Made by a program: the position numbers and the translations under genes. 38,001 bases of DNA, taken from the IMG/VR virus record IMGVR_UViG_3300030102_003260, positions 1-38,001 of that record. One strand, 5' to 3'. Positions within the stretch are counted from its first letter, which is position 1. Every line of letters starts with the position of its first letter. This DNA is from a virus. The notes under the pieces are model-generated. The model had not been told where the DNA came from. It did no database searches and saw nothing but the letters and a program-made list of their open reading frames with translations. Positions 1-38,001 of the stretch are shown here, piece by piece.

Positions 1-656
1 TACCTGCCGTAGATGGTTCACAACTAACTAATTTACCTGCCTCAACACCCAATGATGCTAGACTATTTTGTGGTAAAGTAAATTTACTTAATTATGGTGC
101 AAATTCTTTTACTATATCTTTACCTACAGGAACTTCAGCATCATCCGTAAGAGCTTATGAAATTTATTTTTATGGTTTATCGGCTACAGGTGAAGCAGAC
201 CATAACTTTAGATTTAAACCTTATAATGGTGGCTCATCTGTTTTATCTGGTAATAACTGGGATGGTATTGTTCATCAAGTTTATGGATTAGGTGGTAGCA
301 ATACAAACACAGCTCAAGACATGGATGTTTGGAGTTCATATTTATCACCTATAAGTTGGGGCAGTGAAAATGTTTTAAGTCATAGTGAACCTGTACAAAC
401 AGATACAGGCAATGGTTATTCGCCAAGAATGAATGGTAAAATTACTTATGAAAATAATATTAAGAACGCAGGATATGTTTATCAAAGTTATGGTCTATTT
501 TCAACTGGTGGTGGTGATGAAAAATTTATGATGGAAACAGGAATAACAGGTTCACAGAACACTAACACAGTTACAAATTATGCTGATGCTTTTTATTTTT
601 ATTTAGGAACAGGAAATTTTGCATCAGGTGTTGTTTCTGTTTACGCAGTTTTATAG
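1..656 (+). CDS. Tail fibre tip, C-terminal part only (second allele)
   Basis: The frame is open from base 3 to a TAG at 654-656, giving 217 residues with the N-terminus cut by the window edge. It begins with PAVDGSQLT, a motif also found near residue 765 of the full-length fibre at 32470-37206. It then runs directly into a tip domain starting at RLFCGKV. Shared tip motifs are AYEIYFYG, RFKPY, YENNIKN and a final FYFYLGTGNF-type strand. Tip length (about 197 residues) matches the other fibre, but the roughly 600-residue domain that precedes the tip there is absent here. Role inferred: receptor-binding end of a trimeric tail fibre. It is either a strain variant assembled onto the contig end or a real second fibre gene. 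Confidence 0.8.
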   Translation, partial: PAVDGSQLTNLPASTPNDARLFCGKVNLLNYGANSFTISLPTGTSASSVRAYEIYFYGLSATGEADHNFRFKPYNGGSSVLSGNNWDGIVHQVYGLGGSNTNTAQDMDVWSSYLSPISWGSENVLSHSEPVQTDTGNGYSPRMNGKITYENNIKNAGYVYQSYGLFSTGGGDEKFMMETGITGSQNTNTVTNYADAFYFYLGTGNFASGVVSVYAVL

Positions 657-665
657 GAGTTAATT

Positions 666-944
666 ATGGCAAAAGAACAAGTTTTTGATGGAACATTAAA
701 TAAATATGTAGAAATTGAGGTAGATAATCAAGAAAATCCTAATGCTTTAAATAATAAAAAGAAAAATAAAAGAAATAAAAGAAACACAATGTTATTAGAA
801 ACTGATTGGGCGTTAGCTTCAGATAGCCCCTTAACAGATGAACAAAAGACCGAAGCTACAACATATAGACAAGCATTAAGAGATTTACCTGCTGATGCAA
901 ATTTTCCTAACAATGCTTTTCCTACAAAGCCAAGTTTTTTATAA
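666..944 (+). CDS. Tail assembly chaperone-like protein (left copy)
   Basis: A 92-residue protein whose C-terminal half (LLETDWALASDSPLTDEQ, then TYRQALRDLPA and FPTKP) has the pattern of the phage tail assembly chaperone family (Phage_tail_APC-like). The N-terminal part is Lys/Asn-rich. GGAG precedes the ATG, and the gene starts 9 bases after the fibre stop. It is a divergent paralogue or allele of the 92-residue protein at 37216-37494; the MAKE start and the EIEVDN and YRQALRDLPA motifs are shared. Fibre tip and chaperone probably vary together because the chaperone helps fold or trimerise the fibre. Family assignment is by motif recognition only. Confidence 0.7.
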   Translation: MAKEQVFDGTLNKYVEIEVDNQENPNALNNKKKNKRNKRNTMLLETDWALASDSPLTDEQKTEATTYRQALRDLPADANFPNNAFPTKPSFL

Positions 945-953
945 GGAATAATT

Positions 954-1121
954 ATGCCTAAACCAACAACAGCAACTGTAAACCAAAAAATTGATGACCA
1001 TGTTGACGCTTGTTCTGATAGGTATGAGGCAATAGATAGACGATTATATAGAATAGAAGCAATAATGATTGGTGCAAGTGCATCAACAATAGGCTTATTA
1101 TTAAAAATAGCGTTTATTTAA
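954..1121 (+). CDS. Small membrane protein, XhlA-like topology
   Basis: A 55-residue protein with a polar helical N-terminus (VNQKIDDHVDACSDRYEAI, then RRLYRIE) followed by a hydrophobic C-terminal helix at about residues 37-55. This amphipathic-helix-plus-membrane-anchor layout resembles small XhlA-type proteins of phage lysis cassettes, but similarity is by layout only. A GGAA-type site precedes the ATG. The coding sequence matches the partial gene at 37903-38001 base for base over 78 bases. It sits downstream of the fibre chaperone and upstream of the holin candidate, so a role in lysis or at the membrane is plausible. Confidence 0.6.
   Translation: MPKPTTATVNQKIDDHVDACSDRYEAIDRRLYRIEAIMIGASASTIGLLLKIAFI
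972..1049. repeat. 78-bp exact repeat, left copy
   Basis: Identical to 37924-38001. The base before it differs (A at 971, C at 37923) and the other copy ends exactly at the window end. It lies inside the XhlA-like small membrane protein gene. The pattern suggests circularity or an assembly overlap rather than a functional repeat. Confidence 0.95.
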
Positions 1122-1122
1122 A

Positions 1123-1536
1123 ATGTCAACAAGAGTGGGTTTGCAAGGAGAACTATTAGCAAGTTCTGTTTTGCAAGGCTATGGCATAAATAATGATATT
1201 GTTTCTAAAGTTGGTTACGATCTACTTGCATGGTTGCAAACAAAACCAATAAGAATACAAGTAAAAGCAACACAAAGACCTCATTATGATAAAGGCAAAA
1301 GTGTTGCACGATATAATTTTCAAACAAATTTTGGTGGACAAAAAACACCAATATCTAAAGTACAATGTGATGTATTAGCATTAGTGGCATTAGATAAGCG
1401 TTTAATTTACTTTATGTTACCAGATAACTTAAAATCTACAAAAAAAATATATGAAGAACAAATGACACTTGATAACGAAAGAGTGACATTTGCAGAGGTT
1501 TTTGATACTTTAAGAAAAGTTGGTACTTGTTTATAG
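1123..1536 (+). CDS. PD-(D/E)XK-type endonuclease-like protein
   Basis: A 137-residue protein with the layout of a small PD-(D/E)XK nuclease of the PDDEXK_5 kind. An N-terminal GLQGELLAS supplies Glu10, GYDLLAW supplies Asp33, and IRIQVKAT supplies the Q-x-K triad at 46-48. Such proteins cleave or resolve DNA with a metal ion; the substrate cannot be told. The start ATG directly follows the stop of the preceding gene. The predicted active-site residues look intact. It could be a DNA-processing enzyme or a homing-type nuclease; no intron or flanking duplication is seen. Confidence 0.6.
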   Translation: MSTRVGLQGELLASSVLQGYGINNDIVSKVGYDLLAWLQTKPIRIQVKATQRPHYDKGKSVARYNFQTNFGGQKTPISKVQCDVLALVALDKRLIYFMLPDNLKSTKKIYEEQMTLDNERVTFAEVFDTLRKVGTCL

Positions 1537-1544
1537 GATTTAAC

Positions 1545-1832
1545 ATGGCACAAAAAAATATAAGAATGACAACAGGCAAAGGCGGTAATTATAGACCAAC
1601 TAAATCTGGTGCTGGTATGACACGAAAAGGTATTCGTGCTTATCGCAGAGCAAATCCAAAATCAAAATTAAAGGGTGCTGTAACAGGAAAAGTAAAGAAG
1701 GGTAGCAAAGCAGCTAAAAGAAGAAAATCTTATTGTGCGAGGTCATTAGGGCAGTTAAAACGCAGTTCTGCAAAGACCAGAAACAACCCTAACTCTCGTA
1801 TTCGTCAAGCAAGGCGTAGATGGAAATGTTAA
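1545..1832 (+). CDS. Small basic protein, DUF6321-like
   Basis: A 95-residue, very Lys/Arg/Gly-rich protein containing GKGGNYRPTKSGAGMTRKG, YRRANPKSKL and RRKSYCARSLGQ. This pattern is recognised from marine phages as DUF6321; its function is unknown. The ATG at 1545 (TAGGATTTAAC upstream) is preferred over an in-frame TTG at 1527 that lies inside the preceding gene. It is the first of four consecutive highly basic small genes in the late region, which suggests nucleic-acid binding or packaging with DNA in the virion. That role is inference. Confidence 0.65.
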   Translation: MAQKNIRMTTGKGGNYRPTKSGAGMTRKGIRAYRRANPKSKLKGAVTGKVKKGSKAAKRRKSYCARSLGQLKRSSAKTRNNPNSRIRQARRRWKC

Positions 1833-1842
1833 GGAGTTAAAC

Positions 1843-2013
1843 ATGAAAAAATCAAAACCATTAAAACCATTAACACAAAGACAAAAAGACACTTTAAAAA
1901 GACACAGTAAACATCATACAAGTAAACACATGACGCTTATGCGTAGTTTAATGCGTAAAGGTCATACTTTTACAAAAGCACATAAAGAAGCTATGAAAAA
2001 AGTTGGCAAATAA
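1843..2013 (+). CDS. Small basic protein, His/Lys-rich
   Basis: A 56-residue protein beginning MKKSKPLKPLTQRQK, with a His-rich middle (RHSKHHTSKHM) and a Lys-rich C-terminus. AAGGAG lies 6-8 bases before the ATG, a strong ribosome-binding site. It sits in tight series with the other basic mini-proteins. The pattern TQRQKDTL...HHT..HM..M...M..G.tF..AH..A resembles small hypothetical proteins of marine phages. Function is unknown; DNA or RNA binding is the likeliest guess from charge. Confidence 0.6.
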   Translation: MKKSKPLKPLTQRQKDTLKRHSKHHTSKHMTLMRSLMRKGHTFTKAHKEAMKKVGK

Positions 2014-2023
2014 GGAGGATTAA

Positions 2024-2182
2024 ATGTCATTATATAGAAACATTAATAGAAGAAAAAAAGCTGGAACAAGTCGTTCTAAGAAAAAATCAACTATATCTGC
2101 AAAGGCTTATGCAAATATGAAAGCTGGTTTTCCAAACAGCAAAAAAAATAAAGCCAAAAGAAAACGTAAATCTAAAAAATAA
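2024..2182 (+). CDS. Small basic protein with KKAGTSRSKKKSTIS motif
   Basis: A 52-residue protein starting MSLYRNINRRKKAGTSRSKK, with AYANMKAGF in the middle and a C-terminal Lys/Arg run. AAGGAGG sits just upstream, one of the best Shine-Dalgarno matches in the window, suggesting high expression. The sequence type recurs in marine phages with no assigned function. Extreme positive charge and position among late genes suggest packaging with DNA, by inference. Confidence 0.6.
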   Translation: MSLYRNINRRKKAGTSRSKKKSTISAKAYANMKAGFPNSKKNKAKRKRKSKK

Positions 2183-2193
2183 AGGAGAAAGAT

Positions 2194-2304
2194 ATGTCAC
2201 CAATGGGAAAAGGAACTTATGGTTCTAAAAAAGGCAGACCATCAAAAAAGAAAACAAAAAAGATGGGTTCTAAAAAGAAAAAAAGAACTAGAATGAGCTA
2301 TTAA
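2194..2304 (+). CDS. 36-residue Lys-rich mini-protein
   Basis: It starts MSPMGKGTYGSKKGRPSKKK and is more than one third Lys/Arg. The GRPSKKK segment resembles an AT-hook core. AAAGGAGAAAG precedes the ATG. Its TAA overlaps the ATG of the holin candidate by one base (TAATG), implying translational coupling. It may bind the minor groove of AT-rich DNA, but nothing proves this. Confidence 0.6.
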   Translation: MSPMGKGTYGSKKGRPSKKKTKKMGSKKKKRTRMSY

Positions 2305-2765
2305 TGATTAGTTTACTTGGCAGCCTCTTAGGTTTTGGAACTTCTTTCTTGCCAAGCGTTTTAGGTTTTTTTGAAAAGAAAGCTAAATTTAAACAAGACC
2401 TACTTATGCTTGAGGCAAAAGCAAAATATGCCGAACAAATGTCTAAGTATAAGATACAAGAGCTAGACGCAGAAGCCGACATAGCCGAAGCAAAAGCTAT
2501 TTATGCTCATGCCGAGCAACTTTCTAAAAATAATTCCTCTAAATTTATAGGTGCATTACAGGCATCAGTACGCCCAGTTATAACGTATTTGTTGTTCTCT
2601 GTATTTGCTTTTGTTAAAGTTACACAAGTTTATATAGCAATACAGCAAGGTGATGACCCATTAGAAGGTGTAGTAGCTGCATGGGATATTGAAACGCAAA
2701 GTATGTTTTCTGCGATTATAGCATTTTGGTTTGGTAATCGTATGTTAAAAAGAAATGGATCATAA
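2304..2765 (+). CDS. Holin candidate, 3TM holin (GTA type)-like
   Basis: A 153-residue membrane protein. Hydrophobic segments lie at about residues 2-22, 92-116 and 129-146, with a charged, Ala/Glu/Lys-rich helical stretch at 25-75 between the first two. The motif SVRPVITYLLF and the order of segments match the 3TM holin family first described in gene transfer agents. Holins form inner-membrane lesions that time lysis. Start is coupled to the preceding gene by TAATG. The neighbouring small membrane, HTH-like and lipoprotein genes suggest a lysis cassette, although no endolysin was recognised. Confidence 0.65.
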   Translation: MISLLGSLLGFGTSFLPSVLGFFEKKAKFKQDLLMLEAKAKYAEQMSKYKIQELDAEADIAEAKAIYAHAEQLSKNNSSKFIGALQASVRPVITYLLFSVFAFVKVTQVYIAIQQGDDPLEGVVAAWDIETQSMFSAIIAFWFGNRMLKRNGS

Positions 2766-2922
2766 GGTATTTTGCAAACTAATAGTAAAAACTGGAACAT
2801 CAAAAACAGAACTTATGCAAAATTGTGGCGTTTCTAAAATAGCTATAAATGGCATGATAAAAGGTACAGTTCCTGTATCAAACAGTGTTGAACATTATCT
2901 TGTAAAAAAAACAAACACATGA
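2755..2922 (+). CDS. Small HTH-like protein
   Basis: A 55-residue protein overlapping the end of the holin candidate by 11 bases in another frame. The segment KTELMQNCGVSKIAINGMIK has the spacing of a Cro/CI-type helix-turn-helix, followed by a short C-terminal helix (NSVEHYLVKK). It may be a minimal DNA-binding regulator. The assignment rests on pattern only, and the absence of a strong ribosome-binding site means expression would depend on coupling with the holin gene. Confidence 0.45.
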   Translation: MDHKVFCKLIVKTGTSKTELMQNCGVSKIAINGMIKGTVPVSNSVEHYLVKKTNT

Positions 2923-2954
2923 TAAAATTTCTTTTAAAAATAAAGGGATAAAGA

Positions 2955-3128
2955 ATGAATATATTTACAAAATTATCATTAGGTAGCTTTAGTGTTGCAA
3001 TAACAATTTTATTATCAACATTTCTATTAATTGGTTGTAGTTCTTCAAGACTATTTTTAAACGCAGATGTTCCAAAAGGTCAAGATATAGAAATTACAAT
3101 TACCACTGAAAAATCAAAAACTAATTAA
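2955..3128 (+). CDS. Small lipoprotein, possible spanin-like
   Basis: A 57-residue protein with a signal peptide at residues 1-27 (hydrophobic AITILLSTFLLI) and a lipobox ending LLIGC, with the lipidated Cys at 28 followed by Ser-Ser-Ser. The mature part is only about 30 residues. Short lipoproteins beside holins are often o-spanins (Rz1 type) that link to the outer membrane during lysis, but no i-spanin was recognised nearby, so this is tentative. AAAGGGATAAAGA precedes the ATG. Confidence 0.6.
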   Translation: MNIFTKLSLGSFSVAITILLSTFLLIGCSSSRLFLNADVPKGQDIEITITTEKSKTN

Positions 3129-3130
3129 TA

Positions 3131-3694
3131 ATGACAACACCACAGGTTTGTCACTTAAAACAGTGTTTGACTGATGATGAAATAAATAAAATTTTTGAAT
3201 TAACAAAAAAGTTACCTGAACAAGATGGTGGTCTTTCAGGTGGTGACAATAAATCCTACAGAAATGTTAGCGTAAAGGCTTTTGACGCAGATGACAAAAA
3301 TCTTGAATTTGTAGCTAGTATTGTTAGTGAATTTGCTAGTACAGTTAATAATAAATATTGGGGTTTTGACATAAAAGGTTTTGCAGAACCTTTACAAATG
3401 TTAACTTATGGTATTAGCGGCAAATATGATTATCACATGGATATAAATTGGCAAAGTCTTAACACTATGTTACCTAATAGAAAAATTACAACTATTATAC
3501 AATTAAGCGATACAAAAGATTATCAAGGTGGCGATTTAAGACTTGATGTTGATAATGAAGATGATTTTGTTATACCAAGAGATAAAGGCGATATAGTCTG
3601 TTTTCCCAGTTTTCTAATGCACAAAGTATGTCCTCTTACACTAGGCACTCGACACTCTATTGTGTCTTGGCTGTCAGGCGACTCTTGGAAATAA
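3131..3694 (+). CDS. 2-oxoglutarate/Fe(II)-dependent oxygenase
   Basis: A 187-residue protein with the iron-binding triad and co-substrate residue of the prolyl 4-hydroxylase-like fold. YHMD gives His102 and Asp104, MHKVCP gives His164, and RHSIVSWL gives Arg174 for 2-oxoglutarate. QGGDLRL and GDIVCFPS fit the flanking strands. The full catalytic set is present, so it should be active. Related phage enzymes are common in marine viruses, and substrates (protein, nucleic acid base or metabolite) are mostly unknown. It is the last rightward gene before the leftward DNA operon; the stops are 5 bases apart. Confidence 0.8.
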   Translation: MTTPQVCHLKQCLTDDEINKIFELTKKLPEQDGGLSGGDNKSYRNVSVKAFDADDKNLEFVASIVSEFASTVNNKYWGFDIKGFAEPLQMLTYGISGKYDYHMDINWQSLNTMLPNRKITTIIQLSDTKDYQGGDLRLDVDNEDDFVIPRDKGDIVCFPSFLMHKVCPLTLGTRHSIVSWLSGDSWK

Positions 3695-3699
3695 TTTTA

Positions 3700-4356
3700 T
3701 TAAAAAAGTTTTAATTGTTTTCTGTGTTCTTTAAGTCTTTCTATTGCGGCATCAAAGTATTCTTTATTAATTTCACAAGCTGTTAAATCATATCCTAATT
3801 TATCACAAGCAATAGCAATACTTCCAGAACCTAAATGTGTATCTAATATCTTATCACCTTTTTCTGCATAGTTTTCTAATATCCATTGGTATAGCTTTAC
3901 AGGTTTTTGAGTTGGGTGAAATCTATTGCTGTCTTGAGGTGCAATTTCTATCCATTTTGCATTAAGATTAAATGATGACCAAGCATATTCACACATAGCC
4001 ATAGTAAATTTTTCACTAATAGTTAATTTACGCCAAATTAAAAAATGCCTGTTAGGAGGTAAACCAAAATAATTTCCACCCCATATTATTTGATTTTTAC
4101 TAACCCTAAATAATTCTTTGAAATATTCATCATTTGGTGCAATATCCCAATCAATTATTTCTTTTTTATATTTTGAAGCCCAAGTACCACCTGTTCTATT
4201 TGTTTTATATTTATCAAATCTGCCGCCAAATCTATTACCATTTTCTAGTTCTGTATCACCTGCTCCACCATAAGGAGGGTCAACTATTGCTAAATCAAAA
4301 TAATTATCTTTGTACCTAGCCATCAAATACATATTATCTTCACAAGTAATTTTCAT
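3700..4356 (-). CDS. Site-specific DNA methyltransferase (adenine-N6/cytosine-N4 type)
   Basis: A 218-residue protein with catalytic motif IV DPPY at residues 26-29, then FHPTQKPVKL (146-155) and the S-adenosylmethionine-binding LDTHLGSGS (171-179), where Thr-His replaces the more usual Pro-Phe. Motif IV precedes motif I, the order of beta-class amino-methyltransferases. No restriction gene adjoins it. It probably methylates phage DNA to escape host restriction or to affect regulation. The start ATG lies 3 bases after the stop of the DnaA-like gene, so it is the last gene of the leftward operon. Confidence 0.85.
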   Translation of the reverse strand: MKITCEDNMYLMARYKDNYFDLAIVDPPYGGAGDTELENGNRFGGRFDKYKTNRTGGTWASKYKKEIIDWDIAPNDEYFKELFRVSKNQIIWGGNYFGLPPNRHFLIWRKLTISEKFTMAMCEYAWSSFNLNAKWIEIAPQDSNRFHPTQKPVKLYQWILENYAEKGDKILDTHLGSGSIAIACDKLGYDLTACEINKEYFDAAIERLKEHRKQLKLF

Positions 4357-4359
4357 GTT

Positions 4360-4653
4360 TTATCTTTTACAATCCTCATAAACAGATTGATACTTACTAA
4401 TTAATTCTGGTTCTCTTTTTTGTATTTCTCGTATGCCATGAATAACACTTGTATGATCTTTGTCATACTTATTGCCAATCTCAACTAAACTTAATATTGA
4501 GTTTGTTTTTAATAAATTAAATATTAACCATCTAGCTATCGACAGTTCTTTTACCCTTCTGCGTGATATTAAATCAATAGACGACACATTAAAATCATCA
4601 CATATCTTTTTAATCGTCTTATCTAAACAATCTTTATTTTTTAATTTTATCAT
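4360..4653 (-). CDS. Stand-alone DnaA domain IV (DNA-binding) protein
   Basis: A 97-residue protein matching only the C-terminal DNA-binding domain of the replication initiator DnaA. It has RRRVKELSIARWL (31-43), LVEIGNKY (56-63) and the signature DHTSVIHG (66-73) that reads the DnaA box. There is no AAA+ ATPase domain, so it cannot open DNA by itself as cellular DnaA does. It may mark a phage origin, recruit or compete with host DnaA, or regulate transcription. ATG at 4653 is preferred to an in-frame TTG at 4662. It overlaps the DUF3310 gene by 20 bases within the replication operon. Confidence 0.8.
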   Translation of the reverse strand: MIKLKNKDCLDKTIKKICDDFNVSSIDLISRRRVKELSIARWLIFNLLKTNSILSLVEIGNKYDKDHTSVIHGIREIQKREPELISKYQSVYEDCKR

Positions 4654-4864
4654 TTTCTTCAATAGCTCTATCTATATAAAATTTAGCCTTCTGTAAATCT
4701 TGTTCAAAATTACCTTTTTTAGTGCATCTCCAAACATACTTACTGACATTACCAAGACAATAAGCAATAAAAACTTTTGCTCCAAGCATGGCTCGTATGG
4801 AGTCTAAAGCCTCTAACTTATCGCCTTGATAATGAGGTGGATTATTAATTAAATCATCTTCCAT
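4634..4864 (-). CDS. DUF3310 family protein (T7 gp1.7-like)
   Basis: A 76-residue protein with the family landmarks NNPPHYQGDKLEALDSI near the N-terminus, then YCLGNVSKYVWR, and DLQKAKFYIDRAIEE at the C-terminus. DUF3310 includes phage T7 gp1.7, a nucleotide kinase, although most members are uncharacterised. Its ATG follows the SSB stop directly (TAAATG). It likely acts in nucleotide metabolism during phage DNA synthesis. Confidence 0.8.
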   Translation of the reverse strand: MEDDLINNPPHYQGDKLEALDSIRAMLGAKVFIAYCLGNVSKYVWRCTKKGNFEQDLQKAKFYIDRAIEENDKIKK

Positions 4865-5218
4865 TTAAAAAGGTATATTATCATTTGGCTCAACGTTTGA
4901 CGGAGCAGCATCTTGCGTTTCATTTGTTCCGTGCATTTTAAGTGAATTAACTTTTACCTTTATAGTGGCGTTAGCATTACCATCTTTTTTAACATAAGCG
5001 TTAATACCAGATAATTCACCAAATATAGTAACTGGTTTACCTTTAGTTAAAAAACTAGATAGACTTTCACCTAGCTTACCCCATAAAGCACAATCATTAT
5101 AAACAACTGTGTCTTTGTTAATATTAGAAGCAACTGTAAAATTTAATACAGATGTTTCTCCAACTTTTTTTAATTCTGGGTCGTTGGCAAGATTACCAGT
5201 AGTGTTGTATGAGTTCAT
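4865..5218 (-). CDS. ssb: Single-stranded DNA-binding protein
   Basis: A 117-residue OB-fold protein. GNLANDPELKKV near the N-terminus, the central NDCALWGKLGE and the GKPVTIFGELSG strand are typical of bacterial-type SSB. The acidic tail ends NDNIPF, equivalent to the DDDIPF tip through which SSB recruits partner proteins. That intact tip suggests it can dock host replication proteins. GGAG stands 6 bases before the ATG. It is grouped with the annealing protein and the RecB-like nuclease, so it probably coats ssDNA during replication and recombination. Confidence 0.88.
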   Translation of the reverse strand: MNSYNTTGNLANDPELKKVGETSVLNFTVASNINKDTVVYNDCALWGKLGESLSSFLTKGKPVTIFGELSGINAYVKKDGNANATIKVKVNSLKMHGTNETQDAAPSNVEPNDNIPF

Positions 5219-5236
5219 AATATTCTCCTTTTGTTG

Positions 5237-5860
5237 TTAAACTCTTTCATTTAATTCAGTTCTTTTACTTGCATAAATTTTTCTTACATAATCTGCATGA
5301 TTTGAATTATTTATCTTTGTTGCATTATTTTTTCCCCAAACCTCTAACTCATCTAAAGTTTTTATATTATCAATAGCAAATCTGTAACCTTCTTTTTCCA
5401 TTTCTTCTAAATGGTCATTTTCATCTGTTAATTTATTACTTTCATCTGTAAGAATTTCTAAATTAGATTTTTTTTCTATTGTTTCATGTGAAACATCATC
5501 AGGTGGTAAATCTTCGCCTTTGTATATAAACAAGCCATAACCAAACATACCTAAACATTTTACAAGACCTCGCTGAAAAGCGGTATTAATTTGAAAAGCA
5601 TTGGGTTGTGGAATAGGTTTGTTTTTATAATCTAGTATAGGAAATTCCTCTGTAAGAGTTCTGCCTTCTATAGTAATAGAAACTGACACAAAACCATCTA
5701 TATCACTTAATTTTTTAGTAAAAGTAACATCTGGATAAGCTCTACTTACATGATCCCAAGCAGTAGCCCATGATATATAATTAAACTGACCTTTTTTTTC
5801 TATATCTTTTTTATTAATTTTTATGGTGTTTAATGTTTCAAACACTGTATTTTTAGTCAT
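5237..5860 (-). CDS. DUF1071 single-strand annealing protein (Sak3-like)
   Basis: About 207 residues. The N-terminal half carries the DUF1071 signature: FNYISWATAWDHVSRAYPD, then PNAFQINTAFQRGLVKCLG and MFGYGLFIYKGEDLP. DUF1071 proteins are regarded as phage single-strand annealing recombinases (the Sak3 group). The C-terminal part is acidic and helical. The ATG at 5860 has GGAG 6 bases upstream and is preferred to the ATG at 5872. The start overlaps the preceding gene by 8 bases. With SSB and the RecB-like nuclease it forms a plausible recombination set for end joining or concatemer formation. Confidence 0.75.
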   Translation of the reverse strand: MTKNTVFETLNTIKINKKDIEKKGQFNYISWATAWDHVSRAYPDVTFTKKLSDIDGFVSVSITIEGRTLTEEFPILDYKNKPIPQPNAFQINTAFQRGLVKCLGMFGYGLFIYKGEDLPPDDVSHETIEKKSNLEILTDESNKLTDENDHLEEMEKEGYRFAIDNIKTLDELEVWGKNNATKINNSNHADYVRKIYASKRTELNERV

Positions 5861-6047
5861 CTTTATCTCCATCTTTTATTTTTGTCATAGTTTTCATGTG
5901 GTTATCTTTGCCTACAGCTTTCCATTTACCGCCCCAAACTTCTTGCATTCTTTTTTCTCTTTCACGCCAATGTTTTTCCCAAGAAAATTCACCATATTTA
6001 TCTAATAATTGTTGAACAACAACGTGAAATTTTTTATTCTTGTCCAT
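5853..6047 (-). CDS. Small charged protein, unknown
   Basis: From the ATG at 6047 (AGGAAACCAG upstream) it is 64 residues, rich in Lys, Glu and Trp, with FSWEKHWREREKRMQEVWGG in the middle. An alternative start at 6149 would add 34 residues but would overlap the next gene by 116 bases. No family recognised. Overlaps at both ends (14 bases upstream, 8 downstream) place it in the replication operon. Confidence 0.55.
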   Translation of the reverse strand: MDKNKKFHVVVQQLLDKYGEFSWEKHWREREKRMQEVWGGKWKAVGKDNHMKTMTKIKDGDKDD

Positions 6048-6228
6048 CTGGTTTCCTGTACCAACTTTTAGTTTCTTGGCAATACCATGAGTTTTTAATC
6101 CTTTTTGGTCTATGACTATATCTTTTGCCTTTAGCGTTTTTTCTGCCATCTATTAATCTTTTTGCCAACTTTATCTCCATTAAATTATAATTTCGTTCCC
6201 ATATTTTTGACTTTACATTAATTGTCAT
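6034..6228 (-). CDS. Small basic protein, unknown
   Basis: 64 residues from an ATG at 6228 that overlaps the upstream stop (TAATG). It is strongly basic, with KLAKRLIDGRKNAKGKRYSH and an aromatic end (NSWYCQETKSWYRKPDGQE). A second candidate start (MEIKLAKRL, with GGAG inside the codons) lies 15 residues in. The frame remains open upstream to 6345, but that part is covered by a better supported gene. Function unknown; it may bind nucleic acid. Confidence 0.5.
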   Translation of the reverse strand: MTINVKSKIWERNYNLMEIKLAKRLIDGRKNAKGKRYSHRPKRIKNSWYCQETKSWYRKPDGQE

Positions 6229-6422
6229 TACACTTCTTCTACCTCTGCTGTCATTGGCATGTGTGTAATTAAATGTTTTGCTTTCATTGGCGGCATATCC
6301 CAGTAATCTTCTTTTGCCATTTCTAATGCTTGTTCTGGTTTCCAAGCTGTAAATTTTTTCTGAATAGTAATAGTTTGTTTTACAGTAACATTATATTTTT
6401 TTGGTTTTACTACTTTAGCCAT
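6228..6422 (-). CDS. Small protein in replication operon, unknown
   Basis: 64 residues. A beta-rich N-terminus (KKYNVTVKQTITIQKKFTA) leads into a helical WKPEQALEMAKEDYW segment, then an acidic end. The layout resembles small domains with an 'A...A...A' helix common in phage accessory proteins. Its ATG overlaps the end of the nuclease gene by 13 bases and its stop overlaps the next start. No family assigned. Confidence 0.6.
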   Translation of the reverse strand: MAKVVKPKKYNVTVKQTITIQKKFTAWKPEQALEMAKEDYWDMPPMKAKHLITHMPMTAEVEEV

Positions 6423-7327
6423 AATTCTTTTGCCTTATCTTCTAGTTCTTTACCTATATTCCAATAGAAATCAGTTTCAAAATCAGGTATATCTAAAACA
6501 TTTATAGGATTGTCTATCATTAGTAATGATTGTCTAATTTTTGCTTTTTTTATCATTGATCTAGAATATATCTCCATATTATCAAATGACATTTCTTGAC
6601 AATTTTCAGGGTGAAAAACTTGAGCTTTGTTTTTATTACCAACAATAATAATAGGATAATATTCTCTGTTCATAGCTTCCCAATATATAGTAATTTGTTC
6701 TAAATATGTTATGCGTGGTAAGACAGGAATAGAGGCAACGGAAAAGCCTCTACTCCCATCTTTTTTTACAGCACCCAATCTTGGTTGAAGCGTTTTGTAC
6801 TCTATTATAGTTTTTGGATTATTAACTAACATATCGGCATATCCAATAATAGGTACAACCAATTCTTTTGGTTGCCATAAAATTTGTTGTTCAAAATTGC
6901 CTTCTAAAAATGTTTTATGACTTGTTTCTTTATAATTATCTCTACGTCTTTCTTTTAATACATCAATAGTAGCGTCTAGCATATTTTGTGCTGTTTTCGG
7001 TGAGTGTTCCTTACAACCTTGTATTTTTAGCTCATCATTTTCATCTACAGGTATATGCTCGTCTATACGATTACCTATTTCATCAAAAATTAAATCTATT
7101 GTTTCTTGGTCATATTCAAATGTATTAGGATTTACATTTTGCAAAGATAAATCTAATGCGTCATGTATTGCATTTCCAGATGTAGCAGCAACACCAAACT
7201 CTATTTTTTTTCTTTCTTCAGCTGTAAGTTTAACATATTTAAACCACCATAAATTTAATGGTATGTTTAGCTGCGAGGCAGAAAAATGTTTTATATCATG
7301 TTGTTCTAATCTATCTTTAAGTTCCAT
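6410..7327 (-). CDS. RecB/Cas4-like PD-(D/E)XK exonuclease
   Basis: 305 residues from the ATG at 7327 (AAAAGGAATAAA upstream). The ATG at 7345 overlaps the promoter -10 element and is rejected. Active-site residues fit the PDDEXK_1 group: GNAIHDAL (His55), VPIIGYADML (Asp165), TIIEYKT (Glu176, Lys178) and the following EQITIYW helix. Such nucleases resect DNA ends to give the single strands used by annealing proteins, and a DUF1071 annealing protein and SSB lie downstream in the same operon. No four-Cys iron-sulphur cluster set is apparent. It is the first gene of the leftward replication operon. Confidence 0.78.
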   Translation of the reverse strand: MELKDRLEQHDIKHFSASQLNIPLNLWWFKYVKLTAEERKKIEFGVAATSGNAIHDALDLSLQNVNPNTFEYDQETIDLIFDEIGNRIDEHIPVDENDELKIQGCKEHSPKTAQNMLDATIDVLKERRRDNYKETSHKTFLEGNFEQQILWQPKELVVPIIGYADMLVNNPKTIIEYKTLQPRLGAVKKDGSRGFSVASIPVLPRITYLEQITIYWEAMNREYYPIIIVGNKNKAQVFHPENCQEMSFDNMEIYSRSMIKKAKIRQSLLMIDNPINVLDIPDFETDFYWNIGKELEDKAKELWLK

Positions 7328-7343
7328 TTTATTCCTTTTCCCC

Positions 7344-7371
7344 ATTATACCGATTTATTCACATAGGTCAA
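7344..7371 (-). promoter_or_regulatory. Sigma70-type promoter of replication operon
   Basis: On the minus strand a TTGACC -35 box (7371-7366), a 16-base spacer and a perfect TATAAT -10 box (7349-7344). The predicted transcript begins about 10 bases before the start codon at 7327, so the leader is very short and holds just the AGGA ribosome-binding site. Confidence 0.75.
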
Positions 7372-7377
7372 TTATAT

Positions 7378-7512
7378 TTATTCATTAAGACATTCTGTAT
7401 CTTCGTAAACAAATTCTGACTCATTAGTTCTTTTACGTCTAGTGCCACAGCTAATAGACAAATCAATAGACATAAAATTTACATTGTTATTGTTAATATA
7501 GTGAAAAGACAT
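7378..7512 (-). CDS. Possible 44-residue ORF, unknown
   Basis: Open frame starting MSFHYINNNNVNFMSIDLS, with a polar, acidic end (ESEFVYEDTECLNE). The first ATG overlaps a TATAAT hexamer (7516-7511), so if it is translated the inner Met at 7473 (31 residues) is more likely. No Shine-Dalgarno site is seen. The gap 7346-7738 otherwise contains regulatory signals only. Confidence 0.3.
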   Translation of the reverse strand: MSFHYINNNNVNFMSIDLSISCGTRRKRTNESEFVYEDTECLNE

Positions 7513-7579
7513 TATACAAATAATACTTACAACATTAAGTAATATGTTCTTCCACTCGTTTTTAATATTAATAAAAACA

Positions 7580-7613
7580 AGTCCTCCCTGTTAATAACAA
7601 GGACTATTTTTTT
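7580..7613. terminator. Bidirectional hairpin terminator candidate
   Basis: AGTCCT (7580-7585) pairs with AGGACT (7600-7605), followed by a run of seven T on the plus strand. On the minus strand the hairpin is followed by TGTTTTTA. Leftward read-through from the 8052-11413 operon could stop here. On the plus strand no gene precedes it, so it may end a short RNA. Confidence 0.55.
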
Positions 7614-7685
7614 GATTTTATTAAATAAAAAAAGCTAGATTTTACGATTTTTTTGTGGTTGCCAAACTATGTCGAAATTTAGCAT

Positions 7686-7714
7686 TTGACATTATTATCT
7701 TTTTGTGATACAAT
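7686..7714 (+). promoter_or_regulatory. Consensus sigma70-type promoter
   Basis: TTGACA (7686-7691), 17-base spacer, TACAAT (7709-7714), then a 24-base stretch to the ATG at 7739. Promoter and leader form a 56-base module repeated on the opposite strand at 11411-11466. Confidence 0.8.
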
Positions 7715-7741
7715 AGGTTTTAAACAATGGAGAAAATTATG
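7686..7741 (+). repeat. Promoter-leader module, copy 1
   Basis: From the -35 box to the start codon this is identical at 52 of 56 positions to the reverse complement of 11411-11466, including GGAGAAAATTATG at the start site. The genes that follow the two copies are unrelated in protein sequence. Confidence 0.85.
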
Positions 7742-8047
7742 CAAGAAAATAAAAAAATTAGACTTACTTTTAATTTAGATAAAGTTTCTAATGGAGAGAT
7801 TAATAAAAAGAAGGGTGATTTAGTAGATGAGAAACTTTTTGAAATATTAAAAGAATTTAATAAAAGTATAGATATAAAATATATACGTTCTACAGATAAA
7901 GAAATTGATTTATTAAATAGAAATAAATCAATTTACAATAGACAGTTAAAATCAAAAATATCTAGATTGATAATAGATTATATGTTTGAAAGGCAAAGGG
8001 CTAAAGGGATTGGAATAGGTGAAATTCCATATGGTTTTAAAGATTAG
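7739..8047 (+). CDS. Charged early protein, unknown
   Basis: 102 residues from the ATG at 7739. This start is chosen because GGAG lies 6 bases upstream and the same GGAGAAAATTATG precedes the gene at 11413; the ATG at 7727 would consume the ribosome-binding site. The protein is rich in Lys, Ile and Asp, with a predicted helical C-terminus (KSKISRLIIDYMFERQRAKG). No signal peptide or membrane span. A strong promoter of its own suggests early expression, perhaps host takeover or regulation. No family recognised. It converges with the leftward gene at 8052. Confidence 0.65.
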   Translation: MQENKKIRLTFNLDKVSNGEINKKKGDLVDEKLFEILKEFNKSIDIKYIRSTDKEIDLLNRNKSIYNRQLKSKISRLIIDYMFERQRAKGIGIGEIPYGFKD

Positions 8048-8051
8048 TGTG

Positions 8052-8303
8052 TTAGCCACCTAATAATGGGTTGCGGCTATTGTCGGTAGCCTTTTCTAGC
8101 TTCGATACCTTTTCTTCAAGTATGGCTATCTTTGTTTCTAGTGGCGAGACATCAACAGATGTTATCTCAACAGCTTCTAAGTTATCTAAACGATTATTTA
8201 TTTCACTTGTAGCTACTGCAAAACTCCAGAAGCCACCACCAACAGCACCAATTACACCAATTACTGCTAAATACTTTTGTAGATTATCCATTAAATTTTT
8301 CAT
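8052..8303 (-). CDS. Small membrane-anchored coiled-coil protein
   Basis: 83 residues. A hydrophobic segment at about 10-31 (YLAVIGVIGAVGGGFWSFAV) is followed by a heptad-like coil (NRLDNLEAVEI, then ETKIAILEEKVSKLEKA). The ATG overlaps the upstream stop (TAATG), with AGGAGA just before it. The layout recalls small phage membrane proteins next to lysis or envelope-associated genes, such as holin accessories or i-spanins, but is not diagnostic. It is the last gene of the leftward secreted-protein operon. Confidence 0.6.
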   Translation of the reverse strand: MKNLMDNLQKYLAVIGVIGAVGGGFWSFAVATSEINNRLDNLEAVEITSVDVSPLETKIAILEEKVSKLEKATDNSRNPLLGG

Positions 8304-10180
8304 TAGTATCTCCTAAATAAATCTAAATTCTGACTGCTCACCATTTTATTCATTGCAATAGATGAGGCTTCTGTCATTGATATATGTGCATTAATATTAT
8401 CACTTAAAACAACATTTGTATATATTTGATAAGGTTCGTAAAAAGCAACGTCTGGAATACTCATTGCAGAATAATTATCCCAACCTTGTTTGTAATTCAT
8501 CAAAGCGATTAAACTAGATTGTCCTTGCACATCATACTCACCACTTTCATTTTGGTTTTCTTCTATTTCTTCTTGCAAACTTTCCATGTTACTTTGGATT
8601 ACACTAGCAACAACTTGGTCTGCCTCTGATAATGTCATAATCTCACTTGTAAAAGATTGTATTTCATTAGTAATACTATCAGTCGTTACAGTTTGAACTT
8701 GTACGATAGCAACTCCCATTGCGTCATTACCAATAGGATTGACTTCAATAGTTTGGATAGACTGCAAAGCGTTTTGTCTTTGTGTTTGCTCGGCAGCGAT
8801 TTGATTGCTTATGCCAGATTGCGAAAAATCACTTGAGCCAGATACAGTGTTGTTTTGTGATTGTGATAAACTATTAGACTGGCTTATTATAGAAGATGTT
8901 AAATTACTTATATAATTATTAGTCGATACAATATTTCTACGAACATTGTTTTGTCTTTCTTCTGGCTCGTTTATTTCTTCTATTTCATCTAATTGTTCTT
9001 CAACAACTTCTTCATACACTTCTTCTAAAACCATTTCTTCAAGTTCTTCTTCTAATTCTTCATATATTTCTTCAGGCATTTCTTCTAGCTCTAAAACTTC
9101 TGCGATTTCAATATAATTATCTTCTGGATATATGTCTGGTAATAAATCTAATGTTGGTAAATCAAGTATATCTAATGGTGTTTCAGTTTCATCACCGATA
9201 ATGTCAATAACATCAACATAATCAGTTTCAATAAAAATATTGTTTTCAATTTCTAATTCTTCTTCTATGTCAAATGATATATAATCTTCATTTATATCAA
9301 TAATATAAATATCTGTTTCTAAGCCTTCACCTGTTTCATAGTTTATTGTGTCAAAGCCTAAATATATATCATCATCAATGTCGTCAAAGGCAGAATACCC
9401 ATGATCCTCTGTATCATTGCCTAATAAATTATCTATAAAATCTAATATATCATCTTCTTCACTATTTGAACCTAAGTCATATACATCACATAAGGCACTA
9501 AAATTAGAATTTGTTAAACATTCTGTGGATAAGTTAGAGTAAGACTCATCAATACCTGTGGATAAAGACCATTCATCTGTTCTATTATAAGTTTTTGTAT
9601 TGTTATCTTCGTATCGTAAATAAGTTACAGCTTCGTCATTACCTTGTAAACCTATGGTAATATCGTGATTTGCAACATTAATTTTTTTATAGCGAAATTC
9701 TATTATGTTTGTACTTTCATATAATATAGCTTCAAAAGAACTTAAATTATTGTTTCTATATTCATTAACATTGTACCAACCTGCAACCCAATATTTTGAG
9801 CCAGAGCTACCAAATGTCTGAACGTAGGGCGAACCATTATTATTATTTTTATCAATAAAATCAGACCATAACGGAAATATAGTGTTGTCGTACCCAGAAG
9901 CAGGTATAACTTCTGATAAATAATTTCTTCTTCCAGTAATATTAAAATTTTGATTAAATGTTACAAAACCATTCATTGCAACTCTAACTTGATTATATGT
10001 GTTGCCATAATATGTAAAATCAAAACCTAAATTTTGGGAAGATGAAACAACATCATCACCAAGATTAAGAGCTGTACCAGTTTGTGATATATCAATAATA
10101 GGATCTGTGCCAACAGTAAAAGTAGGGTCAGAAGCATTAACTGAATAACTAAATAGTAATAAAAATATTAGTCTAAACAC
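8303..10180 (-). CDS. Exported NIDO-like protein with acidic coiled domain
   Basis: 625 residues. It has a signal peptide at 1-16 (FRLIFLLLFSYSVNA). Residues about 17-215 form a beta-rich domain with LGFDFTYYGNTYNQVRVAMN, IFPLWSDF, YWVAGWYNV and FEAILYESTNIIEFRY, resembling nidogen-like (NIDO) extracellular domains. Residues about 240-410 are extremely acidic (Asp/Glu/Ile/Leu), and the rest is Ser/Gln/Asn-rich and helical. It should leave the cytoplasm. It could alter the infected cell surface, exclude superinfection or decorate virions. The TTATCCACA codon pairs at 9524-9565 are unusual here. Family match is by eye. Confidence 0.6.
   Translation of the reverse strand: MFRLIFLLLFSYSVNASDPTFTVGTDPIIDISQTGTALNLGDDVVSSSQNLGFDFTYYGNTYNQVRVAMNGFVTFNQNFNITGRRNYLSEVIPASGYDNTIFPLWSDFIDKNNNNGSPYVQTFGSSGSKYWVAGWYNVNEYRNNNLSSFEAILYESTNIIEFRYKKINVANHDITIGLQGNDEAVTYLRYEDNNTKTYNRTDEWSLSTGIDESYSNLSTECLTNSNFSALCDVYDLGSNSEEDDILDFIDNLLGNDTEDHGYSAFDDIDDDIYLGFDTINYETGEGLETDIYIIDINEDYISFDIEEELEIENNIFIETDYVDVIDIIGDETETPLDILDLPTLDLLPDIYPEDNYIEIAEVLELEEMPEEIYEELEEELEEMVLEEVYEEVVEEQLDEIEEINEPEERQNNVRRNIVSTNNYISNLTSSIISQSNSLSQSQNNTVSGSSDFSQSGISNQIAAEQTQRQNALQSIQTIEVNPIGNDAMGVAIVQVQTVTTDSITNEIQSFTSEIMTLSEADQVVASVIQSNMESLQEEIEENQNESGEYDVQGQSSLIALMNYKQGWDNYSAMSIPDVAFYEPYQIYTNVVLSDNINAHISMTEASSIAMNKMVSSQNLDLFRRY
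9524..9565 (-). other. Pair of perfect DnaA boxes
   Basis: On the minus strand, consensus TTATCCACA occurs at 9565-9557 and again at 9532-9524, start to start 33 bases (about three helical turns). Both lie in the exported NIDO-like gene and encode Leu-Ser-Thr using TCC. The phage encodes its own DnaA-type DNA-binding domain, so these are candidate targets or part of an origin. Confidence 0.6.
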
Positions 10181-11085
10181 AACTTATGACTTTTATATTT
10201 ACGACAAAAATCTTTTTTCTTATATGCCTTTACATCTAAATTTTTGTATTCTTTTTTTATATCTTCCCAATCAGGTCTGTCCTGTGGATTTTGCTCCCAA
10301 CCAATACGAGCTTCTTCACCAATTAAACCTTTATATGGGCAGTAGCTGCCAGCTTGCATCATCGCCAAGAAAACTCTTTTATCCTGACAGAGTAATGATA
10401 CTGACGCAACTTGTAAACCATTGGCAGCTAATTCACGACTTAACAATACTCTTTGACAATTTTCATCAACAACACTTGAACCTTTTGCTACACCAAATAA
10501 ATTTGTTTGAATACTTGCTGAACTACCTGAAACGCACACTAACTGGCTATATGAATTTATTGATGGTGCAATAGCTGAACTAACCTGTCCTTTAATACGT
10601 TGTGTAACTACCTGACGAGAATTGCTGTTACTGCTGCTTTGGTTAATATTAGTATTCTGATTAACGGAAGAATTAATATTTTCGTTTTTTGTTTCAACAC
10701 TAGATACAGAATTGCTAACGCTATTATTATTATTAGTATTGACCGAGGTATTTGTTTGATTGACTATAGAATTAACAGACTGGTCTATGTTTGATGTTAC
10801 AGTGCTGACTGACGTGTTGTTATTAGTATTAGTGCTAACAGACGTGTTATTATTTGTATTTGTTGATGTTGATGTATTCGTTGACGTTTGATTTATGGTC
10901 GTGTTGTTCGTGTTAGTGTTGTTTGAAACGTTTGTATTTTGATTATAATTAGTGTTTGTTGAGTTTACTGTTGAATTTGTGGTTGTGTTATTTGTTATGT
11001 TCTGATCTTCAGCAAAGGCTAATCCTATGACACCAAATATTGCCAAGCCCAATATTGTATATGCTCTCAATGTTTCTTTTAACAT
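10168..11085 (-). CDS. Exported Asn/Thr/Ser-rich low-complexity protein
   Basis: 305 residues from the ATG at 11085, which gives a proper signal peptide (LRAYTILGLAIFGVIGLAFA, cleaved before EDQN). The ATG at 11154 would put a GC-rich hairpin inside the coding start and is rejected. Roughly residues 30-170 are almost only Asn, Thr, Ser, Gln and Val, with the unit TNTNNNTSVS repeated. The C-terminal 120 residues are compact with several Cys (LVCVSGS, ENCQRV, SLLCQD, SYCPYK, DFCRKY, KLCLD), suggesting disulphides outside the cytoplasm. Its stop overlaps the next start by 13 bases. Function unknown; a cell-surface or adhesin role is plausible. Confidence 0.65.
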   Translation of the reverse strand: MLKETLRAYTILGLAIFGVIGLAFAEDQNITNNTTTNSTVNSTNTNYNQNTNVSNNTNTNNTTINQTSTNTSTSTNTNNNTSVSTNTNNNTSVSTVTSNIDQSVNSIVNQTNTSVNTNNNNSVSNSVSSVETKNENINSSVNQNTNINQSSSNSNSRQVVTQRIKGQVSSAIAPSINSYSQLVCVSGSSASIQTNLFGVAKGSSVVDENCQRVLLSRELAANGLQVASVSLLCQDKRVFLAMMQAGSYCPYKGLIGEEARIGWEQNPQDRPDWEDIKKEYKNLDVKAYKKKDFCRKYKSHKLCLD

Positions 11086-11128
11086 GACGTGATTTTCTAT
11101 GATTTTAAAACCTAAAGCAAGATGTTTA

Positions 11129-11152
11129 GAGGGGGATAAAGTTATCCCCCTC
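11129..11152. other. GC-rich perfect hairpin
   Basis: GAGGGGGATAA (11129-11139) pairs with TTATCCCCCTC (11142-11152). It lies between the stop of the leftward gene at 11162 and the start at 11085. No T-run follows on either strand, so it may be an RNA stabiliser, processing site or weak terminator separating expression of the two genes. Confidence 0.55.
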
Positions 11153-11161
11153 ATAATAAAA

Positions 11162-11413
11162 TTATGCAGGTCTTATTAAAGTATCAGTATTTAATTTATG
11201 ATTTTTATTAAAAATTCTTTTTCCATCTAAAGAAGTTTTTAAACCATATAAATTTTTATTTTTAGTAATTTTTGTCAATTCAAATAATGCCTTACCCTTA
11301 CCATGTTGATTAGCACCATGCTCAATGATAAATTTATCACCAATATAAACATCAAACTCAACACCTTTTAATTCTGTACTTGCAAAAGTAATTTTTTCTA
11401 TTCTATTTTTCAT
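11162..11413 (-). CDS. Early small basic protein, unknown
   Basis: 83 residues, beta-rich (ITFASTELKGVEFDVYIGDK, then LYGLKTSLDGKRIF), basic, with no signal peptide or membrane span. It is first behind the second promoter-leader module, with GGAG 6 bases before the ATG. No family recognised. Sharing a near-identical control region with the gene at 7739 suggests both are made at the same stage of infection. Confidence 0.65.
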   Translation of the reverse strand: MKNRIEKITFASTELKGVEFDVYIGDKFIIEHGANQHGKGKALFELTKITKNKNLYGLKTSLDGKRIFNKNHKLNTDTLIRPA

Positions 11414-11466
11414 AATTTTCTCCGTTGTTAAAAATCTATTGTATCAAAAAAAGATAATAATGTCAA
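11411..11466 (-). repeat. Promoter-leader module, copy 2
   Basis: Reverse complement is 52/56 identical to 7686-7741. The four changes are one in the spacer and three in the leader; both hexamers and GGAGAAAATTATG are unchanged. Confidence 0.85.
11438..11466 (-). promoter_or_regulatory. Leftward consensus promoter
   Basis: On the minus strand TTGACA (11466-11461), 17-base spacer, TACAAT (11443-11438). It reads toward the operon 11413-8052 and stands back to back with a rightward promoter whose -35 begins 14 bases away. Confidence 0.8.
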
Positions 11467-11479
11467 GTTGTGATATTGT

Positions 11480-11508
11480 TTGACATTTTTTTAGAACAGA
11501 ATTATCTT
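11480..11508 (+). promoter_or_regulatory. Rightward consensus promoter
   Basis: TTGACA (11480-11485), 17-base spacer, TATCTT (11503-11508), 26 bases before the ATG at 11535, with GAGGAAAAA as ribosome-binding site. Together with the leftward promoter it forms a 13-base-spaced inverted TGTCAA/TTGACA pair. Confidence 0.7.
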
Positions 11509-11534
11509 AAAAAGAAATTATTAATGAGGAAAAA

Positions 11535-11732
11535 ATGAAAAAAACACAAACAAAAAAGGTTAGCAAGAAAAGAACCAGAGCAAAGGATAATAAAGGTAGA
11601 TTTGTTCCTGACGATAAATCTACTCCATATAATGAAGCCTATGGTGAAAAACCTGCACCAAAAAATAATATATTTGGCATTATTCTTGCCGTTTTATTAA
11701 TTGCAGCAGTTTTATTTTTAGGGGTTAATTAA
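11535..11732 (+). CDS. Small basic protein with C-terminal membrane span
   Basis: 65 residues. Residues 1-45 are highly basic and polar (KKTQTKKVSKKRTRAKDNKG), and residues about 46-64 are a hydrophobic anchor (FGIILAVLLIAAVLFLGV). It is tail-anchored, with the basic part presumably cytoplasmic. It is first behind the rightward promoter and its stop overlaps the next ATG (TAATG). Function unknown; it could tether nucleic acid or modify the host membrane. Confidence 0.6.
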   Translation: MKKTQTKKVSKKRTRAKDNKGRFVPDDKSTPYNEAYGEKPAPKNNIFGIILAVLLIAAVLFLGVN

Positions 11733-11929
11733 TGAATATTATTTCTGAGAAATTAGAAAAAAAAGAAATGACACCAAGGACGCTAGCTGAAGCAATAGGT
11801 GAAAAACATATCAATAATATTTACAGAATTATTGCAGGTAAACAAATACCCAGACAAGATAAAATGGAAAAAATTTGTAAATTATTAGACTTAGAGCCAA
11901 ATGATTTTTACCCATTTATGAGGCAATAG
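11732..11929 (+). CDS. Cro/CI-type HTH regulator
   Basis: 65 residues covering essentially one XRE-family domain. The stretch TPRTLAEAIGEKHINNIYRI at 14-33 is the helix-turn-helix, followed by IAGKQIPRQDKMEKICKLLD and a hydrophobic end (FYPFM). It is small enough to be a Cro-like repressor without a sensor domain. It lies second in the transcript from the rightward promoter, so it may control that divergent promoter pair by feedback. No integrase or partner repressor was found, so this looks like early/late timing rather than lysogeny. Confidence 0.75.
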   Translation: MNIISEKLEKKEMTPRTLAEAIGEKHINNIYRIIAGKQIPRQDKMEKICKLLDLEPNDFYPFMRQ

Positions 11930-11930
11930 T

Positions 11931-12380
11931 ATGAATGGACGTATCTACGAAGATAAAGAAGATTTAGAAAACGAAGAACGTCTTATACAAATAGCTAACT
12001 TAAAATGGAATTGTGCAAGTAAAAAAGAGTCTATAGCCAATGTTATAGACTATTCTATGTGGCGTAATGGTATTTTACTAGGTTGGGTAGAAATTAGAGT
12101 AAGAAATGCAAAATCTACTGATTACCCAACTATCATTTGCAGCTTGAACAAAGCAGAAACTTGCATAAGACGAAGAAAAAATTTTGGTAAACCTGTTATT
12201 TTTCTTGTTAAATGGAAAGGTGATAACAAAATAGGTTGGATTGATTTTAAAGATGTTGACTACAAAGATGAAAAAACATTATGGTATCAACCTATAAATT
12301 ATCGAAATGATAAAAGGGATATTGGAACAGTAGTACAGATACCAATTAATAAATTTCACTGGATCGAAGATGCTTTATAA
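11931..12380 (+). CDS. PD-(D/E)XK-like protein with altered motif
   Basis: 149 residues. ENEERLIQIANLKW at 14-27, VIDYSMWRNGILLGWVEIRVR at 38-58 and a following helix are laid out like a PD-(D/E)XK nuclease core: Asp40, Glu54, then Arg56 where Lys is usual. CSLNKAETCIRRRKNFGKPV fits the helix after the core, and FLVKWKG the next strand. It may be a nuclease with a changed or inactive site, or an anti-restriction or DNA-binding relative. Its start follows the HTH gene stop by 1 base, in the same early operon. Confidence 0.5.
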   Translation: MNGRIYEDKEDLENEERLIQIANLKWNCASKKESIANVIDYSMWRNGILLGWVEIRVRNAKSTDYPTIICSLNKAETCIRRRKNFGKPVIFLVKWKGDNKIGWIDFKDVDYKDEKTLWYQPINYRNDKRDIGTVVQIPINKFHWIEDAL

Positions 12381-12766
12381 TGGATAAAAACAAAGAATTA
12401 CCATTTTATAATGTACCAACTGCTGAGATGGTGAACATACAGCATGACGTTGGTGTTGTTATAGCAAAAGATCTTTATATATTATTTTTAGAGCTATGGC
12501 GTAGAAATTGCGAACCTATTGAAGTTAATATTGCTAAGAAAAAACTAAAAATTAATGTAAAAAATTTACAAAAAACATCAGAAAATTACAATTTTTATGT
12601 AAGTTTTGAACAAAAAAACGATAAATTTTACATAAAAAGTGAATTTATTTTACAATTTTATGAAAAAGGACTGCGAAAAAAACAAACAAGAGAAACATGG
12701 AACGAAAAGAAGAAAATGCAAAGAAAACAATCATTTATGAACAAATATGACGATAAATTTAAATAG
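12380..12766 (+). CDS. Early operon protein, unknown
   Basis: 128 residues, with the start overlapping the previous stop by one base. An N-terminal helical region (TAEMVNIQHDVGVVIAKDLY) leads into LFLELWRRNCEPIEV, then a basic beta-strand section and a very basic, helical C-terminus (KKKQT-type, NEKKKMQRKQ). The charge suggests binding to DNA or RNA. No family recognised. It ends the rightward early operon at a terminator. Confidence 0.6.
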   Translation: MDKNKELPFYNVPTAEMVNIQHDVGVVIAKDLYILFLELWRRNCEPIEVNIAKKKLKINVKNLQKTSENYNFYVSFEQKNDKFYIKSEFILQFYEKGLRKKQTRETWNEKKKMQRKQSFMNKYDDKFK

Positions 12767-12803
12767 CCAGTTAATAATCATTCTTAACTATGGCGATTTT
12801 TTT
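12766..12803 (+). terminator. Rho-independent terminator
   Basis: GCCAGTTAA (12766-12774) pairs with TTAACT and GGC (12784-12794) with a two-base bulge, then seven T at 12797-12803. It closes the operon that starts at 11535. Downstream, 12820-12860 is a repetitive TTTAATTTAA-type AT-rich tract before the next gene. Confidence 0.75.
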
Positions 12804-12878
12804 GGTCTGACTATGTAGTCTCTGTAATTTAATTTAACTTAATTTAATTTAATATAAATAAAACACTAAGGAAAAAAA

Positions 12879-13499
12879 ATGAAACAAAAAAAAAGAAAGA
12901 AAGATATTTTAGAACAAGGAATAAAAGATACAAAAGAATTATTTGATAATTTACCTAAGGCTACTACTGCTGAGACAAAAAGATTAATAATTGAAGAATG
13001 TTTTTTAGATAGAGTAATTGATAATTATGGTAAACGTACGTGGAAAATTAACGATAAAAAATCTTATGTCGAATTTTCTATTGATTGTATATTAAAAAAC
13101 TTACCAATTACATTACAAAAGCCAACTGAAAAAGAATTAATAGATTATTGCAACGATTATTTTCGTTTCTTTATAAATAATTACGAAGGTCAATATATGC
13201 CAAATGGTATATTTACATTTAAATCAATGCAGCTAGCCTATAATCAAACATTAAAAACTAATCCAAATTGTTTAAAAAGTTTAACATTTAAAGGTGCTAA
13301 TAGTCATATAAAAATAACTGATAAAGAAATTAATTTACTAAAAAAATATTTACCATCAGAAACAGAGCAAAAAGAAGTGATCCATACTTTATTTTATATT
13401 GCCTCTAATAATGGTAAAAAAATATTTGGTTTAGGAAGAAAAGATTATATATTTAACCAGATAAAAAACATTACTGGTTTACAATTTGAGAGTAATTGA
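12879..13499 (+). CDS. Early basic protein, unknown
   Basis: 206 residues, Lys/Asn/Ile-rich, soluble. It begins with a basic stretch (KQKKRKKDILEQG), has a Trp- and Tyr-containing middle (TWKINDKKSYVEFSIDC) and a helical segment KELIDYCNDYFRFFINNY. AAGGAAAAAA precedes the ATG. No recognised domain; it may take the place of a replication or regulatory gene given its position. Its TGA overlaps the next ATG (TGATG), so the two proteins are probably made together. Confidence 0.65.
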   Translation: MKQKKRKKDILEQGIKDTKELFDNLPKATTAETKRLIIEECFLDRVIDNYGKRTWKINDKKSYVEFSIDCILKNLPITLQKPTEKELIDYCNDYFRFFINNYEGQYMPNGIFTFKSMQLAYNQTLKTNPNCLKSLTFKGANSHIKITDKEINLLKKYLPSETEQKEVIHTLFYIASNNGKKIFGLGRKDYIFNQIKNITGLQFESN

Positions 13500-13975
13500 T
13501 GAGCGATATTATACCAACGAAAGAAACGTTACAAAAAAATAATTATCAATATCAAGAAACAGCAAAAGCAGGTGTATTTGTATTAAGAAATGTTAATTCT
13601 GATTTATTAGAAAGATATTTCTACAGAAAAAACATATCTAGCGAACAGTATTCAGCAGGTAAAAATTATGTTCAGAATTATGTATTAGGACATTCTCACC
13701 CATCAATTATATCTAGTGCATATCAAGAGAGGTCTAGGACTGGTGCAAATATAGTTATAAATGATGTCATTTTAACAAATAAAAAAAAATATGAGACAGC
13801 TAGAATAAATATTCCATATAAATTAGTTAAATTTTTTGAGTATGCTGTATTAGACGATATGCCACTAAAAGACGCCAATAAAAAAACCTTACGATTGAAA
13901 AATAAAAAAGAGCCTTTTGAAAAATTTAAAGAAATATTAGATATATTAGCCTATCATTACGGATTTATACGATAA
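13499..13975 (+). CDS. Possible DUF6456-like protein
   Basis: 158 residues, ATG at 13499 within a TGATG overlap. ISSEQYSAGKNYVQNYVLG resembles the 'x-x-Q-x-x-AG' helix of DUF6456 proteins, and the C-terminus KFKEILDILAYHYGFIR resembles that domain's closing LA-x-HYG motif. DUF6456 is found mainly in Alphaproteobacteria and their phages, with unknown function and probable DNA binding. The match is by memory of the pattern and needs profile confirmation. It ends 2 bases before the convergent leftward mini-gene cluster. Confidence 0.5.
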   Translation: MSDIIPTKETLQKNNYQYQETAKAGVFVLRNVNSDLLERYFYRKNISSEQYSAGKNYVQNYVLGHSHPSIISSAYQERSRTGANIVINDVILTNKKKYETARINIPYKLVKFFEYAVLDDMPLKDANKKTLRLKNKKEPFEKFKEILDILAYHYGFIR

Positions 13976-13977
13976 GT

Positions 13978-14115
13978 TTATAATTCTTTTAAAATTAATT
14001 CAATATTATCTTTTAATTGCCATTCATCACAATATTTATTATCTTCATTAGTATCTAAAATAATTCTTATTTCATCTATGATATATTGTTTTATAGTATT
14101 TTCTTTTTTAGACAT
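13978..14115 (-). CDS. 45-residue acidic mini-protein
   Basis: Starts MSKKENTIKQYIIDEIRIIL and ends DEWQLKDNIELILKEL. Two amphipathic helices are likely. Its ATG overlaps the preceding TGA (TGATG). It is last in a chain of eight small leftward genes. Function unknown. Confidence 0.6.
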   Translation of the reverse strand: MSKKENTIKQYIIDEIRIILDTNEDNKYCDEWQLKDNIELILKEL

Positions 14116-14273
14116 CACTTTTCTTTTAAACCACCTTTAAATTTAACGTCATAATCAACAATGCCATCAATATTATTGATAAAACTTTCTTCAATTAAAT
14201 TACATGCTTGTTGATAATTATCAGCTGTAACAGTTTTTTCGTAAGTAATGGTCATTTTTATTTTAAATTCCAT
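14115..14273 (-). CDS. 52-residue mini-protein
   Basis: Starts MEFKIKMTITYEKTVTADNY. A beta hairpin, then the helix QQACNLIEESF, then VDYDVKFKGG. The beta-beta-helix-beta layout with 'TADNYQQA' recalls small phage proteins in which a strand pair precedes an A-x-x-A helix (compare the protein at 6228-6422). AGAAGAATA lies before the ATG. Overlaps both neighbours. Confidence 0.6.
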   Translation of the reverse strand: MEFKIKMTITYEKTVTADNYQQACNLIEESFINNIDGIVDYDVKFKGGLKEK

Positions 14274-14472
14274 TATTCTTCTCCTCTTTTATGTAAGCAT
14301 TAATAGAAAGTAAATCTTTGCAAACACTATCATTATCAACTAATACCTCTGAAGTTTGCTCTGTTAATCCGTCAACATTTTCTATAATATCTATTAAAAT
14401 TGTTGCATTAGGGTTAAACTCCAATTCTTTTATTGAATATTCCAATTCATCAATTAATTCTTGTATTGTCAT
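14263..14472 (-). CDS. Small acidic protein with KELI-type N-terminus
   Basis: 69 residues. TIQELIDELEYSIKELEFNP followed by ATILIDIIENVDG. It shares the plan 'ELI..L...NP.A.I.I' with the protein at 14672-14860, so the two probably derive from one family of small phage proteins with a helix then a strand. Net negative. Its ATG overlaps the previous stop (TAATG). Confidence 0.6.
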   Translation of the reverse strand: MTIQELIDELEYSIKELEFNPNATILIDIIENVDGLTEQTSEVLVDNDSVCKDLLSINAYIKEEKNNGI

Positions 14473-14651
14473 TATTCTTCTCCCTCTAATAATTCTAAAT
14501 CTGATTTATGATAAACTAAGGAAGGTTCACAACCTTCTTCTTGCCAACTATCGTCATCATCTAATACAACAACTTTATTACCAACATCATGCCTAATAAT
14601 TGTTCCTATGATTTCTTGGTCAATTACTTTCACTCTATCTCCTATATCCAT
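14472..14651 (-). CDS. 59-residue SH3-like small protein
   Basis: Starts MDIGDRVKVIDQEIIGTIIR. VGNKVVVLDDDDSWQEEG and a Leu/Glu-rich end follow. The pattern 'GDRVKV..G.I......VVVLDD' suggests a small five-stranded SH3-like barrel. GGAG lies 8 bases before the ATG, and the stop overlaps the next ATG. Acidic; role unknown. Confidence 0.6.
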   Translation of the reverse strand: MDIGDRVKVIDQEIIGTIIRHDVGNKVVVLDDDDSWQEEGCEPSLVYHKSDLELLEGEE

Positions 14652-14671
14652 TATTTTTCTCCAATTTTTTT

Positions 14672-14860
14672 TTAAGTAACTATAGTAACAAATTCTTTAA
14701 GTTTATCTTGTTGCACTTCATCAACTTCAAGCCATTCATCTGCGTAAATGGGTATATCATTTTCATAATCACATATAACAAGTTTATTTTGCACTTGAAT
14801 ATCAATAATAGCTTTAGGGTTACACTCCTGTAATATTTTTATTAACTCTTTAACTCTCAT
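14672..14860 (-). CDS. Small acidic protein with KELI-type N-terminus (second)
   Basis: 62 residues. RVKELIKILQECNPKAIIDI, then a strand-rich middle and ADEWLEVDEVQQDKL. Same plan as the protein at 14263-14472. GGAGCAGAATA precedes the ATG. The family is common in phages as hypothetical proteins. Confidence 0.62.
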   Translation of the reverse strand: MRVKELIKILQECNPKAIIDIQVQNKLVICDYENDIPIYADEWLEVDEVQQDKLKEFVTIVT

Positions 14861-14900
14861 TATTCTGCTCCATTTTTTATAATTCTAACTTACTATATCC

Positions 14901-14931
14901 AAAGCCTATAAAATATGTCTGTATAGGCTTT
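14901..14931. other. Intergenic hairpin
   Basis: AAAGCCTATA (14901-14910) pairs perfectly with TATAGGCTTT (14922-14931). It lies between two leftward mini-genes. No T-run follows, so an RNA processing or stability element is more likely than a terminator. Confidence 0.5.
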
Positions 14932-14952
14932 AAAATCGTTTTAAAAGGGTAT

Positions 14953-15024
14953 TTATATAACATAAACAAGTATAAATAGACTTGTTAATACAAATACCAA
15001 TTCTGTAATCTGTAATTTTGTCAT
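14953..15024 (-). CDS. 23-residue membrane microprotein
   Basis: Starts MTKLQITELVFVLTSLFILV and ends at a TAA three residues later. One membrane span. GGAGTG lies 6 bases before the ATG and falls inside the last codons of the preceding microprotein gene, so translation is probably coupled. Tiny and without a known relative, but signals are good. Confidence 0.5.
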   Translation of the reverse strand: MTKLQITELVFVLTSLFILVYVI

Positions 15025-15027
15025 TTG

Positions 15028-15108
15028 TTACACTCCTATAAATTGAAAATACAAATAAATTGAAAATAGTACGATAAATAAATATTGATATAATTCAGAA
15101 TTAGTCAT
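15028..15108 (-). CDS. 26-residue membrane microprotein
   Basis: Starts MTNSELYQYLFIVLFSIYLY. One membrane span. Its ATG overlaps the stop of the 15108-15365 gene (TAATG), the same coupling used by verified gene pairs in this genome. Its 3' end supplies the ribosome-binding site of the next microprotein. Confidence 0.5.
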   Translation of the reverse strand: MTNSELYQYLFIVLFSIYLYFQFIGV

Positions 15109-15365
15109 TATGTTAATTTCCAATGATTTTCTAAATATGCTTCATGAGTGTAAATATTATTATCTTCTAATAATTTAACATAATCTTCTAAATCACCTTT
15201 AAATTTATCTAATGCTGTTTTAAAATCGTAATCCATATATCTCATTTTGTATGACATAACTTCTTCTTCATTATTATTTTCGATATATCCAAAAAGAGTA
15301 AAAGAGCCGTCATGATGCTTTTCTACTCCACCTGCTGTATACCAATTTAATTTTTTATTTTTCAT
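15108..15365 (-). CDS. Small acidic protein, unknown
   Basis: 85 residues from the ATG at 15365 (GGAGTGTTAAAA upstream); the GTG at 15374 belongs to the ribosome-binding region. Contains WYTAGGVEKHHDGSFTLFGY, then a helical acidic end (DYVKLLEDNNIYTHEAYLEN). First of the leftward cluster. No family recognised. A promoter (15427-15399, TTGCCA with a 17-base spacer) precedes it. Confidence 0.6.
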   Translation of the reverse strand: MKNKKLNWYTAGGVEKHHDGSFTLFGYIENNNEEEVMSYKMRYMDYDFKTALDKFKGDLEDYVKLLEDNNIYTHEAYLENHWKLT

Positions 15366-15398
15366 TTTTAACACTCCATTTTTGTTAGTTATATATAT

Positions 15399-15427
15399 TT
15401 ATTATCATTTAAAGAAAGTAATGGCAA
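15399..15427 (-). promoter_or_regulatory. Probable leftward promoter
   Basis: Minus strand TTGCCA (15427-15422), 17-base spacer, TAATAA (15404-15399). It would drive the leftward mini-gene cluster and is divergent from the promoter at 15460. Confidence 0.5.
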
Positions 15428-15459
15428 GTAAAAAATATCAAAAAAAGAAAAAAATATAT

Positions 15460-15488
15460 TTGACATAAATATAATATTATCTTATAAG
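15460..15488 (+). promoter_or_regulatory. Probable rightward promoter
   Basis: TTGACA (15460-15465), 17-base spacer, TATAAG (15483-15488). It serves the gene at 15523, and its -10 box lies within an inverted repeat. Confidence 0.6.
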
Positions 15489-15496
15489 GATAATAT
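15474..15496. promoter_or_regulatory. Operator candidate, inverted repeat over -10 box
   Basis: ATATTATC (15474-15481) and GATAATAT (15489-15496) are perfect 8-base inverted arms separated by TTATAAG, which is the -10 region. A bound repressor would block the rightward promoter. AT-rich background makes chance occurrence possible. Confidence 0.45.
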
Positions 15497-15522
15497 ATTA
15501 ACTAACTAATGAGGTAAATAAA

Positions 15523-15810
15523 ATGATAGATACTTTAGACCAATGGAAATTTGTAAGCGAATTTCAAAAGATTAGACCTAACAATTTTAGCCGTGAGGCT
15601 CTTTTTGTTATGTTTGATTTTTTTGAAGAAATTGACCCTAATATGGAATTTGACCCAGTAGGTATTTCTTGTGATTTTCAAGAATTCGAAAATTTTAATG
15701 ATTTTAAATCAGATTGGGGTTCTGATATTGAAACAATGGAAGAATTAGAACAACACACTACTGTATTAAAAATTCCAGAAACTGAAAAATTCGTAATACA
15801 AGCATTTTAA
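15523..15810 (+). CDS. Acidic conserved phage protein, unknown
   Basis: 95 residues, strongly acidic. NFSREALFVMFDFFEEIDPN, then VGISCDFQEFENFNDF, MEELEQHTTVLKIPETEKF and a final QAF. This matches a widespread phage family with the pattern 'FS.eal..lf.yleele...e.d...i.c.f.ey', still uncharacterised. High negative charge would suit a DNA-mimic or inhibitor of host proteins, but that is a guess. It has its own promoter, operator-like repeat and terminator, so it is an independent unit between the early cluster and terS. Confidence 0.65.
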   Translation: MIDTLDQWKFVSEFQKIRPNNFSREALFVMFDFFEEIDPNMEFDPVGISCDFQEFENFNDFKSDWGSDIETMEELEQHTTVLKIPETEKFVIQAF

Positions 15811-15831
15811 ATTAAATACATAATAATAATT

Positions 15832-15858
15832 AAAGGGTTATTTATTAGCCCTTTTTTT
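15832..15858 (+). terminator. Rho-independent terminator
   Basis: AAAGGG (15832-15837) pairs with CCCTTT (15849-15854), followed by more T to 15858. It ends the transcript of the gene at 15523. Confidence 0.75.
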
Positions 15859-15943
15859 ATGCAATTAAATAATTATATTGATTAAATAAATAAATGTACT
15901 ATTAATTATATCAATAAGTTATGAATAAATAAAAGGTGAAAAC

Positions 15944-16345
15944 ATGGCAGAACCAGACAACGCAACGCCAAAAATAGAAAATGTACCAGTTAAAAAAAAG
16001 CGTGGGCGACCTGTTGGCTCAAAAAACCAAATAAATCCATTTAAAAGGAAGGCTGAAGAAATTTTAAGAAGATCTTTAACTCATAGCCTAGATACGTTAG
16101 CTAATAGAAAAAATAATAATCTTGAAGATATGATAATAGAGGCATTAGATAAAGATATATTAAATATAAATAAATTAGCTTTCTTATTTCCTAAAGAAGA
16201 TACTTTAAAGCTAACGGCTTCTGATACGTTTACTGGTGCATTAACTGACGTAGCCAATAGAATAAAAGAATATAAAAGAACCCCCATAAAGGAAGCTGAC
16301 GTTGTTACAATAGACAATAATGCTAAGGATATAGAAAGCGACTAA
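15944..16345 (+). CDS. Terminase small subunit candidate
   Basis: 133 residues. The basic N-terminus has an AT-hook-like VKKKRGRPVGSKNQ (16-29), followed by a helical region (FKRKAEEILRRSLTHSL, then NNNLEDMIIEALDKDI) and an acidic C-terminus. Position directly before terL, DNA-binding signature and size suit a small terminase that recognises the packaging site. No family profile is obvious to me, so the call leans on context. AAGGTGAAAAC precedes the ATG. Confidence 0.55.
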   Translation: MAEPDNATPKIENVPVKKKRGRPVGSKNQINPFKRKAEEILRRSLTHSLDTLANRKNNNLEDMIIEALDKDILNINKLAFLFPKEDTLKLTASDTFTGALTDVANRIKEYKRTPIKEADVVTIDNNAKDIESD

Positions 16346-16348
16346 AAA

Positions 16349-16400
16349 CCCCCCCCTTTTTTACTGCCGACCCCTCTACCTGTATATAAATATACCCCCC
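16349..16400. other. C-tract cluster between terS and terL
   Basis: Eight C at 16349-16356, four C near 16370, and six C at 16395-16400, in an otherwise very AT-rich gap (16346-16624). On the minus strand these are G-runs. Candidate packaging or termination-linked site. Confidence 0.4.
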
Positions 16401-16451
16401 TCTCAAAAAAAATTCTACATATGGTGCTGCTAAAAAAAATTTTTCTATATA

Positions 16452-16613
16452 TTGACAAGTGCTGAGAAATCACGAACAATGCAACAATATGAAATAATTA
16501 TGTTGTTAGTAATAACTATTCTCCCCCAAATACATAAATAGTTCGTAAAAAATTATTTCATTACTGAAAAGGGAGGGTACGTTTTGTTCCATTTTTCTCG
16601 TACCCTTTTTTTT
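16452..16613 (+). ncRNA. Candidate structured short RNA or terL leader
   Basis: TTGACA (16452-16457), 17-base spacer and AACAAT (16475-16480) form a promoter with no ORF over 13 codons before the terminator ending at 16613. The interval can fold: AACAATAT (16483-16490) with ATGTTGTT (16500-16507), and ACTATT with AATAGT around 16516-16544. It may be a short RNA of about 130 bases or an attenuated leader of terL. Confidence 0.35.
16574..16613 (+). terminator. Strong Rho-independent terminator before terL
   Basis: AGGGTACG (16574-16581) pairs with CGTACCCT (16599-16606), followed by a run of T to 16613. It sits only 11 bases before the terL start codon, so it would stop most transcripts from upstream unless bypassed. 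Confidence 0.85.
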
Positions 16614-16624
16614 AAAGAGATATA

Positions 16625-18028
16625 ATGAGCAAAGAACAATTATCCGATATATTAGCAGAATTAGCTTTAGACCCAGTTATGTTTGTTGAAACTATGCTAC
16701 AGGTAAAACCTGAGAAGTGGCAAAAAAAATTTCTACAAAATGTTATGGAAAACCCAAGATGTGCTGTTAAATCAGGACATGGAGTAGGTAAAACAGCAGT
16801 TTTATCTTGGTTGATATTGTGGTGGGTATTTACACGACACCCTTGTAAGGTTGTCTGCACAGCCAATACTGCTCATCAATTATCAGATGTTTTGTGGGCT
16901 GAGGCACAAAAATGGGCAAGACGTTTGCCTGAGAGCTTTTATTCACAAATGGACGTAAAGTCTGATAAAATAAATATCGCAGGTTCGACAGACTCGTATG
17001 CTGTGGCTCGTGTGTCTCGTAGAGAAAACCCAGAAGCATTACAAGGTTTCCATTCTGAAAACCTCTTGTTTATTATTGATGAAGCATCAGGGGTAGATGA
17101 CAAGATATTTGAGGTAGGTGAAGGCTCATTATCAACACCAGATGCTAAAGTTGTTATGACTGGTAACCCTACTCGTACATCAGGTTATTTTTTTAATGCG
17201 TTTCATGCAATGCGAGATCGTTGGACAAAAATGACTGTTAGTTGTTCTGACTCATCACAGGTGTCAAAAGAATTTATTGAAGATATGAATTTAAAATATG
17301 GCACTGACTCAAACGTATATAGAGTTAGGGTACTTGGTGAGTTTCCAAAAGCAGAAGATGACACTGTTATACCGCTTTATATGGTAGAAAGTTCTATAGA
17401 TAGAGATATTGGCGTTGACCCTTACGAACCTGTCGTTTGGGGCTTAGATGTTGCTAATTTTGGCTCTGACAGGACAGCATTGTGTAAAAGACGTGGTGCT
17501 GAGTTAATAGAGCCTGTACGTACATGGCAAGGTAAAGACCTAATGGAAACAGTAGGTATTGTTATGAATGAGTACGAAATATGTAATTATAAGGACAAAC
17601 CAACGGATATAATGGTAGATAGTATAGGTATCGGTTCTGGAGTAGCGTCAAGGCTAACCGAGTTAGATTTACCTGCCAGACCCATACAAGTTTCTGAAAG
17701 TCCTGCTCTTAAAAACAAATATATGCGATTGCGAGATGAGTTGTGGTTTAGAGCAAGAGAGTGGTTTGAGGGGCGTGATGTACGGATTATGCAAGATGAT
17801 AAATTAATAGAAGAACTTATAGCTCCTCGTTTTAAATTTACATCAAATGGTAAAATAAAAGTAGAAGCTAAAGATGAGTTTAAAAAAAGATTAGGTGGTC
17901 GTAGTTGTGACTTAGCTGATGCTTTTTGCCTTACTTTTGCACAACAAGCATTTACAGCTTCTGCTCGTGGAGGTAATAGGCATTGGAATCAACCAATAGA
18001 TTATAAGGACAGTTCATGGATTATTTAG
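16625..18028 (+). CDS. terL: Terminase large subunit
   Basis: 467 residues with ATPase and nuclease domains of a headful or end-packaging motor. Walker A is SGHGVGKT (50-57) and Walker B is LFIIDEA (148-154). VVMTGNPTRTSG (176-187) is the coupling motif. The nuclease acidic residues lie in GLDVANFGSD (Asp275), IMVDSIGIG (Asp332) and CDLADAF (Asp429, Asp432). All look intact. It cuts and pumps phage DNA into the prohead through the portal. Its end overlaps the next gene by 13 bases. A strong terminator stands just before its start. Confidence 0.95.
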   Translation: MSKEQLSDILAELALDPVMFVETMLQVKPEKWQKKFLQNVMENPRCAVKSGHGVGKTAVLSWLILWWVFTRHPCKVVCTANTAHQLSDVLWAEAQKWARRLPESFYSQMDVKSDKINIAGSTDSYAVARVSRRENPEALQGFHSENLLFIIDEASGVDDKIFEVGEGSLSTPDAKVVMTGNPTRTSGYFFNAFHAMRDRWTKMTVSCSDSSQVSKEFIEDMNLKYGTDSNVYRVRVLGEFPKAEDDTVIPLYMVESSIDRDIGVDPYEPVVWGLDVANFGSDRTALCKRRGAELIEPVRTWQGKDLMETVGIVMNEYEICNYKDKPTDIMVDSIGIGSGVASRLTELDLPARPIQVSESPALKNKYMRLRDELWFRAREWFEGRDVRIMQDDKLIEELIAPRFKFTSNGKIKVEAKDEFKKRLGGRSCDLADAFCLTFAQQAFTASARGGNRHWNQPIDYKDSSWII

Positions 18029-18279
18029 ACCAATTAGAAATTATGTTTTCAGAAGAAAAGGAATATGCCGTTGAAAACCCTGTAACTCATGCTATTTTTG
18101 TAAGTATGGTTGAAAATTTACAATCTATTAATAAAGCTGGTATTGATTGGGAAACAATTTGCCATATTACATTAGCTTCTGCTGCTTATTGTTTTTTTAA
18201 AACTGGCGGCACAGCAGAAGATTTTATAAATAAACTTTCAAATGTAAATATAACACCAGACAACATAGACATAAATTAG
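18016..18279 (+). CDS. Small acidic protein after terL, unknown
   Basis: 87 residues. Begins MDYLDQLEIMFSEEKEYAVE, and a helical HITLASAAYCFFKTGGTAEDF follows. Overlaps the end of terL by 13 bases in another frame. Soluble, no family recognised. Position between terL and portal suggests a packaging or head-assembly accessory. Confidence 0.6.
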   Translation: MDYLDQLEIMFSEEKEYAVENPVTHAIFVSMVENLQSINKAGIDWETICHITLASAAYCFFKTGGTAEDFINKLSNVNITPDNIDIN

Positions 18280-18288
18280 GAGGAAAAT

Positions 18289-18402
18289 ATGGATAAAATT
18301 GAAGAAATAATTGATTATGTAAAAAATCATTCGTGGGATTACATTGATGCTGTATCAGGCGGTATTATTGCAATTCTTTTATTAATTATAATTATAGGGT
18401 AA
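18289..18402 (+). CDS. 37-residue membrane microprotein
   Basis: Starts MDKIEEIIDYVKNHSWDYID and continues into a hydrophobic IIAILLLIIIIG anchor. TTAGGAGGAAAAT precedes the ATG, nearly ideal for translation. Single membrane span in the virion gene cluster. Function unknown. Confidence 0.6.
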   Translation: MDKIEEIIDYVKNHSWDYIDAVSGGIIAILLLIIIIG

Positions 18403-18406
18403 TATT

Positions 18407-18511
18407 ATGCAAAGAAGTCAAATATTAGAAATGGAAAAAACAGCTAAGAAAACAGCTAAAAAAACACAAAAAACTACCGAAAAAAAGAAAACTACTAAAA
18501 AAGGTAAGTAA
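18407..18511 (+). CDS. 34-residue Lys/Thr-rich mini-protein
   Basis: Starts MQRSQILEMEKTAKKTAKKT. Repeated AKKT units give a low-complexity basic helix. Its TAA overlaps the portal ATG by one base, so it may mainly couple translation to the portal gene. No strong ribosome-binding site. Confidence 0.45.
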   Translation: MQRSQILEMEKTAKKTAKKTQKTTEKKKTTKKGK

Positions 18512-20517
18512 TGGACGATTTACAATTTAATGCCTTATTGCGTAATGAAATAGAAAACGCATTAGGGTATTATGACTCAGAATACAGTACAGATCGTGTT
18601 ACTCTCATGGATTATTACATGGGAGAAGAATATGGTAACGAGCAAGAAGGTCGCTCTCAAGTTGTTACAACAGAAGTTGCCGACACTATTGAGTTTATCA
18701 TGCCTAGCCTTATGCGTATGTTTACGCAGACAGATGAATTTGTTAAGTTTATGCCACGTCAACCTGAAGATGTTGAAGGTGCTAAACAAGCAACATCATA
18801 CGCAAATTACGTTCTAAACTGTCAGAATAATGGTTTTGTTGTTTTACATAACTTTTTTAAAGATGCTTTGTTACAAAAACTAGGCGTTGTAAAAGTGTAT
18901 TATGACGAAACAGAAGATATGACAGAAGAAGAATATACTGGTTTATCTGATGACGAGCTAACATTATTGTTACAAGACCCTAATGTTGAGATAGTATCAC
19001 AAAATACAGAAGAAAGTGGAGAAGAAGGCGTTGATGAGATGGGTATGCCTTTTTCAGACTATTCTGTTTCGCATGATGTTGTTGTAAAACGTATGTCTTA
19101 TGGTGGTATGATTAAAGTTGATAACATTCCGCCAGAAGAATTTTTAGTATCAAAAAGGTCGTCATCACTTGAAGATGCTGACTTTGTTGCACATAGAACA
19201 ACAATGAAAGTAAGTGACCTTATACAGATGGGTTATGATAGAGAACTTGTTGAAAAATATGCAGGATATACAGAATTAGATACAACATCTGAAGTGCAAA
19301 ATCGTTTTCAAGATGTAGAAACAACTGGTGAAACAGACTCAAGTGATATGTCTATGCGAGATGTTTTAGTTGTCGAAGCCTATATAAAAGCTGACTATGA
19401 TGATGATGGTATTGCTGAATTACGCAGAGTTGTTACATTAGGACAAGGTTTTGAGATTGTAGAAAACGATACATTTGACCACATACCTTTTGCTTGTTTA
19501 TCACCAATACTAATGCCACATAGATTAATCGGTAGAAGTATTGCAGAGCTTATTATGGATTTACAGTTAATTAAATCTACTGTTCTGCGTCAACTACTAG
19601 ATAATATATATCTAACAAATAATGCTCGTGTAGCTGCTGTAGAAGGTCAAGTAAATCTTGACGATTTATTAAACTCAAGAGCTGGTGGTATTGTTCGTAT
19701 GCGTCAAGCAAATGCAGTACAAGTATTACAGCCCCCTATGGTTGGGCAAAATGCCTTTAGTTTATTACAGTATTTAGACGAAATAAAAGAACAACGCACT
19801 GGTTTATCAAAAGCCTCTATGGGTCTTGATGCAGATGCACTACAAAGTACAACAGCTACTGCGGTTGCTGCACAAATGAGTGCTGCTCAAGGTAAAGTTG
19901 AAATGATTGCAAGAGTTTTTGCTGAAACAGGCGTAAAACAACTATTTAGACTTGTGCTTACGTTATGCTTACATCATGGCAAAAAAGAACAAATGATACG
20001 TCTTAACAATAAATTTGTGCCAATAGACCCCTCTAATTGGAAACATGAGTATGATTTATCTGTTAATGTAGGGTTAGGTTCTGGTCAAACCAACGAAAAA
20101 ATGGCGTTTCTTGCACAAATGGCACAAAAACAAGAACAAATATTATTGCAAACAGGTGTAGATAATCCGTTAGTAAGTTTACAACAATATAGGAACACAC
20201 TTGCCGAGCTAGCAAATATGGCAGGTTTTAAAGATGCTTCAAGATTCTTTAAAAATCCAGAAGATACACCACCCCAACCACAGCAACCTCCTCCTCCTAG
20301 TGAAGCTGAAATGAAGATGCAGTTTGAACAACAAAAATTCCAAGCTGAATTAGAGTTGCAGAAAACTAAACAAGATGCAGAACTTGCGTTAAAACGTGAA
20401 GAACTGCAAATGAAAATGCAAATACGTCAAGAAGAACTACGTTATGAAGCACAATTAAGAGGATTTGAACAACAAGTTGGTGGCAAACCATCTACTAATT
20501 TACCGAGAGTTGAGTAA
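18511..20517 (+). CDS. Portal protein (P22-like podovirus type)
   Basis: 668 residues. The N-terminal DRVTLMDYYMGEEYGNEQEG, QVVTTEVADTIEFIMPSLMRMF, and central RSIAELIMDLQLIKSTVLRQ and LDNIYLTNN motifs match large podoviral portals. The long C-terminal part (about 585-660) is a Gln/Glu/Lys coiled coil (FEQQKFQAELELQKTKQDAE) like the barrel helix of P22-type portals. The dodecameric ring is the DNA channel and joins head to tail. Starts at a one-base overlap and ends with an overlap to the next gene. Confidence 0.88.
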   Translation: MDDLQFNALLRNEIENALGYYDSEYSTDRVTLMDYYMGEEYGNEQEGRSQVVTTEVADTIEFIMPSLMRMFTQTDEFVKFMPRQPEDVEGAKQATSYANYVLNCQNNGFVVLHNFFKDALLQKLGVVKVYYDETEDMTEEEYTGLSDDELTLLLQDPNVEIVSQNTEESGEEGVDEMGMPFSDYSVSHDVVVKRMSYGGMIKVDNIPPEEFLVSKRSSSLEDADFVAHRTTMKVSDLIQMGYDRELVEKYAGYTELDTTSEVQNRFQDVETTGETDSSDMSMRDVLVVEAYIKADYDDDGIAELRRVVTLGQGFEIVENDTFDHIPFACLSPILMPHRLIGRSIAELIMDLQLIKSTVLRQLLDNIYLTNNARVAAVEGQVNLDDLLNSRAGGIVRMRQANAVQVLQPPMVGQNAFSLLQYLDEIKEQRTGLSKASMGLDADALQSTTATAVAAQMSAAQGKVEMIARVFAETGVKQLFRLVLTLCLHHGKKEQMIRLNNKFVPIDPSNWKHEYDLSVNVGLGSGQTNEKMAFLAQMAQKQEQILLQTGVDNPLVSLQQYRNTLAELANMAGFKDASRFFKNPEDTPPQPQQPPPPSEAEMKMQFEQQKFQAELELQKTKQDAELALKREELQMKMQIRQEELRYEAQLRGFEQQVGGKPSTNLPRVE

Positions 20518-22814
20518 TGTCAAATTTAGATGACCAAACATTAGAAATACTTGCTGGTTTAAATGCTGCACAACCATTAACGCAACAAGTAGATTATTCA
20601 GGGTTTATGAGTGATTTTCAACCTGTTTTAAATGATCCTAACTTATTTGTACCACAACAAGGTTTATTACAAAACACACCTGTATTAGACACATTGTCAG
20701 ATTTAGATGTTATGCAACAAAGACCACAATCTTTGTTGGATATGATTGACCAATACCCAACTCTTGAAAGTGATTTTCAACGAAGTTTTGCAGTTAACCC
20801 TGATACATTTAATATGAATGTTTATCAAAGATTACCTTATGACCCTGCTTTTTGGGAGTCTTTTGTTAATCAAGGTGGTGGTACAGGTAGTGATGGCATT
20901 GATTTAACAGGTTTAGGTGCTGCTGGTTTAGTTGCTGGTGCAACAAGTTTACTTGGTGGTGATGATGTTACTACAGGTGGTACTGATACTGTTGATGGTG
21001 GAGGCTCAACTGTCGTTGATACAATTATAGGTGGTAATGGTAATGACACATTAGATGGTGGCACAGGTACTAATACAATAGAAATTACTTCAAATACAGG
21101 TGGTAGCACAACAATAGATACACTTACTGGAGGTGGAGGCAATGATATTGTTGATGATGGCACAGGCAATAATACAGTAGAAATTTCATCAACAGGAAAT
21201 GATATTTTAACAAATACAATTATTGGTGGTGCTGGTAACGATACTCTTGATAGTGGTACAAGTAATGATACAATAGAAACAGGCACAAATTATATAGATA
21301 AAAATACTGCGTTAAGTATTATAGAAACATTAACTAATAATAACACTATTACATCAGACGAAGCTATTGATTTAACAAATACAATAGAAACTACAAATGC
21401 TGCTTTTGCACCTGCACTTATAAGTGGTTTAAGTCAAATATCAAGTATTGGTAATGCTGCTAATGCAAGTTCTGTAATTGAAACAGCACTATCAGGAAAT
21501 GCAAATATACCCACAGGAAATACTCCCACATCATCTTTTAAACAAGTTGGAGATGCTGGAGGATTAAATCTTGATGGTTCTATTGATGCTTCAATTAATT
21601 TAGGTGACACAGGAATACCAAATTCTGCTATGGGAGTTGACCCTTTTGGTAATATAACATTTAATAATGATAAAGGAATTTTTATACAAAAAGCTGATGG
21701 TAGTTGGGCTAAACAAACTACAGATAAATTTAATAATATAACTTATGTAGATATTGATGGTGACCCAAGAGGATTATTTGATAGAATTGAAAGTGGTATT
21801 GGTAATTTATTAAGCACAGAATTACCATATAGTATAGGTTCTTTAGATACTGTTGGTGAAACAATACCTCTTGTAGGTGGTATTTTATCAGGTTTAGATG
21901 CAATAGAAGATGGCAATATTGCTAATGTTTCCTCTGCTTTAGGAGGAATTGGTGCATCAGGTATTTTAGGTGGTACAGCAACTACTTATTCAGGTGTTCC
22001 TCTTGCAGCAGGTGGTTCAGGTATTACAACAACAGCTGGTACAGGCATACAAGGTCTTGCAACTAATCCTGTGACAATAGGATTATTAACAGCATTAACT
22101 ATAGCACAACAATTAGCACCTGACCCATCTAATAAAACAGGATTTGGTGGTTTTGATTTAGGAACTTCAACAAGTGAAAGTTTTGGAATGGAAGGTGATA
22201 AATTTAAACAAGGTAATGTTGATAAAGCAACAGTAATATCAGAAGGTATTGGAACTGCTATAAATACTATTGCTAGTGGTTATGGTTTAAAAACAGAAGG
22301 TGATATATTGGCACAAACAGGTAATCGTGACCCATTAAGTATTACTTTTGGTGACCAAGAAAGCGAACAAACATTTAACGATAGATTAAATTATAGCCCT
22401 GAAACAGGCGATATTATAAACAGTAATGATGATATTGCTAGATTTTATTATACAGGGCAAGTAGGTAATGATGGTTCTGCTCTTGCAGATAATATTATAA
22501 GAGGCACAAATTTTCTATCATTAAAGGCAGTAGCTAATGATGAAGATACTATTAACATGAAAGATTTTAGACTGCCTGCGTTTTCAGAAGATAAAGTAAA
22601 AAACCAATATTTAGATATGGGTCTTGATGAAACTGCTGCTAATGCTTTAACAAGTGCATCTCGTAGTGGAAGTGCTGCAACATCAGAGTTGTTAGGTGGT
22701 TTATTAATTGCAAATACAACAAATGAAAATTTATTCCTAACAGACGCAGAAAAAACATCATTGCTAGAAAAAGGTTACACAGAAGAACAACTTGATGAAA
22801 TACTGTATGGATAA
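20517..22814 (+). CDS. Large structural protein with RTX-like calcium repeats
   Basis: 765 residues between portal and scaffold. Residues about 171-250 contain three RTX-like units (GGNGNDTLDGGTG, GGGGNDIVDDGTG, GGAGNDTLDSGTS) spaced about 33 residues, typical of calcium-binding beta-rolls in secreted proteins. The remainder is Gly/Ala/Thr-rich with a glycine-rich segment (AALGGIG type) around residues 470-520. No signal peptide, so it presumably acts in the virion or at entry. It could be an ejection or head-decorating protein. Identity beyond the repeats is not known. Confidence 0.6.
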   Translation: MSNLDDQTLEILAGLNAAQPLTQQVDYSGFMSDFQPVLNDPNLFVPQQGLLQNTPVLDTLSDLDVMQQRPQSLLDMIDQYPTLESDFQRSFAVNPDTFNMNVYQRLPYDPAFWESFVNQGGGTGSDGIDLTGLGAAGLVAGATSLLGGDDVTTGGTDTVDGGGSTVVDTIIGGNGNDTLDGGTGTNTIEITSNTGGSTTIDTLTGGGGNDIVDDGTGNNTVEISSTGNDILTNTIIGGAGNDTLDSGTSNDTIETGTNYIDKNTALSIIETLTNNNTITSDEAIDLTNTIETTNAAFAPALISGLSQISSIGNAANASSVIETALSGNANIPTGNTPTSSFKQVGDAGGLNLDGSIDASINLGDTGIPNSAMGVDPFGNITFNNDKGIFIQKADGSWAKQTTDKFNNITYVDIDGDPRGLFDRIESGIGNLLSTELPYSIGSLDTVGETIPLVGGILSGLDAIEDGNIANVSSALGGIGASGILGGTATTYSGVPLAAGGSGITTTAGTGIQGLATNPVTIGLLTALTIAQQLAPDPSNKTGFGGFDLGTSTSESFGMEGDKFKQGNVDKATVISEGIGTAINTIASGYGLKTEGDILAQTGNRDPLSITFGDQESEQTFNDRLNYSPETGDIINSNDDIARFYYTGQVGNDGSALADNIIRGTNFLSLKAVANDEDTINMKDFRLPAFSEDKVKNQYLDMGLDETAANALTSASRSGSAATSELLGGLLIANTTNENLFLTDAEKTSLLEKGYTEEQLDEILYG

Positions 22815-22830
22815 TTAAAAAGGAGAAAAA

Positions 22831-23088
22831 ATGGAAAACGAAGGTAAATTAAGACAAAATTTAGATAGAGGTGAAAAAGCACAAGCTCTATTACGAAACG
22901 AAATTTTTATCGAAACTTTTGATTTTCTTGAGAAACAATACCATGACGCATGGGCAAATTCTTCTGTAGATCAAAACGAAGCTCGAGAAAAAATTTTTAT
23001 GATGTTGCAAAACTTACAAACTGTTAAGCAACACATAGAAAGTGTGGTCATTACTGGCAAGTTAGCCAATGACCAATTAACCAAATAA
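22831..23088 (+). CDS. Small head-region protein, unknown
   Basis: 85 residues, mostly helical: RQNLDRGEKAQALLRNEIFI, FLEKQYHDAWANSS, AREKIFMMLQNLQTVKQHIE. AAAAGGAGAAAAA before the ATG is a strong ribosome-binding site. Proteins of this shape lie between portal and scaffold in several marine podoviruses. A head-assembly accessory role is inferred from place. Confidence 0.6.
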   Translation: MENEGKLRQNLDRGEKAQALLRNEIFIETFDFLEKQYHDAWANSSVDQNEAREKIFMMLQNLQTVKQHIESVVITGKLANDQLTK

Positions 23089-23121
23089 GACCAAGCGTAA
23101 GCAGTCAAACAGGAGAAAAAC

Positions 23122-24159
23122 ATGACAGACGACAACCCTACAGGGAACGAACCTATCAACATGGCGGAAGCCACAAGCCTACTTCTTGACAGGCAGGAAT
23201 CAGAAGATAATCCACAACCGAATCAAGAGGCACAACCAGAGTCAGAGGTTGAAGAAACCCCTGATGTTACAGATACAGAAGAACCAATAAGTGAAGAACC
23301 TGATGAGGCACTTGAAGCTGTTGAGGAAGATGTATCGGAAGAATTAGATGAAGAAGAAGTATCTGAAGAAGAAGCTGAGGAATACGAGGAACAAGAATAC
23401 TTTACTGTAAAAATTAATGGTGAAGAAAAAGATGTTACCCTTGATGAACTAGCTGCAGGATATTCAAGACAATCTGATTATACAAAAAAGACAACTGAGG
23501 TAGCTAATCAAAGAAAAGAAGTTGAACAGTTACAAGCAGAACTTTTAAAGGAGCGTCAAGCTCTGCAACAAGGATTACAACAGTTAAATCAACAGTTGAC
23601 ATCACAAACATCAAACGAGCCTACAAAAGAATATTGGGATCAGCTTTATCAAGATGACCCATTAGAATATGTAAAGCAACGTGATGATTTTCGTGACAAA
23701 AAAGAACAATTAGCACAAGTTAATGCTGCACAGCAGCAATTAGCTCAGCAACAAGCTCAAGAACAACAAGTACAGTTTCAAAAACACTTGGCTCAAGAGC
23801 AAGAAAAGTTAATAAAAGCAATTCCTGAATGGAAAGATGCAAAAAAAGCTGAAGCTGAAAAGGCTAATATGGTAACATGGGCAAAAAGAGCAGGATTTAC
23901 TGACCAAGAGTTAAATCAGGCTTCAGACCATAGAGCTATTGTTACAATGCGAAAAGCGTACTTATTTGACCAACTTCAAAACGAGAAACCTCTTGTTAAG
24001 AAAAAAGTTAAAAAAGCACCAAAGATGACAAAATCTGGTAAAAAACTTGTTAGTAAAAACTCCTTGAACAAAAGTAAGGTTGATAAAGCCTTTAAAAAAC
24101 TAAAATCAACAGGTAGCATGGATTCGGCTGTTGATTATCTTTTACAAAAATCCACATAG
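23122..24159 (+). CDS. Scaffolding protein
   Basis: 345 residues. Residues about 10-95 are very acidic (DTEEPISEEPDEALEAVEED type). EYFTVKINGEEKDVTLDELA and GYSRQSDYTKKTTEVANQRK form the short conserved middle. Then a long coiled coil (KERQALQQGLQQLNQQLTSQ and Gln-rich followers) and a basic C-terminus (KKKVKKAPKMTKSGKKL) that would dock to the capsid protein. It precedes the capsid gene, as scaffolds normally do. It guides capsid assembly and is not kept in the mature virion. Confidence 0.82.
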   Translation: MTDDNPTGNEPINMAEATSLLLDRQESEDNPQPNQEAQPESEVEETPDVTDTEEPISEEPDEALEAVEEDVSEELDEEEVSEEEAEEYEEQEYFTVKINGEEKDVTLDELAAGYSRQSDYTKKTTEVANQRKEVEQLQAELLKERQALQQGLQQLNQQLTSQTSNEPTKEYWDQLYQDDPLEYVKQRDDFRDKKEQLAQVNAAQQQLAQQQAQEQQVQFQKHLAQEQEKLIKAIPEWKDAKKAEAEKANMVTWAKRAGFTDQELNQASDHRAIVTMRKAYLFDQLQNEKPLVKKKVKKAPKMTKSGKKLVSKNSLNKSKVDKAFKKLKSTGSMDSAVDYLLQKST

Positions 24160-24176
24160 CCTAAAAGGAGTTAATT

Positions 24177-25121
24177 ATGGCAGTATATAAAACCGCAAAC
24201 GCTATTGGTGAAAGAGAAGATTTGTCAGATGTAATTACTCGTATCGACCCAGCAGAAACACCTATATTTTCTAATGGTAAAAAAGTAACTACATCAGGCG
24301 TATTTCACGAATGGCAAGTTCAAGAACTTACAGCAGCAGCTGATGATAATTATGTTGCAGAAGGAGCAGACTATTCTTATGTCAATCCAACTGTAACCAC
24401 CAGACTTGGCAATTATCATCAAATCTCAGTACAAGCAGCATCAGTATCTGGTACACTAGATGTAGTAGATAAAGCTGGTAGAGATAAAGAAACAGCTTAT
24501 GTTAAGGTTCTAAAAGGACTAGAACAACGTAGAGACATTGAAAAAGCATTATGTAAAAATGAGGCTCGTTCAGCATCAGACCCTAGAAAAGCAGGTAAAA
24601 TTAGTTCTTATATAACTAATGTAAACCTTGTATCACCATCTACAACACCAACAGGTGATGGTAGTGATGTTTCTGACAAAGCTGGTACTAACGCTGCACT
24701 TACTTTAGCTAAAATAGATGCTGCAATGAAACTTGCGTATGATGATGGTGGACAACCTGATATGTTAGTTGTTTCACCTGCTAATAAAGTTGCGTTTAGT
24801 GACTTATCAAGTGGTTCAGTTGCAACTGCACAATTACAATATACAGCACCAAGAGATATTGCTATTATTGGAAGTGTGTCAATGTATCTAACTGACTTCG
24901 GTGAGTTAAATGTTACTATAGATAGGCAAATGCTCAATGATACAATATTCTTATTAGATAGTGACCATTATTCAGTTGGTTCACTACCAAATAGACTATT
25001 TTCTGTATCAGATGTAGCACCTACAGGTGACGCAACTAAGTTTGCAATAGTTTCTGAATGGACATTTGTTCCAACAGCACCTAAAGCACACGCTATGGTC
25101 ACAGACCTAAGCACATCTTAG
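24177..25121 (+). CDS. Major capsid protein, SU10-like (DUF5309 type)
   Basis: 314 residues. The family start is visible: ANAIGEREDLSDVITRIDPA, then ETPIFSNGKK, HEWQVQEL and NYVAEGADYSYVNPTV, followed by a helix with GLEQRRDIEKALCKNEAR. This is the pattern of SU10-type HK97-fold capsid proteins. AAAAGGAGTTAATT precedes the ATG. A hairpin follows the stop, as often seen after a highly expressed capsid gene. No cleavage site or protease gene was recognised. Confidence 0.85.
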   Translation: MAVYKTANAIGEREDLSDVITRIDPAETPIFSNGKKVTTSGVFHEWQVQELTAAADDNYVAEGADYSYVNPTVTTRLGNYHQISVQAASVSGTLDVVDKAGRDKETAYVKVLKGLEQRRDIEKALCKNEARSASDPRKAGKISSYITNVNLVSPSTTPTGDGSDVSDKAGTNAALTLAKIDAAMKLAYDDGGQPDMLVVSPANKVAFSDLSSGSVATAQLQYTAPRDIAIIGSVSMYLTDFGELNVTIDRQMLNDTIFLLDSDHYSVGSLPNRLFSVSDVAPTGDATKFAIVSEWTFVPTAPKAHAMVTDLSTS

Positions 25122-25131
25122 TCTAACTAAA

Positions 25132-25157
25132 GAGGGCTGTCTTTAAGGGCAGCCCTC
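25132..25157 (+). terminator. Hairpin after capsid gene
   Basis: GAGGGCTG (25132-25139) pairs with CAGCCCTC (25150-25157). Only AAAAAC follows, so it is probably a partial terminator or transcript-stabilising hairpin that keeps capsid expression higher than downstream genes. Confidence 0.65.
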
Positions 25158-25174
25158 AAAAACAAGAGTAGATA

Positions 25175-25498
25175 ATGACAAAAAAAATTATTGGATATGA
25201 CCCATACCAAAAGAAAACAACATATTTTCATGGTGGCAATAATGGTCAACATCATGTTTCAGTAGAACAAGAAACAAAACATATTATACAAAAAGCAAAA
25301 AATTTAGATATTGATTACAAGCCATACGATTTAGTAGGCACACAAAAACACATGAGGCAAATTGCAGAAATACCTGCAAACTTATATTTTGAATTAAAAC
25401 AAAAACTTGGAGAACCAAAACATAACAAAAAGGCATGGGCTAGATGGCTTAATGACCCTGATAATAAATATTTTAGAACAGGTGGTGGTAACGTATAA
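25175..25498 (+). CDS. Virion-region protein, unknown
   Basis: 107 residues, basic. IIGYDPYQKKTTYFHGGNN, then HIIQKAKNLDIDYKPYD, KHMRQIAEIPANLYFELKQK and NKKAWARWLNDPDNKYFRTG. The end motif 'W.rWLNDPDN..FR' recurs in phages with a capsid-adaptor gene order. Its stop overlaps the adaptor start. A head-completion role is inferred. Confidence 0.65.
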   Translation: MTKKIIGYDPYQKKTTYFHGGNNGQHHVSVEQETKHIIQKAKNLDIDYKPYDLVGTQKHMRQIAEIPANLYFELKQKLGEPKHNKKAWARWLNDPDNKYFRTGGGNV

Positions 25499-26118
25499 TG
25501 GCAATTACAAATTATTCAGAACTTAAAACAGCTATTGCTGATTTTTTAGCAAGAGATGATTTAACAAATGAAATAGATACTTTTATTGATTTAGCTGAAA
25601 GCCGTATATCTCGTGAATTAGAAACAAGATCGCAAGATACACGAACAACACTAACAACTACAGCAGACAATGCCTATGTATCTTTGCCAAGCGATATGCG
25701 TACTATTCGTAATGTAAAAATTATGAATAATCCAAGAGTTACATTAAGGTTTTTATCACCCTTACAAGTAAAAAAAGAATATGCAACTGCAGCTACTGGT
25801 TGTCCTAAAGTTTATAGTGTTATTGGTGAAAATTTATTCTTAGCACCAATACCTGACTCTACATACAATATAGAACTAACCTATAAAGGCTCTGTAAGCT
25901 CTCTAAGCGACAGTAACACTTCTAATACTATATTGACACGCTATCCTGATTTATACCTCTATACGAGCTTATTTCACGCTTACACGTTTTTGTTAGATGA
26001 ACAAAGAGCAACACAGTACGAAGCATTAATACAAACAATGTTACAACAAATTAAAGTAGATGATGAAAAAGGTAGTTATGGTGTTGGTTTAGAAATGCGA
26101 AGCGTATATGGAGAATAA
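25498..26118 (+). CDS. Head-tail adaptor (SU10 adaptor/gp4-like)
   Basis: 206 residues. TYTELKTAIADFL-like start (ITNYSELKTAIADFLARDDL), then FIDLAESRISRELETRSQD, SLPSDMRTIRNVKI, and LTRYPDLYLYTSLFHAYTFL. These mark the adaptor family that attaches below the portal in podoviruses such as SU10 and P22 gp4 relatives. Size and place (after capsid, before nozzle) agree. Confidence 0.8.
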   Translation: MAITNYSELKTAIADFLARDDLTNEIDTFIDLAESRISRELETRSQDTRTTLTTTADNAYVSLPSDMRTIRNVKIMNNPRVTLRFLSPLQVKKEYATAATGCPKVYSVIGENLFLAPIPDSTYNIELTYKGSVSSLSDSNTSNTILTRYPDLYLYTSLFHAYTFLLDEQRATQYEALIQTMLQQIKVDDEKGSYGVGLEMRSVYGE

Positions 26119-26121
26119 ATA

Positions 26122-27600
26122 ATGGCAATGAATACACCTTTTGGCGAATGGTTGCCTGACCAGCCTGATAACACGAGCGGAGTAACAACTGCAAAAAATG
26201 TTATTCCTGCTGCACGAGGTTATCGTGGTTTACAAGATTTATCACAATATAGTAATGCTGCCGACAATAGATTAAGAGGTATTTTTGCTGCTAAAGACGA
26301 TAGTGGTGATCCTAAAATATTTGCAGGTGATGTTACAAAACTTTATGAGTTTACTAAATCAAACTCTAATTTAACAAATATATCAAAAGCAGGTAATTAC
26401 ACATCATTAGGTAATGAAGATATATGGAAGTTTATAGACTTTAGTGGTTTTGTTATAGGTGCATCAGGACATAACAATATATTGCAAGTATATGACAATG
26501 GTACAAGTTCTGCTTTTGCTGACATATCTGGTAGCCCTGCTGCTAAACATATAGCAGTTGTTGGTGATTTTGTATTTACTGGCAATGTTAAATATGGCGG
26601 TACAGCATATCCTAATCGTGTTTATTTTTCTGCTTTAGCGTCACATACTGGTTGGACAATAGGTACAGATCAATCTGATATACAAGATATATTTGATATG
26701 GGTGATATAACAGGTATTGTTGGTGGTGAATCGGCAACAATACTATGTGAAAAAGGTATTGTGCGTGGTTCGTATGTTGGTACACCTCTTATATTTCAGT
26801 TTGATAAAGTGCAAACAGGGTTTGGTTGTAACTATCCTAACTCAGTAGCAAATGTTGGCGAAACAGTATTTTATTTATCAGATGATGGTTTTTATCAGTT
26901 TGACGGACAAAGAAGTACACCTATAGGTGCAGAAAAAGTAAATCGTTTTTTCTTTGATGATTTTACCATAAGAAACAAGGGCAGAATATCTACTGCTGTT
27001 GACCCTACAGAACAAATAGTTGTGTGGTCATATACATCAGGTAGTTCTAATGATGATAACCCTGACAGATTATTAATATATAATTATGCGTTACAAAGAT
27101 GGTCGTATGCAGAGTTAGATTGTGAGCTTATATCACCATTTATGACTATTAATTATACACTAGAAGAATTAGACGCTATTAGCACATCACTTGATGGTTT
27201 ACCTGCATCACTTGACTCATCAATATATATAGGCGGTCAATTTATATTTGGTGGTGCTAAAGATAAAAAGTTACACACTTTTAGTGGTATAAATAAACAA
27301 GCACTAATAGAAACTGCTGATTTAGATACATCTAATGGTCGAGCAAGTGTAATAACAAATGTTATACCTTACGTAGAAATAGTAGGTGGAACAACACCTA
27401 GCATTACTGCACAAGTATCATCACGATTTAGACAGGTTGATGAAGATAGTTTTGGTACAGCAAGTTCATTAAATTCTGATGGATATTGCAATGTTAGATC
27501 AAAACAAGGTAGGTATCATAAAATAAGATTGAATGTATCAGGCACTTGGAAGTATATACAAGGTGTTGAAATAGAGGCAAAAACAACAGGTAAAAGATAA
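26122..27600 (+). CDS. Tail nozzle/packaged-DNA stabiliser-like protein
   Basis: 492 residues. NVIPAARGYRGLQDLSQYS near the N-terminus, repeated beta-sheet units (for example VVGDFVFTGNVKYGGTAYPN and FGCNYPNSVANVGETVFYLS), then IGAEKVNRFFFDDF. This fits the beta-propeller nozzle group (P22 gp10 and similar proteins) that closes the head beneath the adaptor. Identification is by layout and familiar motifs. Ends with an ATG overlap to the next gene. Confidence 0.7.
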   Translation: MAMNTPFGEWLPDQPDNTSGVTTAKNVIPAARGYRGLQDLSQYSNAADNRLRGIFAAKDDSGDPKIFAGDVTKLYEFTKSNSNLTNISKAGNYTSLGNEDIWKFIDFSGFVIGASGHNNILQVYDNGTSSAFADISGSPAAKHIAVVGDFVFTGNVKYGGTAYPNRVYFSALASHTGWTIGTDQSDIQDIFDMGDITGIVGGESATILCEKGIVRGSYVGTPLIFQFDKVQTGFGCNYPNSVANVGETVFYLSDDGFYQFDGQRSTPIGAEKVNRFFFDDFTIRNKGRISTAVDPTEQIVVWSYTSGSSNDDNPDRLLIYNYALQRWSYAELDCELISPFMTINYTLEELDAISTSLDGLPASLDSSIYIGGQFIFGGAKDKKLHTFSGINKQALIETADLDTSNGRASVITNVIPYVEIVGGTTPSITAQVSSRFRQVDEDSFGTASSLNSDGYCNVRSKQGRYHKIRLNVSGTWKYIQGVEIEAKTTGKR

Positions 27601-27914
27601 TGGCTGACAACCAGTATAAACGATTAGCTCATCAAGGTGGCAACCCTAGACAAGTTGCTGAAGTTGTTAATCGTATATTAGACGGAGGAATAAACTCTAC
27701 TGGTAGTGTTACACTGCAAACCTCATCTACTACAACAACAGTAAATGATGTTCGTGCAGGAGAAAATAGCGTTATAACTTTTATGCCTAAGTCTGCAAAT
27801 GCAGCCGCAGAACTTACAGCATTATTTATATCAGCCAGAACAAACGGCTCTTTTACGATTACGCATAATAGTAGTGGAACATCAAGACAATATGAATACA
27901 TTATCATTGGATAA
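27600..27914 (+). CDS. Small tail-region structural protein
   Basis: 104 residues, Thr/Ser/Asn-rich and beta-strand dominated (SVTLQTSSTTTTVNDVRAGE, then FTITHNSSGTSRQYEYIIIG). N-terminal YKRLAHQGGNPRQVAEVVNR is a helix. Proteins with this pattern follow the nozzle gene in marine podoviruses. No enzymatic signature; probably a tail or spike-base component. Confidence 0.6.
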   Translation: MADNQYKRLAHQGGNPRQVAEVVNRILDGGINSTGSVTLQTSSTTTTVNDVRAGENSVITFMPKSANAAAELTALFISARTNGSFTITHNSSGTSRQYEYIIIG

Positions 27915-28272
27915 AAAATCGTGGCTAAAGTCACGCAAGTATATTTTAGAAGCGTTAAAAAGAGGTATTGATTCTCATAGTGAAAAAGATGTATTCTATG
28001 CAATAGCACGAGGAGATGCTCAATTATGGACAGGTCAAAAAAGTGCTTGTGTTACGGAGATAGTAACATACCCTAACTTTAAATCTATACGATTTTGGTT
28101 AGCAGGTGGGGATTTAGAAGAATTAAAAGAAATGGAACAACCTATTTGTGAATGGGCTAAGTCTATTGGTTGTAAAAATGCACAAATAATTGGTCGCAAA
28201 GGGTGGTCAAGAATAAAAGATAAAGACAGAGCTTATGAAGAAGTAGGCACAATATCAATGAGGAGTATATAA
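27892..28272 (+). CDS. GNAT-fold-like protein
   Basis: 126 residues from the ATG at 27892; an ATG at 27799 would overlap the previous gene for over 110 bases. ALKRGIDSHSEKDVFYAIAR, then ACVTEIVTYPNFKSIRFWLA, and CEWAKSIGCKNAQIIGRKGW. The layout, with a GR-x-GW motif, resembles small phage GNAT-like proteins near internal virion genes. The acetyl-CoA site is not evident, so it may be structural. Confidence 0.55.
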   Translation: MNTLSLDKKSWLKSRKYILEALKRGIDSHSEKDVFYAIARGDAQLWTGQKSACVTEIVTYPNFKSIRFWLAGGDLEELKEMEQPICEWAKSIGCKNAQIIGRKGWSRIKDKDRAYEEVGTISMRSI

Positions 28273-29021
28273 TGAGTATAGGACAGGACGAAGTAGTACC
28301 ACAAACTACAACTGTAAATCCCCCTGCTTATGCAGCACCATTTTTAGCATATGGTGCGAATGAAGCACAGAGATTATACAATACTGGTGGTGGTTTTAAT
28401 TATTTTCCAGACAATACATTAGCAGGTTTTAGTCCAGAACAACAAATGGCTATGACATTGCAAACAAATAGAGCATTATCTGGTAGTCCGTTAACAAGAG
28501 AGGCACAAGACCTTTCATTAAATACATTGCGTGGTGATTTTTTATCAGGCAATAATCCTTTTTTTCAACAAGCTGTAATTGACCCTATTACACAAGACGT
28601 ACAAAGTTATTTTAGTCGTGCTGGTCGTCTAGGCTCTGGTGCTAATCAAGATGTATTAACTCGTTCACTTGCAACACCACTTATGCAAAATTTTGAAAAT
28701 GAAAGACGAAGGCAAAACGCTATGATTGGTACAGCTCCATCATTAGCAAGAGCTGATTTACAAGATTATGCAGATTTAGCTAGAGTAGGTGCAATGCGTC
28801 AAGATCAAGCACAAAGACAAATTGCAGCAAACATGGACAGATTTAACTTCTTACAATCTGCACCAGCAAGAAACCTAAATCAATTCTTAGGTCAAGTTGG
28901 AACAGCAGCAGGTGGTTATAAATCACAAACTTCTCCGTATGTTACTAATCCATTAAATCAAACTTTAAGTACTATTGGTAATGTAATTGGTGGTATAGAC
29001 TTAGTAAGGGGATTATTTTAA
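28272..29021 (+). CDS. Internal virion/ejection protein candidate 1
   Basis: 249 residues, Gln/Asn/Ala-rich and mainly helical. LAGFSPEQQMAMTLQTNRAL and RAGRLGSGANQDVLTRSLAT, then DLARVGAMRQDQAQRQIAAN. Such proteins lie upstream of long internal proteins and are thought to be ejected into the cell. Starts and ends with short overlaps. Function inferred from order. Confidence 0.6.
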   Translation: MSIGQDEVVPQTTTVNPPAYAAPFLAYGANEAQRLYNTGGGFNYFPDNTLAGFSPEQQMAMTLQTNRALSGSPLTREAQDLSLNTLRGDFLSGNNPFFQQAVIDPITQDVQSYFSRAGRLGSGANQDVLTRSLATPLMQNFENERRRQNAMIGTAPSLARADLQDYADLARVGAMRQDQAQRQIAANMDRFNFLQSAPARNLNQFLGQVGTAAGGYKSQTSPYVTNPLNQTLSTIGNVIGGIDLVRGLF

Positions 29022-30316
29022 TGGCTAGAGTAAGATTAACACCTGAAGAACAGCAAAAACTTATAGAAGAACAAAAACTTAGAAATCTTAAAAAATTGCA
29101 ATTAAGAAATCAAGCAGGTCTTTTAAATCCACGACAAAAAAGAGCTAATCCTGAAGTAACTGGCAATAGTTTACTTACAGCTGGTAACAATAACAACATG
29201 ACTCCTATTCCTGATGGTGGTTTTGAAAATATGTTACTACCTGTAAAAGATACCTTACCTGATGCTAATAAAACTTATGATGCAATGATAAATGACCCAA
29301 ATTTAAATAAAGCATTAAAAAAAGTTTATAGCCCTACATTAGGTCAACGAGCAGGTGGTTTACTAGATAGGGTTTCTGATGCTTACATGGGTGCAGCACC
29401 TATATTTGCAGTAGCACAAGAGTTTCAAAAAGCTGGTGCATTAAGACCTGTAGGTGCAGCAATGCAAGGCGACCCTTATGGTAAAATGATGCAGATACAG
29501 CAAGGCAGAAAAGAAGCAGAAACTTTAGCTAATCTTAAACAAGATGAAAGATATAAAAAGTTTGCAAATTTACCTGACAAACAATTTTTAGAAGCTGTAA
29601 ATGAACAAATTAAATTTGATATAGAAAATAAATTAAATGTAACACCTGAACAAACTATACAAACATCAAGAGAAAATGCTGTTGTAAGTACAGAAACAGA
29701 AGAAGCACTAGGTCGTGCAAAATCAGCTTTTGGTATAACAGATACTTTTAGAGAAAAACTTGGTGCTGTTGGTGAGTATTTACCATTTAGAGAAAGAACT
29801 TTTGCACCAAAAACACAAGCTGCAAGACAAGCTATTAAAATGAATGTTACAAAATCAAAACAATTTTTCTTAACAGATTTTGCAGGTAGAGTAGCAAAAT
29901 ATACAGCAGAAACTATTAATAATATATTGCCTTTGCGTTTTGATGCAGGTTCTAGTCAAATTACTGGTTTTAAAAGTGAAAGTTTTGCAAAAAATTCATA
30001 CGAAAATTTAAAAAGTGAAGTTGAAAGAATAGTATCTGTAGCAGAGTCAACTTTGCAAAACCCAAACACTACAAATAAAGAAAAATCAGATGCTCGTTCT
30101 GCTTTAAATACAGGTAATCAATTAATAAAAGAATATGATATAATTTTAGAATCTTTGTCTGGTGAAAGAGAAGGCACTAATGAAAACGCAGGAACTGAAA
30201 AAAGACTTTATAATGTAACACAATTTGATAATCAAGAACCAATAGAAAATGTAAGAGAAAGATTTTATACTGGTGGTGGTTTACAAATAGTTGCTGAATC
30301 AAGAGGTCTTAAGTAA
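29021..30316 (+). CDS. Internal virion protein candidate 2
   Basis: 431 residues, basic and helical at the N-terminus (RLTPEEQQKLIEEQKLRNLK), with an amphipathic middle (YMGAAPIFAVAQEFQKAGAL, MMQIQQGRKEAETLANL). Residues about 230-380 are Lys/Ser/Asn-rich. No catalytic motif seen. Second of three putative ejection proteins. Confidence 0.55.
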   Translation: MARVRLTPEEQQKLIEEQKLRNLKKLQLRNQAGLLNPRQKRANPEVTGNSLLTAGNNNNMTPIPDGGFENMLLPVKDTLPDANKTYDAMINDPNLNKALKKVYSPTLGQRAGGLLDRVSDAYMGAAPIFAVAQEFQKAGALRPVGAAMQGDPYGKMMQIQQGRKEAETLANLKQDERYKKFANLPDKQFLEAVNEQIKFDIENKLNVTPEQTIQTSRENAVVSTETEEALGRAKSAFGITDTFREKLGAVGEYLPFRERTFAPKTQAARQAIKMNVTKSKQFFLTDFAGRVAKYTAETINNILPLRFDAGSSQITGFKSESFAKNSYENLKSEVERIVSVAESTLQNPNTTNKEKSDARSALNTGNQLIKEYDIILESLSGEREGTNENAGTEKRLYNVTQFDNQEPIENVRERFYTGGGLQIVAESRGLK

Positions 30317-32466
30317 TGAGTGTAAGAGAGGAGATTGAACAATATAAACGAGATGGTGATAGATTAGTAGCTGAAAAAGAAATAACCATGAAAGAAAGAA
30401 ATGATATGGTTCGTCAAAAAGCTATTCAATTAGGCATTATTGACAAAAATCAATTTCCTACAAAAATATCACCTTTCTTTGAAGTTCCAGCAGAGGTAAT
30501 TGCTGGCGTTGGTTCTTTTTTACTAGGTACTGCTTTAACAAGAAATCCTTATGCTGGTCAAACAATAGCAGGTGCAGCAACAGGTGCAACATCAAGAGCA
30601 ATAGATGAACTAGGGGATATAATATATCCTGATATACCATCACCAACAAATAGACAACAAACAAAAGATGCTGTTTTTGAAGGTGCTTTAGTTTCTGCTT
30701 TTGGAGTAACCTTGCAAGGTGCATCTCCTTTAATTGGTAAAGCTGTAAAACCTGTTAAAGATAAAATTGGTAGAGGTTTAACAAAAGGTAAAGATAAAAT
30801 AAAACAAACAATACAAAAAACTGCTGATGATTTAGAAGAACCAGTGAAAACTTTAGGCGGTAAAATTGTGGGTTTAAGTCCAGAAGCCTCTTCTGCTGGA
30901 AAAACATATCAAGGTTTTGTATCAAAAAAATTAAGAGAAATGGGAAAAGAACCTAAAGGTATTCCAATGGGAATGGCAGCTAAAAGCGGTGTTGCACAAG
31001 CATTAACACAAACATTTGGACGTGTTCCATTAGCAGGAAGACCACTACAAGTAGCTGCAGCAGATTTAAGAGATGAAGTTGCAGATGTAGCACGATACAC
31101 TTTTTCACCAAAAGAAGAATTAAGCGAATTAGAAGCAAGTCAACAAATTGCTTTATATGGTAAAGAATTTTTTGAAAATGAAGATATAAGAATAAATGCT
31201 CTTTACAAGTCTGCTGATAAAATTATGGCAGACACTAAATACAAATATGATGCAAATATTTTAAAAGAAGCGATAGAAAAAGAACTACCAGCAGTGTATG
31301 AGTCTGGTAAAAAAACATTTAGAGGTTTACCGCCACAAAAAGAATTAAATGATAAATTTGGAAAATATTTAAACAGACAATTAGATGATATTAATAAATC
31401 TCCAAACAAAAATTACACATTTCAAGAAGTCGAAGATATTATGTTTCAATTAAAACAATTTTCAAAAACTTTAAATCCATATAATGCAAATGCTGTTGCT
31501 GATGCTAGTTTAGTTGATAGTTATGGTATTTCAAGAAATATACAAAATTTAATTGAAAAATCATATTTTGGTAAAAACTCAAAATATGCTGCTGATATAG
31601 ATTTTAAAAAAGCAATAGATTTAAGAGAAAAAGCAAATGACGAATTTGCAACATTTATGCAAACTCTTACAGGTTATGAGTCTGGTTTAATAAGCCAAGC
31701 AATAGGTAAAGGTTTAAGGTCAACAGTTGGTAAAGAAAATGTTTTTGCAAAAAATTCTAAATTAAGTAATTTATATAATCAAGCATTTGGTAAACAAAAT
31801 GATATTGATGCTTTAGACGATTTGCGTACAATTATAGGAGATGAAAGATTTAAAGCATTAGGAGATATGTATATTGATCAAATTTTTCATAAACATCTTT
31901 ATGAAAATGTAGGCGGTAAAACAGTTTTAAAAGTTGGTTTTGATGCAAAAAATGTATTAGGTGAATTAGGTTTTTTAGATTCAAATAAATCAAAAAGTTT
32001 AAAATATTTAAAAACAAAAAAAATATTAGAATTAACTGATGATGTTACACCAGATGATTTAGAAGGTTTTATAAATCTTTTAGCTATTACTCCTGACCTA
32101 TCAGCTATGAATACTTTTGTAACAAGAAGTTTGTTTTTACGATTTGCAAGTGGTGTAAATCCAATGGCTGTTGTAGGAGCATTGGGTGTGGCTGGAGCTG
32201 CTGGTGGATTAACTGCTGCTGCAGGGGGTGTAGGTGTACTTTATGGTCTATCTTATATACTTGCTCAACCATCAATAAAACCACTATTAGCACAAGCTGC
32301 AAAAAAAACAAAAAAAGGCGAACAATATAAAAACATTTTAACAACACGAATTAATCAAATTTTAGAAAGATTAAATAAAAGATTTGAAACGCAAATACCA
32401 CCATCAGCTTTAACGCCTGTTGTAACAGTACCAACAGCACAAGCAATAACGGATAATCAGGAGTAA
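30316..32466 (+). CDS. Internal virion protein candidate 3 with membrane-active segments
   Basis: 716 residues, Lys-rich and helical. A Gly/Ala-rich hydrophobic stretch lies near residues 57-90 (EVIAGVGSFLLGTALTRNP) and a stronger one near 610-650 (GALGVAGAAGGLTAAAGGVG). These could insert into membranes when DNA enters. The rest is charged coiled-coil-like. No transglycosylase motif was found. AGGAGTAAAAC after its stop is the fibre ribosome-binding site. Confidence 0.6.
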   Translation: MSVREEIEQYKRDGDRLVAEKEITMKERNDMVRQKAIQLGIIDKNQFPTKISPFFEVPAEVIAGVGSFLLGTALTRNPYAGQTIAGAATGATSRAIDELGDIIYPDIPSPTNRQQTKDAVFEGALVSAFGVTLQGASPLIGKAVKPVKDKIGRGLTKGKDKIKQTIQKTADDLEEPVKTLGGKIVGLSPEASSAGKTYQGFVSKKLREMGKEPKGIPMGMAAKSGVAQALTQTFGRVPLAGRPLQVAAADLRDEVADVARYTFSPKEELSELEASQQIALYGKEFFENEDIRINALYKSADKIMADTKYKYDANILKEAIEKELPAVYESGKKTFRGLPPQKELNDKFGKYLNRQLDDINKSPNKNYTFQEVEDIMFQLKQFSKTLNPYNANAVADASLVDSYGISRNIQNLIEKSYFGKNSKYAADIDFKKAIDLREKANDEFATFMQTLTGYESGLISQAIGKGLRSTVGKENVFAKNSKLSNLYNQAFGKQNDIDALDDLRTIIGDERFKALGDMYIDQIFHKHLYENVGGKTVLKVGFDAKNVLGELGFLDSNKSKSLKYLKTKKILELTDDVTPDDLEGFINLLAITPDLSAMNTFVTRSLFLRFASGVNPMAVVGALGVAGAAGGLTAAAGGVGVLYGLSYILAQPSIKPLLAQAAKKTKKGEQYKNILTTRINQILERLNKRFETQIPPSALTPVVTVPTAQAITDNQE

Positions 32467-32469
32467 AAC

Positions 32470-35400
32470 ATGGCAAAAACGAAAATATCACAGTTTGATG
32501 CAAACGCAGCAAATAATACTGACCTAAATAGTATTAGTATTGCTGAAGGAACAGCACCATCTAATATTAATAATGCTATTCGTGAACTTATGTCACAACT
32601 TGCTGACCTTAATTTAGGTAATGAAGTATTATCTACTCTTAAAATAGACAATTTACACCTAGATGGTAACACTATTATTACTTTAGATACTAATGGTGAT
32701 CTAAACCTTACTCCTAACGGCACAGGATCAGTTGTAGTAGCTAAAGTTGACATTAATGGTGGTGCAATAGACGGAACATCTATTGGTGGCTCTAGTGCGA
32801 GTACAGGAGCTTTTACAACCCTATCAGCTTCTAGCACTGCTAACTTAGGTTCTACTGTAACAATATCAGGTGGTAATATAGATGGCGTTATAGGTGCAAA
32901 TACTCCTGCAGCTATTACAGGTACAGTTATTACTGCCAATACAAATTTTGCTGGAGATATTACAGGTAATGTCACTGGAAACGTCACAGGCAACCTAACA
33001 GGTAATGTAACAGGAAATGTAACAGGTAATCTTACAGGTGATGTTACTGGAAATATTACAGCGTCAAGTGGTTCATCAACATTTAACAATGTGACAATAA
33101 ATGGCACACTTGATATGGATAGTACAACCTCACAAACAATTACAGGACTTGCCACGCCTTCTAATTCTACAGATGCAGCTACAAAAGGCTATGTTGACAC
33201 CGAAGTATCGTCATTAGTTGACTCTGCTCCATCAACACTAAATACATTAAATGAATTAGCTGCAGCATTAGGTGATGACGCTAGTTTCTCAACAACTGTA
33301 ACAAATTCAATAGCTGCTAAATTACCACTTGCAGGTGGTACTATGACAGGTGATATAAACCTTGACTCAAATAGTTTAACAAACTTAGCTGCACCATCTA
33401 ACAATAATGACGCTGCAAGAAAAGCCTATGTAGATACTGCTGACGCACTAAAACTTAATTTAAGTGGTGGTACATTGTCAGGTAACATTGCTATGGGTGA
33501 TAACAAGATTACAGGTCTTGCCGCACCTACAGCAGATGGTGACGCTGCTAGAAAAAAATATGTAGATGACATAGCTGGTTCAGGTACAGCTGCCGCAACT
33601 TCAGCTTCACAAGCTGCTACATCAGCTACAAACGCTGCAAATTCTGCTACAGCTAGTGCAAATTCAGCAACAGCAGCGGCTTCAAGTGCAACTTCTGCTG
33701 CTGCATCATTAGATAGTTTTGATGATAGATATTTAGGTGCAAAGTCATCTGCTCCATCTACAGACAATGATGGTGACGCCTTAGTAACAGGTGCATTATA
33801 TTGGAATACATCAAGCAATGATTTATATGTATGGAATGGCTCTGCATGGGAGCAAGGTGCATTTAGTACAGGTGGTGTACTATCAAATGTTGTAGAAGAT
33901 ACAACCCCACAATTAGGTGGTGATTTAGACGCACAAGGAAAAGATATTGAAGATGTTGGTATTGTATCAGCAGATGGTATTGCAGGTATTTATGGTTCAA
34001 CAAGTTCACCTGTAACATATACTGTAACAGTAGCTTCTAAAACTGCAGCACACCCTTATAATGGTGATGGTAGTTCTAGTGCATATTTCTTAAATGGTAT
34101 TGAAAGCCCTGCATTACAATTACAAGGTGTTGATGGTACAACTGCAAACACAGAATATTTTTACAAATTTGACCAAAGCCACAGTTCCAATAGTGGACAC
34201 CCATTAAGGTTTTATAAAGACGCTGCAAAAGCTGAGGCTTATACAACAGGTGTAACAACAAATGGTACTGCAGGTAGTTCAGGTGCATATACAACTATTG
34301 CAGTTGATGATGCTACACCAAATGTATTGTATTATGAGTGTTCTAACCATGCTTATATGGGTAATTATGTAACTACACCTGCAACAAGTGTGCAAGGTTT
34401 AGATGCAGAATTAACTGCTATTGCAGGACTTACATCTGCTGCTGATAAAGGCATACAATTTACAGGTAGTGGTACTGCTGCAACTTATGATTTAACCGCA
34501 GCAGGTAAAGCCCTACTAGATGACGCAGATGCTGCAGCCCAAAGAACAACACTTGGATTAGGAACTGCTGCAACAACAGCCTCTACTGATTATGCTACTG
34601 CAGCACAAGGAACAAAAGCTGATAATGCAGCTGCAAAAGCATCAAACTTGTCAGATTTAGCAAGTGCAAGTACAGCAAGAACTAATTTAGGATTAGGAAC
34701 TGCTGCAACATTGACTGCAGGTACATCAGCAAACAATGCTGTTCAATTAGATAGTAATGCTAAGCTACCAGCAGTAGATGGTTCACAATTAACAGGTATA
34801 TCAGGTGGAACTGACCAAATTGATATGGTTGTTGGTTCAGGTTCAGATGCCATATCTATTGGTAATGTTGTAACAAGAGAAAGTAATGGTGAAACTAAAA
34901 AAGTAAAGAAAGAAGCAACAACAACAAACTATAGTGTAAGTGCAGCAGATTATGTATCATCTACTATTAGTGGTACTTTAGCAGGTAGTCCTTCACCTCA
35001 TACTTATGGCACACAATCAGCAATGTGCGGTAGCGATGATGGTAGATTTGTTTTTGTATGGGCTAGAGGTTGGTCAACTTATGATTTAAGAATTAAAACA
35101 TTTATTCATACAGGAAGTGGTAATTGGACAATAGGGGCAGACTTTAACCCATCAATAGGTCAAGCAGGTTCTTCTAAACCGACATTAAGATGTAGATTTG
35201 TTAAAAATTGTAATGCTTCTGCAGGTGGAACATTCTTTGTATTTTTCCATTCAACAGAAACTAATGGTTATAATCAACCTTGGAAATATTTTATGCTTAC
35301 TGTGGATAGTTCAGGTGGTTGCACAAAATATACAACCGCAGGTGGTACTTATAGTGGTATGTATGATGTTGCTAGAATTGCTGCAGGTACAAGCACAGGT

Positions 35401-37206
35401 GGTAGCTCAATATATGATGGTGACACTACAATTATTGATACTAGCACTGATGATACTGTAAAACTTTTAAGTGCATTGCAATTAACAAATCAATTTGTTA
35501 TTGGTGAATGGTCTGTTACTTGGACAGGTAGTCAATATAATGGTGAATATATTGGTGGTGCATTAACTGCAAATCAAGATTATAGAGCAAATGCAACAAG
35601 TGGACAAAGTAGATTTACAAGAATTGCTTATGACCATACTAATGATTTAGCTCTTATTATGAAAGTAAATTATTATAGAAAATTTACTTTAATAAAGGCT
35701 TCACCTAATAGTGGTAATGCTAATTGGACATTTAATTACGCTTCAGATGGTTATGGAAGTGAATTAACTAACAGTGGAACTGTTGATCAAGGCTACGAAT
35801 ATAGACAATACATAACCGCAGATGGTCATGGACAAGTATTCTTTTCTATTGCAAATTATACTGCAGGTCAAAATACAAGGTTTCAAGTTGTTGCCTATGA
35901 TTTAACAGAAAGTAGTTATAGTACAAGTGCATGGGATAGATTTATTTATACAACCAGTAGTTCAGGAAATTTACAGGGTGCTATACCTATTCATTATGAC
36001 CATTTAAATCAAAAGTTATTTGTTATAGGTTTTGATGGAAGTGGTAACCCTCATGACAATCCAAATAATAATTTAAGAGTTTATACTTTTTCAGGAATAA
36101 CAGATACTTTAGAAAGTAATCTTACACAAAGTAGTTATGATGGTAATAGTGGTTCAAGATATTCAAGATATGGTTTTTGGGGAATGGTTGATACTGTTAG
36201 TTTATCTGCTATTACAGATACTAAAGCAGGAAGATGGGTACAAATAGCACAAAGCAGTGCTACTGGTTGGACAGGTAGTAGTGTAAAAATTAAATCAGGA
36301 ACTTTACCACATTCAGTTACTACAAACACTACAAATAAAGCATTAGCGTTTGGTTTTGCACAAAAAGCTGGTAGTGCAGGAGATACAATATCTGTCTTAC
36401 CATTTGATAGTGAAAGTATAGAACAAAATCAATCATCTTTAACGCATGGCACAAAATATTATGTAACTTCTACAGGAGCATTATCAACAGCTACAACACC
36501 TGATAGCAGTATTGCAAATGACCCTGATAACCCTCTTGTTGGTGAAGCAATTAATACAACTAATCTAAGATTGCCAACAAAATCTATTACTGGTGGTGGT
36601 GGAGGTGGTGACCCCAAAGTATTCTGTGGTGCTGTAGATTTTAGAAGAGATAGTGGTGTTGGCACAAGTGTAATTCTTTCAAAACCTGATAGCTTAACCG
36701 CAAGTGAAATTAGAGCCTATGAAATACATTTTTATGGTGTGGGTGTAAGTAATGATACATCTTATAATATAAGATTTAAACCTTATAAAAATGGTTCAAG
36801 TGTAATGTCAGGTAATTTTAAAGGTGTTGCTACAGGTAATTACAATGGTAGTAGTTATACTTCAGCTAACCACTCTTGGAGTTCTTATTTATCTTTTAGA
36901 ATGTATGGTGCAAATTATCCTTATAGAGCAAATAGTGCAAGTATTCAAAATTATTCTGCAGGAGGTTCTCATAGTGGTAAACTTACTGGAAAAGTTGTTT
37001 ATGAAAATAATATTAAAAACGGAGCTTTTAGTTATGTAGCAAATGTAAGAACAGGGGGAAGTGATTATTATATGAATAATGAAATGGGTTCTTTTGGTTC
37101 AACTGATAATGCAAACACAACTGATTACGCAGAACAATTTTATTTTTATACTGGTACTGGAAGTTTTGAAGAAGGCGTAATAGTTTTATACGCAATTAAG
37201 AAATAA
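32470..37206 (+). CDS. Tail fibre, full length
   Basis: 1578 residues. The N-terminal attachment region begins FDANAANNTDLNSISIAEGT. A six-residue GNVTGN/GNLTGN repeat lies at about 157-197. The DAA.K.YVD signature of fibre repeats occurs near 237, 318 and 360. An Ala/Ser/Thr-rich coil spans about 372-415. LPAVDGSQLTGISGG lies at about 765-779, after which a roughly 600-residue propeller-like beta domain (for example DDGRFVFVWARGWSTYDLRI) precedes the tip (1381-1578), which is homologous to the tip at 1-656. It binds the host receptor. Its length and domain swap suggest strong host-range selection. Confidence 0.85.
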   Translation: MAKTKISQFDANAANNTDLNSISIAEGTAPSNINNAIRELMSQLADLNLGNEVLSTLKIDNLHLDGNTIITLDTNGDLNLTPNGTGSVVVAKVDINGGAIDGTSIGGSSASTGAFTTLSASSTANLGSTVTISGGNIDGVIGANTPAAITGTVITANTNFAGDITGNVTGNVTGNLTGNVTGNVTGNLTGDVTGNITASSGSSTFNNVTINGTLDMDSTTSQTITGLATPSNSTDAATKGYVDTEVSSLVDSAPSTLNTLNELAAALGDDASFSTTVTNSIAAKLPLAGGTMTGDINLDSNSLTNLAAPSNNNDAARKAYVDTADALKLNLSGGTLSGNIAMGDNKITGLAAPTADGDAARKKYVDDIAGSGTAAATSASQAATSATNAANSATASANSATAAASSATSAAASLDSFDDRYLGAKSSAPSTDNDGDALVTGALYWNTSSNDLYVWNGSAWEQGAFSTGGVLSNVVEDTTPQLGGDLDAQGKDIEDVGIVSADGIAGIYGSTSSPVTYTVTVASKTAAHPYNGDGSSSAYFLNGIESPALQLQGVDGTTANTEYFYKFDQSHSSNSGHPLRFYKDAAKAEAYTTGVTTNGTAGSSGAYTTIAVDDATPNVLYYECSNHAYMGNYVTTPATSVQGLDAELTAIAGLTSAADKGIQFTGSGTAATYDLTAAGKALLDDADAAAQRTTLGLGTAATTASTDYATAAQGTKADNAAAKASNLSDLASASTARTNLGLGTAATLTAGTSANNAVQLDSNAKLPAVDGSQLTGISGGTDQIDMVVGSGSDAISIGNVVTRESNGETKKVKKEATTTNYSVSAADYVSSTISGTLAGSPSPHTYGTQSAMCGSDDGRFVFVWARGWSTYDLRIKTFIHTGSGNWTIGADFNPSIGQAGSSKPTLRCRFVKNCNASAGGTFFVFFHSTETNGYNQPWKYFMLTVDSSGGCTKYTTAGGTYSGMYDVARIAAGTSTGGSSIYDGDTTIIDTSTDDTVKLLSALQLTNQFVIGEWSVTWTGSQYNGEYIGGALTANQDYRANATSGQSRFTRIAYDHTNDLALIMKVNYYRKFTLIKASPNSGNANWTFNYASDGYGSELTNSGTVDQGYEYRQYITADGHGQVFFSIANYTAGQNTRFQVVAYDLTESSYSTSAWDRFIYTTSSSGNLQGAIPIHYDHLNQKLFVIGFDGSGNPHDNPNNNLRVYTFSGITDTLESNLTQSSYDGNSGSRYSRYGFWGMVDTVSLSAITDTKAGRWVQIAQSSATGWTGSSVKIKSGTLPHSVTTNTTNKALAFGFAQKAGSAGDTISVLPFDSESIEQNQSSLTHGTKYYVTSTGALSTATTPDSSIANDPDNPLVGEAINTTNLRLPTKSITGGGGGGDPKVFCGAVDFRRDSGVGTSVILSKPDSLTASEIRAYEIHFYGVGVSNDTSYNIRFKPYKNGSSVMSGNFKGVATGNYNGSSYTSANHSWSSYLSFRMYGANYPYRANSASIQNYSAGGSHSGKLTGKVVYENNIKNGAFSYVANVRTGGSDYYMNNEMGSFGSTDNANTTDYAEQFYFYTGTGSFEEGVIVLYAIKK

Positions 37207-37215
37207 GGAGAAAAC

Positions 37216-37494
37216 ATGGCAAAAGAAAATGTATATGATGCAAGTCTTGGAAAAGTTGTTGAAATTGAAGTAGATAATAGAGAAGACCCAAATGCAGAAG
37301 AAAATTTATTGCAATCTAAAAAACAAGAAAGAACTGCACTTTTGCAAGAAAGTGATTGGACAACATCTACAGACAGCCCTTTAACTGATGAACAAAAAGC
37401 TAAAGCAGTTACATATAGACAAGCATTAAGGGATTTACCTGCACAAAATGGTTTTCCAAATATTGCTTTTCCAACTAAACCAGATTTTTTATAG
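37216..37494 (+). CDS. Tail assembly chaperone-like protein (right copy)
   Basis: 92 residues, the counterpart of the protein at 666-944. ERTALLQESDWTTSTDSPLT, then TYRQALRDLPAQNGFPN and FPTKPDFL, fit the tail assembly chaperone family. AAGGAGAAAAC precedes the ATG. It shares start and end motifs with its left copy but differs throughout the middle, matching a separate fibre tip. Confidence 0.72.
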   Translation: MAKENVYDASLGKVVEIEVDNREDPNAEENLLQSKKQERTALLQESDWTTSTDSPLTDEQKAKAVTYRQALRDLPAQNGFPNIAFPTKPDFL

Positions 37495-37503
37495 GAGATA
37501 ATT

Positions 37504-37890
37504 ATGCCAATGGATTTATTAAAAAGAACCGATAATTATTATGGTGGTTCTGAAAATGTTGTAGTTACATTAGTTGATACATCATTAAGTTTAACTTATG
37601 AAACTTTAGATGGTAATGATAAAGAAGGTACATCAGTAAAAGTAACAGAACTTAATGAAAACCTACATCATTACACAGATGAAGATAGCACAAATTCTAG
37701 TGTAGAAACTGTTACAATTCCTATTGTTGGTAAAAGTTTAGAAACTATTTATACTGCTGAAGATGGTTTTCAAGAACACCCTAATCTTCAAAGTTCAACA
37801 ACAAACGAAGAAACAGAGCTTAGAACTGTAACTTATACCAATGGTGATAGTTTTAGTATTGCTATAACAGGTCAAATAACAAAATTGTAG
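37504..37890 (+). CDS. Fibre-linked protein, unknown, present in one allele
   Basis: 128 residues, acidic and beta-rich (VVVTLVDTSLSLTYETLDGN, TVTYTNGDSFSIAITGQITK). ATAGGAGATAATT precedes the ATG. It has no counterpart between chaperone and membrane-protein genes in the left copy (945-953 is only a 9-base gap). It may be a decoration of the longer fibre. No family recognised. Confidence 0.62.
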   Translation: MPMDLLKRTDNYYGGSENVVVTLVDTSLSLTYETLDGNDKEGTSVKVTELNENLHHYTDEDSTNSSVETVTIPIVGKSLETIYTAEDGFQEHPNLQSSTTNEETELRTVTYTNGDSFSIAITGQITKL

Positions 37891-37902
37891 TAAGGAGTAA
37901 TC

Positions 37903-38001
37903 ATGCCTATTAAACCAACAACCGCAACTGTAAACCAAAAAATTGATGACCATGTTGACGCTTGTTCTGATAGGTATGAGGCAATAGATAGACGATTATA
38001 T
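37903..38001 (+). CDS. Small membrane protein, XhlA-like, 5' part
   Basis: The first 33 codons of the gene found complete at 954-1121. It has one extra codon (Ile at position 3) and one silent change before becoming identical. TAAGGAGTAATC precedes the ATG. The gene is cut by the window end; joining it to base 1050 would complete it in frame. Confidence 0.75.
   Translation, partial: MPIKPTTATVNQKIDDHVDACSDRYEAIDRRLY
37924..38001. repeat. 78-bp exact repeat, right copy
   Basis: Identical to 972-1049 and ends at the last base of the window. It marks the likely closing point of a circular molecule. Confidence 0.95.

Follow-up and report, generated by a model that had tools for sequence, protein, structure and literature searches.

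Positions 7686-7741 of the window, as we term the whole 38,001 nucleotide viral stretch analysed here (IMG/VR record IMGVR_UViG_3300030102_003260), raise the question of why a phage should carry one promoter and leader before two different genes on opposite strands. As a preliminary description had reported, these 56 bases agree with the reverse complement of 11411-11466 at 52 positions, ungapped. The runner-up 56-base match, on either strand of the window, is 32/56, and the 40-base core of the module was found at just these two places in the window; 100 shuffles yielded no instance. Identity between the copies falls steeply upstream of TTGACA and shortly past the ATG. Each copy includes a near-consensus sigma-70 promoter with TG one base 5' of the -10 box, followed by an unstructured leader of approximately 18 bases from the predicted start, with GGAG six bases 5' of the ATG (Table 1). 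Transcription is predicted to start near 7721 in copy 1 and near 11431 in copy 2. In the window, at least 11/12 hexamer matches combined with TGn before the -10 box were found only at the two module sites; shuffles contained a mean of 0.22 sites with 11/12 hexamers and an extended -10, and two sites were reached in 2/100. The match and the sigma-70 elements at both sites support the view of a putative promoter-leader module that is used twice, once on each strand.

The proposed extent, from -35 box to start codon, holds for both window copies, but copy 1 and the copies in the related contigs L093, L165 and L169 begin approximately 7 bases earlier, with TTAGCAY. As copy 1 has this stretch in common with those contigs, the unit that moved is likely to have been approximately 63 bases long, and the TTAGCAY part appears to have been lost from window copy 2 by drift. 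That both are near-consensus sigma-70 sites might be taken to mean that two strong host-type promoters arose without common descent. However, the consensus cannot explain the likeness, as the spacer (16/17 bases) and the leader agree too, as does the upstream TTAGCAY of copy 1 and relatives, and the pattern is absent from the shuffles. Convergence is therefore scarcely credible. An RNA element was also considered and was ruled out, as the module has no Rfam match and the leaders are unstructured. In copy 1, translation is likely to start at 7739, because the alternative in-frame ATG, at 7727, lies partly over the Shine-Dalgarno sequence and is replaced by ACG in copy 2.

Table 1. Coordinates of the two modules, the inserts that carry them and associated features (positions are in the window unless a contig is named)
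Feature	Position	Strand	Details
Insert 1	7680..8047	+	module and 102-aa gene
Module copy 1	7680..7741	+	TAGCAT, then TTGACA 7686-7691, 17-base spacer, TACAAT 7709-7714
Copy 1 leader parts		+	extended -10 TG; Shine-Dalgarno GGAG 7729-7732; ATG 7739-7741
ORFan gene	7739..8047	+	102 aa from 7739 ATG (106 aa from 7727)
Hairpin GAGGGGGATAACTTTATCCCCCTC	11129..11152	-	just 3' of 83-aa gene; no U-run
Insert 2	11150..11470 (about)	-	module and 83-aa gene
83-aa gene	11162..11413	-	relatives only in this phage group
Module copy 2	11411..11466	-	TTGACA 11466-11461, TACAAT 11443-11438, GGAG 11423-11420, ATG 11413-11411
Outward promoter-like site	11480..11508	+	TTGACA-17-TATCTT; back to back with module copy 2
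273-aa gene	L089 1665-2555		no family match; own promoter-like site, hairpin and T-run
Mom-family gene	L089 5858-6676		Pfam E 2.6e-42; PHROG E 5.4e-33 (L089 copy)

The genes behind the modules had been called unrelated, and a BLASTP comparison of the 102-aa and 83-aa proteins bore this out (E = 2.6 over 11 residues). Duplication of a gene together with its promoter, which would place one protein family behind both modules, is thereby out. With a matching module at both sites and unrelated genes behind them, identical initiation signals are likely. Codon use in both ORFs is that of the phage's other genes, and both are coding-like. Family, PDB and fold searches returned no confident function for either product. 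For the 102-aa protein there was no family match and no confident fold, and the model (pLDDT 47) was too poor for use; its gene was found only in the window and in one near-identical contig, L003. The 83-aa protein has a predicted all-beta fold (pLDDT 79) that is weakly SH3/Tudor/Sm-like, and a 44-45% identical relative is encoded elsewhere in L038/L039, just 5' of the terminase gene. In L038 (9411-9605), that relative lies behind a different promoter-like region.

When window positions 6001-12800 were aligned with related contigs, two clean gaps were seen. At site 1, 7679 joins 8048 directly, between conserved flanks, in 11 related contigs (L004, L086, L087, L088, L092, L093, L094, L095, L096, L097 and L147), while L089 and L091 have a Mom-type DNA-modification gene there instead, on the other strand. 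At site 2, 10 related contigs lack the stretch from about 11150 to 11470 (L085, which is the same contig as L004, L087, L088, L090, L091, L096, L097, L098, L009 and L056). L004/L085 is without insert 2 though its flanks are up to 94-97% identical to the window. L093, L094 and L165 have insert 2. In L089, site 2 is occupied by the 273-aa gene, which lies behind TTGACATTAGTTTCATTAAAAGATAAAAT (TTGACA-17-TAAAAT) and an AATGGAG leader and is followed by a hairpin and T-run, a full promoter-gene-terminator layout; the end of yet another ORF is found at this site in L092. As empty sites exist at both places, each module appears to form the 5' end of an insert of approximately 320-370 bases with a single gene, and as alternative genes are found at both, the two places appear to be hot spots.

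The start of insert 1 is present in L169, a contig that ends 10 bases past the ATG, and those bases match the start of the 102-aa gene. The backbone of L169 is approximately 98.6-99% identical to those of L093 and L094, whose site 1 is empty, and insert 1 is distributed so patchily that the backbone tree requires it to have been gained or lost at least three times. Insert 2 of the window is 88% identical to that of L093, while the flanks are 72-73% identical. Compared with L165, insert 2 is 92% identical, the upstream flank 77% and the short downstream flank 93.5%, so that by this measure the insert clearly exceeds only one flank in identity. No terminator was seen within insert 1. The hairpin at 11129-11152 is predicted at -15 to -18.6 kcal/mol in genomes with an insert and at -6 to -12 kcal/mol in empty ones, which suggests that its left arm was brought in by the inserts.

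Some further observations concern the surroundings of the two sites. The outward promoter-like site at 11480-11508 is seen both in relatives with the insert and in relatives without it. The motif ATGTCRAA lies near both insertion points, at 7669 (+) and 11486 (-), the site 2 copy being part of the conserved outward -35 box; as it occurs eight times in the window, once inside a module, a role as target site is only suggested and the placement may be chance. L003 is 98-100% identical to the window right of approximately 7200 and 82-94% identical left of it (6001-7250 compared), a step that points to recombination with a breakpoint slightly to the left of site 1.

The preliminary description had proposed that the shared module implies co-regulation, probably at the earliest stage of infection. 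In that reading, selection keeps the leaders alike and a shared factor reads the whole module, switching both genes on at the start of infection. Near-consensus promoters fit it, and near-identical strong promoters do precede many early anti-defence genes in archaeal viruses, as one account describes them (PMC11065993). A Cro/C1-type helix-turn-helix protein that could regulate either promoter is encoded nearby (11732-11929), in an operon divergent from insert 2. However, the module precedes no other gene. When 2.9 million viral contigs were scanned with two relaxed patterns, derived from the promoter and the leader respectively, both scans returned the same five contigs: L003, which has both copies; L093/L170, L094/L171 and L165/L172, in which the module precedes the 83-aa gene at site 2; and L169, which has it at site 1. 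The search of relatives for the module before other genes, which the co-regulation proposal had called for, found none in the window, in 25 related records scanned whole or in the viral contigs, and a narrower pattern found none in a collection of bacterial and archaeal genomes. As these scans placed the module at these two sites only, it is tied to the two inserts and not to a regulon, and a wider regulon is not supported.

The amount of divergence between module copies also counts against selection on a shared leader. Window copy 2 and the L093 module differ at 7/56 bases, and the synonymous codons of the 83-aa gene differ at 7/71. As the module diverges about as much as the synonymous codons, common descent suffices and no additional constraint on the leader is needed. 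The hexamers themselves differ among module copies, and no sign of an operator was found: the leader is unstructured and there is no inverted repeat with constant spacing. The leader features said to be shared beyond the hexamers amount to a lack of structure and the presence of a Shine-Dalgarno sequence, the remaining similarity being accounted for without constraint. On this evidence an early regulon is unlikely.

Within a lineage, the copies at the two sites are as close to each other as copies at one site are across lineages, or closer. Window copies 1 and 2 differ at 4 positions, and the L169 site 1 and L093 site 2 copies at 2, against 4 and 7 differences across lineages at one site. Both window copies have ACAATAG, and all other copies have ACACTAA. 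These shared substitutions, seen in very few sequences, hint at copying or conversion between the sites within lineages. The promoter-leader might also serve as a recombination adaptor, with the phage's annealing protein loading new ORFs behind it, or converting one copy to the other, via the short homology with which each cassette starts; we regard this addition as doubtful.

As the copies form inverted repeats that point towards each other, and the phage encodes a Sak-like annealing protein, recombination between them could in principle flip the 3.7 kb between them and swap the gene at each site. However, the near-identical L003 is in the same orientation, and neither gene was found at the other site in any contig. 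Furthermore, since the promoter travels with its gene, a flip would leave expression unswitched. An invertible segment is therefore very improbable.

The window encodes a terminase, portal, scaffold, major head protein and podovirus-like internal proteins. Its best known relatives, at 40-58% protein identity, are Phage C72C1, Methylophilales phage Venkman and Pelagibacter phage HTVC106P, while its close relatives are metagenome contigs that, judged by the phages they resemble, would in large part be marine. The group is uncultured and probably marine. Genes for the Sak-like annealing protein, an SSB and an exonuclease-like protein lie at 4865-7345; a tyrosine integrase was not found in the window and no tRNA lies beside the insertion sites. 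No phage RNA polymerase was named when the main genes were scanned against PHROG, and so the presence of host-type promoters may not in itself define a temporal class of genes. In a Pfam search for a T7-type RNA polymerase no control matched, and that result carries no information. The last 91 bases (37911-38001) repeat 959-1049 at 99%, and the stretches just ahead of the two repeats, 202-892 and 36764-37442, are 72-78% alike. These end repeats could be either duplicated tail-fibre-type genes or overlapping contig ends with variation.

We conclude, with a probability of roughly three in four, that each module provides a one-gene moron cassette with its promoter and translation start, that the two cassettes were inserted into a compact arrangement of operons at two hot spots, and that their modules share a common ancestry. 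The simplest proposal is that one promoter-leader of approximately 63 bases was set before two unrelated ORFs by recombination at short homology, possibly aided by the phage's own Sak-like annealing protein. Host RNA polymerase with the main sigma factor would then start near the two predicted positions. As the host polymerase would read both promoters, the inserted genes would be strongly expressed independently of the neighbouring operons, and, to judge from the strength of these host-type promoters, probably from early in infection.

If this is correct, accessory genes, a Mom-type DNA-modification gene included, come and go at two insertion hot spots in this phage group. Any gene in these two slots is a good candidate for a role in host interaction or counter-defence, and the shared promoter offers a concrete means of finding more such genes. 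The case also shows that repetition of a promoter in a phage does not necessarily imply a regulon.

Several known systems resemble this arrangement in part. PeSL cassettes of T4-type phages were reportedly described by Arbiol in 2010 and Comeau in 2014. In a PeSL, an early promoter is joined to a stem-loop as a repeated intergenic unit, with many copies in the plastic regions of one genome. These promoter-early/stem-loop cassettes are presented as mobile and are thought to mediate gene shuffling (PMC4503421). The module is like them in that a host-type promoter recurs ahead of small genes that are unrelated and lie in plastic regions. Unlike them, the 63-base unit has no stem-loop, the leader being unstructured in both copies, and there are two copies only, carried by a podovirus-like phage of 38 kb from a different lineage. 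In SIRV2 and other archaeal viruses, anti-defence genes are described as having conserved TATA/BRE early promoters in many copies, with transcriptome support (PMC11065993). The likeness lies in near-identical strong promoters before unrelated small accessory genes; in contrast, the promoters here are of sigma-70 type, number two and are known from sequence alone.

The closest likeness is to the morons of tailed phages, as characterised in PMC2147016: single accessory genes that lie between genes adjacent in relatives and in many cases bring a promoter and terminator of their own. Both inserts lie between genes that are neighbours in relatives with empty sites, and both appear to have their own promoter, with consensus sigma-70 elements and an extended -10. 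Signs of horizontal transfer are the greater identity of insert 2 than of its flanks and the patchiness of insert 1. As to a terminator, insert 2 is followed by a hairpin that lacks a U-run, none was seen within insert 1, and the L089 site 2 insert has a hairpin with a T-run. The two inserts differ from typical morons in that they appear to have one promoter-leader by descent and in that neither has a clear terminator. This is a known way of viral accessory-gene uptake, to which the shared promoter adds a modest variation, and not a new regulatory system.
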